Shown here in pieces: positions 1 to 64,000 of a DNA stretch of 64,000 nt (position 1 is its first letter; every line of letters starts with the position of its first letter). The position numbers were made by a program, and so were the translations under genes. The DNA is from an uncultured Latescibacterota bacterium (GTDB lineage Bacteria; Latescibacterota; UBA2968): NCBI GenBank assembly GCA_951812755.1, contig OX638329.1, positions 2,093,339-2,157,338 on the forward strand, written 5' to 3'. The notes under the pieces were generated by a model, which was not told the origin of the DNA, did not search any database, and saw nothing but the letters and a program-made list of their open reading frames with translations.

Positions 1-2250
1 CGCAACACGCCGCCTTCCCAAAAGCACTGGGGACCAAATATCTATGAACACCCGACCGTGCTTCAACAGGATCTCCCGGACAACGCCTCTTTGCTGGACT
101 ACACCAGCACCTTAGGCCATGAAGTAGATTTGAGCCTGTCCGGACCCCTGGTGGGCGGTCTGCAATTTTTTGCCAGCACCAAGTGGGACGGCAGGGCGCC
201 GCGGTTTCCCGGGCCAACAACGCGGGTGCCGTGGAATACGCAGAACCACATGAAGTTAATCCAGCAGGTCAACCCCAATTTGAAAGTGCGTGTAGGGGGT
301 CTTTTTGAGAGACACAAAGGCTACAATGGCGATTCCCGCGGCGTTGGAAGCAGCTTCCGCAATTTGTTCCTGCCCGACGATTTTGCCACAGCCGGTCACC
401 GCTGGAACCAGGAAGACATGATTTATTTGTCTGCTACGCACACGATCACTTCTCGCACGTTTTACGAAGTGCGTTTTTCGCGTTCACACAGCAGCATAGA
501 GACGCAGAACGGCCCGGAAGCCACGACAAAGTGGACCAGAAACGGTTATTTCAATATGGACCGCGCCTTTTACCGCCCAGAGGATTCGGAGCGGATCCGG
601 TGGAATCTGAAGGCGGACATGTCCAGCCAGATAACGCGCTCCAATCTCATCAAAACGGGTATAGATATTACGTATTACAACGTGTGGTGGACCTGGATTC
701 AGCATGCCACTGAAGCGAACCGCACCATAAGATTTATCGGCCAGGATCACAACATCGGCGAAGGGGTGCAGCCTCTGGAAATAGCTCTGTACCTGCAGGA
801 TCGGATCGAGTTTGAAGGCATTGTACTCAATGCTGGCATCCGGTTGGACCGCTTCGACTTCCGCAGGGACGAACCGCATCCCTACCTGTGGGGCACCACA
901 CCGATGTACGTGGGCCTGTTGCGCTTCCGCAATGCGCCGACCGAACCGGCCAAGCCAATGATTCGATGGAGCCCGCGCCTGGGCATCTCCCACCCGATTA
1001 CCGAAAAATCAACGCTTCGGTTTTTCTACGGCAAATTCACCCAGCCGTTGCGATTTGATCACTGGTATCAGGAAGAGTGGGATTCCGGCACCACGGATGA
1101 CCGCAATGGAGACGGCGTGGTGCAGGACTACGAATGGGGCAGTGGATATGTCAAGACACAGGGCCTGCTCCACGGGCACTCGGCATTCGCGCCTTATGAG
1201 CAGACCACGAGTTTTGAAGTGGGACTGGACTGGAACTTCGTGAGCGACTACGTGTTGAACTTGACCACGTATTACAAGAGCGCGATTGACCAGTCGCGCG
1301 CGGGCAGCCAGACCAATTATCGCGACCCATTGAAGAACGGAAAAAACATCGTGGGACCTTCCCACAGGATGGCCGGGTATTCAGAGGATAGTCGCGGGTT
1401 TGAGGTGAGCCTGAAAAAGCGGTTCTCTCACCACTTCGCCTTCCAGGTGGCTTATAACGTGCAGTGGGCGACCGAAGACCAGTCGGGCTGGCGCGGCGCT
1501 TCCGCCTTCCCGGACTCGCTATTTTTCGCCAGCGGTCTGTTCTGGCGGCAGCATACCTACGACCCGAATACCGGTGTAGAGACACCCGTGCCTATGCCCG
1601 AATCCGAGATCGCGAAATTCGGCTCCCAGGCGAACAAAACCCTGCGCTCCTGGCAGGCTGGCGAGATCAGCCTGGCACCTTTCCGAAAGTCCTTCCCCGA
1701 TCTGATGTACGAAGCACCCAACGGGGGCAAGATGTGGCTCTTTATGACACTTTCGGGCGGTCGTGAATCCAGACCGCGCATCAACGCAGACCAGCGCGCT
1801 TTCGGCAGCATCCAGGTGCTGGTATCCACGCCTGCGGACTTTGGCCCGACAATCGGGAATATAAATCCGCTGGGCAGTTGGCGCTCAAACATCATCTATC
1901 GCCTGGATACGGGTACGCCCTTCCAGTATTCGCCCCCCGACGGGCCTACAGTGTGGGCAAATTCCCCGCTGCGGACCCGCGCGGACATGAGTCTGGAACG
2001 CAGTTTCCAATTGGGCAACCGCTATGAAGCTGTCTTTTATACGGAAATCAGCAATTTGTTTAACACCCAGGACTTGCGCAACAACAACCAGTTCGACAAC
2101 AATCAGCCTCCGTTCGACTGGATGCAGTGGGGTTTGACCACGCCGCGTCCGGGCAATGCAAAATTTGAGCAGTACGGAGATGAACTTGTGTTGAACCGGT
2201 ATATGGGCGCCCCCCGGCATGTGGTACTGGGTTTGAGGATAAAATTCTAA
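1..2250 (+). CDS. TonB-dependent receptor, C-terminal beta-barrel (5' end outside window)
   Basis: The frame is open from base 1, so the signal peptide and plug domain lie upstream of the window; about 749 codons of barrel remain. Seen: repeated amphipathic strands rich in Tyr, Trp and Arg, repeated barrel-turn patterns, and a final Phe (RIKF then stop), typical of outer-membrane barrels. A loop with DRNGDGVVQDYEW near codon 366 resembles an EF-hand/dockerin calcium loop. Members of this family import large substrates (siderophores, glycans, peptides) across the outer membrane using TonB energy. The next gene follows after 32 bases with a strong Shine-Dalgarno, so they are probably co-transcribed. 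The substrate cannot be read from the sequence. Barrel assignment is fairly secure. Confidence 0.82.
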   Translation, partial: RNTPPSQKHWGPNIYEHPTVLQQDLPDNASLLDYTSTLGHEVDLSLSGPLVGGLQFFASTKWDGRAPRFPGPTTRVPWNTQNHMKLIQQVNPNLKVRVGGLFERHKGYNGDSRGVGSSFRNLFLPDDFATAGHRWNQEDMIYLSATHTITSRTFYEVRFSRSHSSIETQNGPEATTKWTRNGYFNMDRAFYRPEDSERIRWNLKADMSSQITRSNLIKTGIDITYYNVWWTWIQHATEANRTIRFIGQDHNIGEGVQPLEIALYLQDRIEFEGIVLNAGIRLDRFDFRRDEPHPYLWGTTPMYVGLLRFRNAPTEPAKPMIRWSPRLGISHPITEKSTLRFFYGKFTQPLRFDHWYQEEWDSGTTDDRNGDGVVQDYEWGSGYVKTQGLLHGHSAFAPYEQTTSFEVGLDWNFVSDYVLNLTTYYKSAIDQSRAGSQTNYRDPLKNGKNIVGPSHRMAGYSEDSRGFEVSLKKRFSHHFAFQVAYNVQWATEDQSGWRGASAFPDSLFFASGLFWRQHTYDPNTGVETPVPMPESEIAKFGSQANKTLRSWQAGEISLAPFRKSFPDLMYEAPNGGKMWLFMTLSGGRESRPRINADQRAFGSIQVLVSTPADFGPTIGNINPLGSWRSNIIYRLDTGTPFQYSPPDGPTVWANSPLRTRADMSLERSFQLGNRYEAVFYTEISNLFNTQDLRNNNQFDNNQPPFDWMQWGLTTPRPGNAKFEQYGDELVLNRYMGAPRHVVLGLRIKF

Positions 2251-2282
2251 TTTTGTTGTCTCAATTACAAGGAGGTAGGACA

Positions 2283-4601
2283 ATGCGATTCAACGCACGT
2301 CCAATGTTGTGGAGCCTTGTGGGAATGCTGGCGCTGATGCTGTGCGCGCCGAGCATTGTGCAGGCCCAGAGCATGGAATATCTCAACCGGGGCAAGCTGT
2401 GGGATGGCGTGGTTGAAAACGGTGGATCCGGGATGATCTTCAACTACCAGAAGATTTACGAGCGGATCGGCCTGGCTTATCCGGGCATGCTACAGTTGAG
2501 CGGTTCGTATGGGGCGCGGAGTACCAAATGGTACCAGTCCTCTGGTCAAGGCGTCTGGATTCTCCTGAAAGATGGGGGAACCTACGAGGTGTATTCCAGC
2601 GGAGGTCCGCGCTACAACAGCGATGGCGTTTTCCAGGTAGATTATCCCGCAGATCAGAGAGAAGAGCTGCATCAGGGCTATGACAACCAACCCATCAGCG
2701 ACGACCCCTCGCTTTTGGAAACGCACGGCTTGCCGAGTTTTGTACAGCCCAACTACTGGGCTGGCGTGGCACCGCCGAATGCGCGTCCCGTAAATATCCA
2801 CAACTGGACCTATGGGGAATACGCGACCCCGGATAAGGACAGCTATGGCGAGCAGGTCGTGATCGCCCACTGGCAAGCAGGCCCTATCCTGGGCACGCGC
2901 AAAGGCCGCGTGTGGAGCCATCCGGATTACGATGACTTCATCATTTACGAGTTGACATTCGAGAACGTGGGTGACAAACCCTTGAACGACACGTACTTTG
3001 CGATGAACAACATCTTTCGGCCCGCCCAGCCCGGGCATATTTTTACGGGTGGCTATCCGCTCTGGTATGCCGGAACCAATACGGCTGCCTATGACGACCA
3101 CTACAAATACACGGGATCGCCGAGCTATGTGGGGCCTCCAGGGGTATCTGCCGAGGCCATCGCAAAGGCGCGGATGAGCTATAGCTATGACGGGGATTAT
3201 CCCCTCAGTCCACACGATGACAGGGGAGAGCCGCTGGTCAAATCGCGTGAAAGCCCGCTCTATCCGCCGCAGATCGACCGCCCCGAAGGCACGCTACTTT
3301 CGGCCGTGTACATAGGCTTTGCCACCATCGATGCAGACCCCACCGACGGGTTTGCCCACGAGCTGGATGCGGCGTCTAAGTACGTCGCGCCAAAAGTGGC
3401 TGAACAGCCTGTTTCGGTCAATTGGTACCAGGTGCGCAATCGATCGGACTACGACGACCCGCACGAAGCGCAGCACTCGGACGAGCAGATGTACAACATG
3501 ATTACGGCCTCAACGCCAGCCGACCCCACAGACGTATCCGCTTATGCTCACACCCAGGCCTGGGGACCTTATGATCTGGCACCGGGCGAGAAAGCCAAGG
3601 TGGTGACGGCTTATATAGCTGCTCAGGCGTCTGGTCACGATAAGTACAAAGACCAGGTGCAACCCTATGACTGGTACTGGATGTTCGAAGGCAAAAAGGA
3701 CGAAATCGACCTGGGCGAAGAAGTGCTCTTTAAGCATCTGGAGAGAGCGCAAAATGCCTACGAACTGGACTACAATGTGCCCAATCAGCCGCCAGACGTG
3801 TACTTCGAGATCCGCAGCAATGCCGACGGCAACTTTACCATTAGCTGGTCTGGCGATGCGATGGATGCGCGCGATCCCGACTATACGGGCGATGAGGCTC
3901 AGGACATAGCTGGCTTCCGCGTCTATGTGTCGCGTCAGGCCTTTTTCGGTCCATGGGATCTGGCCGCTGAGGTAAAAACCGATCCCGTCTCGGGTCCCGT
4001 CAACCTGCCCGATGGCGTGACCTATGACGGTTCCACCAATTTCTTTTCCTGGACAGATACCGAGTCCCTGCCCGGCTTTGCCTATTGGTACATTGTGCGG
4101 GCTTTTGACAAGGGCCACGACCACTGGACAGGTGCAAATGGCAAAACTTTAGCCGACCTGCCCCCCGATGTGCAAGATAATGTGCGCATGGGATTGGAAG
4201 GCGGACACAGTTCGCAAAACCAGATCAGCTATCACAACGGCGTCCGCCCCGTGGTGATTTCCAGTTCGGCATTCGACCGCATGGAAGTACCGATTACAGT
4301 GGTGCCCAATCCATTCCATCTGACGGACGCCGGCGGGCACTACAAAGCATCCAAAAATATGCGATTCACGGGGGTGCCGCGCCATGCCCGCATCAGCATC
4401 TACTCTATATCGGGCAACTTGATCGTCACCAAAATCCACAACAACGCATCGCAAGGTGAGGCTGTGTGGAACCAGAACACGATGCATTCGGGCAGCGTGA
4501 CCGAGCGACTCGGCAGCGGCGTGTATTTCTGGGTGGTGGAGTCCTTAGTTCCGGGCAGTGAAGGCAAGACACAGACCGGCACATTGATGATTATTCGATA
4601 A
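2283..4601 (+). CDS. Exported protein with type IX-like C-terminal sorting domain
   Basis: The ATG at 2283 follows AAGGAGGT at a good distance and begins a clear signal peptide (hydrophobic stretch to about residue 30, cleavage near AQA/QS). The mature part, about 740 residues, is rich in Tyr, Trp, Asp and Gly. A fibronectin III-like stretch (about 510-640, with a WYIVRAFD-type strand) comes before the end. The last ~90 residues (VVPNPF, then ISIYSISGNLI, then GSGVYFWVVE and a basic end) match the FlgD-Ig/type IX secretion tail pattern. Inference: a surface or secreted partner of the preceding TonB receptor and the following PorV-like protein. Similar three-gene sets occur in FCB-type bacteria. 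I do not recognise the central domain, so its catalytic or binding role is unknown. Confidence 0.72.
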   Translation: MRFNARPMLWSLVGMLALMLCAPSIVQAQSMEYLNRGKLWDGVVENGGSGMIFNYQKIYERIGLAYPGMLQLSGSYGARSTKWYQSSGQGVWILLKDGGTYEVYSSGGPRYNSDGVFQVDYPADQREELHQGYDNQPISDDPSLLETHGLPSFVQPNYWAGVAPPNARPVNIHNWTYGEYATPDKDSYGEQVVIAHWQAGPILGTRKGRVWSHPDYDDFIIYELTFENVGDKPLNDTYFAMNNIFRPAQPGHIFTGGYPLWYAGTNTAAYDDHYKYTGSPSYVGPPGVSAEAIAKARMSYSYDGDYPLSPHDDRGEPLVKSRESPLYPPQIDRPEGTLLSAVYIGFATIDADPTDGFAHELDAASKYVAPKVAEQPVSVNWYQVRNRSDYDDPHEAQHSDEQMYNMITASTPADPTDVSAYAHTQAWGPYDLAPGEKAKVVTAYIAAQASGHDKYKDQVQPYDWYWMFEGKKDEIDLGEEVLFKHLERAQNAYELDYNVPNQPPDVYFEIRSNADGNFTISWSGDAMDARDPDYTGDEAQDIAGFRVYVSRQAFFGPWDLAAEVKTDPVSGPVNLPDGVTYDGSTNFFSWTDTESLPGFAYWYIVRAFDKGHDHWTGANGKTLADLPPDVQDNVRMGLEGGHSSQNQISYHNGVRPVVISSSAFDRMEVPITVVPNPFHLTDAGGHYKASKNMRFTGVPRHARISIYSISGNLIVTKIHNNASQGEAVWNQNTMHSGSVTERLGSGVYFWVVESLVPGSEGKTQTGTLMIIR

Positions 4602-4619
4602 TGAGGAGGAGGCCAAAAC

Positions 4620-5609
4620 ATGAATAGAAAGACCCTCTTAATCGGACTGACTATGGCCCTTATGGTCGGGCTTTCGGCCCCTTCCGCATTGGCCGAAGAA
4701 GTCAAGTCCGGTTTTCGGCGCACCGCATCCACCGGCTTTGGATTTCTGCTGGTGGGGCAGAGCGCGAGAGCTACGGCGATGGGCGAAGCCTATATGCCTA
4801 TTTCCAACGATATCAACGCAATATTCTGGAATCCCGCGGGGCTGGTCGCCATCGAACGCGGGGCGTTTTCCGCTACGTACACGCGCTGGCTGGTCAACTC
4901 GAAGCTGTATTCGGGTGCCGTGTCTTACAATATCCCATTCGGGACATTGGGCATCAGCGTCATTTCATTTGCACCTCAGCAATTTGAAGAAACCACGATT
5001 TTCGAGCCACAAGGTACGGGAGAGATGGTCAATGGCAATGGCACGGCTCTGGGGCTCGTATTTGCCAAGCGTCTGACCAATAAACTGTCCTTTGGGCTGG
5101 AGATGCGCTACTTGCAGCAGAACCTGCACAGAGAACAGATCACCCACGTCGATTTCGGGGTGTCCAGCATGTTTGCCACGGGCTTTGCCAGCAGCCGCAT
5201 CGGCATGTCGCTGAAAAACTTCGGCGCAGACAAAGCCGTCGTGACCGACGACCCATTCCGGATGCCAATGGTATTCAATTTTGGTGCTGCCATGGAAATT
5301 ATCGGCAATTTGGGCGATCCGCTCTCATTGACATTATCGCTGGTAAATGCCTATAATCTGGAGGTGGAGAAAGAGCAATTCAGAGTAGGCACAGAGCTGT
5401 GGTTGCAAAATATGCTGGCCCTGCGCGCAGGCTACAAGTTCGACAAAGGTCTCTTTGGGTTCAACAGAGATATCTATAGCTGGTCTATTGGCGCAGGCGT
5501 AAAGCAGAGTTTTGCCGGGCGGAGTCTTACAGTTGACTTCTCGTATGCGGCCGTGGATGAAGTCGCGTTTTCCGCGCCGCTGCGATTGACACTTAGCGGA
5601 ACATTCTAA
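4620..5609 (+). CDS. PorV/PorQ family outer-membrane barrel protein
   Basis: The 329-aa protein starts at the ATG at 4620 behind GAGGAGG and has a signal peptide ending near SALA/EE. The N-terminal segment has the family signature: a GQSARATAMGEAY run, then NDINAIFWNPAGL (about residues 45-80). The rest is alternating barrel strands ending in SGTF, with a terminal Phe. PorV-like proteins are FadL-fold barrels; in Bacteroidota PorV shuttles type IX secretion substrates, while PorQ-like relatives in other phyla are less well known. It lies 18 bases after the protein with a type IX-like tail, which supports a role in its export or display. No other type IX components are in the window. Confidence 0.8.
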   Translation: MNRKTLLIGLTMALMVGLSAPSALAEEVKSGFRRTASTGFGFLLVGQSARATAMGEAYMPISNDINAIFWNPAGLVAIERGAFSATYTRWLVNSKLYSGAVSYNIPFGTLGISVISFAPQQFEETTIFEPQGTGEMVNGNGTALGLVFAKRLTNKLSFGLEMRYLQQNLHREQITHVDFGVSSMFATGFASSRIGMSLKNFGADKAVVTDDPFRMPMVFNFGAAMEIIGNLGDPLSLTLSLVNAYNLEVEKEQFRVGTELWLQNMLALRAGYKFDKGLFGFNRDIYSWSIGAGVKQSFAGRSLTVDFSYAAVDEVAFSAPLRLTLSGTF

Positions 5610-5642
5610 TGCTCTCATCCGCATAAACGCCCATGCATTTCT

Positions 5643-5679
5643 GGCGGCGGTCCAGTAAGGATAGGGCCGCCGCCTTTTT
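5643..5679 (+). terminator. Rho-independent terminator after the PorV-like gene
   Basis: An 11-bp GC-rich stem (GGCGGCGGTCC with GGGCCGCCGCC, one G-T pair) and a short loop are followed by five T. It ends the outer-membrane group 1-5609. The next gene's probable GTG start is only 31 bases beyond the T run, so readthrough may feed that gene. Confidence 0.85.
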
Positions 5680-5710
5680 ATTAAGTCAGCTCGATATTAA
5701 AGGATCTGTC

Positions 5711-7675
5711 GTGGCGATTTCCCAGCGCACAACTGAGGCGCCAGAGACCGTTGCAGAACCCCATGGCGTGACGCTCAGGGCCTTTGTCCTGGCAATGATC
5801 ACAATTGCAGGGGTATGTCTTTTTGCGACCTATTACGGGCGAAATTTAATGAAGAGTTTTTTGCCCGTAACCGCATTGCTACCCCTCGTGGTGTGGATCG
5901 GGATCAACACTGCGTTAAAACTGACAGCACCCCGATTTGCACTATCGCGCAGCGAAGTGGTGACGATTTTTGGAATTGTGTGGATGGTATCTACGGTGCC
6001 CGCGATCGGATGGGTGGGGTATTTGATCACGGATATTTCCGCGCCCGCGGCATTTTCTTCACCCGAAAACCGGTTCTGGGAAGTGGCGGGTCATTACCTG
6101 CCCCGGTGGTTATTTATGGATCGGGGCAGCGAAGTGGTAGAGCGGCTATACGTGGGATTGGGGCACAGAGACGAGATCCCCTGGGCACACTGGGTCGTTC
6201 CGCTGTTCTGGTGGTTTGTGGGAAGTCTGTCTCTGGTGCTGGCCGGATTTTTTGCCAGCGTGCTGTTTTACAAACAGTGGCTGATGCACGAGCGCCTATC
6301 ATTTCCCCTGGCGACCGTACCCCTGGCACTTTTGGAAGAATCCGAGGGTAGCCGGGTTCCCGACGTGTTCAAAGACTGGGTTTTCTGGATCGGGTTTACG
6401 TGTATAGCTGGCGTGATTTTCTGGAATATCACTGGCTATTTTGTCTTGACATTGCCCCGCATCACGATCTACGACCACTGGCTGACCACAGCGGTAGATA
6501 CGGGACAGTATATCCCCACGATCTATTTACGCATTCACCCCTTGATGATGGGTCTGGCCTATTTGTGCCCGCTAAATATTTTGATGAGTTTCTGGTTTTT
6601 TTTCCTCGTCAATGCGTTTAAGATGACGGTGATGAACCGCACGGGCTTTACCATCGGGTTGCAGGGCCAGACAGCCGCTCCCGAGGAGATATTGATGCTG
6701 GAGGCTCACGGAGCGCTGGTTTTTCTGGTTATCTGGTCGGTATGGGTTGCCAGAGACCACCTGAAAGAGACACTGCAGAAGGCTTTTGGAGACCTGCGCT
6801 CACAAGACGATGGGGTGCCGGTATCCTATCGCACGGCCTGGCTGGGATTTCTAAGTGCCACGATTTTTTTTACGGGTTTTTTGCTCTCAATGGGCATCAG
6901 TTTGCCCTCGGCAATGATGCAGATGGGGCTTCTGTTCATCATCTACTTTGGGGTAACCAAGTTTGCCGCGGCCACGGGCTATGTGTTCCTCGCACCCCAG
7001 GGAGAAAAAGGCTGGCAGATTATGAAGGCGCTCTACGGGACATTAAATATTTCGAGCCGGGATCTGACGGGTTTGATAGTGGTGAGCCGAAACGCGCTCG
7101 CTGGCGCACCAGCCCGCATGCTATCTGTGCCAGCAATTCCCCATTTTTTTAAGCTCCTGGGCAATGGGCTGCAGCGTTCATGGACTACCGTGGGTGTGTT
7201 ACCCGTTGCCCTTTTGGGAGCATTTGTGGTGGCCTGTGCCGCACAGCTTTACGTATGTTATATGGAAGGCGGATTGAATTACGCCTATATGCCCGACTGG
7301 CGACACATGGTCAGGCAAGTGTCGCTGATTGAAGGAACACAGCCGGCGTATTTCGATCTGGACAAGACCATAGTGTGGCTTGTGGGTATTGCCGAGGCGG
7401 GATTATTGACGCTTTTGGGCATGAGGTATGCGGGCTGGCCGATTCACCCGTTCGGCCTGGCTTTTCCAGACAACCGATTTCGCTACGGGTTTGGGATTTT
7501 TATCGTATGGCTGGCCAAGTCATTGACATTGCGCTTTGGTGGGGTGAGTCTCTACCGCCGATCGCTGCCGTTTTGGTATGGTATTGTGGTGGGATATCTG
7601 GTAGGGGTGGGAGCTTCGACAGTGGTAGATGCGATCTGGTTTCCATTGAACCGGCATTTCGTACACGGATGGTAA
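5711..7675 (+). CDS. DUF6785/DUF6784 family multi-pass membrane protein (copy 1)
   Basis: I place the start at GTG 5711, with AAAGGA six bases upstream; an in-frame ATG at 5633 would make the terminator hairpin coding and has no Shine-Dalgarno. The product is about 654 aa with roughly 14-16 membrane segments. Family marks: FALSRSE after the second helix, SPENRF, a KQWLMHERLSFPL stretch (about 205-220), and a C-terminal block GWPIHPFGLA, then RFGGVSLYRR, ending FVHGW. These match the DUF6785 plus DUF6784 pair, large carriers resembling oligopeptide transporters; the substrate is unknown. A 22-base gap to the GWxTD gene suggests co-transcription. Two paralogues lie at 10340 and 54296. Confidence 0.8.
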   Translation: MAISQRTTEAPETVAEPHGVTLRAFVLAMITIAGVCLFATYYGRNLMKSFLPVTALLPLVVWIGINTALKLTAPRFALSRSEVVTIFGIVWMVSTVPAIGWVGYLITDISAPAAFSSPENRFWEVAGHYLPRWLFMDRGSEVVERLYVGLGHRDEIPWAHWVVPLFWWFVGSLSLVLAGFFASVLFYKQWLMHERLSFPLATVPLALLEESEGSRVPDVFKDWVFWIGFTCIAGVIFWNITGYFVLTLPRITIYDHWLTTAVDTGQYIPTIYLRIHPLMMGLAYLCPLNILMSFWFFFLVNAFKMTVMNRTGFTIGLQGQTAAPEEILMLEAHGALVFLVIWSVWVARDHLKETLQKAFGDLRSQDDGVPVSYRTAWLGFLSATIFFTGFLLSMGISLPSAMMQMGLLFIIYFGVTKFAAATGYVFLAPQGEKGWQIMKALYGTLNISSRDLTGLIVVSRNALAGAPARMLSVPAIPHFFKLLGNGLQRSWTTVGVLPVALLGAFVVACAAQLYVCYMEGGLNYAYMPDWRHMVRQVSLIEGTQPAYFDLDKTIVWLVGIAEAGLLTLLGMRYAGWPIHPFGLAFPDNRFRYGFGIFIVWLAKSLTLRFGGVSLYRRSLPFWYGIVVGYLVGVGASTVVDAIWFPLNRHFVHGW

Positions 7676-7697
7676 CGAGCGATACAGGAGGTGTGTC

Positions 7698-10184
7698 ATG
7701 GTGCGTCTTGCGTTTGTGGTAATACTGATGTTCTCCTCGGCAACGACCTTTGCTATGACCAGAGCGGATTCCCTAACCGCGCTGGGTGAAGAGCAGATGG
7801 CGACTGGTTTATTCGAAGCGGCAGTCGAGACATTTGGGCAATTGGCCAAAGCCAAACCCGAAGATGTCGAGGTGCAAACACAACTGGGGTATGCGTATTT
7901 GAAAGCGAAAAATTACGAGGCTGCCGAAAGGGCTTTTAAAGCAGCCAAAAAACTGGATAAGACCTTTGTCCCCGCCTATGTCGGGCTGGGGATGGCATAC
8001 GTGGAAGGACCGGCAAAGGGTCTGGAAGCCGTATATCACTTTCGACGCGCAGTGGGAGAAGCCAAACGAGCGTCCAAACTCGACCCGAATTACGCGCCAG
8101 CCTATCGACTTTTGAGCGAACTCTACGAGCGGTTTCGAGAGGACCGCGAAAAGGCGATTACATACTATTTGCAATACCTGAAACTGGAGCCAGACAACCC
8201 GGAGGGGCTTTATTCTTTCGGGCTGGTCTGCATTCAGGCGGGGCAATACGACAAAATTGAGCGGTATATCATCCCCTATCTGAAGGCCCATCCCGACGCC
8301 GTCCAGCTCCTGCCTCTAACTGCGCAGAGCTACTTCTTTCTGGAACATTACCAGGCTGCGCTGGAACATTTTGAGCGTTATTTGCAGCACCAGGACGAGG
8401 CGGAGCGGACGCATTATATCGATATTTCTCTCGTGGCCTCTGGAAAAGAGCGCCAGGCATATCAGGCCCTATCCGATGAAGGCGAACGCCAGACCTATTT
8501 GAAAGGGTTCTGGAGGCGACGGGACCCCGATATTCTGACCGGGATCAACGAGCGGATCATTGAGCACTATCGCCGGGTGTGGTACGCGCGGACATTTTTT
8601 TCCAAATACGAACAACCCTGGGACAAGCGGGGGGAGGTCTATATCCGCTATGGAGAGCCAGATCACCGCGCCCGGTCTATCGAGCGGCAGGTGCGTGTAA
8701 GCCCAGAGGTCGAGGCTGTTCGCACGCAGATGGCGGTAGATATGTACGGCCCAGAGGCCGCGTACCTGACGTTTAGCGGTCCGGTTTTTCCAGTAAAGGT
8801 ACAGCGCGATCCCTATAGCACGAGCGTGACATTCAACGCGCCAGACGAATTGCTCGAAGCAACGCTGGCTCGCCCGGGAGGAGAAGCGCCCGCGTCAAAT
8901 CTGGACGAGCAAGACGATGTGCTGGTGACGCAGGCAGAACAAGGTGGCCTGGAGAGCCTCGAAGCCCAGGTATTTCAGGACGTACCTGGCGAATCGGAAT
9001 TTGTGAACCAGCGCAACGAGGCATGGCGGGTGAATCCCCGGTTCGGGTTTGAAGATTACGCGCCCGTAACGCTCGACTCAGAATTACAGGCTGTACCTTG
9101 GGAGGCCTGGACCTACACACAACTCGGGCGCGGCGTGGAGTTCACCTTTACCGACGAACTGTCCAGTGGCCGATTTGAATTTGCCCCAATGCCAACCACG
9201 CCTACAGGAGAACGGGTCATCAGCAAGGTCGGACGCCTGACCGAATACGCCCCAGCAGTGATGTTCGAACGGGTCCAGGACGAGACGCCTGATTATTACC
9301 GCCCGGGAATAGGCAAAGCCCCGCTGCACTTTTTTTACGACCTGGCCTCTTTTCAAGGACCCGGCGAGCAGACCACGCTGGAAGTCTATTACGGCGTACC
9401 GCCCGCAGAGGTGAAAATCGGACAGACAGAAGAACAGGACTATATCCGGGTACAGGCGGCATTGGCACTGGCCGACGCGGGTCATACGCATATTTACAGA
9501 GAAGCCGAGGTCTTTTTGTACGAACGTCCCCAAAACGAGGGGTTTAGCCGGGCCAAAGGCGTATTTGTGCCCGATGTATTGACACTGAATATTCCGCCGG
9601 GCAAATACGAGCTTCAGATACAACTCAAAGATATGAATTCGGGGCGGGTGGGGCTTTATAAACAGGCCGTGGATGTGCGGGATTACGCGCAGGAAACGCT
9701 ACAGCTTAGCGATATTGAACTGGCTTATGATATCGGCGAGGAGCCGTCGAATATCCGGTTTTTGAAGGAAGATATCTGGGTCGTGCCAATGCCTTCTCGA
9801 GCGTATGCCGGATCGCAAAAGGTTTACGTTTATTTTGAACTCTACAATTTGAAACAGAACGAATTTGAACAGACCCGCTATAAAGTGCAATATCTGGTTC
9901 GATACAACCCCAGAGCGATATCTGGTATTCTGGGTTCGGTCGCCACGGGACTGAGTTCGTTTATCAAATACCGCAAACCGCAGGTATCCGTGAGTTACGA
10001 ACAGGTGGGCACGGATACGCGCACGCGCGAATACGTCGAACTGGACTTACAAAAGGTCAAGCGCGGTGTGAATGTGCTGGAGATACAGATTACGGATCTC
10101 GTGAGCGGTGAACAAACCAGTAGAGCGGTGAGTTTTCAATATGGATCCGCAGATGACGCAGATGACGCAGATGAACGCAGATAA
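7698..10184 (+). CDS. TPR and GWxTD domain-containing exported protein
   Basis: The 828-aa protein starts at ATG 7698 behind AGGAGGT. A signal peptide (about residues 1-19) is followed by TPR repeats to about residue 260. The GWxTD module comes next: FWRRRDPD near 270, an EHYRRVWYA stretch, and YIRYGEPD near 315. The usual GWDTD is replaced by QPWDKRG. The C-terminal half is beta-rich. GWxTD proteins are common in Gemmatimonadota, Latescibacterota and relatives; their role is unknown, probably periplasmic or envelope scaffolding. The last residues (ADDADDADERR) come from a 9-base tandem repeat, so the true original C-terminus may have been altered. A terminator follows. Confidence 0.8.
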   Translation: MVRLAFVVILMFSSATTFAMTRADSLTALGEEQMATGLFEAAVETFGQLAKAKPEDVEVQTQLGYAYLKAKNYEAAERAFKAAKKLDKTFVPAYVGLGMAYVEGPAKGLEAVYHFRRAVGEAKRASKLDPNYAPAYRLLSELYERFREDREKAITYYLQYLKLEPDNPEGLYSFGLVCIQAGQYDKIERYIIPYLKAHPDAVQLLPLTAQSYFFLEHYQAALEHFERYLQHQDEAERTHYIDISLVASGKERQAYQALSDEGERQTYLKGFWRRRDPDILTGINERIIEHYRRVWYARTFFSKYEQPWDKRGEVYIRYGEPDHRARSIERQVRVSPEVEAVRTQMAVDMYGPEAAYLTFSGPVFPVKVQRDPYSTSVTFNAPDELLEATLARPGGEAPASNLDEQDDVLVTQAEQGGLESLEAQVFQDVPGESEFVNQRNEAWRVNPRFGFEDYAPVTLDSELQAVPWEAWTYTQLGRGVEFTFTDELSSGRFEFAPMPTTPTGERVISKVGRLTEYAPAVMFERVQDETPDYYRPGIGKAPLHFFYDLASFQGPGEQTTLEVYYGVPPAEVKIGQTEEQDYIRVQAALALADAGHTHIYREAEVFLYERPQNEGFSRAKGVFVPDVLTLNIPPGKYELQIQLKDMNSGRVGLYKQAVDVRDYAQETLQLSDIELAYDIGEEPSNIRFLKEDIWVVPMPSRAYAGSQKVYVYFELYNLKQNEFEQTRYKVQYLVRYNPRAISGILGSVATGLSSFIKYRKPQVSVSYEQVGTDTRTREYVELDLQKVKRGVNVLEIQITDLVSGEQTSRAVSFQYGSADDADDADERR

Positions 10185-10188
10185 ATAA
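10146..10188 (+). repeat. Short tandem repeat forming the GWxTD gene's 3' end
   Basis: GCAGATGAC is repeated in tandem and then drifts to GCAGATGAACGCAGAT, supplying the last ~12 codons and the stop of the GWxTD gene. It looks like a non-coding dispersed repeat unit that has become coding. Confidence 0.6.
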
Positions 10189-10220
10189 GAGAGGGGCTGG
10201 GGGCTGGCACCACCATTTAA

Positions 10221-10264
10221 CAGGCGCCTATCGGGTGTATCTATCCGTCGGCGCCTATTTTTTT
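10221..10264 (+). terminator. Rho-independent terminator after the GWxTD gene
   Basis: The stem AGGCGCC/GGCGCCT with inner CGG/CCG pairing is followed by ATTTTTTT. It separates the GWxTD gene from the second DUF6785 gene, which must have its own promoter or depend on readthrough. Confidence 0.82.
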
Positions 10265-10339
10265 CTTGAGCCTTATCTATCTTTTGCCGTATGTATATAC
10301 CCGGTATTCGCGTCATAACCCTTCCCTCTTTATCAATTC

Positions 10340-12322
10340 ATGGCTCAATTACAAAACGTTGAAACTTTAGAGACAGAGAACCCGGTCCGCAAGACCGCTG
10401 TATTGGCGATGGTAGGTACGCTGGTATTTGCGTGTGCGATGTCAACCTATGTGGAGTTGAGCACGCGATCCGGTCTCCTGGCAATGTCCAATCTGCCAAT
10501 GACCGTATTATTGCCCTTTGTATTCTGGCTTTTGGGCAATTCGGTATTGAAACGTTATTGGCCCCAGTTGTCCCTGTCCGCAACAGAGATGCGGGTGCTA
10601 TTTTGCCTCTTGTGGGTCGGCGGCTTGTTTGCCGGTTTTAACTGGGCAACACAGTGGGCCGGCATGATGGCTGCGCCGCGTTATTTTGCCTCGCCGGAGA
10701 ACCGATGGGAAGAACTGTACTTTGACGATTTGCCCAACTGGATGCTGCCGTTAAACACTCCGGGTGTAGTCGATGGCTTCTATCAGGGAATATGGTCCGG
10801 CGTGCCCTGGGGCGCGTGGTTGGGACCGATTTTTTGGGCGGGGTCCATCGCCCTGGCAATCACAGCCATTGGCCTGGGATTAACCGCATTATTTCAAAAA
10901 CAATGGGCGCAACACGAGCGATTGGTCTATCCCCTCGCCGAAGTATCCCTGGAACTCACCGAAGGATTTGATCGAAAACCGGGGTGGCCTGCCTTTATGC
11001 AAAACAAGGCATTTTGGGCGGGATTTTTTATCGCAGCAATACCCCTCTTGTGGAACATCGGAGAATACTTCATCCCCGATTTTCCCCGCATTGCAATTTT
11101 TGACCCCATGTTCGGACGAACCGGACGCAGAGGCGCGCCCCTATCCCGGTACTTGCCGCCATTTGCCTTCTCCTACCGCATCCTGCCCACGCTAATGGGA
11201 TTTACTTTTCTGTGCGACCTGAACATCCTGTTCAGCATCTGGTCGGTTTATCTCGTAGGACTGGGGGCACAATACGCCATGAATCGCGTGGGGTTCACAG
11301 TGGGTATGAGCGGGCAAGAAGCCGATGCGGGCGTCATCGTGAATCTTTTCTCGAACGGGGCAATGCTGGGACTGGCTCTCTGGGCGATATGGGCAGCACG
11401 CGGGCATCTGAAACGCGTCTGGAGACAGGTTCGCAGCCCAGTTGCAGGAGAAGCCTCCGAGACAATGATCCTGTCTCCGCGTAGCACTTTGCTGGCGCTT
11501 GCGGGTGGGTTGATCTATATGGCATTCTGGCTTTATCAGTCCGGAAACAGCCCATCAACACTGATATTGTGGATGGCAGCATTCTGGATTGGCCTTTTTG
11601 TATCGATGAAGCTTGTGGCTGCCACAGGTTTCGCCTATTTATTTCCCTTTTGGGCAGGAGGAACAACCATACTGGGCGATATGTTTGTGGGCACGCGCAA
11701 TATGTCCACACCCACGCTGGTAAGCACGCATATGGTCAATCACCGTTTGCTGGCGGGCTGGCGCGTACCAACGGCGCTACCCAATATAGAACGGACGATG
11801 GCGAGATCCACAAAGACAAACCGATTGATCTGGATCGGCGTACTCCTCGGTGTGATCATTGGCGCTTCTTATACGGTCTGGCTGTGTTATAACTGGGGCG
11901 GTGCCAGCTTTCATTCCTGGGCATTAGAAGGTTCGGCGAGAGAACGGTACAATATCATCGCCGGAGCAGTTGGCGATACGGATCGATCTGTTCCAGATAT
12001 AGAAAAGACCGGCGTGTATTTATTGGGTACCCTGGGTGCGCTAATATTTGCCGTACTTCAGGCGCGGATCCCCTGGTGGCCCATCCATCCCATGGGATTG
12101 ATGGTGATGTATAGCTGGTACATGCGCATTTATATTCTGGACATTTTCTTAGTATGGCTGGCCAAGCTGCTGGTGCTACAATTCGGAGGGATCTTGCTCT
12201 ACCGGCGGGTGCGCCCGTGTTGTTATGGATTAATCGTGGGGTTTGTATTTGCAATAGGAATCGCATTCCTCGTAGATGTAATCTGGTTCCCCGAGCAAGG
12301 GCACGGGATTCACGGGTGGTAA
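10340..12322 (+). CDS. DUF6785/DUF6784 family multi-pass membrane protein (copy 2)
   Basis: The 660-aa protein starts at ATG 10340; no good Shine-Dalgarno is visible, and the terminator of the previous gene ends 75 bases upstream. It is collinear with copy 1: LSATEMR after the second helix, SPENRW (about 115), KQWAQHERLVYPL (about 190), GWxPxAL-like helices, WWPIHPMGLM (about 577), then LQFGGILLYRR and the ending GIHGW. About 14-16 membrane segments are predicted by eye. Inference: a carrier with a substrate related to that of copy 1. The adjacent 80-aa membrane gene follows after 22 bases and is probably co-transcribed. Confidence 0.8.
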   Translation: MAQLQNVETLETENPVRKTAVLAMVGTLVFACAMSTYVELSTRSGLLAMSNLPMTVLLPFVFWLLGNSVLKRYWPQLSLSATEMRVLFCLLWVGGLFAGFNWATQWAGMMAAPRYFASPENRWEELYFDDLPNWMLPLNTPGVVDGFYQGIWSGVPWGAWLGPIFWAGSIALAITAIGLGLTALFQKQWAQHERLVYPLAEVSLELTEGFDRKPGWPAFMQNKAFWAGFFIAAIPLLWNIGEYFIPDFPRIAIFDPMFGRTGRRGAPLSRYLPPFAFSYRILPTLMGFTFLCDLNILFSIWSVYLVGLGAQYAMNRVGFTVGMSGQEADAGVIVNLFSNGAMLGLALWAIWAARGHLKRVWRQVRSPVAGEASETMILSPRSTLLALAGGLIYMAFWLYQSGNSPSTLILWMAAFWIGLFVSMKLVAATGFAYLFPFWAGGTTILGDMFVGTRNMSTPTLVSTHMVNHRLLAGWRVPTALPNIERTMARSTKTNRLIWIGVLLGVIIGASYTVWLCYNWGGASFHSWALEGSARERYNIIAGAVGDTDRSVPDIEKTGVYLLGTLGALIFAVLQARIPWWPIHPMGLMVMYSWYMRIYILDIFLVWLAKLLVLQFGGILLYRRVRPCCYGLIVGFVFAIGIAFLVDVIWFPEQGHGIHGW

Positions 12323-12344
12323 TCTATTTCATGAGAGGAAAACT

Positions 12345-12587
12345 ATGAAGACGCTCTTGCTGATCCTTGCTATAGGCGTTCTGATTGCATGGCAAATAGT
12401 GGGATATATCAAATGGCGGAAAGGTCAAATGTCTTTGCGTCGTTTTATAGGTTCTCTTGGTGGTTTTATATTGTTACTTGTATCTTTTGCATTGCCCTTG
12501 CCTCCAAAATGGACTCTGGGAATACTCATAGCAGCTACAATCATATTTGGAATAGCCTGTTTCAGAGACAAGCGCACTCAGGGCTAA
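12345..12587 (+). CDS. Small three-helix membrane protein
   Basis: The 80-aa protein starts behind GAGAGGAAA. It has three hydrophobic segments (about 3-24, 36-52 and 57-74) separated by a basic loop (KWRKGQMSLRR), and ends in a charged tail FRDKRTQG. I do not recognise the family. Its position right after a DUF6785 gene, with no promoter space, suggests an accessory subunit or a protein needed with that carrier. No homologue follows the DUF6785 copies at 5711 or 54296. Confidence 0.6.
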   Translation: MKTLLLILAIGVLIAWQIVGYIKWRKGQMSLRRFIGSLGGFILLLVSFALPLPPKWTLGILIAATIIFGIACFRDKRTQG

Positions 12588-12588
12588 G

Positions 12589-12615
12589 GGGACCGATCAC
12601 TCGGTCCCTTTCTTT
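12589..12615 (+). terminator. Terminator between convergent genes
   Basis: Perfect 8-bp stem GGGACCGA/TCGGTCCC with loop TCAC, followed by TTTCTTT. It begins two bases after the small membrane gene's stop and lies 10 bases before the end of the convergent sigma-factor gene. Confidence 0.85.
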
Positions 12616-12625
12616 AGTATGCGCT

Positions 12626-13771
12626 TCAATGCAAGTGACGGAATCGGAGGTCTCGAAAAGCTGTTTTACATTCCCACACATTCAGCGCGATCGGTCCAGA
12701 TTGATAGCTAAAATCGGTCACCTGATTGACCAACTTACCATCAATATATGAAGTAAGAGACGCGCCCCGGGCGGCAATTTGTACATCGTATTCCTGTCCA
12801 TGCTCAATGGGATAATTGACCACACTGAGCTTTGTTAGTCCCTCTGGAGTAACCTTGCTAATGGCGACAGCCTGCCAGCCCAATAAGAAATCCAGCAAAT
12901 ACCAGCCCCGCTCGTCCTCGGACATTCGGAAGAAAACCTGAGCATTGCCGCCAGAAATGGGCGTAATGAGAAGCGACAGTTCATAACTTCCCCAGGAAGA
13001 ATTACCTGTGATAAGCGGGGAATCGTTGTCACTTGAGGGGCCTGCTTCACCCACGATACCATCATCCGTACGCGTCCAAACGCGATGCAAAGACGCTTCG
13101 GTATATCCCTTTGCGGGTCGCCAATCTGCCAATCCATCACCCTGGATCAATTTCTGCCAGTGGATAACCCCTCTCATTCCGCTAATGACTCTGCGCCCGT
13201 AATCCTCCTGATTTTCCTGATCTACAAGTGTTTCATTTTCCATGACTAAAAGCCTCCTTTTGAGTTGTTTCCTCGACCTGTGTAACCGACTCTTGACAGT
13301 ACCCACCGGAATACCGAGGATACTGGCAATCTGATTCTGATGTAATCCGACCAGATAAAACAGCGTAGTAACCATGCGATCCGCTGGAGAGAGCAATTTG
13401 AAAGCCCGCTTCAGATCAGATGCGTACTGTGGTTCCACCCTTTTCTCAGGATACATAAACTCAAGCTGTTGATATTCCTGCACCCTTGATAATCCCCGTG
13501 CCTCAAGGGTTCGCTTTCTCACCCATTTGAGAGCCACGTTACGCGCAATGGTATAAAGCCAGGATGAGAATTTGCCAACATCATCGAGCTGGTTGAGATT
13601 CCGATAGGCAAGAATGAATGTTTCTTGCGTGGCATCTTCGGTATCATCAGCATCTTGCAGCACGGCCCATATAACCCCAAACACCAGAGATCGGTGCTGG
13701 TTAATCAGATCGGCAAATGCTCTCTCATCGCCACCACAGGCTTTGTCGACCAACGTCTTGTCGCTTGTCAT
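12626..13771 (-). CDS. ECF sigma-70 factor fused to a LamG/DUF1080-like domain
   Basis: I place the start at ATG 13771 (MTSDKTLVD), with GGAG seven bases upstream; a TTG ten codons earlier is possible. The product is 381 aa. Region sigma-2 is about 10-85 (DAxQETFILAY, FSSWLYTIARN) and sigma-4 about 120-175 (LSPADRMV, GIPVGTVKSRLHRSR). The C-terminal ~180 residues have no membrane helix and read like a concanavalin-type beta-sandwich of the DUF1080/3-keto-disaccharide hydrolase kind (SWGSYELSL, FFRMSEDERGWYLL, YIDGKLV, FRDLRFR). No anti-sigma gene is adjacent. The extension may sense a carbohydrate or hold the sigma inactive; this is inference. Sigma part near certain; C-terminal fold moderate. 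Confidence 0.88.
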   Translation of the reverse strand: MTSDKTLVDKACGGDERAFADLINQHRSLVFGVIWAVLQDADDTEDATQETFILAYRNLNQLDDVGKFSSWLYTIARNVALKWVRKRTLEARGLSRVQEYQQLEFMYPEKRVEPQYASDLKRAFKLLSPADRMVTTLFYLVGLHQNQIASILGIPVGTVKSRLHRSRKQLKRRLLVMENETLVDQENQEDYGRRVISGMRGVIHWQKLIQGDGLADWRPAKGYTEASLHRVWTRTDDGIVGEAGPSSDNDSPLITGNSSWGSYELSLLITPISGGNAQVFFRMSEDERGWYLLDFLLGWQAVAISKVTPEGLTKLSVVNYPIEHGQEYDVQIAARGASLTSYIDGKLVNQVTDFSYQSGPIALNVWECKTAFRDLRFRHLH

Positions 13772-13863
13772 CAGAGTACTCCGATTCGCGCGTTCATACA
13801 ATAGATTCAGTTTTTGTCATAAGGTTCACGAATTTTTCACAACTAACATTTCTCCTCGCCCAA

Positions 13864-13902
13864 GTGTTCATTTTCGGACACCACTGTATCAAAATCAGAC
13901 AC
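13864..13902 (+). promoter_or_regulatory. Two upstream activator-like inverted repeats
   Basis: GTGTTCATTTTCGGACAC (13864-13881) and CTGTATCAAAATCAGACAC (13884-13902) are imperfect dyads of the GTGTnC-N6-GnACAC type. They lie 65-105 bases before the sigma-54 promoter, where an enhancer-binding activator would sit. The same pair occurs at 38889-38927 with the same spacing to its own promoter. No activator gene is in the window. Confidence 0.65.
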
Positions 13903-13965
13903 TTTTTTAGACGCGAAATTCAGGTGATTTTCGTAACTTGTTGTAATTTCAATATTTGGATTTTC

Positions 13966-13980
13966 TGGCATAATTTTTGC
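13966..13980 (+). promoter_or_regulatory. Sigma-54 (-24/-12) promoter
   Basis: TGGCATAATTTTTGC has GG and GC elements exactly 12 bases apart, matching the TGGCAC-N5-TTGC consensus. Predicted start is near 13992, before the methyltransferase ATG at 14028. It would drive 14028-20291 (two methyltransferases, two FtsX permeases). A close copy lies at 38991-39005. Confidence 0.8.
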
Positions 13981-14027
13981 TTCATAACGTAATGTATATA
14001 GTACTTACCTCGCAGAAAGAAGACCCG

Positions 14028-14864
14028 ATGAAACACATATCACACCAGACCACTCTAAGAGACGATGCGACGTATGGCCTTGGCGAAATCACGCTTCAGC
14101 ATCCACCCGAAACGTCTCCTATTACCCCAGCCACTCGTATCTCAATCGAGGCAATTGGTGTACACAAACACCTGCTTCACGGCATTGGGATCGATTGGGG
14201 ATGCGGAGGAGGATGTCTCTCCATCGCTGCCAGTCGGATCCCTGAAGTGAACCGCATAATTGGATTTGACATCTCTGAAGAAGATGTAGCGACAGCCAGC
14301 GAGAACGCGCGGTTGAACAGGGTCGAAGCCAAGACTAAATTCATGCGCTCTAACGCCTTCGAGCCGTTTTCCAACACGGATCGCCGTGAACTGGAAAGCC
14401 TGAAAGGAAAAGTGAATTTTATCCTGGCCAACCCACCGTCCAGTGAGAACGATGACGGATTCGAGTACAGAAGAATCGTTCTGCGCGGTGCCAGAGAGTT
14501 CCTTGTAAGCGGAGGGTGTGTATTCCTCAGTATCTCCTACCAGTATGGCATGCCGCGGATCACCAATTTGGAGAAAGACGTCCCGGGATTCCATCACGAA
14601 GGCGTTCTGGCGACCACGGATTGTGTTCCATTTGATCTTGAGCGACCAGACCTGATGCACTGTTTGGAATCATACGCGCTTGAAGAAGATAGAGGTGGAC
14701 TCAAATACACCTTCTGCAACCCGTTGCAACCATCTGAAAGCCTGGACGCTCGAGCCTCTTTGAAGCTGTTCAATCAAACGCAACAAAGCCCCTTGTCGAG
14801 ATGGCAAACACATCTATTCAGATTCCATCTTTTGCAGAAAGGAACGAACACCAATGAACAGTAA
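14028..14864 (+). CDS. Class I SAM-dependent methyltransferase (small-domain type, NPPSS motif)
   Basis: I place the start at ATG 14028; the frame extends 17 codons upstream through a region that is probably the transcript leader of the sigma-54 promoter. The product is 278 aa. SAM motif I DWGCGGGCLSIA lies near 56-67, FDISEEDV near 80, and the catalytic-type NPPSS at 135-139. NPP(Y/F)-like motifs belong to methyltransferases acting on nitrogen of bases, glutamine or related substrates (MTS/PrmC/RsmC kind). The target is unknown. The stop overlaps the next methyltransferase's start by 11 bases, which implies translational coupling. Confidence 0.8.
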   Translation: MKHISHQTTLRDDATYGLGEITLQHPPETSPITPATRISIEAIGVHKHLLHGIGIDWGCGGGCLSIAASRIPEVNRIIGFDISEEDVATASENARLNRVEAKTKFMRSNAFEPFSNTDRRELESLKGKVNFILANPPSSENDDGFEYRRIVLRGAREFLVSGGCVFLSISYQYGMPRITNLEKDVPGFHHEGVLATTDCVPFDLERPDLMHCLESYALEEDRGGLKYTFCNPLQPSESLDARASLKLFNQTQQSPLSRWQTHLFRFHLLQKGTNTNEQ

Positions 14865-15471
14865 GGACTATTTTGATCGCGTTGCCCAGGACTGGGACGA
14901 AATGCGCGAAAATTTCTTCTCCGATGAAGTCAGAGTGACAGCACTTTCTACCGTCCAAAAAGGCAAAATTGCCGCTGACATTGGCGCAGGCACAGGCTTT
15001 ATCTCTGAAGGTCTGATACAGGCGGGCCTTCAGGTCATCGCAGTTGATCAGTCTGAAGCAATCCTGAAAGAAATGAAAAGAAAATTTGCGGACATTGAGA
15101 CAATTGACTATCGCGTTGGACAAGCCCAAAACTTACCCATTCCTGATGAAACAGTTGACTATGCTTTTGCCAACATGTATCTCCACCACGTTGAATCCCC
15201 GCCAGAAGCAATCGCAGAAATGGTCCGAATCCTGAAGCCGAGCGGTAAACTGGTGATCACGGACCTGGATGAACACGAATTTGACTTCCTGCGAAAAGAA
15301 CACCACGATCGCTGGATGGGTTTCAAAAGAGCAGATATCGCAGAATGGTTTCAGGGAGCGGGACTGACAGAAATACGTATTGACAGCATCGGTACGTGTT
15401 GCGAAGCGCAGTCGAGTTGTGGCAGCGAGTTTGCCAGTATCGGGATATTCATAGCTTCGGGTAAGAAATAA
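14854..15471 (+). CDS. Class I SAM-dependent methyltransferase (Methyltransf_11 type)
   Basis: The 205-aa protein begins inside the end of the previous gene, with AGAAAGGAACG upstream. Motif I is ADIGAGTGFIS (41-51), followed by VDQSEAIL, and motif IV/post-IV YLHHVESPPEAIAEMVRIL with LKPSGKLVITDL. The C-terminus carries a TCCEAQSSCGSE cysteine cluster. Such Cys-rich tails occur in small-molecule or metal(loid) methyltransferases linked to ArsR regulators; an arsenic or corrinoid role is possible but not shown. The paired methyltransferases precede two permeases in what looks like one sigma-54 operon. Confidence 0.8.
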   Translation: MNSKDYFDRVAQDWDEMRENFFSDEVRVTALSTVQKGKIAADIGAGTGFISEGLIQAGLQVIAVDQSEAILKEMKRKFADIETIDYRVGQAQNLPIPDETVDYAFANMYLHHVESPPEAIAEMVRILKPSGKLVITDLDEHEFDFLRKEHHDRWMGFKRADIAEWFQGAGLTEIRIDSIGTCCEAQSSCGSEFASIGIFIASGKK

Positions 15472-15507
15472 TCACTGGTTATGCTGCGCGTCAAGACGGG
15501 GGCCAAA

Positions 15508-17919
15508 ATGATCTTGAGTTATCTCCGCACATCTTTCCGCAATCTTTTTCGGCATCGCCTTTACACGCTCGTCAACATCCTTGGCCTTGCCGTGGGGATG
15601 GCGGCTTGTATCCTCGTCGGTCTGTTTTTGCAGCACGAATTCAGCTATGACGCCTATCATCGGGACATAGACCGCATTCATCGCGTAATGCGGCTTGTAC
15701 ACCCATCAGGTGGCGGCCTCCCATACTATCCATTCGGCACTCAATATCGGGCTGGCTCCACACTTGTTGATGAATTGCCCGAAATTGAAGATATGACCCA
15801 CTTCATCACTCGGCCTATGTGGGCTGGTCTTGAAGACCGCGGCTTCGATGTGCGCGGCACCGTTGCCGATCCCAATTTCCTGCGCTTTTTCACCTTTCCC
15901 TTGATTGACGGAAGCCAGCCACCCGAATTAACGCCTGGATCCGTCTATATCACCGAAAGTTTTGCACAAAAGCTCTTTGGCACCACAGACGTTATTGGTC
16001 AAACCCTCAAGATTTACTACAAGTGGGTAGAAGGCGACTTCTATATCGGCGGTATTCTCCGCGACCAGCCAACTGCCACATCGGGTGAGTTTGTGTTTGA
16101 CCTGTTAATCACTTATGAAGGAACCTCTGGTCCCGGAAGTCCACCATGGGGAAGGCAATGGTCTCCCACAACAAAATTCCTCGTTCTAAAAACCTTTGTT
16201 CGGCTCGCGCATGATGTTTCCCTGTCATCTCTTCGCCCCAAGCTCCATGAATTTGCACGCCGCCATCTGGGCAATGGTGCAGATCCGCGTGACACCTACG
16301 ACCTCATGCCCTTGCGTGGTCAGCATTTATATGCCCAACGCGATTTCCAATTACACATGGATGTGTTGGACCAGCAGGACGGTCTTGTGCAGGGGGACAT
16401 CAACCGCTGCTATACTTTTGGCCTTGTAGGGGCAATCATTTTGGCACTGGCATGTGTCAATTTCGTAAACCTATCCACAGCGCGGGGAGCGAACCGCGCC
16501 CTGGAAGTTGGTGTGCGCAAGGCCGTGGGATCCACACGGGGCCAGCTTGTCACTCAGTTTCTCGGAGAGACAATTCTCCTCGCCGGGATATCGGCTATTT
16601 TGGCACTCGCTATTGTCGAGCTTACCCTTCCCATAGTGAACAACCTGCTCATTTCTTCCTTACAGCTAAATGCCTGGTCCGTCGTCGGTGCTGCATTGCT
16701 CGCGCTCTTTGTCGGCTTAACCGCCGGTATCTATCCAGCAGTATTCTTATCATCCTTTGCTGCTGTGCAAGTTCTAAAGGGATCAGGGCAGAAGGTCGGC
16801 AGACGATCCCAGCTTCGGCGAAGTCTGGTAACTTTTCAGTTTGCCATTTCGGTAGCCCTCGTCATTGGTACCCTCATTGCCTGGCAGCAAACAAACTATA
16901 TCCGCACACGCGACCTGGGGTTTGCAAAAGAGGGCTTAATTACAATGCCCCTGATTAAAGAAGATCGACGCTTGCGTGAGCACTTTGAAAGCATTCGAGA
17001 CCGTTTTGAAACAAGTGCCGACGTTTTGGGCGCGACTGTTTCGCTGGCTCCGCCCGGTTATGAAAATAATACTGACCGCTCGTTGGTCAGACGGCTGGAC
17101 CACGCAGATTCCATGAATGTCCACTACCTGTCGGTGGATCACAAATTTACCGAGGTCTATGACATCCCCATCCTTGACGGTAGGCCATTGGCCTTAACTG
17201 ACAAAGACCAATTAAACTTACTCCTGAATGAAACAGCCGCTCAGACATTGGATGACGCAAAACCAGGTACCGTCCTGCGCGTTTGGGGTAGAAATTTCAC
17301 TGTCGTCGGTATTTTTAAAGACTTTCACAACAGCAGTCTGCACAATCCCGTGCGGCCCCTGATGCTTGTATATCGACCCTGGTACGATTACGTCACCGTC
17401 AAAGTGCGTATGGACAACCTGCCAAAAACACTGAATTTTCTCGCATCAGTCTGGAAGGATTTTGTGCCGGCTCACGCCTTCAAATTCCTCTTTGTCGATG
17501 ATTTTTTAAACAACTTCTACCGCGGCGAGATGCGTACCCAGCAAGCCTTCACCTATCTTTCAAGCCTGGCCATTTTTGTCGCCTGTCTCGGTCTTTTGGG
17601 TCTGATTGCCTATACCACAGAAGTTCGCACCAAAGAAATCGGCGTTCGCAAAGTCCTTGGGGCATCATCTGGCGATATTCTAATTCTTCTTCTGAGGGAA
17701 TTTGCAGTAATCATCATTGTCGCAAGCCTGCTGGCATGGCCCGCCGCCTATCTCTTCACCCGGTCCTATCTCGACCGTTTTGCCTACCGAATCGACCTGG
17801 ATCTAGGCGTGTTTCTCGCCGGAAGCCTGCTGATACTTTTGATCGCATTCTGCACCATCAGCTTTCAAGCCATCCGCGCTGCACGCGCCAATCCAGTTGA
17901 CGCGCTGCGTTATGAGTGA
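15508..17919 (+). CDS. FtsX/MacB-like ABC transporter permease (paralogue 1)
   Basis: I place the start at ATG 15508 (MILSYLRTSFRN) behind GGGGCC; an ATG nine codons earlier is less fitting. The product is 803 aa, twice the size of a simple MacB permease. Layout: a cytoplasmic RTSFRNLFRHR leader, TM1 (20-40), a MacB_PCD periplasmic domain (to ~300), FtsX core 1 (TMs from ~300, with EVGVRKAVGS), a second periplasmic part, FtsX core 2 (~690-800, with EIGVRKVLGAS), and the terminal signature NPVDALRYE. Such permeases act with a LolD/MacB-type ATPase on lipoproteins, peptides or drugs, or transmit force; none is encoded nearby. The next paralogue starts 11 bases later. Confidence 0.88.
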   Translation: MILSYLRTSFRNLFRHRLYTLVNILGLAVGMAACILVGLFLQHEFSYDAYHRDIDRIHRVMRLVHPSGGGLPYYPFGTQYRAGSTLVDELPEIEDMTHFITRPMWAGLEDRGFDVRGTVADPNFLRFFTFPLIDGSQPPELTPGSVYITESFAQKLFGTTDVIGQTLKIYYKWVEGDFYIGGILRDQPTATSGEFVFDLLITYEGTSGPGSPPWGRQWSPTTKFLVLKTFVRLAHDVSLSSLRPKLHEFARRHLGNGADPRDTYDLMPLRGQHLYAQRDFQLHMDVLDQQDGLVQGDINRCYTFGLVGAIILALACVNFVNLSTARGANRALEVGVRKAVGSTRGQLVTQFLGETILLAGISAILALAIVELTLPIVNNLLISSLQLNAWSVVGAALLALFVGLTAGIYPAVFLSSFAAVQVLKGSGQKVGRRSQLRRSLVTFQFAISVALVIGTLIAWQQTNYIRTRDLGFAKEGLITMPLIKEDRRLREHFESIRDRFETSADVLGATVSLAPPGYENNTDRSLVRRLDHADSMNVHYLSVDHKFTEVYDIPILDGRPLALTDKDQLNLLLNETAAQTLDDAKPGTVLRVWGRNFTVVGIFKDFHNSSLHNPVRPLMLVYRPWYDYVTVKVRMDNLPKTLNFLASVWKDFVPAHAFKFLFVDDFLNNFYRGEMRTQQAFTYLSSLAIFVACLGLLGLIAYTTEVRTKEIGVRKVLGASSGDILILLLREFAVIIIVASLLAWPAAYLFTRSYLDRFAYRIDLDLGVFLAGSLLILLIAFCTISFQAIRAARANPVDALRYE

Positions 17920-17930
17920 AAGGGGATGTG

Positions 17931-20291
17931 ATGTTCAAGAACTACTTCACAACTGCGTTACGTAATTTCTCGCGACAGAAGACATATTCATTTATCAACA
18001 TAGCGGGGCTTTCTGTTGGGCTGGCCTGTAGTTTTTTGATCTTTATGTGGATAAAGCAGGAGATTACGTATGACCGATTTCATAACCAAGGCACGCAGAT
18101 TTATCAGGTGATGCGTAATTTTTCTGCAAATGACAAAATCTATACCTGGTCTTCTGCTCCCATGCCACTTGCCAAAGTGTTAGTAGAAGAATACCCAGAG
18201 ATTACCCACGCTATTTTAATAACCCGGCAAAGACATCTCTTATCTCAAGGCAATCAATTATTTCGAGAAGCTGGTATATATGCCAGTCCTTCTTTTTTTA
18301 ATGTTTTTACATTCCCACTTTTGCAAGGTGATACTCGAACGATATTGTCAGAACCCAATACCATTGCGATTTCAGAAAAATTGGCTGGTAAATATTTTGG
18401 GCCAGATTGGGCGAGTCAATCGATTCTCGAACAAAGTTTGACGGTTGACCATCGCAAAGAATTTACTATTAAAGCAGTATTTAGAGATGTACCGGGCAAT
18501 TCCTCTCTGCGTTTTGAATTCGTGCTTCCAATGGAAGATTATGTCGCCGAAAACAAGTGGCTTGAGCATTGGGGCAATAGCAGTTTGCAACTTTATGTGA
18601 GACTGCGAGAGGATACTGTCCTGGAAGATGTAAACACAAAGATCGAGCGCGTCCTCTTAGACCATTACAAAGGGACAACTGCCACGATTTTTTTGCATCC
18701 CTTATTGGATATGCACCTGTATTCTCAGTTTAAAAATGGCAAGTCAGTTGGAGGGCGTATTGAGTATGTGCAGATATTTACATTTGTTGCGGTGTTTATT
18801 TTATGCATTGCCTGCATTAATTTTATGAATTTGGCTACAGCGCGATCTACTCAGCGCGCACGAGAGATTGGCGTTCGTAAAACCGTAGGAGCCAGTAAGC
18901 GGGAACTCATAGGTCAATTTATGGGCGAGTCGATGTTGATAACGGTTTTTGCCTCAATTTTGGCTTTAGGCTTGGTTGAAATTTTCTTGCCCGCATTTAA
19001 CAGTCTGACAGACCAAGAACTTACACTTGATTGGTTGGATATACACATTTTGCCGGTCTTTTCAGGTATTACATTAGTAACAGGCCTAATCTCAGGGAGC
19101 TATCCGGCATTTTATTTGTCGGGTTTTAACCCAATCGGTGTATTGCGAGGTTCGTTGAAATCGGGATCGGGTGCTGTTTTTCTACGCCGAAACCTTGTGA
19201 TTTTTCAGTTTGTATTGGCAATTTTGATGATTATTGGCACACTGACGATCTATGAGCAAATAAATTATATCCTCAGCAAAAATCTGGGACTGGACCGTAA
19301 GAATGTGGTGTCTGTTGGTTTGGAAGGGCCAATAAAGCAACAATTGGAAACAGTTAAGCAAGAACTTCTGCGCCAGCCCGGCATTCAAAGCGTAGCGGCA
19401 TCCAGCCAAAATCCACTATCTGTTAGCCATTCAACGAGCGATCCCAAATGGGATGGGAAAGACCCAGAGTCCCAAATTGTATTTCACATTATCAACGCCG
19501 ATTTTGATTTTGTTGAAACTATGAAAATGAAAGTGGTACACGGCAGAGCGTTTTCTGAGGCGGTTGCAACCGATTCCTCAAATTATGTTGTAAACGAACA
19601 AATGGCACATGTGATGGGAATAGACAATCCGATTGGCGAAACGCTGAAATTTTGGGGAGATGAAGGTAAGATAATTGGCGTAGTTGAAGATTTTCATTTT
19701 AGTTCGATACATACGTCGATTGAGCCGCTGATTATTCGTATTGATCCAGCCACTTTCAACAAGCTTTATATACGCACCAGGGCAGGGCAAACAGCCGGGG
19801 CATTGGCAAATTTGGAAAAGGTTTTCAAAAAATTCAACCCCAACTATCCACTTGCATATCGGTTTATGGATGAGGACTTTGAGCGGATGTATCGCAGGGA
19901 AAAGATGCTGGGACAATTGACCACCACTTTTGCAGCTTTGGCAATTTTTATCTCTTGTTTGGGATTATTTGGCTTGGCGTCTTTTACAGCGGAACAGCGC
20001 ACCAAAGATATTGGGATTAGAAAGATATTGGGTGCTTCCGTTACCAATTTGATTTTACTGCTGTCCAGAGAGTTTATCAAATTGGTGGTGATTGCGTTTG
20101 TATTGGCCATACCTTTAGCCTATTACTTTATGACAATGTGGTTGAACGCGTTTGCCTATCGCATCAATATAGGGTTAGAAGTCTTTGTTTTGGCGGGTGG
20201 GGCATCATTTATTATTGCCTGGTTGACCGTGAGCTATCAAGCACTCAAAGTGGCCTCTGCCAATCCCGTTGATGCCCTGCGAAATGAATGA
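17931..20291 (+). CDS. FtsX/MacB-like ABC transporter permease (paralogue 2)
   Basis: I place the start at ATG 17931 (MFKNYF) behind AAGGGG; a GTG five codons earlier overlaps the previous stop. The product is 786 aa with the same plan as paralogue 1: FSRQKTYSFIN leader and TM1, MacB_PCD domain, FtsX core 1 near 285-420 (EIGVRKTVGAS), second periplasmic part, FtsX core 2 near 670-786 (DIGIRKILGAS), ending NPVDALRNE. Its base composition is clearly more AT-rich than paralogue 1 just upstream, so the two probably did not arise by a recent local duplication. It is last in the presumed sigma-54 operon from 14028. Confidence 0.87.
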   Translation: MFKNYFTTALRNFSRQKTYSFINIAGLSVGLACSFLIFMWIKQEITYDRFHNQGTQIYQVMRNFSANDKIYTWSSAPMPLAKVLVEEYPEITHAILITRQRHLLSQGNQLFREAGIYASPSFFNVFTFPLLQGDTRTILSEPNTIAISEKLAGKYFGPDWASQSILEQSLTVDHRKEFTIKAVFRDVPGNSSLRFEFVLPMEDYVAENKWLEHWGNSSLQLYVRLREDTVLEDVNTKIERVLLDHYKGTTATIFLHPLLDMHLYSQFKNGKSVGGRIEYVQIFTFVAVFILCIACINFMNLATARSTQRAREIGVRKTVGASKRELIGQFMGESMLITVFASILALGLVEIFLPAFNSLTDQELTLDWLDIHILPVFSGITLVTGLISGSYPAFYLSGFNPIGVLRGSLKSGSGAVFLRRNLVIFQFVLAILMIIGTLTIYEQINYILSKNLGLDRKNVVSVGLEGPIKQQLETVKQELLRQPGIQSVAASSQNPLSVSHSTSDPKWDGKDPESQIVFHIINADFDFVETMKMKVVHGRAFSEAVATDSSNYVVNEQMAHVMGIDNPIGETLKFWGDEGKIIGVVEDFHFSSIHTSIEPLIIRIDPATFNKLYIRTRAGQTAGALANLEKVFKKFNPNYPLAYRFMDEDFERMYRREKMLGQLTTTFAALAIFISCLGLFGLASFTAEQRTKDIGIRKILGASVTNLILLLSREFIKLVVIAFVLAIPLAYYFMTMWLNAFAYRINIGLEVFVLAGGASFIIAWLTVSYQALKVASANPVDALRNE

Positions 20292-20295
20292 AATC

Positions 20296-20308
20296 TGACT
20301 CTGTTCAA
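20296..20308 (+). repeat. 13-bp direct repeat, left copy
   Basis: CTGACTCTGTTCA lies four bases after the stop of permease paralogue 2; an identical copy lies 11 bases before the start of permease paralogue 3. The accessory genes in between are thus flanked by direct repeats. Confidence 0.5.
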
Positions 20309-20420
20309 CCGCTGTCGCGGGTTAAAATTGCTGGCATCTTCTCAAAACACAAAGGATTCGGGGAGAGGCCAAAAAACTTGAATTAATAGAAGACTCGAAA
20401 ATATTAAAGGGAAAAAACCA

Positions 20421-20978
20421 GTGCCAAATTTTGGAGCCAGTGCAGTAGTTGTCTCAGACGGGCAAGTTCTGCTCATTAAGCGGAAGGATGTCGAGGTCTG
20501 GGCATTGCCCGGTGGTGCGATTGATTCAGGTGAATCGACTGCACAAGCGGCGATACGCGAAGTCAAAGAGGAGACGGGGATCGACATCCAGCTCGTACGC
20601 CTGGTTGGTATATACTCAAGCCCAAACTGGCGCTCAGGCGGTGACCATGCGATCGTTTATGCAGCCATTCCGAAGAATGACAAACCGGTAGCTCAAGTGA
20701 ACGAGGTTTTAGATGTCGGCTATTTCAGTCCAGATCAGTTGCCCGAACCGTTTACGTGGTGGCATCGCCGAAGAATCGCTGATGCCCTGCGTGGGATCAC
20801 GGGCGTTTCTTGCGTACAGGACAGAGTATGGACACTGGGTCCGAATCTGAATCGCCGAGAGATATACGACATGTTGACCCGTTCAGGTTTATCGCCCAGT
20901 GACTTTTATGAACAGTATTTCACTGAAATAGGACAGGTCGGAGAAAAAATTGAAGTTGACGGCGTTTCAATTGGGTAA
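20421..20978 (+). CDS. Nudix hydrolase
   Basis: The 185-aa protein starts at GTG 20421 with AAAGGG upstream. The Nudix box is complete: G32, E38, R46-E47, E50-E51 and G53 follow the GX5EX7REUXEEXGU pattern. Nudix enzymes hydrolyse nucleoside diphosphates linked to another group, often for pool cleaning; the substrate is not predictable here. The C-terminal ~60 residues after the fold are unusual in ending with a Gly/Ile/Val-rich tail. A 47-base piece of this gene (20460-20506) recurs at 25994-26040. It is the first of several accessory genes between permeases 2 and 3. Confidence 0.88.
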   Translation: MPNFGASAVVVSDGQVLLIKRKDVEVWALPGGAIDSGESTAQAAIREVKEETGIDIQLVRLVGIYSSPNWRSGGDHAIVYAAIPKNDKPVAQVNEVLDVGYFSPDQLPEPFTWWHRRRIADALRGITGVSCVQDRVWTLGPNLNRREIYDMLTRSGLSPSDFYEQYFTEIGQVGEKIEVDGVSIG

Positions 20979-21078
20979 TCAGACACTTCTGAAAAAAATT
21001 CAGCCTTGAAAAACGGTTATTATTCATTATTTTATAGGAAAATAGCCGTATTGCGCCGCAAACATCAAGAGGTCTATC

Positions 21079-21429
21079 ATGAAAATCACGATGGATATTC
21101 CCGATGATCTGGCCGCGCGGTTGCGCGATAGAGAAGATCACACCGAAATTATAGAACTTGGACTTCGCAAAATTGATGCAAATACGCATTCGACCTTTGA
21201 AGATGCTTCGGATATCTTAGAAAAGCTGATCGCCCTTCCTTCTGCAGAAGAAATTATAAAGCTTCGTCCATCAGATAGCTTACAAAAACGGATTGATGCT
21301 TTGCTAAAGAAAAATCGCACGGAAGGATTGGAGCCCGAAGAAGAAAGAGAGTGGACGCATTATGAATACCTGGAACATCTGGTACGCTTAGCCAAAGCCA
21401 ACGCTGCCTTAAAGCTCAAGACCAAATGA
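21079..21429 (+). CDS. Small antitoxin-like protein paired with HNH nuclease
   Basis: The 116-aa protein starts at ATG 21079 with AAGAGGT upstream. It opens with MKITMDIPDDLAARLR, a ribbon-helix-helix-style beginning seen in many antitoxins. The remainder is helical and charged (KLRPSDSLQKRIDALLKK, EPEEEREW). Its last codon overlaps the HNH gene's ATG by four bases (ATGA), so the two are translationally coupled. Inference: a DNA-binding or accessory partner of the HNH protein. The family name is not recognised. Confidence 0.6.
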   Translation: MKITMDIPDDLAARLRDREDHTEIIELGLRKIDANTHSTFEDASDILEKLIALPSAEEIIKLRPSDSLQKRIDALLKKNRTEGLEPEEEREWTHYEYLEHLVRLAKANAALKLKTK

Positions 21430-21836
21430 GTTCATCATATATTCCCACCAATCTGCGTAGTCAAGTCATTGAACGCGCAAACGAACTATGCGAATACTGT
21501 CTCATTCCACAATCATTTTCATTTTCTACACACCAAATTGATCACATCATAGCCCAAAAACACGGCGGGCAAACAATCTCTGAAAACCTCGCGCTTTCAT
21601 GTTCAATATGTAATAAATACAAGGGAAGCGACATAGCCTCTATTGATCCACAAACAGAGATTATCACCTCGCTGTTCAATCCTCGCCAGGATATTTGGGA
21701 TGATCATTTCGTATTGCAGGTATCTGGAAATATTCATCCACTATCGCCAAAAGGTCGCGCAACCGCTCGCCTGCTCCAATTCAATCGATCCTTTCGCATT
21801 GCAGAACGGAGACTCCTTATTCTATCAAGGGTTTAA
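21426..21836 (+). CDS. HNH endonuclease
   Basis: The 136-aa protein has the HNH layout: C22-x2-C25, D39-H40, H46, N54 and C59-x2-C62, a beta-beta-alpha metal fold held by a Cys4 zinc knuckle. HNH proteins of this size nick or cut DNA and can be mobile-element, defence or repair enzymes. The four-base overlap with the preceding small gene suggests a functional pair. It could be a stand-alone defence or homing-like module; the context (accessory patchwork) does not decide. Confidence 0.82.
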   Translation: MSSSYIPTNLRSQVIERANELCEYCLIPQSFSFSTHQIDHIIAQKHGGQTISENLALSCSICNKYKGSDIASIDPQTEIITSLFNPRQDIWDDHFVLQVSGNIHPLSPKGRATARLLQFNRSFRIAERRLLILSRV

Positions 21837-21840
21837 TAAC

Positions 21841-22022
21841 CTTTACTAAAGTGCTGTTTGCGTCAGCCAAATCCCGAACTGTCATAATAAAATCAAGCAG
21901 TTTCAAGATTCGCCTCAAGGTGCAGGCGTCGCCACTGGCGATGCACATGCTGCCAAATGGAGAGGCAAAGACTACTTTGAAGATCAAGTCTCTCTACCGC
22001 AGGCTGAAAGGGCTATTTACAC
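21841..22022 (+). other. Possible gene remnant before the GNAT gene
   Basis: One frame is open from about 21841 into the next gene and has protein-like composition (DAHAAKWRGKDYFEDQVS near 21937-21990), but it has no start codon with a ribosome site and runs out of frame beneath the GNAT gene. It is probably a decayed fragment; I do not recognise its origin. Confidence 0.25.
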
Positions 22023-22850
22023 ATGGATAATATTCTGTCTGAAGCCGATCTTGAACTACTCTCGCACGCTACGGAGAACAATCTATACGATTTATATACC
22101 GAAATAGGAAAACTGGACAAAGGGGAGTTATTCGTACAAGAAGACTTTTCGTGGGTAATTGCCAGACCTTATTGGCCTAACTTCATCTTCAGGCCACAAT
22201 TTAAACCACAGTCCATATCTCTTCATCTCTCACAGATTATCAAAAAAATTAGGGACTTAGACGCACCACCGGTCATGCAAGTAGGCAATCAAGCAAAACC
22301 AAATGATTTGGGTGAGTGTCTAAAAAGAAACGGTTTTCAGATGCTGGTTGAGAGATCTTGTATGGCTCTTGATCTAAAAGCAAAACACTTTAGCTCTGCA
22401 ACGCCGAATGAGCTGGATATTTTTGAGATAAAGAACCAGGAAGATTTTGGACTATGGATTGACGTCGCGTTAAGATCGTTCAATCCCTACCTGGGTAGGG
22501 ATATATTTGGTTCCCTATTGAATGGGGAAAAAGTGAGATTTTATTCTGGTGTAAATGATGGCAAGGTGGTAGCTACGTCTATGACCTTCTTATCCTCGGG
22601 TGTAGCTGGGATCTATTTTGTATCTGTCATTCCAGAATTGAGAAATCGCGGTATGGGCAAAGAGATGATGTTAAGATGCATATACGAGGCGCAAGAATTG
22701 GGATACAATTATTGCATTTTGCAAGCAACTGGCCTGGGTGAGCACTTATACAGAAGTCTGGGATTCGAGCTGCGTGGCACATTAAAATATTTTTTCTTTT
22801 CCGATGTGAGCGTACAAGCATTTTTGCAAAATAACAGGCAATGCGCCTGA
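22023..22850 (+). CDS. GNAT family acetyltransferase
   Basis: The 275-aa protein has a C-terminal GNAT fold (about 130-260) with the acetyl-CoA loop VIPELRNRGMGKEM near 203-216 and the usual YRSLGF stretch near the end. The N-terminal ~125 residues form a second, divergent lobe, as in two-domain GNATs. The acceptor is unknown. The gene ends 22 bases before permease paralogue 3, and CTGACTCTGTTCA at its stop recurs just after permease paralogue 2. Confidence 0.78.
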   Translation: MDNILSEADLELLSHATENNLYDLYTEIGKLDKGELFVQEDFSWVIARPYWPNFIFRPQFKPQSISLHLSQIIKKIRDLDAPPVMQVGNQAKPNDLGECLKRNGFQMLVERSCMALDLKAKHFSSATPNELDIFEIKNQEDFGLWIDVALRSFNPYLGRDIFGSLLNGEKVRFYSGVNDGKVVATSMTFLSSGVAGIYFVSVIPELRNRGMGKEMMLRCIYEAQELGYNYCILQATGLGEHLYRSLGFELRGTLKYFFFSDVSVQAFLQNNRQCA

Positions 22851-22861
22851 CTCTGTTCACG
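22849..22861 (+). repeat. 13-bp direct repeat, right copy
   Basis: Identical to 20296-20308 (CTGACTCTGTTCA). It overlaps the GNAT gene's stop codon and precedes permease paralogue 3. Confidence 0.5.
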
Positions 22862-22872
22862 GAAGAACCCCA

Positions 22873-25320
22873 ATGCTCAAAAACTATTTAACGATCGCCA
22901 TCCGAATCCTGTTTCGGTACAAGGTATATTCGCTCATCAATATATCGGGATTGGCCATCGGCATGGCGTGTGCAGCGCTGATACTGCTTTACGTTCAAGA
23001 TGAACTCAATTTTGACACACATCATATCAAACGCGACCGCATCTACAGAGTACTCCGCGAGTTAAAAAGCGGGGATAACAGCATATTCAGCTATCGTACA
23101 TCGGGTGCCCTGCCACCTGCTATTGTACAAGACATTCCCGCTGCTGAACAGGCCATCCGAACCTTTTGGTTTAAAACATTTGTTCGTTATGAAGACACCC
23201 TTTTCGACCTCCAATATTGTATTGCCGATCCTGAAATTCTAAATGTATTCACCATTCCATTTCTTAAAGGAGACCCAGAAACAGCTTTACAAGGTGCAGG
23301 GACAGCGGTTTTGACAGAATCCGCAGCGTCCAGAATTTTTGGCAGGGTTGATCCCATGGGCAAGCAACTTCGGATAGATGGGGATCGAGACGACACCATC
23401 TATACCATAACGGGCATTGTCTCAGATCCCCCTGCGAATAGTTCATTACATTTTGAACTACTCACGGCGCACGTCTCGCGTATCATACCTAATTTTCTCA
23501 GGTATTGGACAGAGTGGCGCCCTATGTCACAGTATCGCGCTATTGAAACCTATGTTTTGTTACGTGAAAAAGCAGACCCAGTAGCATTTCAAATGCAACT
23601 CGCGGAAATTATGAAGCGCTACATGGGCGATACAGTTGCGGAAAACAATGCATACCATTTACAGGCAATGAACAGGATGCACCTGTATTCGGCACAGGAT
23701 TTTGGCATGCGCGACCACCTTTCGCAAGACGCAGGCAGACCGGCCTATGGCGATATCAATCAAATTTATCTGCTATCCATTATTGCCCTGATCGTACTCG
23801 TTATTGCCTGCGTTAATTTTATCAACCTGACGACATCGCGGGCAATTTCTCGGGCAACCGAAGTAGGCGTCCGCAAAGTGGTGGGCGCGCATCGAGGGCT
23901 GTTAATATTCCAGTTTTTCTTTGAAATCATGCTTCTGACGTTGATAGGCAGTATCATTGCTATTTGTCTTCTGGAACTGATACTGCCCGGGTTTAATGCC
24001 TTTGTTGCCAAAGACCTCACCCTGAACCCACAACACAATCCAATCTCCTATGTCATCGGACCTGTAGTCGTGTTGATAATAGGCATTGTGGCTGGCGGCA
24101 TCCCGGCGTTTTACCTGTCCGCCTTTCGACCTATCCAGGTACTTTCGGGAAAATCTACAACTGGACTAAATCAAAAATTCAGATTTCGGCAAGGGCTTGT
24201 GGTCTTTCAATTTGGATTGGCGGCAATTCTAATCGCATTTACCTTTATCGTTCACAAGCAACTCAAATATATGCAAATGAAAGACCTTGGATTTCTGAAA
24301 GAACAGGTGATTGAATTAGATATAATCTGGAAGGCGCGAGATGTACAGGGCAGAAACTTAGCAGGTCGCTATCAGGAAGTGAAACAGATCTTTTTACAGC
24401 ACCCAAATGTCCTATCAGCCACAGCGACGAGGTTTCCACAGGATCGTCCTGCGCCCTTGAATGTATATCAGGCTGAAGGCTTGTCAGAAGAATGGCGATT
24501 TGGAGAGTTCGACATAGACGAATCGTATGTTGACTTTTTTGGGGTAGATATCGTTCAAGGCCGGAATCTGTTCATAGGGGATCGCTATCAAGACAGAGAT
24601 TCACCAGTCAAATATTTGCTGAATGAAACCGCCGTAAAAATGATAGGCTGGGATCAACCTATCGGCAAGCGATTTGGCCGTGCAGGCAGAATAGACGGTG
24701 TAATTGTAGGCGTAATTGGTGACTTTCATTTGGGTAGCCTGCATCATCAAATCCCTCCCCTGGTCTTCCGACAGGGTTCGATAAAATTTCTGTACCTCAA
24801 AATTGCCCCTCAAAATATGCGTGAAACCCTTCAATTTATCGGACAAACGTGGAAAGAACTACTACCCGAGCGACCTTTTACCTATGCATTTTTAGACGAA
24901 AAACTGGACCGGACAAACTATGCGAAAGAAATTCAGTTAAGCCAGGTTTTCAGTGCATTCTCTGCATTGGCCATTCTCATCTCTTGTTTGGGGTTACTTG
25001 GCCTGATATCATTCATGGTTGAGCGACGCACAAAAGAAATTGGAATACGCAAGGTATTAGGTGCGTCAGAATACGATATTTTGCGCTTGTTCTTAAAAGA
25101 ATTTTTGCTCCTGGTCGTTATAGCAAATGCGATTGCTCTCCCCATCGCCTACTGGGGCATTCACCAATGGTTAGAATCATTTGCCTATCGAGCACAAGCG
25201 GAAATCACCATCTTCGCAGGAACCGGATTGTTAACCCTGTTCATTACCGGGATCACCGTAGGATTTCTCATCTTAAAAAATGCGCGCAGAAATCCGGTTG
25301 ACGCACTGCGTTACGAATAA
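22873..25320 (+). CDS. FtsX/MacB-like ABC transporter permease (paralogue 3)
   Basis: The 815-aa protein starts at ATG 22873 behind GGAAGAA. Plan as in the others: MLKNYLTIAIR leader, TM1 (~20-42), MacB_PCD domain, FtsX core 1 near 300-430 (EVGVRKVVGAH), a long second extracytoplasmic part, FtsX core 2 near 700-815 (EIGIRKVLGAS), ending NPVDALRYE. There is no promoter space upstream (22 bases after the GNAT gene), so it either uses a promoter inside the accessory block or was separated from the earlier operon by an insertion. No ATPase subunit is adjacent. Confidence 0.87.
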   Translation: MLKNYLTIAIRILFRYKVYSLINISGLAIGMACAALILLYVQDELNFDTHHIKRDRIYRVLRELKSGDNSIFSYRTSGALPPAIVQDIPAAEQAIRTFWFKTFVRYEDTLFDLQYCIADPEILNVFTIPFLKGDPETALQGAGTAVLTESAASRIFGRVDPMGKQLRIDGDRDDTIYTITGIVSDPPANSSLHFELLTAHVSRIIPNFLRYWTEWRPMSQYRAIETYVLLREKADPVAFQMQLAEIMKRYMGDTVAENNAYHLQAMNRMHLYSAQDFGMRDHLSQDAGRPAYGDINQIYLLSIIALIVLVIACVNFINLTTSRAISRATEVGVRKVVGAHRGLLIFQFFFEIMLLTLIGSIIAICLLELILPGFNAFVAKDLTLNPQHNPISYVIGPVVVLIIGIVAGGIPAFYLSAFRPIQVLSGKSTTGLNQKFRFRQGLVVFQFGLAAILIAFTFIVHKQLKYMQMKDLGFLKEQVIELDIIWKARDVQGRNLAGRYQEVKQIFLQHPNVLSATATRFPQDRPAPLNVYQAEGLSEEWRFGEFDIDESYVDFFGVDIVQGRNLFIGDRYQDRDSPVKYLLNETAVKMIGWDQPIGKRFGRAGRIDGVIVGVIGDFHLGSLHHQIPPLVFRQGSIKFLYLKIAPQNMRETLQFIGQTWKELLPERPFTYAFLDEKLDRTNYAKEIQLSQVFSAFSALAILISCLGLLGLISFMVERRTKEIGIRKVLGASEYDILRLFLKEFLLLVVIANAIALPIAYWGIHQWLESFAYRAQAEITIFAGTGLLTLFITGITVGFLILKNARRNPVDALRYE

Positions 25321-25377
25321 ACGGAGCGACAAAGACTTCGAGAGCATTTTTTCCCGCCTGCTCAATCAATAAAAATT

Positions 25378-26013
25378 ATGCGTGATGTACATCCCAACAC
25401 AAAAGTAATTCTCATCGGCGGCTCATCCCACTCCGGAAAGTCAGCCCTATCCGAGTCAATAGCCGCAAATCTGGGATGGAACCGAATCTCCACAGACACA
25501 CTTGCCCGCCATCCCGGCCGGCCGTGGAGACCTGAGCCAGAAAAGGTACCAGACCATGTGGCGGAACACTATCTCTCCCTATCAGTTGACGAACTGATCG
25601 TGGATGTGCTCCACCACTACAGGGTCAATGTATGGCCGAAGGTTGAGGAAATTGTCGCGTCTCACATCGACGATCCTTCCCAAGGGGGATTAGTCATAGA
25701 AGGATCAGCGCTATGGCCCGAACTTGTAGCAACCCTGGACTTCGACAATATTGCCGCATTATGGCTTACAGCGAGTGAGGCGGTTTTTCAGCAGAGAATT
25801 CGCGATGAAAGCCTGTACCATTCGAAATTGCCTCAAGAACAAAGGATGATCGATAAGTTTTTGAAACGTACGCTCGTCTATAACGCGCAGATGATTGAGG
25901 TAGCCGACCAGCATGGGTTCATTCTCGTAGATGTTCAGCAATCCAATGTGGAGGTGCTCACCAACAGGTGCTTATCGATACTCAGCATAGAACGGACAAG
26001 TTCTGCTCATTAA
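25378..26013 (+). CDS. P-loop kinase-like ATPase
   Basis: The 211-aa protein has Walker A GGSSHSGKS at 14-22 near the N-terminus and reads as a small-molecule kinase of the AAA_33/2-phosphoglycerate kinase-like type (LRISTDT-like LID, LVIEGSALWPEL strand). A phosphotransfer or regulatory nucleotide-binding role is likely; the substrate is unknown. The 3' end is a patch: the last codons (about TSSAH and stop) come from a 47-base fragment of the Nudix gene at 20460. A diverged copy of its C-terminal ~40 codons lies at 31411-31533. Confidence 0.72.
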   Translation: MRDVHPNTKVILIGGSSHSGKSALSESIAANLGWNRISTDTLARHPGRPWRPEPEKVPDHVAEHYLSLSVDELIVDVLHHYRVNVWPKVEEIVASHIDDPSQGGLVIEGSALWPELVATLDFDNIAALWLTASEAVFQQRIRDESLYHSKLPQEQRMIDKFLKRTLVYNAQMIEVADQHGFILVDVQQSNVEVLTNRCLSILSIERTSSAH

Positions 26014-26040
26014 GCTGAGGGAGGTCGAGGTTTGGGCATT
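25994..26040 (+). repeat. Nudix gene fragment at the kinase 3' end
   Basis: It matches 20460-20506 of the Nudix gene at 42 of 47 positions with no gap. It supplies the kinase gene's stop codon and continues past it. Confidence 0.8.
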
Positions 26041-26061
26041 ACATCAAAGGTTATTAGGGAT

Positions 26062-26475
26062 TCAAGGAATGGTTAAAAAATTGGCTTGCGTAAAGTGCCT
26101 ATCAAATGTTAAGGCAGTCTGAATTTTTCGTTGCTGCATGACAACAAATGAAATGCAATCAGTTAAAGAGTAGAGCTTATCTGAATGTTGCTCGAAATAT
26201 TCCCAACCTTTGCGAAATAGAGAGTCATCCACCTGGATTAGCTGAATAGAAGGACTGTTCAAGAGACGCGAGCCAACTTCAACTGCTTTATCATGTCGAT
26301 TTCGACTATTAAAAAAAGTGACCACTTCATCAAATACAAAGGAAGTGGTCACTAAAAACGGACGTGAACGAATAAGGTTTTGCCAATGATTTTTTGCGCG
26401 TGTATGGTTTTTGTCGTTAGAAGCTTCAAGGGCAATGAGATAACCTGTATCCAGAAAGAATATATTTGAGTTCAT
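26062..26475 (-). CDS. PIN domain toxin (VapC-like ribonuclease)
   Basis: The 137-aa protein has a complete PIN acidic set: D9 (FFLDTGYLIAL), E50 (FDE), D106 (LTDCISF) and D125 (TFDRHF). VapC-type toxins cut tRNA, rRNA or mRNA and are held inactive by a cognate antitoxin. The start overlaps the end of the AbrB-like gene upstream by four bases. The pair lies on the opposite strand from its neighbours. Confidence 0.85.
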   Translation of the reverse strand: MNSNIFFLDTGYLIALEASNDKNHTRAKNHWQNLIRSRPFLVTTSFVFDEVVTFFNSRNRHDKAVEVGSRLLNSPSIQLIQVDDSLFRKGWEYFEQHSDKLYSLTDCISFVVMQQRKIQTALTFDRHFTQANFLTIP

Positions 26476-26726
26476 GAAGATGTGCCATACAAATACTTGT
26501 CATGCTGTTCGGAAGCATCTGAAATACCACATTCCACTGGATTTTCTCCCAGGTTCCAAATAGGATCGATCTGTGAACCGCTACCGTTGGAATTCATCTG
26601 TCCCGTCGGCATAATTGTAATCACATCATTTTCTTTTTTTATTTCAACTTCCTCAATTCCTTCTAACAACTGCCGAGGGATCAAAACCCCCTGGGCTGTT
26701 ACTTTTGTTTTTATCGTTTTATTCAT
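26472..26726 (-). CDS. AbrB-like antitoxin of the PIN toxin
   Basis: I place the start at ATG 26726 behind AAGGA; the frame extends 30 codons upstream without a good start. The product is 84 aa. The N-terminus (KTKVTAQGVLIPRQLL, then EVEIKKENDVITIMP) is the swapped-hairpin AbrB/VapB fold that binds DNA. The C-terminal ~45 residues are the likely toxin-binding tail. Such antitoxins repress their own operon. Coupling by ATGA overlap with the PIN gene supports the pairing. Confidence 0.75.
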   Translation of the reverse strand: MNKTIKTKVTAQGVLIPRQLLEGIEEVEIKKENDVITIMPTGQMNSNGSGSQIDPIWNLGENPVECGISDASEQHDKYLYGTSS

Positions 26727-26858
26727 AGCTAAAATCCTTATAGTGATGGCGGCATGGAAGCGACCGATTTTTATAGATAGAAATATAAAAGTCTGCGACT
26801 GAAAATCAAGAACCAATACGCTGTGTTCATACTCGCTGCGCTTGTACTTGTCAAATAT

Positions 26859-26898
26859 GAGTTCCCGCTGGATAGTCTATTCAGCGGGAATCTTTTAT
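26859..26898 (+). repeat. Palindromic hairpin repeat, copy 1 (terminator-like)
   Basis: TTCCCGCTGGATAG with CTATTCAGCGGGAA forms a near-perfect stem, followed by TCTTTTAT. It matches 32097-32136 at 37 of 40 positions. Either a terminator or a dispersed element; both copies lie next to truncated genes. Confidence 0.65.
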
Positions 26899-26947
26899 TA
26901 TTGAGAAATTAGTCGGCCGACATCCCAATAAACAAAAGGAACAGAAA

Positions 26948-27112
26948 ATGATTTTAGAAGTTGCAATATTGGACGTGAAGCCAGGGCGAGAGCAGGAATT
27001 TGAAGCAGCTTTTGGCGAGGTACAAAAGATTATATCGCGTAAGGAGAAAGATCATGTATTCAAGATTCATCATGAGAACCCTGGGAAGTTTTTCAATTCT
27101 CTTTTTTTGTAA
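26948..27112 (+). pseudogene. Antibiotic biosynthesis monooxygenase (ABM) fragment
   Basis: A 54-codon frame opens with AAAAGGAA upstream of ATG. The first ~28 residues (MILEVAILDVKPG, then EFEAAFGEVQKI) match the start of ABM-family ferredoxin-like proteins, which are normally ~95-110 aa. The match then stops and the rest does not resemble the family. The ankyrin gene's ATG lies inside it in another frame. It is probably a truncated gene whose 3' part was replaced. Confidence 0.6.
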
Positions 27113-28298
27113 TACACAAAATATAATGGGGAGTGAGTTGAATATCGCGGCGCAGATGGGAGATAGCACCAAAGTAAAAAACTTACTAAAAAAAGGCGTA
27201 GATATAAATGAGCGAGATAACTTCGGACGAACAGCCCTCATCTATGCGGCTCTAAATGGCCATGATCACATCATAAACATGCTACTTGAATCTCATGCTG
27301 ATATTCATGCCAAAGATCATTTCGACCAAACAGCATTCATTGCAGCAGTCAATAGAGGACATGTGAACAGCGCTGAAATTTTGCTAAAAAATGGGGCTAA
27401 CTCATCGGCTCCCAATGGTGAGGGTGTACCTCCTGTACTTATAGCCCTGGGACGGGAAGACTTTGAAATGGTAGATTTATTATTAAAGCACGGAATCGAA
27501 ATCAATAGCATAGACGAAAGAGGCAGGACAGTTCTTCAGAGAATTATTGAATCAAATGACACAGAACTCGTGCAAACAGTTTTGAGACGCGGTGTAGATG
27601 AGAGATATATCGTACATCTGGCTGCGGGTGTGGGCGACACAACATTGTTAAAGACATTGTTAAAAAATAAAATCGATATTAACAAAAGGGATGCATTGGG
27701 AAGAACGCCATTGTTATTCGCGCTATTGTATGACCGCACGCAATGTGCTAAGATGCTATTGGACCAGGACGCAGACTTTTCGCTTAGCGAAATCAATTTT
27801 ATATACGAAAATGAAAGAACAGTTCTTCAGAGAATTATTGAATCAAATGACACAGAACTCGTGCAAACAGTTTTGAGACGTGGCGTAGATGAGAGATATA
27901 TCCTACATCTGGCTGCTGGCGTGGGTGACATAACATTATTAAAGACATTGTTAAAAAATAAAATCGATATTAACAAAAGGGATGCATTGGGAAGAACGCC
28001 ATTACTATTCGCGCTATTGTATGATCGCACGCAATGTGCTAAAATGCTATTGGATCAGGGTGCAGACTACTTCTCGCTTGCCAATGATCAGGGCAAAACC
28101 CTACTCATGGTAGCTGCCGAACGCAGAAATATCGAAGGTCTAAAACTTCTACTGCATGCAGGAGCAAATATATTCGCACAAGATAATCGAGGTTGGACTG
28201 CCTTAACACACGCAGCATTTGGTAATCGTAATAGACAGAACCGGGATAAGTGCATAGAACTACTCAAATCTGTTATGGAGGATAGAAGAATTAGATAG
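27054..28298 (+). CDS. Ankyrin-repeat protein with probable signal sequence
   Basis: I place the start at ATG 27054, with AAGGAG nine bases upstream; the frame is open further up without a better start. The 414-aa product begins with a hydrophobic stretch (TLGSFSILFFC), probably a signal peptide or lipoprotein-like anchor. About nine ankyrin repeats follow (GRTALIYAALNGH, KTLLMVAAERRN and others). A 249-bp segment is duplicated in tandem inside the gene (27528-27776 and 27819-28067). Ankyrin repeats bind other proteins; the partner is unknown. Composition is AT-rich compared with the flanks, which suggests transfer. Confidence 0.85.
   Translation: MYSRFIMRTLGSFSILFFCNTQNIMGSELNIAAQMGDSTKVKNLLKKGVDINERDNFGRTALIYAALNGHDHIINMLLESHADIHAKDHFDQTAFIAAVNRGHVNSAEILLKNGANSSAPNGEGVPPVLIALGREDFEMVDLLLKHGIEINSIDERGRTVLQRIIESNDTELVQTVLRRGVDERYIVHLAAGVGDTTLLKTLLKNKIDINKRDALGRTPLLFALLYDRTQCAKMLLDQDADFSLSEINFIYENERTVLQRIIESNDTELVQTVLRRGVDERYILHLAAGVGDITLLKTLLKNKIDINKRDALGRTPLLFALLYDRTQCAKMLLDQGADYFSLANDQGKTLLMVAAERRNIEGLKLLLHAGANIFAQDNRGWTALTHAAFGNRNRQNRDKCIELLKSVMEDRRIR
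27528..27776 (+). repeat. Intragenic tandem repeat, copy 1
   Basis: A 249-bp unit inside the ankyrin gene, repeated after 291 bases with about 13 substitutions and no visible gap. Both copies stay in frame and encode nearly the same ~83 residues. Confidence 0.9.
27819..28067 (+). repeat. Intragenic tandem repeat, copy 2
   Basis: Second copy of the 249-bp unit at 27528. It adds two to three ankyrin units; several of the differences are silent, so the duplicate has stayed under selection or is young. Confidence 0.9.
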
Positions 28299-28334
28299 GT
28301 GAACTTACCCAAATATGTGCAATGGTGGTGATCA

Positions 28335-28802
28335 ATGACTGACATATCAAACCAGATAATAATAAGAACCATCACATCAGAGGACCTGGAAGATTGCGCG
28401 CGTCTATACGTGAAGGTCTTTTCCGAATGGCCGTACGAGGAATCGTGGCGTGTCTCTCAAGCTCACCACTACCTCAACCGATTCTGGAAATTCGATCCCG
28501 AACATTGCCTCCTCGTCCTCGACAAAGATAATGTGATTGGCGCAATGTTCGGATACTGCTATCCCTGGCAAGACCGAATCAACTACTACATGCAAGAACT
28601 CTTTATCGATCCAGATCAAAGGCGGTCGGGCCATGGACGAAGGCTGGTGCGTCATCTGCTCGACAAACTCGAAGAATCGGACGTATCCATATCCCTGATT
28701 GCCAATGAAGCAACGCCCGCAGCCGTGTTCTATGAGGAACTTGGATTGCGACAGCATAGATATTACAAATTCTATTGCGGTACCGTAAAAACGATAAAAT
28801 AG
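28335..28802 (+). CDS. GNAT family acetyltransferase
   Basis: The 155-aa protein is a single GNAT fold. The acetyl-CoA loop is FIDPDQRRSGHGRRL at about 90-104, where Gln/Arg-x-x-Gly-x-Gly/Ala is expected. The C-terminus has AVFYEELGLRQHRYYKFY, the usual last strands. The YMQELFID stretch is typical of small-molecule (aminoglycoside or polyamine-like) acetyltransferases, but the substrate is not predictable. It is monocistronic by spacing, between the ankyrin gene and a nucleotidyltransferase pair. Confidence 0.85.
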   Translation: MTDISNQIIIRTITSEDLEDCARLYVKVFSEWPYEESWRVSQAHHYLNRFWKFDPEHCLLVLDKDNVIGAMFGYCYPWQDRINYYMQELFIDPDQRRSGHGRRLVRHLLDKLEESDVSISLIANEATPAAVFYEELGLRQHRYYKFYCGTVKTIK

Positions 28803-28884
28803 ACGCGGTTACTGCGAAATAGACGAGGGGATAACTTCTTGTTTCATGGGCTATTCAAGACCTGTGCTAAACACCGTTAAATGA

Positions 28885-28912
28885 TTGTCTTTTGAGAAAT
28901 TTTATCTATATT
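28885..28912 (+). promoter_or_regulatory. Probable sigma-70 promoter
   Basis: TTGTCT and TATATT are separated by 16 bases in an AT-rich stretch, 36 bases before the start of the small gene at 28948. Confidence 0.4.
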
Positions 28913-28947
28913 TCTTTATACAAACAATGGAATCCCGGAGAAAGCAC

Positions 28948-29130
28948 ATGATACAAAAAGTCGTTCAAAAACGAAACCTGACAACGCATTCCCAGGCAAA
29001 AGAAGATCTGGCCTATTGGCTAAGTCGGCCCGCAGAAGAGCGGGTCTTGGCCGTAGAATATCTCAGGCGACAACACCATGGAAGTACAGGAAGACTTCAA
29101 AGAGTTGCTCGCGTTATTAAACGCGCATGA
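28948..29130 (+). CDS. Small protein coupled to nucleotidyltransferase
   Basis: I place the start at ATG 28948 behind CGGAGAAAG; the frame is open 21 codons upstream. The product is 60 aa, strongly basic, with AYWLSRPAEERVLAVEYLRRQ in the middle, a motif commonly seen in the short gene preceding AbiEii-like or DUF6036 nucleotidyltransferases. It overlaps the next gene by 53 bases in a different frame. Probably the partner (antitoxin-like) of the following protein; the role is inferred. Confidence 0.6.
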   Translation: MIQKVVQKRNLTTHSQAKEDLAYWLSRPAEERVLAVEYLRRQHHGSTGRLQRVARVIKRA

Positions 29131-29527
29131 TGTCGAATATGTGATCGTGGGTGCTTACGCGCTTTCACATTATGGTGTACCGCGATACACCGGGGATCTG
29201 GACATTTTGATTCGGGCAGAAACCAAAAATGCGCGACGAATTTTAGATGCTTTATCGGAATTTGGATTCGGAAATCTGGAATTGACATTGACAGACTTCA
29301 CCGTGCCCGATCATGTCATTCAACTTGGATATCCTCCCGTGCGTATTGATCTAATTACGTCAATTACAGGTGTCTCATGGGAAGAAGTAGCAAAAAATAA
29401 GGAAACGGGAATATATGGCGGCATTGAGGTCTTTTATATCGGACGACCTCAACTGGTGAAAAACAAACGTCTTACTGGTCGCCAAAAAGATTTGGCCGAT
29501 CTGGAGGCACTCGAAGAAAGCGAGTAA
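29078..29527 (+). CDS. Nucleotidyltransferase (AbiEii/DUF6036-like)
   Basis: The 149-aa protein carries the nucleotidyltransferase signature: YVIVGAYALSHYG (21-33), then RYTGDLDILI with T38, G39, D40 and D42. These Asp residues bind metal in the polymerase-beta fold. The second half (YPPVRIDLITSI) supplies the third acid. Proteins of this family include toxins that add nucleotides to tRNA or proteins. A small upstream gene overlaps it. The terminator at 29564 ends the unit. Confidence 0.8.
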   Translation: MEVQEDFKELLALLNAHDVEYVIVGAYALSHYGVPRYTGDLDILIRAETKNARRILDALSEFGFGNLELTLTDFTVPDHVIQLGYPPVRIDLITSITGVSWEEVAKNKETGIYGGIEVFYIGRPQLVKNKRLTGRQKDLADLEALEESE

Positions 29528-29563
29528 AAAACGCCAAAATGTTGTTTTCTCCATTGTTTTATC

Positions 29564-29595
29564 AAGCCTTACAGAACTCTCTGTAAGGCTTTTTT
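29564..29595 (+). terminator. Rho-independent terminator
   Basis: Perfect 11-bp stem AAGCCTTACAG/CTGTAAGGCTT with a six-base loop, followed by TTTT. It ends the nucleotidyltransferase unit. Confidence 0.9.
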
Positions 29596-29700
29596 AGAGC
29601 ATTAGTCTTTACCCTCCCGTACAATATAGAAACCCTCTGGTTGATAGAACTGTCAAAAGATAAATCTCCGTTGTAATACACTATCTATCAGGGAGGATTC

Positions 29701-30045
29701 ATGACCATCATACGATACCCGGGCAAAGCGATTGGTCGCAGTGAATCCGTCGAACACAATGGCATCCTCTATACAGCCGTCATTGCGCCGGACTTATCTG
29801 CAGACTTCAAGAGTCAGACTCAGCAAGTGCTCGAACAGTTAGACACAAACCTCGCTGAGGCTGGAACTGATAAGACCTGTCTCCTCTCCGTCACAATCTA
29901 TATCACAGATATGTCCAGGAAACCCATCCTGAACGAAATTTGGGACGCCTGGATCGGTCCCTACAACTGGCCCCAGCGTGCGTGTATAGAAGCCAGGCTC
30001 GAAGGTAATACACTTGTAGAGATGGTCGCGATTGCTGCGAAATAA
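29701..30045 (+). CDS. RidA family protein (enamine/imine deaminase type)
   Basis: The 114-aa protein starts behind GGGAGGAT. RidA features: RSESVEHNGILYTA near the start, LLSVTIYITDM (about 60-70), and WPQRACIEARL (about 89-99) with the substrate Arg. RidA hydrolyses reactive enamines such as 2-aminoacrylate; relatives act in other catabolic steps. The YITDM motif and the Arg make this a reasonable RidA-fold enzyme. The Nudix gene follows after 24 bases. Confidence 0.85.
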   Translation: MTIIRYPGKAIGRSESVEHNGILYTAVIAPDLSADFKSQTQQVLEQLDTNLAEAGTDKTCLLSVTIYITDMSRKPILNEIWDAWIGPYNWPQRACIEARLEGNTLVEMVAIAAK

Positions 30046-30069
30046 CATTGAACTGAAGGAAAGATCATA

Positions 30070-30561
30070 ATGGATACACACATTAGAGTCAGCATAAAAG
30101 CTCTTATTCTTCGAGACAACGCCATTCTGCTCGTGGAATACGATGACGAATCGGGCCTTCATTACAACATGCCGGGAGGCGGTGTTGAGCCGGATGAGAC
30201 TCTGGAGGAAGCACTTAAAAGAGAAATACAAGAAGAGACCTGCGCTGACGTCAAAATAGGTCAGCCACTCATCATTACAGAATACGAGCCGAAGAGAAAC
30301 GCATTCTGGGGAGGAACGCGCCATTCACTCACAGTGATCTTCGAGTGCAAGCTCACAGGTGATACAGAACCCCGGATGCCACAAAAACCGGATCCCAATC
30401 AGACAGCGGTCAAATGGATCCCCCTCGTTGATCTCGAAAAAGTGGAATTGCTCCCACACGTCACAGATCACATTCTGGCCTACGCGAACAAACAGGAAAA
30501 CCACTACCCGATCTATCTCTGCGAACCCATAAACCCAAAAAAAGTGCAAAAGTACCTCTGA
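30070..30561 (+). CDS. Nudix hydrolase
   Basis: The 163-aa protein has a complete Nudix box beginning PGGGVEPDETLEEALKREIQ and ending EETCAD (about 36-60). VKWIPLVDLEKVELLPH further on is typical of ADP-ribose or nucleoside-diphosphate-sugar Nudix proteins. It is not a copy of the Nudix gene at 20421: sequence and length differ. The Shine-Dalgarno is GAAGGAAAG. A methyltransferase gene follows after 32 bases, so the three small enzymes (RidA, Nudix, methyltransferase) may form an operon. Confidence 0.88.
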   Translation: MDTHIRVSIKALILRDNAILLVEYDDESGLHYNMPGGGVEPDETLEEALKREIQEETCADVKIGQPLIITEYEPKRNAFWGGTRHSLTVIFECKLTGDTEPRMPQKPDPNQTAVKWIPLVDLEKVELLPHVTDHILAYANKQENHYPIYLCEPINPKKVQKYL

Positions 30562-30593
30562 TGCACTCTATCTAACCGGAGATATTGTCAAAT

Positions 30594-31400
30594 ATGGATC
30601 CATCCATCCTGAATTACTACGGAACCTATTATAATGAAATTGACCGATTCAATGACGGCACCGGTAGCCTGGAGTACATACGCTCGAAACAGATTCTGGA
30701 ACGGTACTTGCCCCAGGCTCCCGCCAACATCCTCGATGTCGGTGGTGGTCCAGGTGCGTACTCGTCCTGGCTCGCAGAGAAAGGACACAAAGTCCATCTG
30801 GTTGATCCCGTCCCTCGACATCTCAAGGAGGCGGAAGAACGCGCAAGAAAGAACCCCCTGAAAAGCATCCAGAAGGGCGATGCTCGTAGCTTGAGATGGT
30901 CAGACGAAACCATGGACATCGTCTTGCTCATGGGGCCGCTATATCACCTGACAAAGGCCGAAGATCGAAAAATGGCACTTCGCGAGGCCAGAAGAGTTCT
31001 AAAACCTGGAGGACTTCTGTTTGCAGCTGCAATCACGCGATTTGCATCTCTACTTGACGGAGTAAGATCCGGAGCGATCCTCGATCCAGCCTTCCGAGCA
31101 ATTGTAGAGCGTGACTTAAAGGACGGACAACATCGCAACCCCGACGAAAACAAAGATTACTTTACCACTGCCTACTTCCATCGCCCAGAGGAACTAACTG
31201 TCGAAATCACTGAATGCGGATTCACCCAATGTCAGACATTTGCCATAGAAAGTGCCGCCTGGTTGCTCGGAGATATAAAAGATCAACTGGAAGACCCCAA
31301 ACGCCGCGAGATACTTCTCGATGCAATACAGAAACTTGAGGCAGAGCCTTCTCTACTTGGCGCTTCTCCGCACATTATGGCAGTGGCTCAGAAACCTTGA
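30594..31400 (+). CDS. Class I SAM-dependent methyltransferase
   Basis: I place the start at ATG 30594; a TTG three codons earlier sits closer to the GGAG and cannot be excluded. The product is 268 aa. Motif I is ILDVGGGPGAYS (46-57), then HLVDPVPRHL, motif IV DIVLLMGPLYHL (about 103-114), and RVLKPGGLLFAA. This is a stand-alone small-molecule methyltransferase of the Methyltransf_11/25 type. The substrate is unknown. Confidence 0.85.
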   Translation: MDPSILNYYGTYYNEIDRFNDGTGSLEYIRSKQILERYLPQAPANILDVGGGPGAYSSWLAEKGHKVHLVDPVPRHLKEAEERARKNPLKSIQKGDARSLRWSDETMDIVLLMGPLYHLTKAEDRKMALREARRVLKPGGLLFAAAITRFASLLDGVRSGAILDPAFRAIVERDLKDGQHRNPDENKDYFTTAYFHRPEELTVEITECGFTQCQTFAIESAAWLLGDIKDQLEDPKRREILLDAIQKLEAEPSLLGASPHIMAVAQKP

Positions 31401-31410
31401 GTACTTTCAC

Positions 31411-31533
31411 CCTATTGAGATTGCCAACTGGCATGGGATCATTCTCGTAGATGTTCCACAATCTAATGTGGCGGTACTACAACAAGTACCTATTGATATT
31501 CTGAAATTTCCTGTGCCAGATATTTGCAAATAG
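31411..31533 (+). pseudogene. 3' fragment of the P-loop kinase gene
   Basis: In one frame the residues IEIANWHGIILVDVPQSN and the following ~14 match the C-terminus of the kinase at 25378 (IEVADQHGFILVDVQQSN). There is no start and no Walker A. DNA identity to 25892-25985 is obvious by eye around ATTCTCGTAGATGTT. It begins right after the methyltransferase stop, so a gene was replaced upstream of this relic. Bases 31534-31710 downstream hold nothing I can identify. Confidence 0.75.
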
Positions 31534-31710
31534 GTTATTTATCATTATATTCAAAAAACCGGAGACGACCTCCAATAGGACATAGACAGTGCTCGTCGTC
31601 ATCTGTAATACTTCTCCGATTCAAACCTGTACCAAGTGATTGTGCTTCGTAATAGTAAACTTTGATCAGATTCTACACATTCAAGAAAAAGAACGGCAAT
31701 GGAGTACGCT

Positions 31711-31938
31711 ATGGAAACAAAAATGATTCAAATTCGCGTTAGTTCCGAAGCCGCTCAAGCCTATGAAATAGCTTCCGAAGCAGAACAGCGCAAGTTAGAT
31801 GCCCTACTTAGTCTCAAACTCAGTGAAGTAGGGCGAGCTAAAAGGCCTCTTGAAGTAATTATGAGTGAGATTAGTCGTAAAGCACAAGAACGAGGCATGA
31901 CGCCGGAAATTTTGGAGTCCATCCTCAATGAACGGTAA
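31711..31938 (+). CDS. Antitoxin-like protein of a PIN pair
   Basis: I place the start at ATG 31711 with GGAG nine bases upstream; four earlier codons are open. The 75-aa product is helical (MIQIRVSSEAAQAYEIAS, then PLEVIMSEISRKAQERG, ending SILNER). Such short proteins commonly precede PIN-family toxins. The stop overlaps the next frame's ATG by 11 bases. The toxin partner is truncated, so this antitoxin may now be orphaned. Confidence 0.6.
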   Translation: METKMIQIRVSSEAAQAYEIASEAEQRKLDALLSLKLSEVGRAKRPLEVIMSEISRKAQERGMTPEILESILNER

Positions 31939-32065
31939 TGCCCGTTATGTTTTTGACACCAATGTGCTTGTCAGTGCACTTATATTTGAGAATTCAAAGC
32001 CTGGCCGTGCTTTTCGGTACGCGCTTCAAAACGGCCAAATCTTGTTATCCTTAGAGGAAAAGTAG
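31928..32065 (+). pseudogene. Truncated PIN-family toxin
   Basis: A 45-codon frame opens with NARYVFDTNVLVSALIF, the first strand and first catalytic Asp of PIN-family toxins (usually ~135-145 aa), followed by RAFRYALQNGQILLS. It then stops, with none of the later acidic residues. A palindromic hairpin repeat starts 31 bases later. The toxin is therefore almost certainly inactive. Confidence 0.78.
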
Positions 32066-32096
32066 CTTTATTTTTTCTTTCAATAAAGATATGAAC

Positions 32097-32136
32097 GAGT
32101 TCCCGCTGAATAGGCTATTTAGCGGGAATCTTTTAT
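32097..32136 (+). repeat. Palindromic hairpin repeat, copy 2 (terminator-like)
   Basis: TTCCCGCTGAATAG with CTATTTAGCGGGAA, then TCTTTTAT. It matches 26859-26898. It lies just beyond the truncated PIN gene. Confidence 0.65.
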
Positions 32137-32232
32137 GCCAGTGATGCATCGAGACCAGCAGCAACACTTTTTACCTGAACGAAATGAATCGTCTCCAGGT
32201 GTAAATCGAATCCGAGGACAAAATCTCCAAAG

Positions 32233-33186
32233 ATGATTTCTAAACTACTTAATCGCAATCCGACATGGCACGGCTTGATAGATGGAGAAATGCCCCCTTT
32301 CCCCGCGGCAGTTGTGCTGGATATCCTCACTCGTTTTGAGATTGAGAATCCAGTCAAATTAAAAGCATGGCCTTTCGGTCCATTTGACATTATAGCAGCC
32401 TTTGAATATCGCAACACCTCCTATCTCTTAAAGGGTCGCCACGTCGAACAAAGAGGCGTCAAGTCACTGTATCAAACACAGGACATACAAAAGCAACTCC
32501 TGCAACTGGGCTTCCCCGTATCAGACTTTATAGCTAATTCTTCTGGCAAAACACTGGTAGAAGGACCCGACTGGCAAGACGAAGAAAACATCTTTTACGA
32601 AATACAGTCCTTTCTTCCCGGCGTACCATTTTCTCCTGATGCGCACACAGCTTTCTCAGCGGGGAAATTGCTCGGACAACTCCACCTCCTCGGGCAAGAA
32701 ATTCATTCGGATCTCCTGAGCAAGTTTTACTACATTGATACATTCGTAGATAGATTTCCCAATCAGTTACATGCATACCTTCAAAATGATAGGGATTTAC
32801 AACGCGGAGAAAGTCAGGAGATCAAAGACTCCATATCGCGATTATCGGATGCTTCGACGCGTTCTTCGCTTACGCATCGTCTGACACACGGCGACTTCAC
32901 CCCCGATAATCTCCTGATGAATCAAGATGATCTTTTCTTGATCGATAATGACGAACTTGGATTTGGCGTTGCGGCGGTCGATGTCGCGTGGGGGCTAACC
33001 TATCTATTTGGTCTGAACATCGGATTGGGACAGATCTTTCTGAATGAGTACAGAAAGCACGTTCCCGAATTCGCCGAAAGCGATCTTGTAGCTGTTAAGG
33101 ACTACTTGCTCGCTTTAAATATACACGCGTATAATGTGTCGGAATTGTTAGATATCCTGCATACACTACTATTTAAAGATTCATGA
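32233..33186 (+). CDS. APH-like phosphotransferase
   Basis: The 317-aa protein has the aminoglycoside/choline kinase layout: a Lys-containing N-lobe strand YLLKGRH (64-70), the catalytic loop THGDFTPDNLL (218-228, with D221 and N226), and the metal Asp in LFLIDNDELGFG (D238). APH-fold enzymes phosphorylate antibiotics, choline or other small alcohols; resistance cannot be inferred. The HAD-type gene follows one base after the stop, so the two are co-translated and may work on the same compound. Confidence 0.85.
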   Translation: MISKLLNRNPTWHGLIDGEMPPFPAAVVLDILTRFEIENPVKLKAWPFGPFDIIAAFEYRNTSYLLKGRHVEQRGVKSLYQTQDIQKQLLQLGFPVSDFIANSSGKTLVEGPDWQDEENIFYEIQSFLPGVPFSPDAHTAFSAGKLLGQLHLLGQEIHSDLLSKFYYIDTFVDRFPNQLHAYLQNDRDLQRGESQEIKDSISRLSDASTRSSLTHRLTHGDFTPDNLLMNQDDLFLIDNDELGFGVAAVDVAWGLTYLFGLNIGLGQIFLNEYRKHVPEFAESDLVAVKDYLLALNIHAYNVSELLDILHTLLFKDS

Positions 33187-33187
33187 C

Positions 33188-33664
33188 ATGAAAACGAATC
33201 AGGCTGACCCAATGTATAACGCCCTCTTCCTGGACCTCGGTGGGACTCTCGTCCGGATAGAAGATGATGAAATATTCACGGACGCTGCTGGAAACGTGGA
33301 ACTCCTGCCAAATACCGTTGAGGTTCTCATGCACAGGGCACAGGACTTTGACGAGATATTTATCATTACAAATCAATCGGGTATAGAAAAGGGAACCTTA
33401 TCGATGGAGCGTGCCAAGTCCTTTATCGATCAGGTCAACACCGCAACCGGAGACCTGATTACAGATTACTGGGTCTGCCCGCACGTCGAATCACCATATA
33501 GAAAACCAAACCCTGGCATGATCACTGGCCTTGCCGACAAACACTTTGTCGATGTCAAACGATCAGTTCTGGTTGGAGACTCAGAAATTGACCAGCAGGC
33601 GGCTCAAAATGCCGGTATTGGTCATTTCATTTGGGCCGGGGATTTCTTCGAAAGACAAAATTGA
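33188..33664 (+). CDS. HAD-superfamily phosphatase-like protein (HAD-IIIA type)
   Basis: The 158-aa protein has HAD motifs: motif I FLDLGGTLV with nucleophile D16, motif II ITNQSG at 60-65, the Lys in YRKPNPGM (K106), and motif IV VGDSEIDQQAA (D131, D135). The second Asp of DxD is Gly18; this general acid/base is needed by most phosphatases, so activity may be altered. HAD-IIIA members include GmhB-like sugar-bisphosphate phosphatases. It directly follows the APH-like kinase gene. Confidence 0.8.
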   Translation: MKTNQADPMYNALFLDLGGTLVRIEDDEIFTDAAGNVELLPNTVEVLMHRAQDFDEIFIITNQSGIEKGTLSMERAKSFIDQVNTATGDLITDYWVCPHVESPYRKPNPGMITGLADKHFVDVKRSVLVGDSEIDQQAAQNAGIGHFIWAGDFFERQN

Positions 33665-33814
33665 ATGGTATTTCAACGCTAACATTTATTGTTTTATCTG
33701 ATAGAATGGATTACGATAGCCTGGACAATGTTGACAAATTTTTGGAATGTGGATAGATTTTTCAGTTGATAAGAAACTATATCTCCAGATAGACAAACAC
33801 TGCCTCAATGATTA

Positions 33815-33971
33815 ACTGACGTTACGCAGGTCTGGTGTTTGTGTCATGCTGAGCGGAGTGGAACGGAGCCGAAGCATCTGTTCCACCTGCGTTGGTAGTA
33901 GATTTTTCGACTCCGCTGCGCTCCGCTCAAAATGACAGGCCCATGATATTATGCAGGTGCGTAACATCAGT
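33815..33971 (+). mobile_element. Small TIR element (MITE), copy 1
   Basis: 157 bp bounded by ACTGACGTTACGCA and TGCGTAACATCAGT, flanked by the 5-bp duplication GATTA (33810-33814 and 33972-33976). The interior is an imperfect hairpin (CATGCTGAGCGGAG... with ...CTCCGCTCAAAATGAC) and has no gene. It is about 90% like copy 3 in opposite orientation. It inserted upstream of the DUF433/DUF5615 pair; the rest of 33665-33998 shows nothing else. Confidence 0.9.
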
Positions 33972-33998
33972 GATTAATTTTAGAACTGAGGACATACC

Positions 33999-34238
33999 AT
34001 GCCTAACTTAGACCGCATAGAAATCAATCCCAAGGTGATGATGGGAAAACCCGTGGTGAAGGGGACGCGCATTCCAGTTGATCTGATTTTGAGAAAACTG
34101 GGGGAAGGAGCATCAGAAGACGATTTGCTTGACGCTTATCCCCGGCTCACATTAGAAGATATACGCGCTGCATTGCATTATGCAGCCGCTACACTTGCCC
34201 ATGAAGAAACGGTTTTTGTAACACCCGTGAGATCGTGA
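33999..34238 (+). CDS. DUF433 antitoxin-like protein
   Basis: The 79-aa protein has the DUF433 signature: EINPKVMMGKPVVKGTRIPV (8-27), then LGEGASEDDLLDAYPRLT and LEDIRAALHYAA. DUF433 proteins are winged-helix or homeodomain-like antitoxins (VapB45 relatives) usually paired with DUF5615 proteins, as here. The next gene starts one base after its stop. A MITE insertion ends 27 bases upstream of the start, so the pair's promoter may have changed. Confidence 0.88.
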   Translation: MPNLDRIEINPKVMMGKPVVKGTRIPVDLILRKLGEGASEDDLLDAYPRLTLEDIRAALHYAAATLAHEETVFVTPVRS

Positions 34239-34239
34239 C

Positions 34240-34602
34240 TTGATAGATTTCCTCGCCGATGAAAGTTGTGATTTTGCTGTGGTAAGAGCATTGCGGAATG
34301 AAGGGTATAATGTAATAGCTGTAGCAGAAGTGACTCCCGCAGCAGATGATGAAGATATTATTGGCCTTGCTTACAGCGAGGCCAAAATTCTTTTGACAGA
34401 AGACAAAGATTTTGGACGACTGGTTTATGCCCATGCACATCCTTCAGGTGGCGTAATCTTAATCCGTTTCCCTTCAAATATCCGTCGCACCTTGCCCAAA
34501 GTTATTTTGGATTTGGTGCGCGATATGAAACAGCAATTAGTGGGTTGTTTTGTTGTCGTTGAACCCGGGCATATTCGTATCAACAGGAGTACTGTTGAAT
34601 AA
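34240..34602 (+). CDS. DUF5615 PIN-like protein (toxin of DUF433 pair)
   Basis: The 120-aa protein starts at TTG 34240 (MIDFLADE), directly after the DUF433 stop. The DUF5615/Mut7-C-like PIN fold is shown by FLADESCD (D7, E8), then DDEDIIGLAYSEAKILLTED (35-54) and DKDFGRLV (D57, D60 region). RNase activity is inferred from the fold. The DUF433-DUF5615 pair is among the commonest chromosomal two-gene modules in such genomes. Confidence 0.86.
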   Translation: MIDFLADESCDFAVVRALRNEGYNVIAVAEVTPAADDEDIIGLAYSEAKILLTEDKDFGRLVYAHAHPSGGVILIRFPSNIRRTLPKVILDLVRDMKQQLVGCFVVVEPGHIRINRSTVE

Positions 34603-34623
34603 GGAGCAAGTCATTAAAAATCA

Positions 34624-34731
34624 GGATTTCGCATTTTTTATGAAGTTGTAGGACAGGGACAACCGCTCGTTCTATTGCATGGATTTCTTGCACAGCAGGA
34701 TAAAAAAATGACTGTGAGAATATCATGTTAA
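34624..34731 (+). pseudogene. Alpha/beta-hydrolase N-terminal fragment
   Basis: The frame from 34624 reads FRIFYEVVGQGQPLVLLHGF then LAQQD, the usual first strand and oxyanion-hole HGF of alpha/beta hydrolases, and stops after 35 codons. The rest of the enzyme (~230 residues) is missing. The frame ends just inside the following GNAT gene. Confidence 0.7.
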
Positions 34732-35207
34732 TCGCCGTCCGCGCTGCACAATTGAGTGATTTACCTCAGTTGGCTAAAATGAATAGCTGTCTCGTGGATG
34801 ACCAGGGTAGCGAGAATCCGTTTTCATTGAAAGAATACGAGGACCGGTTTCGCGAGTGGTTAGATACAAATATATGGACGGTAGATGTATTTCTACATGA
34901 TGGACAGGTAATAGGCTATTCTGTCTATCAAGAGCGTACTGACTACTATGATCCAAATGAGGCGGTAATTTATATCCGACAGTATTACATTAAACGCTCT
35001 CATCGTCGGCTTGGCATGGGTAAAGCAGCCTTCCAGATTCTGATAGACACGCGTTTTCCAACGGATGTTCAATCTATCGCCCTTGATGTCATGGCAACTA
35101 ACTCAGCAGGCCAGAGCTTTTGGAGACAGATGGGCTTTAATGAATATTTTATTTCTATGAAAAAGGAACTGAAACAAAAGCAACTCACAAGCCGCGTCAG
35201 AAGGTAA
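34725..35207 (+). CDS. GNAT family acetyltransferase
   Basis: The 160-aa protein has a GNAT core with YIKRSHRRLGMGKAAF near 88-103 (acetyl-CoA loop RRxGxGK) and a C-terminal SAGQSFWRQMGF (about 136-147). It starts within the last codons of the hydrolase fragment. The acceptor is unknown. No close similarity to the GNAT genes at 22023 and 28335 is apparent beyond the fold. Confidence 0.85.
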   Translation: MLIAVRAAQLSDLPQLAKMNSCLVDDQGSENPFSLKEYEDRFREWLDTNIWTVDVFLHDGQVIGYSVYQERTDYYDPNEAVIYIRQYYIKRSHRRLGMGKAAFQILIDTRFPTDVQSIALDVMATNSAGQSFWRQMGFNEYFISMKKELKQKQLTSRVRR

Positions 35208-35235
35208 TCTACCTAAAGTACCCTACCGAGAAATC

Positions 35236-36270
35236 ATGGATACGATACCCCGCATAATCAGGATAGAGGCCGATGATCCCTACTCTGCCGGCGTCCGTCT
35301 TGGCGAGAGCCTCGGCCGTAGTTTTGGTACCTACCTTGAAGACTACCTTGCTGCCCGAAGTCTGGCAGCGAAGAACTGCGCTAAGCCCTCGGAAACGCCT
35401 ACTGTAGCGTGGATCAATGCTCTACCCCAGCATATATGTGATAGATTTCGGGGCCTCTCTGAAGGGAGCGGAATATCGCTCGAGCGCATAGCATATTGGG
35501 GTTATCAGGAAATGGCACTCAGTCAGGGCTGTAGCAGTATCATCTGTCGGTCCGAAGACAAGGTCTGGATTGGTCACAACAACGATACCTTTGTACCCGA
35601 GCTATGGGGATACATCACCGTCTTGGAGATCAAGGGACGCATCCCAACCATGTGCTTCGGGCTTGCGGGAGATATATGGGCGACCGCTGGCATCAATAAA
35701 GCGAAGCTCTGGCTACATGTTGACCACTTGAAGGCGACTGATAAACCAGACAGTAGAAAAGTCATTCTACCGACGTATGGCTTCATCGTCGAAGCTCTGG
35801 AGACATGTGAAACCATTGATGATGTGCGGAGTCTCCTGAACAAAATTGACAGAACAGAAGGTATGATCCTGATCGCTGCGGATGGCAAAACAGATGAAGC
35901 AGCCATCTTTGAATGCTCATGTTCGAAATGGAGACTATCGAAAGTCAAAACAGATTGGGCCGTGAGAACAAACCACGCCGTTATAGGACGAGGGGGCAGG
36001 AAGACAGAAAAGCGACCACTCGACACATGGAGCAGATACAATCGCCTGGCGCAACTCCTCGAAAACACCTACAACAGCGGCAGGACCCCAACACCATCGG
36101 ACTTGAAGACATATCTCGCCGACGACGGAGTGGAGCGAAGAAGCGAGGCGTTCGCAACCGCGTATTCAGTCGTCGTGTGCCCCGCTACCAGCCAGACTGC
36201 GTTCACACTGGGCGGGCAACCAGCGGCCAGTTGTGGGAACTGGTCTCATATTGCGTGGCCGTGGCACTAA
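35236..36270 (+). CDS. C45-type autoproteolytic acyltransferase/hydrolase (Ntn fold)
   Basis: The 344-aa protein has the peptidase C45 (acyl-CoA:6-aminopenicillanic acid acyltransferase-like) pattern: an N-terminal propeptide-like part, then SQGCSSIIC with probable nucleophile C99, and WIGHNNDT (111-118). Self-cleavage before C99 would expose it as the N-terminal catalytic residue. The family hydrolyses or transfers acyl groups on amides, including lactams and bile-type conjugates. The substrate is unknown. The sequence spanning its 3' end recurs, degenerate, at 39017-39070 on the far side of permease 4. Confidence 0.78.
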   Translation: MDTIPRIIRIEADDPYSAGVRLGESLGRSFGTYLEDYLAARSLAAKNCAKPSETPTVAWINALPQHICDRFRGLSEGSGISLERIAYWGYQEMALSQGCSSIICRSEDKVWIGHNNDTFVPELWGYITVLEIKGRIPTMCFGLAGDIWATAGINKAKLWLHVDHLKATDKPDSRKVILPTYGFIVEALETCETIDDVRSLLNKIDRTEGMILIAADGKTDEAAIFECSCSKWRLSKVKTDWAVRTNHAVIGRGGRKTEKRPLDTWSRYNRLAQLLENTYNSGRTPTPSDLKTYLADDGVERRSEAFATAYSVVVCPATSQTAFTLGGQPAASCGNWSHIAWPWH

Positions 36271-36290
36271 GGACTTGTCAATGACTTGTC
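36234..36290 (+). repeat. Flank repeat, left copy (3' end of C45 gene)
   Basis: TGGGAACTGGTCTCATATTG and the following ~35 bases recur at 39017-39070 with a 6-base gap and a few substitutions. The inverted permease 4 and the second sigma-54 region lie between the copies. Confidence 0.8.
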
Positions 36291-36319
36291 AACAAAACGA
36301 GGTAACTACTTTAGTTGTT

Positions 36320-38716
36320 TTATTCGTACCGAAGCGCATCCACAGGGTTCGAACGCGCGGCTTTCAAAACGTGATAGCTCACCGTTAAAAGAGTCACAAA
36401 AAGAGTCAGAAATCCACTAATAGCGAATGCCCAGATTGGAAAAGATATATGGTATGCAAAATCGTTTAACCATTGCCTTACAGCATAATAGGCAATTGGC
36501 CATACACAAAGATTAGCCACCACAACCAACCTTACATACCCTCTAAAAAATAAAAAAACAACGTTCCAAATGGATGCTCCGAGAATCCTACGGATTCCTA
36601 TCTCTTTTATCCGTTTGTTCATAGCTAAAGCAGCAAGGCTAAAAATTCCAATACAAGCAATAAATATTGAAAATATAGAACCTGATCTACTTATCCTCCC
36701 CCAGCGTTCTTCCGCTCGATATTGGCTATCCAGGTCCTGGCCAAGAAAAGAGAATTGAAACGGGATATGCGGATTCAATTCTGTCCACTTTTTTTTCAGT
36801 AGATTCAAAGTATGTTGAATTTCTACAGGACTTATCCGCACATAAATATATTGGTATTGGTCGGGACGTCCCAACTCGAATACAGCAGGCTCAATCTGAT
36901 GGTGCAGAGAGCGAGAATGAAAGTCTCTGACAACACCCACAATTTGTCTATTGCTAAATTCTGGAAGCATTTTGCCTATAGGCGATGTCCACCCAAACTC
37001 TCTAACCAATGCCTCGTTTGCAATAATACTTCCATGCAAATCTGAATTCGGATCCTGGATAAATCCTCTTCCTTCACTTAATTCGATCCCAAGTGTTTCA
37101 ATAAAATTGGGAGCAACATCGAAAAATTGAACCTCAATCACAGACCCCTTGCACTTAACGTTCGTCGTCCAAATTAATCCTCCAAAGCGTACAAAAGATG
37201 CCGTAATGCCCAGAACACGGGGATAACGCGATAATTCAGATTGATAAACTGTATAAACATCTAACCTTTGCTCCTTATCCGGTTGGGATGCATCAATGAC
37301 CACGACTTGTTCGTCTTGAAAACCCCGATCTTTTGTTTTTAAATAATCTATCTGTTTAAAGGCGACAATCGCAAAAATGATTAGAAACGTTGATACTGAA
37401 AATTGGGTAGTTATCAGAGCTTTACTAAAAAAATTAGAGCCGCCAAGTTTCAAACTCCCTTTGAGCGTGTGAATTGGAGAATAGCCAGACAAAACGATTG
37501 AAGGATAACTGCCAGCAATTATTCCAATAAGAATAGATAGAACAACGAGAGAAACCATCACTTCACTGCCATAGTCCAGGACCAACTCTTTATTGGCGAC
37601 ACTGTTAAACAGTGGCAGAGCAAGTTCCGAGAATGCAATTCCGACAAATAGCCCAATAAGACTTAATAACAGTGCCTCTCCCCAAAATTGTTGCATAAGT
37701 TGCAATCTCTCTGCTCCCACAACCTTACGCACACCTATCTCTTTAATACGAGTAGAGGCTAAAGCCATAAAAATATTGGCAAAATTGATACAGGCAACCA
37801 ATAGAACACCGAGAGCGATTCCAAGAACTACAAATGAGAATATTCTGTCTCCTGTTGGCAATAATCCGCCACGGATGTCTGCATTCAAGTGAACATCGGA
37901 AAGAGGTTGTAAATCCAATTGAAGCGCATCATCGCTTAAAGCCAGCGCATCGTATTCTTGGTATTTTTGAATGGTTGATTGATAGTATTTTTGTATGAAC
38001 TCGGGAAATTTTGGGATGAGTTGCAAAGGATCGGCATTTTCCGATAGCAGTACGTATGATATGACTCTGGAACTTCCCCACAGTTCAGCATACCTTTCAT
38101 AATTTGGCTGCATTTCAAATGGCAAAAGAAAATCAAATTTTAAGCTCGAATTTTCAGGTATCTCCGATACGACACCTTTTACCACAAAATCGATATACTC
38201 TGCGTTTATCCTCACAGCGAGCGTCTTATCAATTGGATTTTCACGATCAAAATACTTATGAGCCATTCTTTGGCTAATTACTATTGATGCTCTATTATGG
38301 AGGGCTATTTTGTCTCCATTCAAAAAGGGAAATGAAAAAACTTCAAAAACATCAGGACCTGCAAAGAGCATATTTTCAACAAACATTTTGTCCCTATATT
38401 TTACAGCGCATTTTTCATCTCTAAATCTCCCGACTTTTTCTATTTCGGGAAAATCGCGCTTTAATGCAGCAGCCAGGGGCGTTGGAACGCGTGCATAATT
38501 TCTTATTTCTCCATTAGGGTTCTTTCTGATCTCATAGATACGATAAATTCGATCCAGGTTCTCGTGAAATGTATCGTATGTCCACTCGTTGTGAATGTAC
38601 CGAAAGGTCAAAATGCAAAAGGCAATTCCTATTGCCAGGCCGAGGATGTTAGTGCAAGAATAGACTTTTTGTCTCCAAAGATGGCGAAGTGCAACTACCA
38701 GGTAATTCTTGAGCAT
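36320..38716 (-). CDS. FtsX/MacB-like ABC transporter permease (paralogue 4)
   Basis: The 798-aa protein is the only permease of the six on the minus strand; it starts behind GGGAG. Plan: ALRHLWRQKVYSCTN leader, TM1, MacB_PCD domain, FtsX core 1 near 290-420 (EIGVRKVVGAE), second extracytoplasmic part, FtsX core 2 near 680-798 (EIGIRRILGAS), ending NPVDALRYE. It converges with the C45 gene and lies between two copies of that gene's 3' end, so it was probably brought in or inverted by recombination. A 6-bp dyad (38757-38782) lies ~40 bases before its start. Confidence 0.87.
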   Translation of the reverse strand: MLKNYLVVALRHLWRQKVYSCTNILGLAIGIAFCILTFRYIHNEWTYDTFHENLDRIYRIYEIRKNPNGEIRNYARVPTPLAAALKRDFPEIEKVGRFRDEKCAVKYRDKMFVENMLFAGPDVFEVFSFPFLNGDKIALHNRASIVISQRMAHKYFDRENPIDKTLAVRINAEYIDFVVKGVVSEIPENSSLKFDFLLPFEMQPNYERYAELWGSSRVISYVLLSENADPLQLIPKFPEFIQKYYQSTIQKYQEYDALALSDDALQLDLQPLSDVHLNADIRGGLLPTGDRIFSFVVLGIALGVLLVACINFANIFMALASTRIKEIGVRKVVGAERLQLMQQFWGEALLLSLIGLFVGIAFSELALPLFNSVANKELVLDYGSEVMVSLVVLSILIGIIAGSYPSIVLSGYSPIHTLKGSLKLGGSNFFSKALITTQFSVSTFLIIFAIVAFKQIDYLKTKDRGFQDEQVVVIDASQPDKEQRLDVYTVYQSELSRYPRVLGITASFVRFGGLIWTTNVKCKGSVIEVQFFDVAPNFIETLGIELSEGRGFIQDPNSDLHGSIIANEALVREFGWTSPIGKMLPEFSNRQIVGVVRDFHSRSLHHQIEPAVFELGRPDQYQYIYVRISPVEIQHTLNLLKKKWTELNPHIPFQFSFLGQDLDSQYRAEERWGRISRSGSIFSIFIACIGIFSLAALAMNKRIKEIGIRRILGASIWNVVFLFFRGYVRLVVVANLCVWPIAYYAVRQWLNDFAYHISFPIWAFAISGFLTLFVTLLTVSYHVLKAARSNPVDALRYE

Positions 38717-38756
38717 GATCTAACTCCCTATATGTATCAGTAATATCTACAATAAA

Positions 38757-38782
38757 GACACTCACGGAATGCTGAAAGTGTC
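38757..38782. promoter_or_regulatory. Inverted repeat upstream of permease 4
   Basis: GACACT and AGTGTC are separated by 14 bases. The half-sites recall the GGACAC half-sites of the sigma-54 upstream elements. It may be an operator for the minus-strand permease gene; only weak evidence. Confidence 0.3.
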
Positions 38783-38810
38783 GGTTTGTACCTCGATATA
38801 GTAAATTTTA

Positions 38811-38840
38811 AAAGGACCGGACGACCCGGTCCCTTTTTTT
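38811..38840. terminator. Bidirectional terminator-like hairpin between divergent genes
   Basis: Stem GGACCGG/CCGGTCC with T runs on both sides (TTTTTTT on +, TTTT on -). It lies between divergently transcribed genes where a terminator has no evident job, so it is probably left from an earlier gene order or insulates the two promoters. Confidence 0.75.
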
Positions 38841-38888
38841 AAAACCGTGTAATTTCTGTACTCACCCACAACATTTGAATGCTCCTGA

Positions 38889-38927
38889 GTGTTCATTTTC
38901 GGACACCACTGTATCAAAATCGGACAC
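38889..38927 (+). promoter_or_regulatory. Two upstream activator-like inverted repeats (second copy)
   Basis: GTGTTCATTTTCGGACAC (38889-38906) and CTGTATCAAAATCGGACAC (38909-38927). The first dyad is identical and the second differs at one base from 13864-13902; the distance to the promoter is the same. Confidence 0.68.
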
Positions 38928-38990
38928 TTTTTAAGACGTCAATTTCAGGTAATTTTCGTAACTTGTTGTAATATCAATACTTGACTTTTT

Positions 38991-39005
38991 CGGCACAGTT
39001 TTTGC
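38991..39005 (+). promoter_or_regulatory. Sigma-54 (-24/-12) promoter (second copy)
   Basis: CGGCACAGTTTTTGC has GG and GC exactly 12 bases apart. Predicted start is near 39017, about 67 bases before the permease ATG at 39084. It would drive permeases 5 and 6. Confidence 0.8.
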
Positions 39006-39016
39006 TTTAATATTAT

Positions 39017-39070
39017 TTGGGAACTGGTCTCATATTGCGTGACACTAAGGGCTTTCCAATGATTTGTCAA
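39017..39070 (+). repeat. Flank repeat, right copy (relic of C45 gene 3' end)
   Basis: Matches 36234-36290: the first 24 bases are identical, then comes a 6-base deletion, then about 24 of 29 bases match. It is non-coding here and forms the leader of permease 5. Confidence 0.8.
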
Positions 39071-39083
39071 TGGAGGCTTCTCC

Positions 39084-41471
39084 ATGTGGAAAAATTATCT
39101 CACCATAATCATACGAAACATCCGCAATCACAAACTTTATTCATTGATTAACATAGTCGGACTATCGGTGGGCTTGACGAGTTGTGGCCTGATCCTCCTG
39201 TGGATACAGCATGAGACAAAATATGATCAACACCATCTCAACGGCGACCGCATTTACAGAGTATTGAGACAGGTCAAAAATAAAACGTCCGGGGATTCCT
39301 ACTTCAGCAATGGCACACTGGGACCCTTAGGCCCTGCTCTCAAAGCCGACTTCCCCGAAATCGAGGCGATGACCCGAACCTATACCGGTTCTTCCTGGGT
39401 TCAGTACAAAGATAAGGGATTCCGTGAGAGATTCTGGGTTGCTGATAGTAGTTTTTTGGACGTGTTCACATTTCCTTTGCTCAAGGGCGATCGCCAGGCT
39501 CTGCTGAAACATCCTAATTCTGTAGTTATTACGGAAACCACTGCACGAAAGTATTTTGGTAGCGAGGATCCCATCGGCAAAGTGATTACTGTAGAAGATC
39601 GTTACACAGGGGGAAATTATGAGATTGTAGGCATCTTAAAAGATTTGCCGCGTCATTCAACACTTCGATTCGGCTTTTTGACGTTTACTGTTTCTTCTTC
39701 TACGTTTATGCAACATGTTTGGGAAGTATGGCGCAAATCTTCCTTTCGCCCTGTCAAAACTTATCTATTGCTTTCTGAAGACACTTCCTCCGCTGATTTA
39801 GAGCGTAAGTTACCGGACTTTACCAGCCGCTACTTTGATCCCGAAACGCGTGCAAACACAACGTATCACCTGCAACCTTTTCGCCGGATCTATCTCTACT
39901 CACGTTCAGACTACGGTATAGCAGGTGGTGGAGACATTACTTATGTCTATTTATTTTCTGCGATCGGTACTCTGATTCTCCTCATCGCGTGTGCGAACTT
40001 TATGAATTTAGCAACAGCGCGTTCAGCCAAAAGAGCAAGAGAAGTGGGCATTCGCAAAACCGTCGGCGCACATAAACTTCAATTAATCAACCAATTCTTC
40101 GGTGAATCGCTATTCATATCACTCTTATCTTTGCTGTTTTCAATTTCACTGATTGAGCTTGTCCTGCCAGCATTCGAACAATTTGTGGGTGTTGACTTGA
40201 GTTTTGGCGTCTCTGACCTCCTCATAATGATCGTCCTTACCGTGCTAATGGGATTACTCGCTGGAAGCTATCCCGCTTTCTTCTTATCGAGTTTTCAACC
40301 CGTACAGGTATTAAGCGGCAAGGACTCAAACGCCTTAAAAGGTGTTCGCGTACGAGAGATCCTGATCGTCTTTCAATTCTGTGTGTCTATCGCCCTCATA
40401 ATTTGCACTGGCGTGGTCTATCAGCAACTGAGTTACATCAAAAATAAAAAACTTGGCTTCAACAAAGAGATGGTGGTCATGATGCCACTATTTGCAAGAG
40501 ACCGTTCCCTCACAAGTAAGTATGAATTGATCAAGCAGGAATTTCTCAAACACCCCAATATTCACCGGGCAGCCGCATCTCAGATGACACTTGGGTATGG
40601 CGCGGAAGGTGAGCTTGTCCTGCCAGAAGGGATTGATGGCGAAGAGGTCAGAATGAGGCGTCTGGTTGTAGATGAAGACTTTTTGGACACATTCGAAATC
40701 GATGTGATAGCCGGAAGAAACCTGAATAAGGATATTGCAAGCGACTCGACCAACGCGTTTATTCTCAATGAGACGGCTGTTAAAAGACTTGGGTGGAGAG
40801 ATCCTGTTGGAAAGCAATTTACCTGGCCTCTTACTGGTCGTCACGGAACAGTAATCGGGGTCGTGCGCGATTTCCATCTGCGGCCTCTTCACGAAGAGAT
40901 AGAGCCAATTTTTATATGCAAATGGCAAGATAAATGGAACTGGCTATCACTCAAAATTGGACCGGAGAGCGTCTCATCAACAATGGATTTCATGGAATCA
41001 AAGTGGAAGCAATTCATCCCTAACCGACCTTTTGAAAGCTGGTTTCTAAACGAATATCTCGAAGGATTTTATCTAAAGGAAATCAATATATTCAATGTCC
41101 TTGAAATCTTCACGCTTCTCGCTTTGTTTGTCGCTTGTATGGGATTGTTTGGCCTTGCAAATTTCAGTGTCGAACAAAGAATCAAAGAAATCGGAATCCG
41201 CAAAGTACTGGGTGCAAATCTCGTAGATATTTTTACATTGCTTTCAAAAGAGTTCCTGAAGTTAATCGCGGTCGCTTATGTATTGGCACTTCCCCTCGCT
41301 TATTATGCCGGGGAAGAATGGCTACAAAGTTTTGCATACCGAATAAATCAGAGCAGCCTTGTTTTTATTATCGGAGCAGCCTCGGGCATCATTGTCACCC
41401 TATTAATCGTAGGCTATCAAGCTGGCAAAGCCTGGGCTGAAGACCCGGTTAAAATGCTCCGTCAGGAGTAA
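39084..41471 (+). CDS. FtsX/MacB-like ABC transporter permease (paralogue 5)
   Basis: The 795-aa protein starts behind TGGAGG. Plan: IIRNIRNHKLYSLIN leader, TM1, MacB_PCD domain, FtsX core 1 near 290-420 (EVGIRKTVGAH), second extracytoplasmic part, FtsX core 2 near 670-795 (EIGIRKVLGAN), ending EDPVKMLRQE, a variant of the usual NPVDALRYE. It is expected to be sigma-54 controlled. Together with paralogue 6 (52 bases downstream) it may form a heterodimeric permease; no ATPase gene is present. Confidence 0.88.
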   Translation: MWKNYLTIIIRNIRNHKLYSLINIVGLSVGLTSCGLILLWIQHETKYDQHHLNGDRIYRVLRQVKNKTSGDSYFSNGTLGPLGPALKADFPEIEAMTRTYTGSSWVQYKDKGFRERFWVADSSFLDVFTFPLLKGDRQALLKHPNSVVITETTARKYFGSEDPIGKVITVEDRYTGGNYEIVGILKDLPRHSTLRFGFLTFTVSSSTFMQHVWEVWRKSSFRPVKTYLLLSEDTSSADLERKLPDFTSRYFDPETRANTTYHLQPFRRIYLYSRSDYGIAGGGDITYVYLFSAIGTLILLIACANFMNLATARSAKRAREVGIRKTVGAHKLQLINQFFGESLFISLLSLLFSISLIELVLPAFEQFVGVDLSFGVSDLLIMIVLTVLMGLLAGSYPAFFLSSFQPVQVLSGKDSNALKGVRVREILIVFQFCVSIALIICTGVVYQQLSYIKNKKLGFNKEMVVMMPLFARDRSLTSKYELIKQEFLKHPNIHRAAASQMTLGYGAEGELVLPEGIDGEEVRMRRLVVDEDFLDTFEIDVIAGRNLNKDIASDSTNAFILNETAVKRLGWRDPVGKQFTWPLTGRHGTVIGVVRDFHLRPLHEEIEPIFICKWQDKWNWLSLKIGPESVSSTMDFMESKWKQFIPNRPFESWFLNEYLEGFYLKEINIFNVLEIFTLLALFVACMGLFGLANFSVEQRIKEIGIRKVLGANLVDIFTLLSKEFLKLIAVAYVLALPLAYYAGEEWLQSFAYRINQSSLVFIIGAASGIIVTLLIVGYQAGKAWAEDPVKMLRQE

Positions 41472-41523
41472 ATGACGACCCACAACATTTGACTATACTT
41501 TTTAAAACGCAGAGGGCGCATTA

Positions 41524-44013
41524 ATGTTCAAAAACTATCTCGTCATCGCGATTCGCAATTTGCTCAAATACAAAATGTACTCAGCGATCAATATTGTTGG
41601 ACTGGGTATTGGCATCGGGTGTGTCATATTGATCGGTCTGTTTGTACAAAACGAGTTGGCCGTTAATACACAATATCCACATATAGATCGCTTATATCGG
41701 GTCATTGGTGAGTATCGATCAGAAAATGGTCAGAAAACATACGACTGGCGCATTTCGGGTGCAGTAGGTCCCACTTTGGCACGCGATTTTCCAGAGGTTG
41801 AAATCTCCACACGCACAATGCTTCGCCAAGCCTGGGTGCAGCATGAGGAGAAAGTCTTGAATCGGGTATTTTGTCTCGCAGACCCGAATTGTCTGGATAT
41901 GTTTAACTTTCCAATGATACAGGGTGACAAGTCCGCTCTTTTACAGCAGAATTCTGTTTTTATCACCGAGTCTATGGCGCACGATTACTTTGGCGATCAA
42001 GACCCCATCGGCAAAGTGCTTACGGTCGAAAGTGGCTTTATTGGAGGCGATTATATTGTCGCAGGTGTACTTAAAAATTTGCCCAGGCGATCTTCGATTC
42101 GTTTTGACATGCTTTCAGCCTCTGTCACGCCTTATTTCCTTTCTGAATATTGGAATGCCTATTTGCCAACAGCACATTGGCGAGGCTCAATCACGGTCCA
42201 CGTACGGCTAAAAGAAAACACATCGGTTGAAAAATTGGCTTTAAAAATACCCGCAATGGTGGAACAGTATATGGGACCGGAAATGGTAGCACGCACGACG
42301 TATCACTTCCAGCCCATGGATGAAGTGCATTTGTACTCGCGACGCGATTATGGACTTCAGGACGTATTCGACCTTGAAGGGCCAGTGACGTATGGCAATA
42401 TTGCACATGTTTATGCTGCGTCTGCTACAGCCATTCTCATTTTTTTAATTGCGGGCATCAACTTCATCAATTTGACCACAGCCCGATCAGCTAACCGGGC
42501 ACGCGAGGTGGGGTTGCGAAAAGTGGTCGGCGCGCATCGAGGACAACTCGCTTTACAATTTTTGGCCGAGTCAGTGATTTTCTCTGTATTGAGTTTGATT
42601 TTGGGGTTAGTTGTTGTTTCTGATTTCTTACCACATTTCAACGACTATACGGGTAATTTTTTGACATTGGATATCACGAGCAATATGGTGCTTGCTCTGG
42701 TTGGATTATCTCTGATAACAGGGCTTCTTACGGGGATTTATCCAGCATTTCTTTTATCGCGGTTTCGGCCTGTTGAAGTGCTCAAAGGCACACTCGCAGC
42801 AGGTGCTCGCGGTGGGTTATTGCGCAAAGTGCTGGTGGTTTTTCAGTTTAGCACATCTATTGCACTGATTGTGATCACATTGGTTGTGTTTAATCAAATG
42901 TCGTATATCCAGAACAAAGACCTGGGATTTGACAAAGAGTACGTCATTGAGTCTGGTCTTTTGTGGGAATCTCGCAACTCCCGTTTGCGTGAAGATCGCT
43001 TGTGGGAACGGTACAATGTTGTCAAAGATGCGTTTTTGCAGCATCCCAATATTACGGCTGCAACGATTTCGCGTTCTTCACACGGACGCACTGCGCCACA
43101 AGCGACTTTTAGTGCTTATGAACCGGGCAAAGAAGAATTGCGTATGGGCAGAAATGAAGTGGATGAAGATTTCCTGAGTTTCTTCAATATTGAGCTTGTT
43201 GCGGGCCGAGACTTTTCAAAAGACGCAGCGAAAAGGTATGATTCGGAATCTTATGTGCCCCGAGATCAGTTGGACCAATTGAAGGTTCACGGCCAGGCAG
43301 AATACATCCTCAATGAAACCGCTGTTAAAATGCTGGGCTGGACAGACCCCATTAGCAAACCATTTGGTGTGAAGGGGCGAAGACCAGGGCGTGTTATAGG
43401 CGTAGTTAAAGATTTTCACTCGCGCACATTGCACGAGCCACTGGGGCCCATGGTTTTATATGCAAATAACGCGGTACCCAAGACACTTTACCTGAAGATA
43501 AACTCTCAAAATCTCAATGAAACCGTTGCACATATGGAAAAGGTATGGAAACATTTTTTGCCCATTCGCCCTTTTGCCTACACGTTTATGGATGACAATC
43601 TGAATCAGCGATATACCCAAGAGCGACAGTTGAGCCACGCGATAAGCGTTTTTGTTGCTCTGGCTATTTTTGTTGCCTGTTTGGGACTATTGGGGCTGGT
43701 TTCATTTTTGACCGAACAGCGCAAAAAGGAAGTGGGCATTCGCAAGGTGTTGGGTGCATCTGCGAGTCTTATTGTAGGACTGTTTTTGAAAGAATTTATT
43801 CGTTTGGCGTTGGTGTCATGTTTATTGGCATGGCCGATTGCCTATTGGGCAACCAATGAATGGTTACAGAACTTTGCCTATCGCATTGAGATTTCGGCAC
43901 TGCCATTTTTAATTGGTGGTGTGTTTATGGTTGCCTTGACAACAATAACAGTAGCGTATAAGGTCATCAAAACAGCCCAGGCAAATCCAATAGAGACCTT
44001 GCGGCATGAATAA
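41524..44013 (+). CDS. FtsX/MacB-like ABC transporter permease (paralogue 6)
   Basis: At 829 aa this is the longest of the six. It has an AIRNLLKYKMYSAIN leader, TM1, MacB_PCD domain, FtsX core 1 near 300-430 (EVGLRKVVGAH), a longer second extracytoplasmic part, FtsX core 2 near 710-829 (EVGIRKVLGAS), ending ANPIETLRHE. Bases 41479-41492 upstream (CCCACAACATTTGA) also occur at 38865-38878 before the sigma-54 elements. The GrpB gene overlaps its last 8 bases. Confidence 0.88.
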   Translation: MFKNYLVIAIRNLLKYKMYSAINIVGLGIGIGCVILIGLFVQNELAVNTQYPHIDRLYRVIGEYRSENGQKTYDWRISGAVGPTLARDFPEVEISTRTMLRQAWVQHEEKVLNRVFCLADPNCLDMFNFPMIQGDKSALLQQNSVFITESMAHDYFGDQDPIGKVLTVESGFIGGDYIVAGVLKNLPRRSSIRFDMLSASVTPYFLSEYWNAYLPTAHWRGSITVHVRLKENTSVEKLALKIPAMVEQYMGPEMVARTTYHFQPMDEVHLYSRRDYGLQDVFDLEGPVTYGNIAHVYAASATAILIFLIAGINFINLTTARSANRAREVGLRKVVGAHRGQLALQFLAESVIFSVLSLILGLVVVSDFLPHFNDYTGNFLTLDITSNMVLALVGLSLITGLLTGIYPAFLLSRFRPVEVLKGTLAAGARGGLLRKVLVVFQFSTSIALIVITLVVFNQMSYIQNKDLGFDKEYVIESGLLWESRNSRLREDRLWERYNVVKDAFLQHPNITAATISRSSHGRTAPQATFSAYEPGKEELRMGRNEVDEDFLSFFNIELVAGRDFSKDAAKRYDSESYVPRDQLDQLKVHGQAEYILNETAVKMLGWTDPISKPFGVKGRRPGRVIGVVKDFHSRTLHEPLGPMVLYANNAVPKTLYLKINSQNLNETVAHMEKVWKHFLPIRPFAYTFMDDNLNQRYTQERQLSHAISVFVALAIFVACLGLLGLVSFLTEQRKKEVGIRKVLGASASLIVGLFLKEFIRLALVSCLLAWPIAYWATNEWLQNFAYRIEISALPFLIGGVFMVALTTITVAYKVIKTAQANPIETLRHE

Positions 44014-44581
44014 TAAAGCGGAAATGTATCAGGAATCCCAAACCAGCAAACAGCCGTTACCCGGTCTGAAGCGTGGGGAGTTGCGCGTTTCCCCATATCA
44101 GGAAGAATGGAAAAACTTATTTGAAACAGAAAAGAGGGATATTGAAAAAGCAATAGGAGATTACATCAAGGACATTCAGCATGTCGGCAGCACATCAATT
44201 CCGGGGATGTCCGCCAAGCCAATTCTGGACATTGCAATCGCTGTCAAAGACTTTGAAGAAGCCAGAATATGTATAAAGCCTCTTTGTGATATGGGATACA
44301 CTTTTAGGGGCGAGAATGGCATACCTCGCAGACACTATTTTATAAAAGGCGAACCATGCACCCATCACATCCACATGCTCGAAAAAGATAATGAAGAATG
44401 GGAGAAGTTGATCTTATTTCGAGACTACTTGAGATCGAATCAAAACATTGCCGAAGAGTACAAAGAATTGAAACGCAATCTACTCCAGAGACTTCGAGGA
44501 GACCGAAAAGCCTACCAGGCCGCAAAGGCTGATTTCGTCGAGGCAGTCATACGAAAAAGCCGCCTAATCCCCCGCTCCTGA
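44006..44581 (+). CDS. GrpB family protein (nucleotidyltransferase fold)
   Basis: The 191-aa protein has the GrpB/UPF0157 signature: RVSPYQEEWKNLFETEK (28-44), then IQHVGSTSIPGMSAKPILDI (about 58-77), with a GS pair and Asp as in the polymerase-beta fold. The remainder (HHIHMLEKDNEEW, LILFRDYLR) fits. The function of GrpB proteins is unproven; some are fused to kinases (CoaE). It starts 8 bases before the permease stop. Its 3' end overlaps the convergent epimerase gene by 18 bases. Confidence 0.85.
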   Translation: MNNKAEMYQESQTSKQPLPGLKRGELRVSPYQEEWKNLFETEKRDIEKAIGDYIKDIQHVGSTSIPGMSAKPILDIAIAVKDFEEARICIKPLCDMGYTFRGENGIPRRHYFIKGEPCTHHIHMLEKDNEEWEKLILFRDYLRSNQNIAEEYKELKRNLLQRLRGDRKAYQAAKADFVEAVIRKSRLIPRS

Positions 44582-45379
44582 GGACCGCACATACAACGCC
44601 TCAAAGCGATTCTTCGCCTCCCACCCCAACAACCGCTTCGCCTTATCGGGCCGATACTTATCGTGCGGTAGTCGCGCACAAATAAAAAAATTCTCATAAG
44701 GCGACGGCATCTCGGGCGCTCGCAACCCGCACAAAAACGCTGCGCCAGTATCCTCCCACGACGTCGAATAGGGATGCATGCCGCGTCCCCGTTCTTCGGG
44801 CAGCACCTCTCCCGGCCGAAACTGCGTATAAACAAATGAAAGCACCTCCAGACCCTCGCGCTCGGCAAAAACGCGCGTAACATGCCCGCCCAGATACTTG
44901 GTCAGCGCGTAGAGGTCATCGCCGGGATGCAACGGGATATCCGCCTCCAATTGAAAATCGTGCCAATAATCGGCATTGTGATCCAGCTTCGTGTGAAAAG
45001 GCCCCGTGTGGATCAGCCTCTTGATTCCACAAGCCACGCAGGCTTTTGCCACATTGTACGCGCCCACCATATTGACCTGAAAAGCCAGCACCGGATGCGG
45101 CCGGATTACAGATAAATTGATCGCCGCGTCCATACCCTCGCAGGCAGCCAGCACCTGCGCGTAGTCGGTAATATCGACAACCCGATTTTCGTGCGGCGGT
45201 CCCAGCACCTCCGGAATCGGCGACCGGGGGTTTCGCGGCGGCGTGACCGCTACCTCTGTCATCGGACGAAGATCGGTCACACGCAAAGTATAGTGATCCT
45301 TAAGCGCAGAAATCGCCGCCGCCCCGACCGGACCACCAGCCCCAAACAACACCACATTGCCTTCATTTACTGTTGCCAT
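44564..45379 (-). CDS. NAD(P)-dependent epimerase/dehydratase (extended SDR)
   Basis: I place the start at ATG 45379 behind GGGGATG; a longer frame upstream lacks a good ribosome site. The 271-aa product has an N-terminal Rossmann motif VVLFGAGGPVGAAAI (8-22), NLSVIRP (near 86), then YALTKYLGGHV (about 154-164) with the SDR Tyr and Lys in Y-x3-K, and a C-terminal helix KAKRLLGWEAKNRF. Extended SDRs oxidise or epimerise sugars and sugar nucleotides. It follows its neighbour by 10 bases and probably works in the same pathway. Confidence 0.84.
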   Translation of the reverse strand: MATVNEGNVVLFGAGGPVGAAAISALKDHYTLRVTDLRPMTEVAVTPPRNPRSPIPEVLGPPHENRVVDITDYAQVLAACEGMDAAINLSVIRPHPVLAFQVNMVGAYNVAKACVACGIKRLIHTGPFHTKLDHNADYWHDFQLEADIPLHPGDDLYALTKYLGGHVTRVFAEREGLEVLSFVYTQFRPGEVLPEERGRGMHPYSTSWEDTGAAFLCGLRAPEMPSPYENFFICARLPHDKYRPDKAKRLLGWEAKNRFEALYVRSSGAGD

Positions 45380-45389
45380 AACATCCCCC

Positions 45390-45992
45390 TCAGACAAAAC
45401 GCCCGTTCGACGCCACATGAGCCAGTGACCAGTGGCGCCGTCCCTCGCGCTCAGCTATAAGCGCCTCGCGCACAGCCGCCACGGCATCCTCCCCCGTCGT
45501 CTCTTTATCCAGCGCACCAAAGCGCAAACAGCGCACTTCGAGCTCGCCCGTGCGAGCAATCTCGCGGCCCACCAACTCAGCCATAAGTGGCGCCAACGAC
45601 CCGGCCTCAGCTCGCGGCAACGCATTCCACTGCGGATCAACGATATATTCCTCCGGATAATCCCGCACCAAATCCAGACAACTCAACAGCACCACCCTCT
45701 CAATACCAGCGGCACAGGCAGCCGTCAGCGCCACATAAGTACCCCGCGCCGCTTCATCGAGCAGGACCTGCTCGCTACCCCCCGTCGGATCGCTGGCCGC
45801 CGCATATACAACAGCCTCTACGCCCGCCAGCACCGGATCCACTGACGCCCGCTCAAGCAAATCAACCTGTCGGTACCCGGCAAAATCACGGGCATCTTCC
45901 GAACCAATCGCCACCACCTCAAAACCCGCGCCCAACCCCGTCGCCAGCAGCGCACCCCAGGGACAATCTGCTCCAATCACTGCCACATTCAT
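45390..45992 (-). CDS. NAD(P)-binding Rossmann protein (atypical SDR)
   Basis: I place the start at ATG 45992 behind AGAGGAGAT. The 200-aa product begins MNVAVIGADCPWGALLATGL, a dinucleotide-binding loop (GADCPWG instead of GxxGxxG). It continues EAVVYAAAS (about 60-68) and VVLLSCLDLV, like NAD-dependent sugar dehydrogenases, but has no clear YxxxK pair. It may be a non-catalytic or substrate-binding partner of the SDR encoded immediately downstream. The two genes diverge from the double PhyH gene across 46000-46273. Confidence 0.72.
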   Translation of the reverse strand: MNVAVIGADCPWGALLATGLGAGFEVVAIGSEDARDFAGYRQVDLLERASVDPVLAGVEAVVYAAASDPTGGSEQVLLDEAARGTYVALTAACAAGIERVVLLSCLDLVRDYPEEYIVDPQWNALPRAEAGSLAPLMAELVGREIARTGELEVRCLRFGALDKETTGEDAVAAVREALIAEREGRRHWSLAHVASNGRFV

Positions 45993-46093
45993 GAGTATCT
46001 CCTCTCTGAAATCTGACTCACCATCCCGCAATATACGCGATTCTCTCCGTGGAACGCAACCTTCAAAAAATGCGAATGGACGGAGCGGTGTAC

Positions 46094-46168
46094 AACTGGC
46101 CGAATTTCAGGCCAGTTCATAGACGAATCAACGAAACGGGGTACAACTGGCCGTCTCTTAGGCCAGTT
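46094..46168. repeat. Two tandem palindromic repeats (AACTGGCC type)
   Basis: AACTGGCC-N8-GGCCAGTT occurs at 46094-46117 and 46145-46168, each preceded by GTAC and 51 bases apart. A third copy is at 57425-57448. Either strand forms an 8-bp hairpin. They sit in the divergent promoter region between the Rossmann gene and the PhyH gene. Confidence 0.8.
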
Positions 46169-46273
46169 CATCAACGAATATCTATTTGGCTTGCTCCTGC
46201 ATGTTAAAGGCTATATTTTGCCATCAACCGAATCCCATCCGCCACCATCTATTCTTTCAAGGAGAACCTGGAC

Positions 46274-48019
46274 ATGGACCGCGAATCTATGACCAATGAA
46301 GAGAATTACTTCTTTGACACCGAAGGCTATATCATCGTCCCCGGTGCCCTCACCTCGAAAGAAGTCGATTCCCTCAACAGCACCCTCGACGAAGCCGGAC
46401 CCACCGATAATCTCCTGACACTATCCGCTCCCCTGCGGGACTCCTTCCGCGACCTTCTTATCCATCCCGTCCTGGTCTGGTACCTCAACCAGATCTGTGG
46501 GCCCGGCTTTCGCCTGGACAGAGCACCTCGCCTGATCGGAGAAGCCGCTGGCGACGATCCCAATGCCCCGCTACAGGGCAACAACGAACCCAGAGACACA
46601 GCCCGAGCCTACTACTTCCAGAACAACTACCGCGTCTGCCACGGCGTGCGCGTCATCTGGGTACTCTGCGATGTCAACGCGGACGACGGCGGCGTAGTCC
46701 TGGTTCCTGCAAGCCACAAAAGCAATGTAGAAGCACCTGAAGACCTCCTCACAGGCGCAGACGATATGGACCTGGTCGAACAACCCGTACTCAAAGCCGG
46801 CGACCTGCTCATCATTGGCGGCACCACCCTTCAGGGCCTCCGCCCCTGGAAAGGGCGCAATCCGCAGCGCCTCATCGCCTGCGAATATGCCAACCGCGCT
46901 GTCCTGCAATCCAACGGATCAGGAGCAAAAATAGAACCCAGACCGGAATGGATGGCCAATCTGCCGCCCGAACATGTGGCCGTCCTCTCCAAGCCCGGAT
47001 ACAAAGACACCACCGACCCGCCACCAACCCTCAATACCGATGGCAAAAAGACCTGGCTGGAAAAGTCACCGGACATTATCCATCCCTCGTTTTACAAACC
47101 CGATCCCGACGCTGGCATTGACCACAAAGAACTCTACTTCTGGGATCTCACCGGCTACCTCATCGTGCGCAATGTCATGGACGAAGAATGGCTGGCACGG
47201 GCCAACGAAGCCATCGACAAATTCTCCGATCGCATTGTCGTGGGCGAAGAACTCGCCCGGGGATCCAAAAGCCTCCGAGGCACCGGACGCCCCACCCTCA
47301 GCGGCCTTCTCCACCTGCCCGAACCCTATTGCGAACCCTTCCGAAAAATGCTCGTCCACCCGGCTGTCATCGGTCGCCTCAACTGGATGATGGGCAGCGG
47401 CTATCGGTGCGACGGGGCCACGGCCTTCTGTTCGGTCAAAGGCTCCACCGGGCACTCTCTCCACGGCGGCAACGAACCCCTCACACCCTCCCGAAGCTAT
47501 GTCTTCCAGAACGGCCGCAGCCACGCCGAATTTGTCCGCGCTGTCTGGCAATTGCACGACACAACCCCTGATGGTGGTGGGTTCGTCTGCGTCCCGGGAA
47601 GCCACAAAGCCTATTATCGCATGCCCGAAGGCATCCGCACCAGCGACGACGACATGGGCACCATCCGCCAACCCGTCCCGAAAGCTGGCGACATCCTCTT
47701 CTTTATGGACACTGTCCTCACACACGGCGCCTGGGCCTGGAAATCCGACATCAGCCGCCGGTCCATCTTCTTCACATACCAGTCCCGTCATCACTCATGG
47801 AGCGGCGGCGCCATCGAACCCGAAGACCGCTGGGGAGAAGACATAGTCGAAGGCATGACCGAAGCCCAATTTGCCGTCATGCGCGGCTCCACCCGCGATG
47901 TCCGAACCAGAAACACGCCCCGCCTCGTTGTAGAAAACGGCCAGCTAAGCGTCTCCTACGATGCCATGGGAGACCGTTATGAATACCCGGTGCGAAAACC
48001 GGGCGACAAGAAAAAATAA
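46274..48019 (+). CDS. Double-domain PhyH-family protein (N-terminal domain degenerate)
   Basis: The 581-aa protein is two PhyH-type double-stranded beta-helix domains in tandem (about 8-235 and 285-515). Both contain the family stretch near (V)PGSHK: VPASHKS (144-150) and VPGSHKA (440-446). Domain 2 has H397 in SLHGGNEP, distal H484 in THGAW and R495/R496, but Gly399 in place of the Asp of HxD. In domain 1 both His positions are Gln (Q101 in PLQGNNEP, Q187 in TLQGL), so it cannot bind iron in the usual way. PhyH proteins are Fe(II)/2-oxoglutarate enzymes. The Shine-Dalgarno is AAGGAGAA. A role beside the divergent oxidoreductases is inferred. Confidence 0.85.
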   Translation: MDRESMTNEENYFFDTEGYIIVPGALTSKEVDSLNSTLDEAGPTDNLLTLSAPLRDSFRDLLIHPVLVWYLNQICGPGFRLDRAPRLIGEAAGDDPNAPLQGNNEPRDTARAYYFQNNYRVCHGVRVIWVLCDVNADDGGVVLVPASHKSNVEAPEDLLTGADDMDLVEQPVLKAGDLLIIGGTTLQGLRPWKGRNPQRLIACEYANRAVLQSNGSGAKIEPRPEWMANLPPEHVAVLSKPGYKDTTDPPPTLNTDGKKTWLEKSPDIIHPSFYKPDPDAGIDHKELYFWDLTGYLIVRNVMDEEWLARANEAIDKFSDRIVVGEELARGSKSLRGTGRPTLSGLLHLPEPYCEPFRKMLVHPAVIGRLNWMMGSGYRCDGATAFCSVKGSTGHSLHGGNEPLTPSRSYVFQNGRSHAEFVRAVWQLHDTTPDGGGFVCVPGSHKAYYRMPEGIRTSDDDMGTIRQPVPKAGDILFFMDTVLTHGAWAWKSDISRRSIFFTYQSRHHSWSGGAIEPEDRWGEDIVEGMTEAQFAVMRGSTRDVRTRNTPRLVVENGQLSVSYDAMGDRYEYPVRKPGDKKK

Positions 48020-48108
48020 AAACACGCGATACACCAGAATGGAATCGCGTCTTGTGGAGGCATGTTGATTGCCTGGATACCGCGTGATAGGGAGAAGGAG
48101 AAAGCAGG

Positions 48109-48246
48109 ATGCCAGTACTAAAAAGTATTAAGATCAGTGGTTTTCGGTCCATCAAAGAGACGACCATAGAACTCCGTCCACTCAATGTTTTGATCGGTGC
48201 CAATGGTGCCGGTAAGAGCAATCTCATAGCCTTCTTTAAGTTGGTA
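48109..48246 (+). pseudogene. AAA ATPase (AAA_21 type), 5' piece
   Basis: From ATG 48109 (behind AGCAGG) the frame reads ISGFRSIKETTIEL and LNVLIGANGAGKSNLIAFF (Walker A), typical of RecF/OLD-like AAA_21 ATPases. At 48247 it runs into a transposable element and meets a stop at 48274-48276. Removing the element joins it in frame with the piece at 49548. Confidence 0.9.
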
Positions 48247-49547
48247 ACTGATATTACGCAAGAACCATCGCGATAGCCACATGGTCAAGCGATACATATC
48301 TTTCACATAACCACTCATTCATCGCTCAAAATGTACTCTTTGCGCCTTTCATCTGTGCCCATCTGCGGCCATTCCTGTTTTCACAGGGACATGCCTACGG
48401 ATTAAATTCAGGTTGTGAACAAGTGTGCAATACAGCATATTTAAAGCACAATGCGGTATTTAGACATCTACCAATACAAAATATAGCTCAATTTTTGGAG
48501 GAATTACGTTTTTTGGCCTGCTATTTGCTTTGTGTCTGAGTGTTGCGCGTGTCCCACGCACTCATCCCATCAGACGCGAGGCATCTCACATGGCAGAATT
48601 CGATACGATTTCCAAACACCTGATTCAGAAATATCCGGACGACTTTGCTGGCTTCACCCTCGGGCGCGAGAACGTTGAAGTTCTTGCAGTCATTGACACA
48701 GAACAACTCACTGTTGAAGCACGCCAAACCGATAGCCTGATTCGCGTGCGTATCGATGGCGAGGAGGTATTGGTCCACAACGAGTTTCAAACGACTGACA
48801 GCACCAATCCACCTATGCCGCGCCGCATGGCTGGCTATGTTGGACGTGCCATTGAGCATCACGGGTTGCCGATCTATTCCAACGTGATCTACCTGCGTCC
48901 CAATGCTGGGCGGCGCGATCTCGGGTACTATGTCCAGGAGCATCTCGACTACGAAATCACGATTCGGTATCGCGTGATTAGACTGATCGAAATAGAAGGT
49001 CAACCCATCCTGAACGCGGGACTTTCAGGGCTGATTCCTTTTACGCCGTTGATGAAGCCACCAGAGGGGATGGCTTCGGATGTGTGGTTACATCAGTGTA
49101 TTCACACGGCTCGGACACGCCCTATCGCCCGGTCATATAGGGCGGATTATCTGGCTGGGATGGTGGCCTTGAGTGAGTTGGTATATGAAACCGAAACGAT
49201 TTCTGATATTATTTTTCAGGAGGGCATCATGGATCTGATCCGCGAATCATCTCTTTTTCAATCCCTTACCCAACAAAGCAGAGAGGAAAGTTTTGAGCAG
49301 GGCAGAGAGCAAGGCGAAAAAAGAAGCACGATCGAAGCTATCCTTGATGTGTTGGAGATTCGATTTGACCTGAGCGAAGCGCACCCTCTATCCACACGTA
49401 TTACCGCCATCGACGATTTGCAATATCTCAAGCAGCTACACCGTGCGGCAATACAGTTGCCCAATATCGAGGCATTTCAGCGCGTGTTAGATGCGTGAAG
49501 TGATTTTCCAATGCAGGACGATATACAAGACACTGCGTAACATCAGT
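48247..49547 (+). mobile_element. 1.3-kb TIR element carrying an Rpn-type nuclease gene
   Basis: 1301 bp with ends ACTGATATTACGCA (48247-48260) and TGCGTAACATCAGT (49534-49547), flanked by TGGTA (48242-48246 and 49548-49552). It interrupts an AAA ATPase gene; excision of the element plus one TGGTA restores KLVNELMGG in frame, giving exact borders. The ends match those of three small copies in the window. The only gene inside is the Rpn-like nuclease at 48590. Bases 48261-48589 hold no gene I can recognise. No DDE or HUH transposase is visible. Confidence 0.92.
48590..49498 (+). CDS. Rpn-family PD-(D/E)XK nuclease/putative transposase
   Basis: I place the start at ATG 48590 (MAEFDTISKHLI) with GAGG upstream; the frame extends 20 codons further. 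The 302-aa product has the core of the Rpn/PDDEXK_2 family: D48 or nearby (QTDSLIRVRIDGEEVLVHNE), then HNEFQT (E-x-Q in place of E-x-K) and RRMAGYVGRAIE (Q/R-x3-Y helix). A coiled charged stretch EESFEQGREQGEKRST near 235-250 is typical of the family. Rpn proteins promote recombination and were once called transposases. It is the only gene inside the TIR element and may be either the mover or a passenger. Confidence 0.82.
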   Translation: MAEFDTISKHLIQKYPDDFAGFTLGRENVEVLAVIDTEQLTVEARQTDSLIRVRIDGEEVLVHNEFQTTDSTNPPMPRRMAGYVGRAIEHHGLPIYSNVIYLRPNAGRRDLGYYVQEHLDYEITIRYRVIRLIEIEGQPILNAGLSGLIPFTPLMKPPEGMASDVWLHQCIHTARTRPIARSYRADYLAGMVALSELVYETETISDIIFQEGIMDLIRESSLFQSLTQQSREESFEQGREQGEKRSTIEAILDVLEIRFDLSEAHPLSTRITAIDDLQYLKQLHRAAIQLPNIEAFQRVLDA

Positions 49548-49909
49548 TGGTAAATGAATTGATGGGCGGACGGCTTCAGCAACATATTGGGCGACGGGAC
49601 GAGCCACGGGCAATCTGCCTGATTGCGCTACTGCTACAACCGAAAGAAAATCTTCCATACTTGATAGTGGTGGATGAACCAGAACTCGGACTACACCCGT
49701 ATGCGCTCGATGTAATTGCGTCGCTATTTCAAGCAGCAAGTAACCAGACGCAAGTCCTCGTCAGTACGCAGTCCAGCGCGTTTCTCAACGCTTTTGAGCC
49801 AGAGGACATTGTGGTTGTCGAGCGCAATGATGAGGCTACAGAGTTTATCAGGCCAGATGCCAAAAAACTTGACGCATGGCTGGAAGACTATTCGCTTGGA
49901 GAGATCTAG
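49548..49909 (+). pseudogene. AAA ATPase (AAA_21 type), 3' piece with internal deletion and nonsense codon
   Basis: The piece continues the 48109 gene: NELMGGRLQQHIG (just after Walker A in relatives) is followed at once by RAICLIALLLQPKE and LIVVDEPELGLHP (Walker B), which in intact relatives lie ~200 residues later. An internal deletion is therefore likely. The frame stops at TAG 49907-49909, where relatives continue WEKNVIGGG; here EKNVIGGG follows the stop in the same frame, so TGG became TAG. The gene is dead at three points. Confidence 0.85.
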
Positions 49910-50025
49910 GAAAAAAACGTCATCGGCGGGGGGTTGCAGATCCAAATGTCCCCACTTTAATGCGTGGCTTGAACGACTTGAGAAACTCGGAACACCTGAC
50001 AGGTGAGCCGTCAGGAGATGAGAAA

Positions 50026-50202
50026 ATGAGTAAAGTAAGTGACTTGCACAAGAAATGGAGCCATGACCCAGAATACCAGGCAGCCTATGAAGAACTCGGC
50101 CCGGAGTTTGACCTGGCCCGCACTGGTGCCAAGCTCACGCAAGCACAACTTGCCGAGCGCATGAAGACAACGCAATCGGTTATTGCGCGGAATACCCCAT
50201 AA
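50026..50202 (+). pseudogene. Truncated XRE-family HTH regulator/antitoxin
   Basis: The frame from ATG 50026 reads FDLARTGAKLTQAQLAERMK then TTQSVIARNTP and stops after 58 codons. This is the first part of an XRE/HigA-type HTH (helices 1-3), which normally continues ~40 residues. No toxin gene is recognisable beside it. Between 49910 and 50025 a frame ending FNAWLERLEKLG looks like the end of another lost gene, perhaps DUF4276, which often follows AAA_21 genes. Confidence 0.6.
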
Positions 50203-50243
50203 GCTCTTGAATCTTCTGCCGAAAGTAGCAAAAACTGGGCGAA

Positions 50244-51533
50244 TTATTGGCCTCTACATTCATATGTAGGGCGATATGCGTCGAAATAATCGCTGTACCA
50301 GAGGCCGCCCAATGGCAGACCCTCTGCAACCATGTTATTCACGATTGGATCCTCGCTTGTCCGGCGAATCGTCGAAAAACCATCGTCACCCTTTTCCAGA
50401 ATCCAGACCTCATTCGGCTCGAGCGCATTGACAAAGTATGGCTGGTGCGTGGTAATAAAAACCTGTGAGCCACCGGGAGTATCGGCGTGCTCTCGAAACT
50501 CATTGGCCAGGGTCTCCAGGAGCTTGTGATACAGGCCATTCTCCGGCTCTTCAATACAAAGAAATGGAGGTGGACTCGGATCTTCGAGCAGCAAAAGATA
50601 GGCAAACACCTTGAGCGTCCCATCGGACACTTGCTGCGCGTAAAAAGGATCCTGAAAGCCTTTATCATTGAACCTGAGCAACAACCGACCATCACTGGTT
50701 CGCTCCGTATCAATCTTGTCTATGCCCGGAATTTTCCCAGCGATATTTTTTAAAATAGCTTGAAAACGCTCTGGATGTTCACGCTCCATAAATTGCACGA
50801 CATTGCCGAGATTATCGCCATGGATATTGAGACGGTCCTGCGGACCAGCCAGCGGCAGACTACGCGCTGCATCTGGGGTGAAATAACTCAGATACCATCC
50901 CTCGATAAAGCGGCGAAATGCAGAAATTCGCGGGTGTTGTTTCAAAGCACCGAGCGTGGCAATACCCAGCTTGCGCCGGTCTTCCAATTCGATGAGTTCG
51001 GCATCTTTGGGGCCTTTCCCTTCTTTTGCAAACTCGGAAATATCGAAAACGCCTGCTGTTTCATCGACTTGACCAACTGCCTCGCTTCCCTTCCATACAA
51101 AGCCATAGCCTGCCAAGAGAAAAAGAAAAAAAAGTGATCGGGCATTTCTCTGGTGCTCTCGCATTCGTTCTCGCAAAACATAGGGACGCCCGGACTCGTC
51201 TGTCTCAATGGCGATCTCGTAGGTAATAGGCCAGGCGTTTTCATCTTCTTTGTAATATACCTCAAACTCAATAGAACCTGTTTGTCCCTGCGTCCGTAGT
51301 TTCTCAAACCCGCCGCGCCCCCGTGCATCGCAAGCCTCCTCAACGCCAAACTTAAGCGCATCCGCAAGAAACCCAAACGCATCGAATAGAGCACTTTTTC
51401 CCACGCCATTTTTCCCGATTACTGCCGTCATAGGAGTAAGCAGTTGGCTATCCTGTTGGTACCAAAGACGCCCCAGCATAACATCTTTGAGCACCTTGAA
51501 ATTTTTGATTCTCACGCCTTCTATCCTGGCCAT
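50244..51533 (-). CDS. AAA ATPase (AAA_21/OLD-like), intact
   Basis: The 429-aa protein has N-terminal VRIKNFKVLKDVML, Walker A IGKNGVGKSALFD (39-51), the signature QQVSDGTLKVFAYLL (about 304-318), and Walker B FLCIEEPENGLYH (about 325-337), then the H-loop FITTHQPYFV. It lacks a TOPRIM nuclease domain, so it is not a full OLD protein. Such ATPases often pair with DUF4276 or HNH genes in phage-defence modules; no partner is adjacent. It is a distinct gene from the broken ATPase at 48109. A lone TIR-like end lies 65 bases upstream. Confidence 0.86.
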   Translation of the reverse strand: MARIEGVRIKNFKVLKDVMLGRLWYQQDSQLLTPMTAVIGKNGVGKSALFDAFGFLADALKFGVEEACDARGRGGFEKLRTQGQTGSIEFEVYYKEDENAWPITYEIAIETDESGRPYVLRERMREHQRNARSLFFLFLLAGYGFVWKGSEAVGQVDETAGVFDISEFAKEGKGPKDAELIELEDRRKLGIATLGALKQHPRISAFRRFIEGWYLSYFTPDAARSLPLAGPQDRLNIHGDNLGNVVQFMEREHPERFQAILKNIAGKIPGIDKIDTERTSDGRLLLRFNDKGFQDPFYAQQVSDGTLKVFAYLLLLEDPSPPPFLCIEEPENGLYHKLLETLANEFREHADTPGGSQVFITTHQPYFVNALEPNEVWILEKGDDGFSTIRRTSEDPIVNNMVAEGLPLGGLWYSDYFDAYRPTYECRGQ

Positions 51534-51597
51534 TTTACAGTCCTCTTTGGCGTTGTCTTCTTCAAATTCTTCTATTTAATCGCCGACTTCTTAAAGC

Positions 51598-51611
51598 TGC
51601 GTAACATCAAT
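51598..51611 (-). repeat. Solitary TIR-like end
   Basis: TGCGTAACATCAAT matches the right end of the TIR element family (13 of 14). No partner end is found nearby, so it may be a relic of an imprecise excision. Confidence 0.5.
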
Positions 51612-51718
51612 GATTTAAGCAAAAAAACCTGTAAATGCAAGTTTTAAGGGTTATCCTCAGGCAAAATCGGTCTTGATAAATTCCGATTCTCAATATATTC
51701 TGATTGTATCTATTACTT

Positions 51719-51925
51719 ACTGATGTTACACAGGTCCCGCGTTTCTGTCATGCTGAGGCGGGCGCAATGAATCTCCTGCGCCCAACACCCGATAGGCTGA
51801 CGAAGCATCTTTTACCCCTGAAGTAATAGATGAACTGCTACGCAGTTGTACCCCGCTCCTTCGACTCCGCTGCGCTCCGCTCAGAATGACAGGCCCATTA
51901 TATTGTGCAGATGCGTAACATCAGT
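51719..51925 (+). mobile_element. Small TIR element (MITE), copy 2
   Basis: 207 bp from ACTGATGTTACACA to TGCGTAACATCAGT, flanked by TACTT (51714-51718 and 51926-51930). It is longer than copies 1 and 3 by an internal segment that includes TTGTACCCCGCT, the flank of the AACTGGCC palindromes. It ends 22 bases before the start of the heparinase-like gene and may have replaced its promoter. The remainder of 51534-51947 shows nothing else but a lone TIR-like end. Confidence 0.9.
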
Positions 51926-51947
51926 TACTTAATCAAAGGACCGCGCC

Positions 51948-53486
51948 ATGCCCAGCATACCCTGGCGGCCCAGAGTTATCCTCTCCGGCCGCAACTTCCG
52001 TCTGCCCGTGCAAGCCACCGACGACAACATCGCCCTCACAGCCGACCAATTTGAAACCATCGCCACCCGATGGTGCGAGCGAGACACCGCGCGCTACTAC
52101 TACCTGCGATCTCCCCAAAAGCAGGGCGACTACACCCTCATCGCAACACACAGCGGCAACACCGAGGAAACCACCATCCAGGTCCGCACTCTGGACGACA
52201 TGCGCCAGCCCCACACCCACAACGGCGCGCAATGGCCCCGCCGATGGCCTCTGGGACAGAATTACCAACCCACCAAAACCCGACAAACGCTACAAAACGA
52301 CCCCAGAACAGAACGCCTCAACGAAGAAACCATCGCCTGGTGGTCATCCCAACCCGACCATGTCCTCTGGTCGCAACTACCACCCGCAGAACTACCCAAA
52401 GCGCACTTTGCCAACTGCCATCAAGGCTGTCCAAACTGCGGCACCGCCATCTTCAAATACAGCGGCTTCTATCCCTGGGAACGCAACCATCTGCCCTGCG
52501 ATTTCAAATCGCAATGCCCCAACTGCGCCTCGATCTATCCCAGCAACAACCTCATAAAAGAAGACTATATCTCCGGCGAGTATGCAGACGACGGATATGG
52601 CTACTTCGACGCAGAAGGCCACATCTACCTCTTTGCCGCCACCTATCACCGCGACCAATGCCGCGCCTATCACGCCGGCATCAACGCACTAACAGACAGC
52701 CTCCGCGCTACCTACCTCGACGAAGAACGCACGCGCAAACTCGGCCTCATGCTCCTGCGATACGCCACAGAAGAACTCTACCTCGCCGCAGTCCCCCAGT
52801 TCCGCTATGGACCCTCAAAAGGCGTAGAAGAACCCTGGGATTGGGGACAGCCGGACTGGGCAGAAGAATCCGACCCCGTTGCCGCCCTGAGCAGAAAAGG
52901 CACCATCCGCTACAGCATCGACACCCCCTACCTCATCGAAAGCCTCGCCCTGGCTTATGACACAGCCTGGCCACTCTTGAGAGAAGACACAGAACTCGTC
53001 GAACGCGCACGGGCATTCGGCCTATCCCTGCAAGGTCCTGAAGACACCTGCACCATTGACGTCGAGGGCCTGCAAGACATCGCCGCGGGCGACCGCATCA
53101 CCATCAACTCGAACGGCCGCGCACACAGCTATCGTATCGAAGCCGCAGAACAACTCAGCGCCCACATCCACCGCCTCACCCTGGACATCACCTCTATCCT
53201 GGGCCGCGCAAAAGTGGTCGCCATCGAAGACAACAAAATCGACTTCGGCTTTCAAATCCCGGCAAAATCCGGCAACCTCCACGGCACACGGCTTCAAACC
53301 GACGACTGGGCGGTCATTACCAACGCCCACAACTCAAGCACCTGGCCCCCCGGAAAAATACGCACCACCATCACTATTGACCCGAACAATAACAAACTCC
53401 AAAACCTATCGCCCGGCACCTGGGTACAGGTCGTTGATTACGTAATTGGCGACCCCGTCCTCTTTGAACCCCTGTGCAGGGGATAG
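51948..53486 (+). CDS. Heparinase II/III-like protein, probably shortened internally
   Basis: The 512-aa protein starts at ATG 51948 behind AAAGGA, with no signal peptide. Residues ~150-350 match the alpha-helical N-terminal part of heparinase/alginate-lyase-like proteins: zinc-like C161/C164 and C190/C193, YADDGYGYFDAEGHIYLFAA, and SIDTPYLIESLALAYDTAWP. At about 350 this stops and a beta-rich C-terminal part follows directly (GDRITINSNGRAHSYRIE, WPPGKIRTTI). Family members are usually ~700-1000 aa, so an in-frame deletion of the catalytic toroid and part of the sandwich is likely. Activity doubtful. Confidence 0.6.
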   Translation: MPSIPWRPRVILSGRNFRLPVQATDDNIALTADQFETIATRWCERDTARYYYLRSPQKQGDYTLIATHSGNTEETTIQVRTLDDMRQPHTHNGAQWPRRWPLGQNYQPTKTRQTLQNDPRTERLNEETIAWWSSQPDHVLWSQLPPAELPKAHFANCHQGCPNCGTAIFKYSGFYPWERNHLPCDFKSQCPNCASIYPSNNLIKEDYISGEYADDGYGYFDAEGHIYLFAATYHRDQCRAYHAGINALTDSLRATYLDEERTRKLGLMLLRYATEELYLAAVPQFRYGPSKGVEEPWDWGQPDWAEESDPVAALSRKGTIRYSIDTPYLIESLALAYDTAWPLLREDTELVERARAFGLSLQGPEDTCTIDVEGLQDIAAGDRITINSNGRAHSYRIEAAEQLSAHIHRLTLDITSILGRAKVVAIEDNKIDFGFQIPAKSGNLHGTRLQTDDWAVITNAHNSSTWPPGKIRTTITIDPNNNKLQNLSPGTWVQVVDYVIGDPVLFEPLCRG

Positions 53487-53543
53487 TTGGACAATTACTC
53501 GTCGTTTTTTATATTGATAACCCATAAAAAGAAAGGAAACGCG

Positions 53544-54281
53544 ATGGCCGTTGAAATACTACCCCTCACTGAAAATCAAATTGACCAATACCATCGAGAC
53601 GGTTTTTTGCTGGCCTCGGGATTAATTTCCGAGGCTATTGCACGCACGGGCGAAGCCGCAATGTGGGAAATCATGGACATGGACGCGGACGACCCCGAAA
53701 CCTGGGACAACTTTTCGGACGAAGCGAAAGCATCCACAGTACAGGCCGGATTCAAACCCAGATCAAAATTATTCCAATACTTCGGCAATCAGCACCCCGA
53801 CCTCCTCGCCTGTTACACGCCCGAAATGATGGCAGCAATGGCACAATTGACCGACGAAAGAGCAGATCTCTTTCATCCACCAGACGGCACGCTCATACAA
53901 AACATCTTTCCCTCAGATGAAGAATGGGCGTGGCAAAGGGCGCATTTTGACGGTGGTGTAAAAGCTAAAATGCACAAAACACTCCCCGGCCCATTTATCA
54001 TCAACTCCATCATATATCTCAACGACATTGAAAAACACGGCGGCGGAACATTAGCGTGGCCCGGATCCCACAAACCCGTTCGCACACTGGCAGAATCCGA
54101 CCCCGAGAAATACGAATACATGTGGCGACTCTCACAGGATCTCTCCACCGTCGATATCGGCAACCCCGTAGAACTGGAACCAAAATGCGGCGACATACTA
54201 TTCTTCGCCCACTTCTGCGTCCACGCCGCCACCAATAACGTGCGCGACACACCCCGCCTGGCACTGCGATCCCGGTGGTAA
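53544..54281 (+). CDS. PhyH-family Fe(II)/2-oxoglutarate dioxygenase (canonical HxD)
   Basis: I place the start at ATG 53544 (MAVEILPLTE) behind AAAGGAAA; an earlier in-frame start lacks a ribosome site. The 245-aa product has a complete site: H134-F-D136, distal H227 (VHAAT) and the 2-oxoglutarate Arg near 238. WPGSHKPVR (172-180) is the family stretch. It is expected to hydroxylate a small molecule while decarboxylating 2-oxoglutarate. The following DUF6785 gene begins 14 bases later (or overlaps, depending on its start), so enzyme and carrier are probably co-expressed. Confidence 0.87.
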   Translation: MAVEILPLTENQIDQYHRDGFLLASGLISEAIARTGEAAMWEIMDMDADDPETWDNFSDEAKASTVQAGFKPRSKLFQYFGNQHPDLLACYTPEMMAAMAQLTDERADLFHPPDGTLIQNIFPSDEEWAWQRAHFDGGVKAKMHKTLPGPFIINSIIYLNDIEKHGGGTLAWPGSHKPVRTLAESDPEKYEYMWRLSQDLSTVDIGNPVELEPKCGDILFFAHFCVHAATNNVRDTPRLALRSRW

Positions 54282-54295
54282 TCAGGAGATCTCTA

Positions 54296-56266
54296 TTGGC
54301 TCTTTCTTCTGCTCAAGAAGCAATACATCCAGCAACTGAACCGAAGCTGATATCGTGGAAAGTCGTAGTCGCGGGACTGCTGTTAATTATCGCAGCGGAC
54401 TACTACATCAACTGGTCCACCGTAATCTTGCGGGCGTCGAAAAACAACAAAGCGCTATTTCCGATGGGACTGTTCTTCCCATTCGTGATGCTCGTGGGTG
54501 TCAATCTGCTGCTCAGATGGGTAAAACCGCGGTGGGCACTGAACCGGGGTCAACTGTGCGTAGCCCTGGGCATGGGATTGATCGGATCCCTATTCCCATT
54601 CTATGGCCTGGCATCCTACGTAGTCGGCACCATTGCCGCACCCTATTATTTCGCCACACCGGAAAACGGCTGGGCGGAACTGCTGCACCCCAACATGGTC
54701 TCCTGGCTGGTCATGAACAACGAAGACAAAGCCGTGACCTATTTCTACGACGGTCTGCCCCCGGGCCAGCCCATACCCTGGGGATCCTGGGCAGTACCGG
54801 TATTCTGGTGGATGACCTTTGTGGCTGCAGCGGCATGCGTAGCTCTCTGCCTCATGGTGATATTGCGAAAACAATGGGTAGAAAACGAACGCCTGGAATT
54901 CCCGCTCATGGAAGTGGGCATGCAGGTAGCTCAGGTAGATAAAAGCAATGGGGGAACACCCTCCTTGCTCAACCAACCGCTCTTCCGCGTGGGTTTCTGG
55001 ATCGGGATATTTGCAGTATTCTGGAACATCATCTCGTACTTTTATCCCTTAATACCGGGGCTGCCGACCACGCACACCGAAGGCCAGTGGTTCCGCTGGC
55101 TGGAAGGCGCCAAACCCTTCTGGGTACAAATCAGCATTTACGTAATCGGCTTTGCCTATTTTGCACGGGTCGAAACCCTGTTCAGCTTCTGGCTATTCTT
55201 TTTCTTTACAGAAATTGAAGTCGCGACCTTTGACCGCCTGGGAATCGCCGCAGGACACGGCGGTGGCGAAGCCGTGCGGTCACAAAATTTTGGAGTACTA
55301 TGCGCCTATGTCATGTTCGGACTGTGGATGGCGCGCGGGCATTTGAAAGCCGTATTTCGGAAAGTCTTCAAAGGGGCTTCCGATGTAGATGACTTCAAAG
55401 AAGTGATGTCCTACCGCGCGGCGATGATCGCCCTCGTCGCATCCCTCCTGTACATGGTAGCCTGGTTGCATGTGGCAGGCATGGAAATCCGGGTCGTCGT
55501 CCTCTACCTGTTCTTTACAGCAGTAGCCTACATCGGAATGGCTCGATTCGCCGCAGAACTGGGACTGCCTTATGGGGATATTGCCTACCATTCAATTACC
55601 TGGACCCCGCTCCACATCATGGGCGGGCAAACAGTAACAGCATCCACATTGACCTGCCAGGGCTATCTCTGGGCCATGTTCGGAAAAACCCGGGGATTTC
55701 TGGGACCGCCAATCGCGCAAATGCTAAAACTGACCACACCGTTGCGGGTCGAACGGGGGCGTCTATTCGGCGTGATCGTCCTCGCCGTAGTAGCTGGCGC
55801 CACATTTGCAATACTCCACGCGATATACATGGGCTATTCCTCTGGCGGCTTCAACCTCAGAGCCGCGTGGAATCTACTGATCGGACCGCAGCGATCCTAC
55901 GACGCATCCGTAACCTGGATCCGCAACCCGGAAGCACCCGATGTAGAGCGCATGTTATTCATGGGATCTGGCGTATTGATCACAGCCGTACTCACCTATT
56001 TGAAATACCGCTTCGTACACCTGCCCCTCCATCCTGTAGCCCTGATGTTACAGGGAACCTATATGGCGCAGAAAACCGTATTTTCGGTATTTCTCATCTG
56101 GATATACAAAGCGACTATACTGAAAATCGGTGGCGTGCGCCTCTACAGAAAAGGACAGCCATTCTTCATCGGTCTGCTAATCGGATATGCCATAGCGACA
56201 TTTTTATCCTGCGTAATAGACAGCATCTTCTTCTTTGGACAGGGACACCTGGTACACGGATTTTGA
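54296..56266 (+). CDS. DUF6785/DUF6784 family multi-pass membrane protein (copy 3)
   Basis: I place the start at TTG 54296 (ALSSAQEA) with AGGAGA seven bases upstream; GTG 54275 would overlap the PhyH stop. The product is about 656 aa with 14-16 membrane segments. Family marks: WALNRGQ, then TPENGW (near 120), RKQWVENERLEFPL (near 190), LPLHPVALML and KIGGVRLYRKGQ, ending LVHGF. It is the third DUF6785 protein in the window, here embedded in the PhyH/sulfatase region; probably an inner-membrane importer of the cluster's substrate, by inference from position. Confidence 0.8.
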   Translation: MALSSAQEAIHPATEPKLISWKVVVAGLLLIIAADYYINWSTVILRASKNNKALFPMGLFFPFVMLVGVNLLLRWVKPRWALNRGQLCVALGMGLIGSLFPFYGLASYVVGTIAAPYYFATPENGWAELLHPNMVSWLVMNNEDKAVTYFYDGLPPGQPIPWGSWAVPVFWWMTFVAAAACVALCLMVILRKQWVENERLEFPLMEVGMQVAQVDKSNGGTPSLLNQPLFRVGFWIGIFAVFWNIISYFYPLIPGLPTTHTEGQWFRWLEGAKPFWVQISIYVIGFAYFARVETLFSFWLFFFFTEIEVATFDRLGIAAGHGGGEAVRSQNFGVLCAYVMFGLWMARGHLKAVFRKVFKGASDVDDFKEVMSYRAAMIALVASLLYMVAWLHVAGMEIRVVVLYLFFTAVAYIGMARFAAELGLPYGDIAYHSITWTPLHIMGGQTVTASTLTCQGYLWAMFGKTRGFLGPPIAQMLKLTTPLRVERGRLFGVIVLAVVAGATFAILHAIYMGYSSGGFNLRAAWNLLIGPQRSYDASVTWIRNPEAPDVERMLFMGSGVLITAVLTYLKYRFVHLPLHPVALMLQGTYMAQKTVFSVFLIWIYKATILKIGGVRLYRKGQPFFIGLLIGYAIATFLSCVIDSIFFFGQGHLVHGF

Positions 56267-56274
56267 AATAAAGG

Positions 56275-56430
56275 ACTGATTTACGCATAGGTACAATACA
56301 ATGGGCCTGTCATTTTGAGCGCAGCGCAGCGGAGTCGAAAAATCTCCTACTAACACAGGTGGAAAAGATGCTTCGGCTCCGTTCCACTCCGCTCAGCATG
56401 ACACAAACACCAGACCTGCGTAACATCAGT
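56275..56430 (-). mobile_element. Small TIR element (MITE), copy 3
   Basis: 156 bp from ACTGATTTACGCAT to GCGTAACATCAGT, flanked by AAAGG (56270-56274 and 56431-56435). In reverse orientation it is ~90% like copy 1. The right AAAGG is part of the Shine-Dalgarno of the following PhyH gene, so insertion duplicated a piece of the ribosome site. Confidence 0.9.
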
Positions 56431-56444
56431 AAAGGAGATATTTG

Positions 56445-57392
56445 ATGGCAACAGTTGACACCAGAACACATGGCTTAACCGAGGAAGAGCACGAGACATA
56501 CGCAAAGGACGGATTTTTCATCCGACCAAAAGCCTACGACACAGATGAGATCGACGCACTGCGCAACAGAATCGAAGACCTCGTAGAACTCATCGAAACC
56601 TCTGACGTATTGCCAGAAAAACAGAAACAAGCAATTTTGAAACGCAATGTAGGAACCGAAGCGACTTCTGGACCCGCATCGTTAAACAGTATAACGCGCC
56701 TTCACAGGTTCAGCGCACTGGTGCGATCCCACATCCGCGACCCAAGGCGACTGGATGCAGTCACACAGATCGTAGGATCGGATTTATTCTGTCCCAACGA
56801 CCTGTACTTTTTCAAACCCCCGGGCACCGGACGGCCCATCGCGTGGCACCAGGACTCCTGGTACTTCCGAAACACGTATGTCAGCAGCATAGGCGACGCA
56901 ATAGAGCAAGCCTCAATAGGAACCTATCTGGCACTGGATGACGCAGATGAAGAAAACGGATGCTTATGGGTGATCCCCGGCAGCCACCACCTGGGTATAA
57001 TAGATCACAGCCAGGTCGAAAGCGATAAGTACTTATTGCAAAAAAGAGTAACCGTATCCGACGAAATGGAAGAACGAGCAATACCAGTAGAAGTGCCAAA
57101 AGGTGCGCTGGTATTCTTCAACAACGCCCTCTTGCACCGCAGCACACCCAACAGATCAGATCGGTTTCGGCGGGCCTATATCGTACACTATATGAAGGCA
57201 ACCATCCAGCATACCAGAAACAGACAATGGACTCCCGAAGGCACCGAGCACTGGGGCACAAATGAGATGTACATCTGCGGAGTGCCCGGAACCGTACAGA
57301 CCACGCCCGAAAAAGAAAGCATGAACTGGGATAATGCTCTGGGCCGAACATTGACAGAAGACGATATTAGGATAAAAAGGGTAACTATTTAG
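56445..57392 (+). CDS. PhyH-family Fe(II)/2-oxoglutarate dioxygenase (canonical HxD)
   Basis: I place the start at ATG 56445 behind AAAGGAGA. The 315-aa product has the full set: FFKPPGTGRPIAWHQDSWYF with H135-Q-D137, family stretch IPGSHHLG (177-184), distal H231 (LLHRS) and R243. This is the most canonical PhyH protein of the window (ectoine hydroxylase/phytanoyl-CoA hydroxylase type). The C-terminal ~70 residues after the core are longer than usual. Hydroxylation of a small molecule is expected. Gene order with DUF6785 upstream and sulfatase downstream suggests a shared catabolic role. Confidence 0.9.
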   Translation: MATVDTRTHGLTEEEHETYAKDGFFIRPKAYDTDEIDALRNRIEDLVELIETSDVLPEKQKQAILKRNVGTEATSGPASLNSITRLHRFSALVRSHIRDPRRLDAVTQIVGSDLFCPNDLYFFKPPGTGRPIAWHQDSWYFRNTYVSSIGDAIEQASIGTYLALDDADEENGCLWVIPGSHHLGIIDHSQVESDKYLLQKRVTVSDEMEERAIPVEVPKGALVFFNNALLHRSTPNRSDRFRRAYIVHYMKATIQHTRNRQWTPEGTEHWGTNEMYICGVPGTVQTTPEKESMNWDNALGRTLTEDDIRIKRVTI

Positions 57393-57424
57393 GTCATTTG
57401 GATGATTAGCCACGAGCGGGGTAC

Positions 57425-57448
57425 AACTGGCCGTCTCTCAGGCCAGTT
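57425..57448. repeat. Palindromic repeat (AACTGGCC type), third copy
   Basis: AACTGGCC-N8-GGCCAGTT, preceded by AGCGGGGTAC. Same element as 46094-46168. Confidence 0.75.
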
Positions 57449-57477
57449 CAAATGCACAAAAATCACAAAAGGATGCT

Positions 57478-57531
57478 GTAGGAGCGGCATCCCTGCCGCG
57501 ATCAAGGTCGGGAAAAGGATTTCCCTCCTAC
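57478..57531. repeat. Imperfect palindrome in the PhyH-sulfatase gap
   Basis: GTAGGAG and CTCCTAC bound a 54-bp segment with inner GCGGCAT/TGCCGCG pairing. It looks like a dispersed intergenic repeat; no gene function is evident. Confidence 0.5.
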
Positions 57532-57572
57532 GCGACCACAAGAACCTAAATAATTACTAAAAAGGAAACAAA

Positions 57573-59039
57573 ATGCCAGATAAACGCCCCAACATCCTCT
57601 ACATCATGACCGATGACCATGGAACCGGCGCCCTGAGTTGCTACGGCAGCCAGATCAACCACACCCCCAACATGGACCGCATTGCCCACGGTGGAATGCG
57701 CCTGGACAATTGTTATGTTACCTACTCCTTGTGCTCGCCCAGCCGCGCCTCCATCTTAACTGGAAAATACGCACATCTCCACGGACAAACATCAATCGGT
57801 GGGAATATCTTTGACGGCTCACAGCAGACATTCCCCCGCCTATTGCAGGACGCGGGATATCAAACAGCAATCATCGGAAAATGGCACCTCCACAGCATAC
57901 CAACGGGCTTTGATCACTACAGCGTCATGTGGAACCAGGGCTCTTATTTTGACCCCAAATTTATCGAACCCGGCGAACACGGCCCCGTATGGAAAGAAAG
58001 CCGGGGATATTCGACGGACCTGGTAACCGACAAATGCCTGGACTGGCTCAAAGGACGAGACGCTGAAAAACCCTTTATGCTCCTGTGTCATTTTAAGTCC
58101 CCCCATTACAACTGGGAGCCGGATGAAAAACACAAGACCATGTACCAGGATGAAACAATCCCCGAACCAGAGACATTTGACCACAACTTCGGAGACAGCC
58201 CGGTACCTCCCGAAGCATTGCAAGTCAAGCTGGAAACCGTACATGAACAGTGGAATATCACGCACTGGGACGCCATGCCCGAAGGATTATCTATGCAGCA
58301 GCAAAAACACAGAAACTACCAGTACTTCATCAAAGACTACCTCCGCTGTGTAGCCTCGGTAGATGACAATATCGGGCGACTTCTCGACTACCTCGACGAA
58401 CAGAACCTGGTCGAAAACACAGTTGTAGTCTATACCTCAGACAACGGGATGTTTCAGGGCGAACACGGCTGGGTCGATAAAAAAATGATGTTTGAAGAAA
58501 GCCTGCGAGTTCCCTTCTTGATCCGGTACCCCAGAGAAATCGCAGCGGGAACCCACACAAATGCCATGGTCATCAACCTCGACTATGCACCGACCTTTTT
58601 GGAATACGCCGGGCAGCCCATCCCCGCAGACATCCAGGGAAGAAGCCTGGTATCCCTCCTCCAGGGACACACACCAGAAGATTGGCGAACCGCGTTTTAC
58701 TACCAGCACTTCGACATCCATCCCGACGGCGAACTGGCAAATTGCGGCGTACGCACCAAAAATTTCAAACTAATCTGGTACAACCACAACTACGACCATT
58801 ACCAGCTATTCGACACCCAAAAAGACCCCAGCGAGACGCGAGATGTGTCCGAAGACCCCGAATACGCCTCAACAGTATCCGAAATGAAAGCCTTGCTGCA
58901 AGAAGAACGCGAAAAAGCGGGCCTGACAGACGAAATAGAACAACAGATCTTCAACAGCGATAACATACCTCAAGCGCGCAAACAAATGAATGCATTATTG
59001 CAAATGGTAGATGCCAATACTTCTAAGGAGAAACAATGA
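57573..59039 (+). CDS. Sulfatase (cytoplasmic, Cys-type)
   Basis: The 488-aa protein starts at ATG 57573 behind AAAAAGGAAA and has no signal peptide. The formylglycine site is C54-S-P-S-R58 in the SLCSPSRASILTG stretch. Metal ligands: D14 and D15 (MTDDHG), and D290-N291 (SDNG). K103 and H105 (GKWHLH) and the C-terminal RTKNFKLIWY complete the alkaline-phosphatase fold. It removes sulfate from an unknown, probably sugar-linked, ester inside the cell, or from an imported molecule. The stop overlaps the next start by four bases (ATGA). A maturase (FGE) gene is not in the window. Confidence 0.9.
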   Translation: MPDKRPNILYIMTDDHGTGALSCYGSQINHTPNMDRIAHGGMRLDNCYVTYSLCSPSRASILTGKYAHLHGQTSIGGNIFDGSQQTFPRLLQDAGYQTAIIGKWHLHSIPTGFDHYSVMWNQGSYFDPKFIEPGEHGPVWKESRGYSTDLVTDKCLDWLKGRDAEKPFMLLCHFKSPHYNWEPDEKHKTMYQDETIPEPETFDHNFGDSPVPPEALQVKLETVHEQWNITHWDAMPEGLSMQQQKHRNYQYFIKDYLRCVASVDDNIGRLLDYLDEQNLVENTVVVYTSDNGMFQGEHGWVDKKMMFEESLRVPFLIRYPREIAAGTHTNAMVINLDYAPTFLEYAGQPIPADIQGRSLVSLLQGHTPEDWRTAFYYQHFDIHPDGELANCGVRTKNFKLIWYNHNYDHYQLFDTQKDPSETRDVSEDPEYASTVSEMKALLQEEREKAGLTDEIEQQIFNSDNIPQARKQMNALLQMVDANTSKEKQ

Positions 59040-61024
59040 AAAATGCCAAACTCCGCTACAGACAGGTACACCTGGACTTCCACACCTCTGAACACTGCCC
59101 GAATGTCGGTGGCAAATTTGACGAAGATCAGTTCATCGGCGCTCTAAAAAAAGGCCATGTAAACTCCATAACCATCTTTGCACAATGTCATCACGGCTGG
59201 TGTTATTACCCCACAAACACGGATATGGAACATCCCAACTTGCAAACCGACCTCGTTGGACGCATGCTCGCCGCAGCCAAAAAAGCCGACATCAACATGC
59301 CCGTGTATATCACCGTACAATGGCAGGAAAAAGCCGCCCGCGAAAATCCCGAATGGCGCGTCAGACGACCCGATGGAGGCTATGTCGGACGACCAACCAT
59401 GCATCCCCATACCCCCCTGCCACACGGCGGATGGTATCGCCTGTGTTGCAACACGCCCTATCTGGACGCGAGTGTCCTGCCTGTATTGACAGAAGTGATG
59501 GACATGTACAACCCCTCTGGCATATTTCTCGACATCACCGGAGAAGAAATCTGCACCTGTGATTGGTGTCTCGCCAGCATGCACGAAAAAGGACTCGACC
59601 CCAACAATGCTGGCGATCGGATTATTCACTCACAAGCTGTGTACAAAGACTATCTAACCAAAACCACAGACATCATCTGGAGCCGAAATTCCGACGCCAC
59701 AATTTATCACAATGGCAGCGACAAAAAGGGGCGCCACGACCTCTATCCCTACTGGTCGCACCACGAAATCGAATCCCTGCCAACCGGCATGTGGGGATAC
59801 AACCACTTCCCGACAAACGCGCGCTATTTCACAAATCTGCCCGACTGCAACGCGATCGCACAAACGGGTAAATTCCATCGCATGTGGGGTGAATTTGGCG
59901 GCTTCAAAAATCCAGTCGCACTGAAATACGAAGTCGGACAAATCATCTCATTGAATTGCCGCTGTATGGTAGGCGATCAACTCCATCCAGAAGGAGAGAT
60001 GGATGAAGAAACCTATCGCATCATAGGCGAAGCGTACAAACGCGTTGAAAAACGCGAACCCTGGCTGGAAGGTGCCGAACATGTGGTAGATGTAGCAATC
60101 CTCGCACCCTCGGGAATACACAAAGACAGGGACCTGGAAGACAGCGAAGTTGGTGCTGGATTGATGCTCATGGAAAACCATATCCCATTCTTAATGCTTG
60201 ACGAAACAATGGATCTATCGCCCTACCAACTACTAATTTTACCCGACAGCGTGCGCGTGGATAACGCACTAAAAGCAAAAATCGACGCATTTCTGGCAAA
60301 TGGCGGCAAGCTCCTATCATCTGGCGAAAGCGGCCTGGACCCCGCGGGAAATGGTTTTGCGTATGACATCGGCACAAAATATACCGGACCCTCGTCCAAT
60401 GATATAGAATATGTAGTCGTCGGAGACGCCATTGCCCAAAACATGGTACGCACCCCATTCCTCGTCTATGAATCCGGCGTAACCACAAAAGTGACAGACG
60501 GCGAAGTCCTCGCAGCCGCCTGGAAACCGTATTTCAACCGCACATACGGAAAATTCTGCTCCCACCGAAACACCCCTTATGAAGGCGACGCGGGTTGGCC
60601 CTCTGTCATCCGCAAAGGCAACATCATCCACATCGCCCAACCCATCTTCAGGGTATATGACGACCAGGGCATGCAATTGCATCGCGACCTGGTAAAAAAT
60701 TGTATCGACCTGCTCTACGACGACCCCTTATTGCAGGTAGCCCTGCCATCGTGTGGCCGCGTAAACATAACCCGCCAACCCCAGGAAGGAAATCGGCTAA
60801 TTTTACATCTCATGTACGCCAACCCCATCAAACGGGGCGATACAAATGTAATTGAAGACATTATCCCACTATACAATATTCCCGTCTCATTAAAAGCGGA
60901 CCGCGACATATCTCGCGTATATCTCGCACCCGAAAACGAGGACATTGAATTTGCCGTCGCCGACGGGCGCGTGTCATTTACCGTGCCGAAGGTCGAAATG
61001 AACCAGATTGTGGTGATTGAGTAA
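59036..61024 (+). CDS. GHL6-type glycoside hydrolase-like protein with beta-galactosidase trimerisation domain
   Basis: The 662-aa protein has no signal peptide. Residues ~5-340 form a TIM-barrel of the hypothetical glycosyl hydrolase 6 kind (RYRQVHLDFHTSEHCP at the start, NSITIFAQCHHGWCYYP, GIFLDITGEE with acidic candidates, CDWC). Residues ~360-560 read like the GH42 trimerisation flavodoxin-like domain (VAILAPSGIH, QLLILPDSVRV, GGKLLSSGE). The C-terminal ~100 residues are beta-sandwich. The acid pair is not proven. Together with the overlapping sulfatase it suggests stepwise handling of a sulfated sugar in the cytoplasm. Confidence 0.8.
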   Translation: MKNAKLRYRQVHLDFHTSEHCPNVGGKFDEDQFIGALKKGHVNSITIFAQCHHGWCYYPTNTDMEHPNLQTDLVGRMLAAAKKADINMPVYITVQWQEKAARENPEWRVRRPDGGYVGRPTMHPHTPLPHGGWYRLCCNTPYLDASVLPVLTEVMDMYNPSGIFLDITGEEICTCDWCLASMHEKGLDPNNAGDRIIHSQAVYKDYLTKTTDIIWSRNSDATIYHNGSDKKGRHDLYPYWSHHEIESLPTGMWGYNHFPTNARYFTNLPDCNAIAQTGKFHRMWGEFGGFKNPVALKYEVGQIISLNCRCMVGDQLHPEGEMDEETYRIIGEAYKRVEKREPWLEGAEHVVDVAILAPSGIHKDRDLEDSEVGAGLMLMENHIPFLMLDETMDLSPYQLLILPDSVRVDNALKAKIDAFLANGGKLLSSGESGLDPAGNGFAYDIGTKYTGPSSNDIEYVVVGDAIAQNMVRTPFLVYESGVTTKVTDGEVLAAAWKPYFNRTYGKFCSHRNTPYEGDAGWPSVIRKGNIIHIAQPIFRVYDDQGMQLHRDLVKNCIDLLYDDPLLQVALPSCGRVNITRQPQEGNRLILHLMYANPIKRGDTNVIEDIIPLYNIPVSLKADRDISRVYLAPENEDIEFAVADGRVSFTVPKVEMNQIVVIE

Positions 61025-61034
61025 CTGGGACCTA

Positions 61035-61110
61035 CCCCCTAACCCCCTTCCTACGAGGAAGGGGGAATCAGGTCTCCCCGCCTCGGGGAGGGGTCGGGGG
61101 AGGGGTCCCG
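61035..61110. repeat. C/G-rich hairpin repeat between GHL6 and PhyH genes
   Basis: CCCCCTTCCT with AGGAAGGGGG forms a strong hairpin and is followed by a second one (CTCCCCG/CGGGGAG) and G-rich tail. It looks like a dispersed intergenic repeat. A longer open frame through it is not considered coding. Confidence 0.7.
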
Positions 61111-61136
61111 GTTTTAACCAAAAAAAGGAGTCTCTC

Positions 61137-62048
61137 ATGGCAGAAACAAAAAAAATCGTCCGATCAGAACCCTTTGTGATCAACAAAAACATGGGCAGTC
61201 CGATGGCGATATCCGCCAGAGATCTGACGCCAAAAAATGCAGACGGTCTCCCAGTAGTCTTGCCAACAGAAAAACAAAAATACGACTTTGATCGCAATGG
61301 GTGGCTCTTGATTCCCGGCGTACTCTCAAAAGACGAATGCGACGAAATGCGGACCTTTGCCGAGCGATTGGCCAAAGATCCCGAAAGCATTCCCGAACAC
61401 GAACGTTGCCCACTTGGGGGACCATTGCAAACATTGGCCGACCATCCCGTTGTCGTTGGCTTCATGAACGAATTTGTGGCATATCCCCCCCTCGCCAACG
61501 ACGAGCGATATGGATTCAGATTGGAAACATCCCACCTGTTCTACCGCGATGCTGAAACACCCGGAAAATTTAGCCCGCATAACGGCAACGGCCTGTTTCG
61601 CATGCCCTGGGACTCCCATTTTTATCGGTGCATCCCCGGCAAAGCGTGGAGCGGACTAACGCGCGTCGTATGGGAATTTAACCCCGTCAAAAAGGGCCAG
61701 GGTAGCACATTATTTGTAAGCGGCAGTCACAAAGCCGCTTATCCAGCACCCGAAACCGTCCGCGACCCCGAATCAACCATGTGGGAAACCTACGGCTGTC
61801 CACCCGGATCGCTGTTATTCTTCACCGAAGCAATCACGCACAGCGCACATCCCTGGACCAATACCGAAAACAACCGCCTCGCCGTATTCAACCTCTACAA
61901 CATCGTCGCGAGCCGATGGCATTCGTGGTTGCCACCCGAAAAACTCATCGAATCCATGCCACCCCTCAGACAAACGCTCTTTAGCGAACCGTACAACGAA
62001 AAAGTGGATACATTCTTCCCGCGCACAACGGCGTATATGGATGGGTAA
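61137..62048 (+). CDS. PhyH-family protein with HxG in place of HxD (copy 1)
   Basis: I place the start at ATG 61137 (MAETKKIVRS) behind AAGGAG; an upstream in-frame start would translate a hairpin repeat. The 303-aa product keeps H148 (SPHNGNG) and distal H235 (ITHSAHPW), R247 and the SGSHKA stretch (195-200), but the usual Asp is G150. HxG/HxA replaces HxD in Fe(II)/2-oxoglutarate halogenases such as SyrB2 or BesD; it may also mean another substrate-bound metal mode. The next gene is a tandem paralogue (about half identical by eye). Chemistry unknown. Confidence 0.82.
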   Translation: MAETKKIVRSEPFVINKNMGSPMAISARDLTPKNADGLPVVLPTEKQKYDFDRNGWLLIPGVLSKDECDEMRTFAERLAKDPESIPEHERCPLGGPLQTLADHPVVVGFMNEFVAYPPLANDERYGFRLETSHLFYRDAETPGKFSPHNGNGLFRMPWDSHFYRCIPGKAWSGLTRVVWEFNPVKKGQGSTLFVSGSHKAAYPAPETVRDPESTMWETYGCPPGSLLFFTEAITHSAHPWTNTENNRLAVFNLYNIVASRWHSWLPPEKLIESMPPLRQTLFSEPYNEKVDTFFPRTTAYMDG

Positions 62049-62067
62049 ATCTGAAAAGGAGATCGAC

Positions 62068-62967
62068 ATGGACAGCAACGGAACCGTAACACCTTATATC
62101 ATCGACAAAAATCTGGGCAGCCCAATGGACGACTACTCAGATGCATTGCCAAAGAAAAACGGCGACGGATTAGACATCATCGAACCGACCACAGAGCAGA
62201 AGTACCGGTTTGACAAAGACGGGTGGTTATTGGTCCCCGGCGTACTGAGCGAACAGGACATCAAAGAAATGCGGGAATTTTGTATTCAACTGCACTTCGA
62301 CCCCCAATCGCTCCCCGAGCACGAACGCACCCCGCTGGCAGGTCCTACACAGAAATTGATAGACCATCCTCTGGTAGTCGGCATGATGAATGAATTTATG
62401 GCCAATCCCCGTCTATCAAGCCCCAACTGTTATGGATTCAGCCTGGCCGCCAATGGACTCTGGTATAGAACCGCCCCCACCCGACGCAATGAAGGCAAAA
62501 GAGAAGCCCGTCAATTCAGCCCACACAATGGCAATGGCCTATATCGCCTGCCCGGCGACGCACACTATTACAACGCCTTCCCCGGCAAAGCCAACAGCCC
62601 GCATACCCGCGTGGTTTGGGAATTGAACCCCGTCAAACACAAACAGGGCGGCACACTCCTCGTAACGGGCAGCCACAAAGCTGTGTACACCGCACCCGAC
62701 GAAATCCAGGACCCCGATTCCGGCATCTGGACGACCTATTCATGTCCGGCAGGCTCAGTCCTATTTTTTGCAGAGGCAACCACACACAGCGCGTATCCGT
62801 GGATCAATGAAAAAAACGACCGCATCGCCATTGCCAACCTCTACAACTTCGTGGATGGCGGTCACGCCAGACTATTGCGACCCGACCCCCGCATCCTGAA
62901 CGCCATGCCCCCAATTCGCCAGACCCTGTTCAGAGAGCGATTTGCCGGACAAAATGTCGTTAAGTGA
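62068..62967 (+). CDS. PhyH-family protein with HxG in place of HxD (copy 2)
   Basis: I place the start at ATG 62068 (MDSNGTVTPY) behind AAAGGAGA; an ATG at 62041 overlaps the previous stop. The 299-aa product is collinear with copy 1: H153-N-G155 in SPHNGNGLYRL, family stretch TGSHKAVY, distal H240 (TTHSAYPW) and R252. Same Asp-to-Gly change, so it is ancestral to both copies and not a random lesion. The pair could form a heterodimer or act on related compounds. A sulfatase gene follows after 62 bases. Confidence 0.82.
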   Translation: MDSNGTVTPYIIDKNLGSPMDDYSDALPKKNGDGLDIIEPTTEQKYRFDKDGWLLVPGVLSEQDIKEMREFCIQLHFDPQSLPEHERTPLAGPTQKLIDHPLVVGMMNEFMANPRLSSPNCYGFSLAANGLWYRTAPTRRNEGKREARQFSPHNGNGLYRLPGDAHYYNAFPGKANSPHTRVVWELNPVKHKQGGTLLVTGSHKAVYTAPDEIQDPDSGIWTTYSCPAGSVLFFAEATTHSAYPWINEKNDRIAIANLYNFVDGGHARLLRPDPRILNAMPPIRQTLFRERFAGQNVVK

Positions 62968-62985
62968 GACGAGAGACGCAAGAGG

Positions 62986-63015
62986 ACCTCACACAAAGAC
63001 ACAAAGACACAAAGA
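62986..63015 (+). repeat. Short CACAAAGA tandem repeat
   Basis: ACACAAAGACACAAAGACAC and onward, three to four 8-base units between the PhyH and sulfatase genes. A simple repeat, no function evident. Confidence 0.6.
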
Positions 63016-63029
63016 TACAAGAATGCATT

Positions 63030-64000
63030 ATGGACCAGAACCGACCAAATATCCTGTTCATAATGACCGATGAGCAGCGATTTGACCATCTGGGACGTGT
63101 AAACCCCTCGGTAAAAACACCGCATATAGACGCCCTGGCCGATGACGGCGTTCTATTCAGCCGGGCATATACGCCCAATCCGTCGTGTGTACCTGCGCGG
63201 GCGGGAATATTCACGGGAAAATATCCGCACCAGTGCGCGGCACCCACCTTTATCACCTATTTGCCAAAACATGAAAAGACATTCATGAGTTATTTGCAGG
63301 AAGCGGGGTATTACACCGCAGTAATTGGCAAACAACACTTTGGCGAATCGGAAATTGAACGGGGTTATAACTACGAAGACATTATAGACAGCCACAGCCC
63401 CGCACCTCAGAACCCAAACCGCAACTCCTATAATCAGTGGTTATGGGACTCTGGATTTAAGCACCGCAGTGAATTGATACAGGGAAATTCCGACATCAGA
63501 AGATATTCGGAATGGAAAGCAGAGCCAAAATACCACGTCGATCACTACGTGGGCGACCGGGGTCGCGAATGGATTGAAAGCGGAATGCCCGAAGACCACC
63601 CCTGGTTTTGCTGGATCTCATTTCCAGGTCCCCACGGTCCCATTGACTGTGGCAATTTACCCCAGGCTGACCTGTACGACCCGGCAGAAATTGACATGCC
63701 AGAAACGGATTTTGAAATGCTGGCACAAAAGCCACCGCACAACTCACTTCGAGGCGGACCCGAGCGCCAACAGCCCTTTACAAACGATGAGATTCGCAAA
63801 CTTCGACACGCTTATTACGCAAACGTAACACTCATAGATGAAAAAATTGGTGCTATCGTAAAGGGATTAAAAAACAGCGGCACATATAGCAACACCCTCA
63901 TATTCTTCACCAGCGACCACGGCGATTTCATGGGCGACTTCCAGCTAATGGCCAAAGGCCAAAACATCATGGAAGTCCTCATGCGCATACCCTTTATAAT
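63030..64000 (+). CDS. Sulfatase (Cys-type), 3' end outside window
   Basis: From ATG 63030 the frame is open to the last base of the window (about 323 codons). No signal peptide. N-terminal NILFIMTDEQRFDHLG with metal D14; formylglycine site C53-V-P-A-R57 in PSCVPARAGIFTG; GKQHFG near 95; SDHGDFMG near 295. The remaining metal site and C-terminal subdomain lie beyond the window. The sequence differs clearly from the sulfatase at 57573 and belongs to another subfamily. The ribosome site is weak; a CACAAAGA tandem repeat precedes the start. Confidence 0.9.
   Translation, partial: MDQNRPNILFIMTDEQRFDHLGRVNPSVKTPHIDALADDGVLFSRAYTPNPSCVPARAGIFTGKYPHQCAAPTFITYLPKHEKTFMSYLQEAGYYTAVIGKQHFGESEIERGYNYEDIIDSHSPAPQNPNRNSYNQWLWDSGFKHRSELIQGNSDIRRYSEWKAEPKYHVDHYVGDRGREWIESGMPEDHPWFCWISFPGPHGPIDCGNLPQADLYDPAEIDMPETDFEMLAQKPPHNSLRGGPERQQPFTNDEIRKLRHAYYANVTLIDEKIGAIVKGLKNSGTYSNTLIFFTSDHGDFMGDFQLMAKGQNIMEVLMRIPFI

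Follow-up and report, generated by a model that had tools for sequence, protein, structure and literature searches.

The window, a stretch of 64,000 nucleotides from the genome of an uncultured Latescibacterota bacterium (contig OX638329.1), exhibits a 1301-bp insertion (position 48247 to 49547) that is very probably a mobile insertion cassette with ends of the ISAba11 group, presumably moved in trans and carrying as its passenger a remote Rpn-type gene, a probable toxin-antitoxin system. Its 14-bp ends, ACTGATATTACGCA on the left and TGCGTAACATCAGT on the right, are inverted copies matching at 13 of 14 positions, and TGGTA stands just outside both as a 5-bp target duplication (Table 1). The precise borders of the original prediction were thereby confirmed, as was its claim of a single gene: the rpn-type gene is the only one between the ends, and no transposase gene was found inside the element. 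Since that gene is alone there, with no DDE transposase, we regard the element as a non-autonomous derivative and not as an IS of the ISAba11 group. IS ends and duplications around a passenger that lacks a transposase, the features by which mobile insertion cassettes are recognised, are all present. Identity as a MITE was rejected for an element of 1301 bp with a conserved gene, as MITEs measure at most a few hundred bp and have no coding capacity.

The insertion lies in a reading frame of the AAA ATPase type. When the flanks are joined and one TGGTA is removed, they read ...FFKLVNELMGG..., and the orthologous ATPase gene of two species of the host's genus (G003 and G007, 88% DNA identity) crosses this junction without any insert. 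An empty site thus exists, and the intervening DNA is absent from both of these orthologues. The orthologues are open frames of 408-426 codons. Because the window ATPase lacks about 194 codons relative to them, between the Walker-A and Walker-B parts, it is best described as a relict with a deletion of its own, not as an intact gene cut in two. The predicted exact rejoining of an interrupted ATPase frame holds for the KLVNELMGG junction.

Table 1. Features of the cassette and its surroundings, and related elements (positions in the window unless a genome is named).
Feature	Position	Strand	Remark
MITE, same ends	33815..33971	.	GATTA both sides
5' part of interrupted AAA ATPase relict	48109..48246	+	
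Left target duplication copy TGGTA	48242..48246	.	single diverged copy at G003/G007 empty site
Left terminal inverted repeat ACTGATATTACGCA, ISAba11-group end	48247..48260	+	end comparison
Leader, common to rpn paralogues	48293..48589	+	most paralogues begin at about element position 42-53
Passenger gene, 302 aa, Rpn-type PD-(D/E)XK nuclease, RpnL-like	48590..49498	+	remote assignment
Putative active-site codons D48 ... E65-x-Q67	48731..48790	+	predicted strands 2 and 3
Internal Shine-Dalgarno AGGAGG, 5 bases 5' of internal ATG	49218..49223	+	36/36 full-length copies
Internal in-frame start and C-terminal frame, 89 aa, RpnS-like, putative intragenic antitoxin	49229..49498	+	
Four-residue repeat tract FEQG REQG	49292..49315	+	number varies between copies
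Right terminal inverted repeat TGCGTAACATCAGT	49534..49547	-	end comparison
Right target duplication copy TGGTA	49548..49552	.	
3' part of ATPase relict, separate internal deletion of about 194 codons	49553..49909	+	
MITE, same ends	51719..51925	.	TACTT both sides
MITE, left end one base short	56275..56430	.	AAAGG both sides, read from sequence
OY282377.1 rpn cassette copies	L263, L268, L270, L273, L276-L279, L283		

A genome-wide search for the ends, one of the checks proposed originally, found the exact 14-bp end 81 times in the 6.53-Mb host genome against 0 for a reversed-pattern control; when one mismatch was allowed, the counts were 207 and 2. Chance occurrence of the ends is therefore excluded. 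Many of them stand in facing pairs 45-260 bp apart, which are MITEs without a gene. In 0.80 Mb (12% of the host genome, in regions chosen around ends), 37 of 58 facing pairs are flanked by 5-bp duplications that are perfect (27 pairs) or differ at a single base; the duplications mostly begin with T. One MITE of 45 bp (L083, G000:C1:2846088-2846132) consists of little beyond its two ends, with perfect TATTC duplications. End pairs of 892 bp and 2485 bp, which overlap short elements or have an end in common with them, were set aside as probable chance pairings.

One end elsewhere in the host genome adjoins a DDE transposase fragment. A plasmid search with this fragment returned a protein annotated as "group ISAba11 transposase" in Cyanobacterium, with relatives in Acinetobacter and Polaromonas; these three genera belong to phyla or classes other than that of the host. 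The 14-mer ACTGATGTTACGCA is the exact terminus, identical in all three, of these DDE ISs, two of which exhibit perfect 5-bp duplications (L103, TATTT; L104, ATTTA). Duplications of 5 bp have been reported for ISAba11 (PMC7885321). An intact ISAba11-type transposase of 347 aa occurs in a genome of the same genus (G005), scoring 356 bits with the IS701 model (cut-off 250); its IS has the same ends, the left one with one base changed. Another intact relative with the same ends is found in G058, of the same class as the host. Based on the database annotation, the ends and the duplications, we assign the ends of the element to the already catalogued ISAba11 group of the IS701 family. It had been foreseen that the ends might match a catalogued IS with a deleted transposase, and half of this was found: the ends are those of a known IS, and the interior is an unrelated passenger. 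As a separate observation, a 353-aa transposase is present in no fewer than 32 copies in a one-contig genome of the same genus (G008). It shares about 29% identity with the ISAba11-group transposase, and several copies contain internal stop codons.

The passenger gene has 38 matching stretches in the host genome, and its closest loci in the named genome collection are in MAGs labelled Candidatus Latescibacterota or Gemmatimonadota. Scans of the 302-aa window protein against Pfam, NCBIfam and PADLOC gave no match; five of 22 relatives of the window protein weakly matched PF04754 (Transposase_31; best E-value = 0.013). The predicted fold (mean pLDDT 85) runs helix-strand-strand-strand-helix-strand. 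Strands 2 and 3 carry D48 and E65-x-Q67, an arrangement that fits PD-(D/E)XK nucleases. A profile alignment to E. coli RpnA/B/C lands on this D...ExQ motif, at a weak level (E-value = 0.019, probability 2.5%). A PDB sequence search with the passenger profile returned nothing, and Foldseek with the predicted structure returned weak matches only, including XisH, Cap4, BstEII and TDP2. The passenger is likely, though not certain, to be a remote Rpn-type PD-(D/E)XK nuclease gene. We thus keep the predicted Rpn-type reading, with its label as a remote match. The nuclease part exhibits dN/dS values of 0.09-0.31 relative to the window copy and is under purifying selection.

According to Zhong et al. 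(PMC10327210), genes of the rpn family have two products, the full-length nuclease and a C-terminal inhibitor made from an internal start; four-residue repeats, whose number varies, lie 8-20 residues past that start. The passenger exhibits corresponding features. AGGAGG and an in-frame ATG are located at the same place in all 36 aligned full-length copies, four-residue repeats follow the internal start, and the C-terminal lengths mostly differ by multiples of four residues. The K-E-x-x-M internal start of the passenger is found likewise in E. coli rpnA and rpnB. The glutamate codon of this motif is always GAG, compared with 55% of glutamate codons overall; since one other conserved glutamate column is nearly as uniform (97% GAG), the argument for the internal start rests on the whole motif. 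Several derivatives in the host genome (L071, L073, L074, L075 and one partial unit within L070) have wholly or largely lost the nuclease part and retain the internal start together with the RpnS frame. One of them, L071, is a complete RpnS-only cassette with both ends. These derivatives are possible stand-alone antitoxins. The N- and C-terminal halves of L069, L068 and L065 diverge very differently from the window gene (for L069, dS of 1.86 and 0.48 for the two halves), and this strongly unequal divergence suggests that the RpnS part may have been exchanged between lineages. Taken together, the passenger is probably an intragenic toxin-antitoxin with a predicted RpnL nuclease and RpnS inhibitor; nuclease activity, toxicity and inhibition, and a role in phage defence would follow from this resemblance.

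We consider it rather unlikely that the mobile cassette instead carries a PD-(D/E)XK gene with a different function, in which codon choice would have produced the internal start incidentally. The Rpn homology, which is below family thresholds, the second uniform glutamate column and a promoter scan inside the element and its gene that stayed at chance level would all agree with such a passenger; the first of these, together with the absence of a strong Foldseek match, also weighs against the toxin-antitoxin cassette that we favor. However, the Shine-Dalgarno sequence and ATG are unchanged throughout the 36 copies even though dS between clades reaches 1.4-2.1, the four-residue repeats are at the published place, and start and frame are retained in the RpnS-only derivatives.

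The original prediction had offered two readings of the element as a whole, a new kind of autonomous element or a carrier moved in trans. The former, with the Rpn-type nuclease acting as the transposase on these ends, is very improbable. That rpn is the only gene inside the element speaks for it, as do the former annotation of Rpn proteins as transposases and their link to RecA-independent transfer (PMC5350276). Yet these are ISAba11-group ends: a related genome encodes an intact DDE transposase of that group, and the same termini enclose DDE ISs that have no rpn. They also bound dozens of MITEs with neither rpn nor any other gene, so Rpn need not be inside the moving element. In addition, many rpn copies lack such ends, and published work offers no hint of transposition by Rpn (PMC10327210). 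Movement of a carrier in trans remains the best reading, and a candidate transposase for such mobilisation exists in G005.

Other copies of the cassette were identified. One in another species (L119 in G010) has both ends and TAGTA duplications; the internally deleted L071 (host genome, 6512729-6513512) has both ends and TAATA duplications, and its empty site is present in G002. With two ends and perfect 5-bp duplications each, the window copy, L119 and L071 confirm, as far as sequence can, movement as a unit. It is extremely improbable that two ISAba11-type MITE ends inserted separately on either side of rpn by chance, with the gene never mobilised together with them. In favor of this view, the host genome is full of such ends, and numerous rpn copies without an end start near element position 42-53. 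The view is contradicted by the perfect duplications just outside both ends in three independent copies and the empty sites at two of them, as well as by a right end and a 41-bp left end that several copies have in common.

Further copies of the cassette retain one end only. Right-end fragments in the host genome (L076) and in G009 (L221) are 98% and 96% identical to the window copy, respectively, and L214 (444410-444458), with the left end and the rpn leader and neither an rpn gene nor a right end, appears to be a remnant. The rpn leader (window 48292-48338, and 20 places in the host genome) begins with GTACATATCTTTCAC and holds a facing ATGTAC about 40 bases past its start; where copies have no IS ends, this leader forms their left border. 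Of the rpn flanks, 11 of 94 on the left and 11 of 112 on the right have ISAba11 ends above the random threshold. The view that most rpn copies carry these ends was consequently rejected, and so was the view that the ends are the hallmark of a single rpn clade. Their distribution on the rpn tree is scattered, with nine changes, at least five of them forced, on account of which we read the ends as lost or exchanged many times among rpn copies. As most copies are without these ends, the ISAba11-ended cassette explains just part of the spread of rpn, which also counts against the main reading.

A second, unrelated IS type appears to carry rpn as well. In a related complete genome (OY282377.1), rpn copies lie between two repeats of about 117 bp, in a unit of about 1.5 kb that terminates in GAGTCCCTAAC/GTTAGGGCTTC and is flanked on both sides by TAA, in one case TTA, as a 3-bp duplication; there are about nine such sites. 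The same ends also bound an IS5-family transposase gene in L275, next to one rpn copy.

We thus propose that an intact ISAba11-type IS, either once resident in the lineage or brought with incoming DNA, would have supplied a DDE transposase that recognised the ends, moved the cassette in trans, as we infer, and left the 5-bp duplication. Against this stands the host genome of today, in which a fragment and no intact ISAba11-type transposase was found. The full frame of the passenger would yield the nuclease RpnL and the internal start the C-terminal inhibitor RpnS; the cassette would be a vehicle for a hitch-hiking rpn, with Rpn not its transposase. It is a more speculative and quite unlikely extension that an addictive, phage-fighting nuclease-inhibitor pair keeps the cassette after loss of the transposase, RpnS-only cassettes spreading as mobile antidotes. 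If true, toxin-antitoxin cassettes would be a self-maintaining class of non-autonomous element on several IS families.

Genes of the rpn type occur in 34 bacterial phyla and move between genomes (PMC10327210). The published survey describes no inverted repeats and no target duplications around them, and hitch-hiking was merely suggested (PMC10327210). The ends of the element are known, being of the ISAba11 group; inverted repeats and duplications around an rpn-type gene are new relative to that survey. An rpn-type gene is thus placed in defined transposition units, of one IS family in the host and another in a relative, and the way in which such genes jump thereby becomes open to direct testing. 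Mobile insertion cassettes are thereby extended to likely toxin-antitoxin passengers, with one concrete route for the spread of rpn.

The element resembles members of the ISAba11 group (IS701 family) in its 14-bp ends and 5-bp duplications, and differs from them in lacking a transposase and carrying an unrelated gene. With the ISAba11-end MITEs of the host genome it shares ends and duplications; those are 45-260 bp long and contain no gene. The mobile insertion cassettes MIC231, qnrD and qnrS2 (PMC3913671) likewise combine IS ends, a target duplication and a passenger without a transposase. They belong to another IS family and carry a peptidase or resistance gene where the present element has an rpn-type gene, for which we infer mobilisation in trans from sequence. 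The passenger shares with the RpnL/RpnS genes (PMC10327210) the putative D...ExQ motif, the internal Shine-Dalgarno start, the four-residue repeats and stand-alone RpnS forms, but is just remotely similar in sequence and, unlike the surveyed rpn genes, is surrounded by inverted repeats and duplications. Tn3-family transposons (PMC7157771) also carry toxin-antitoxin pairs on a transposable element. In contrast to the present element, which has no transposase, they encode their own, and the pair is located inside the transposition module.
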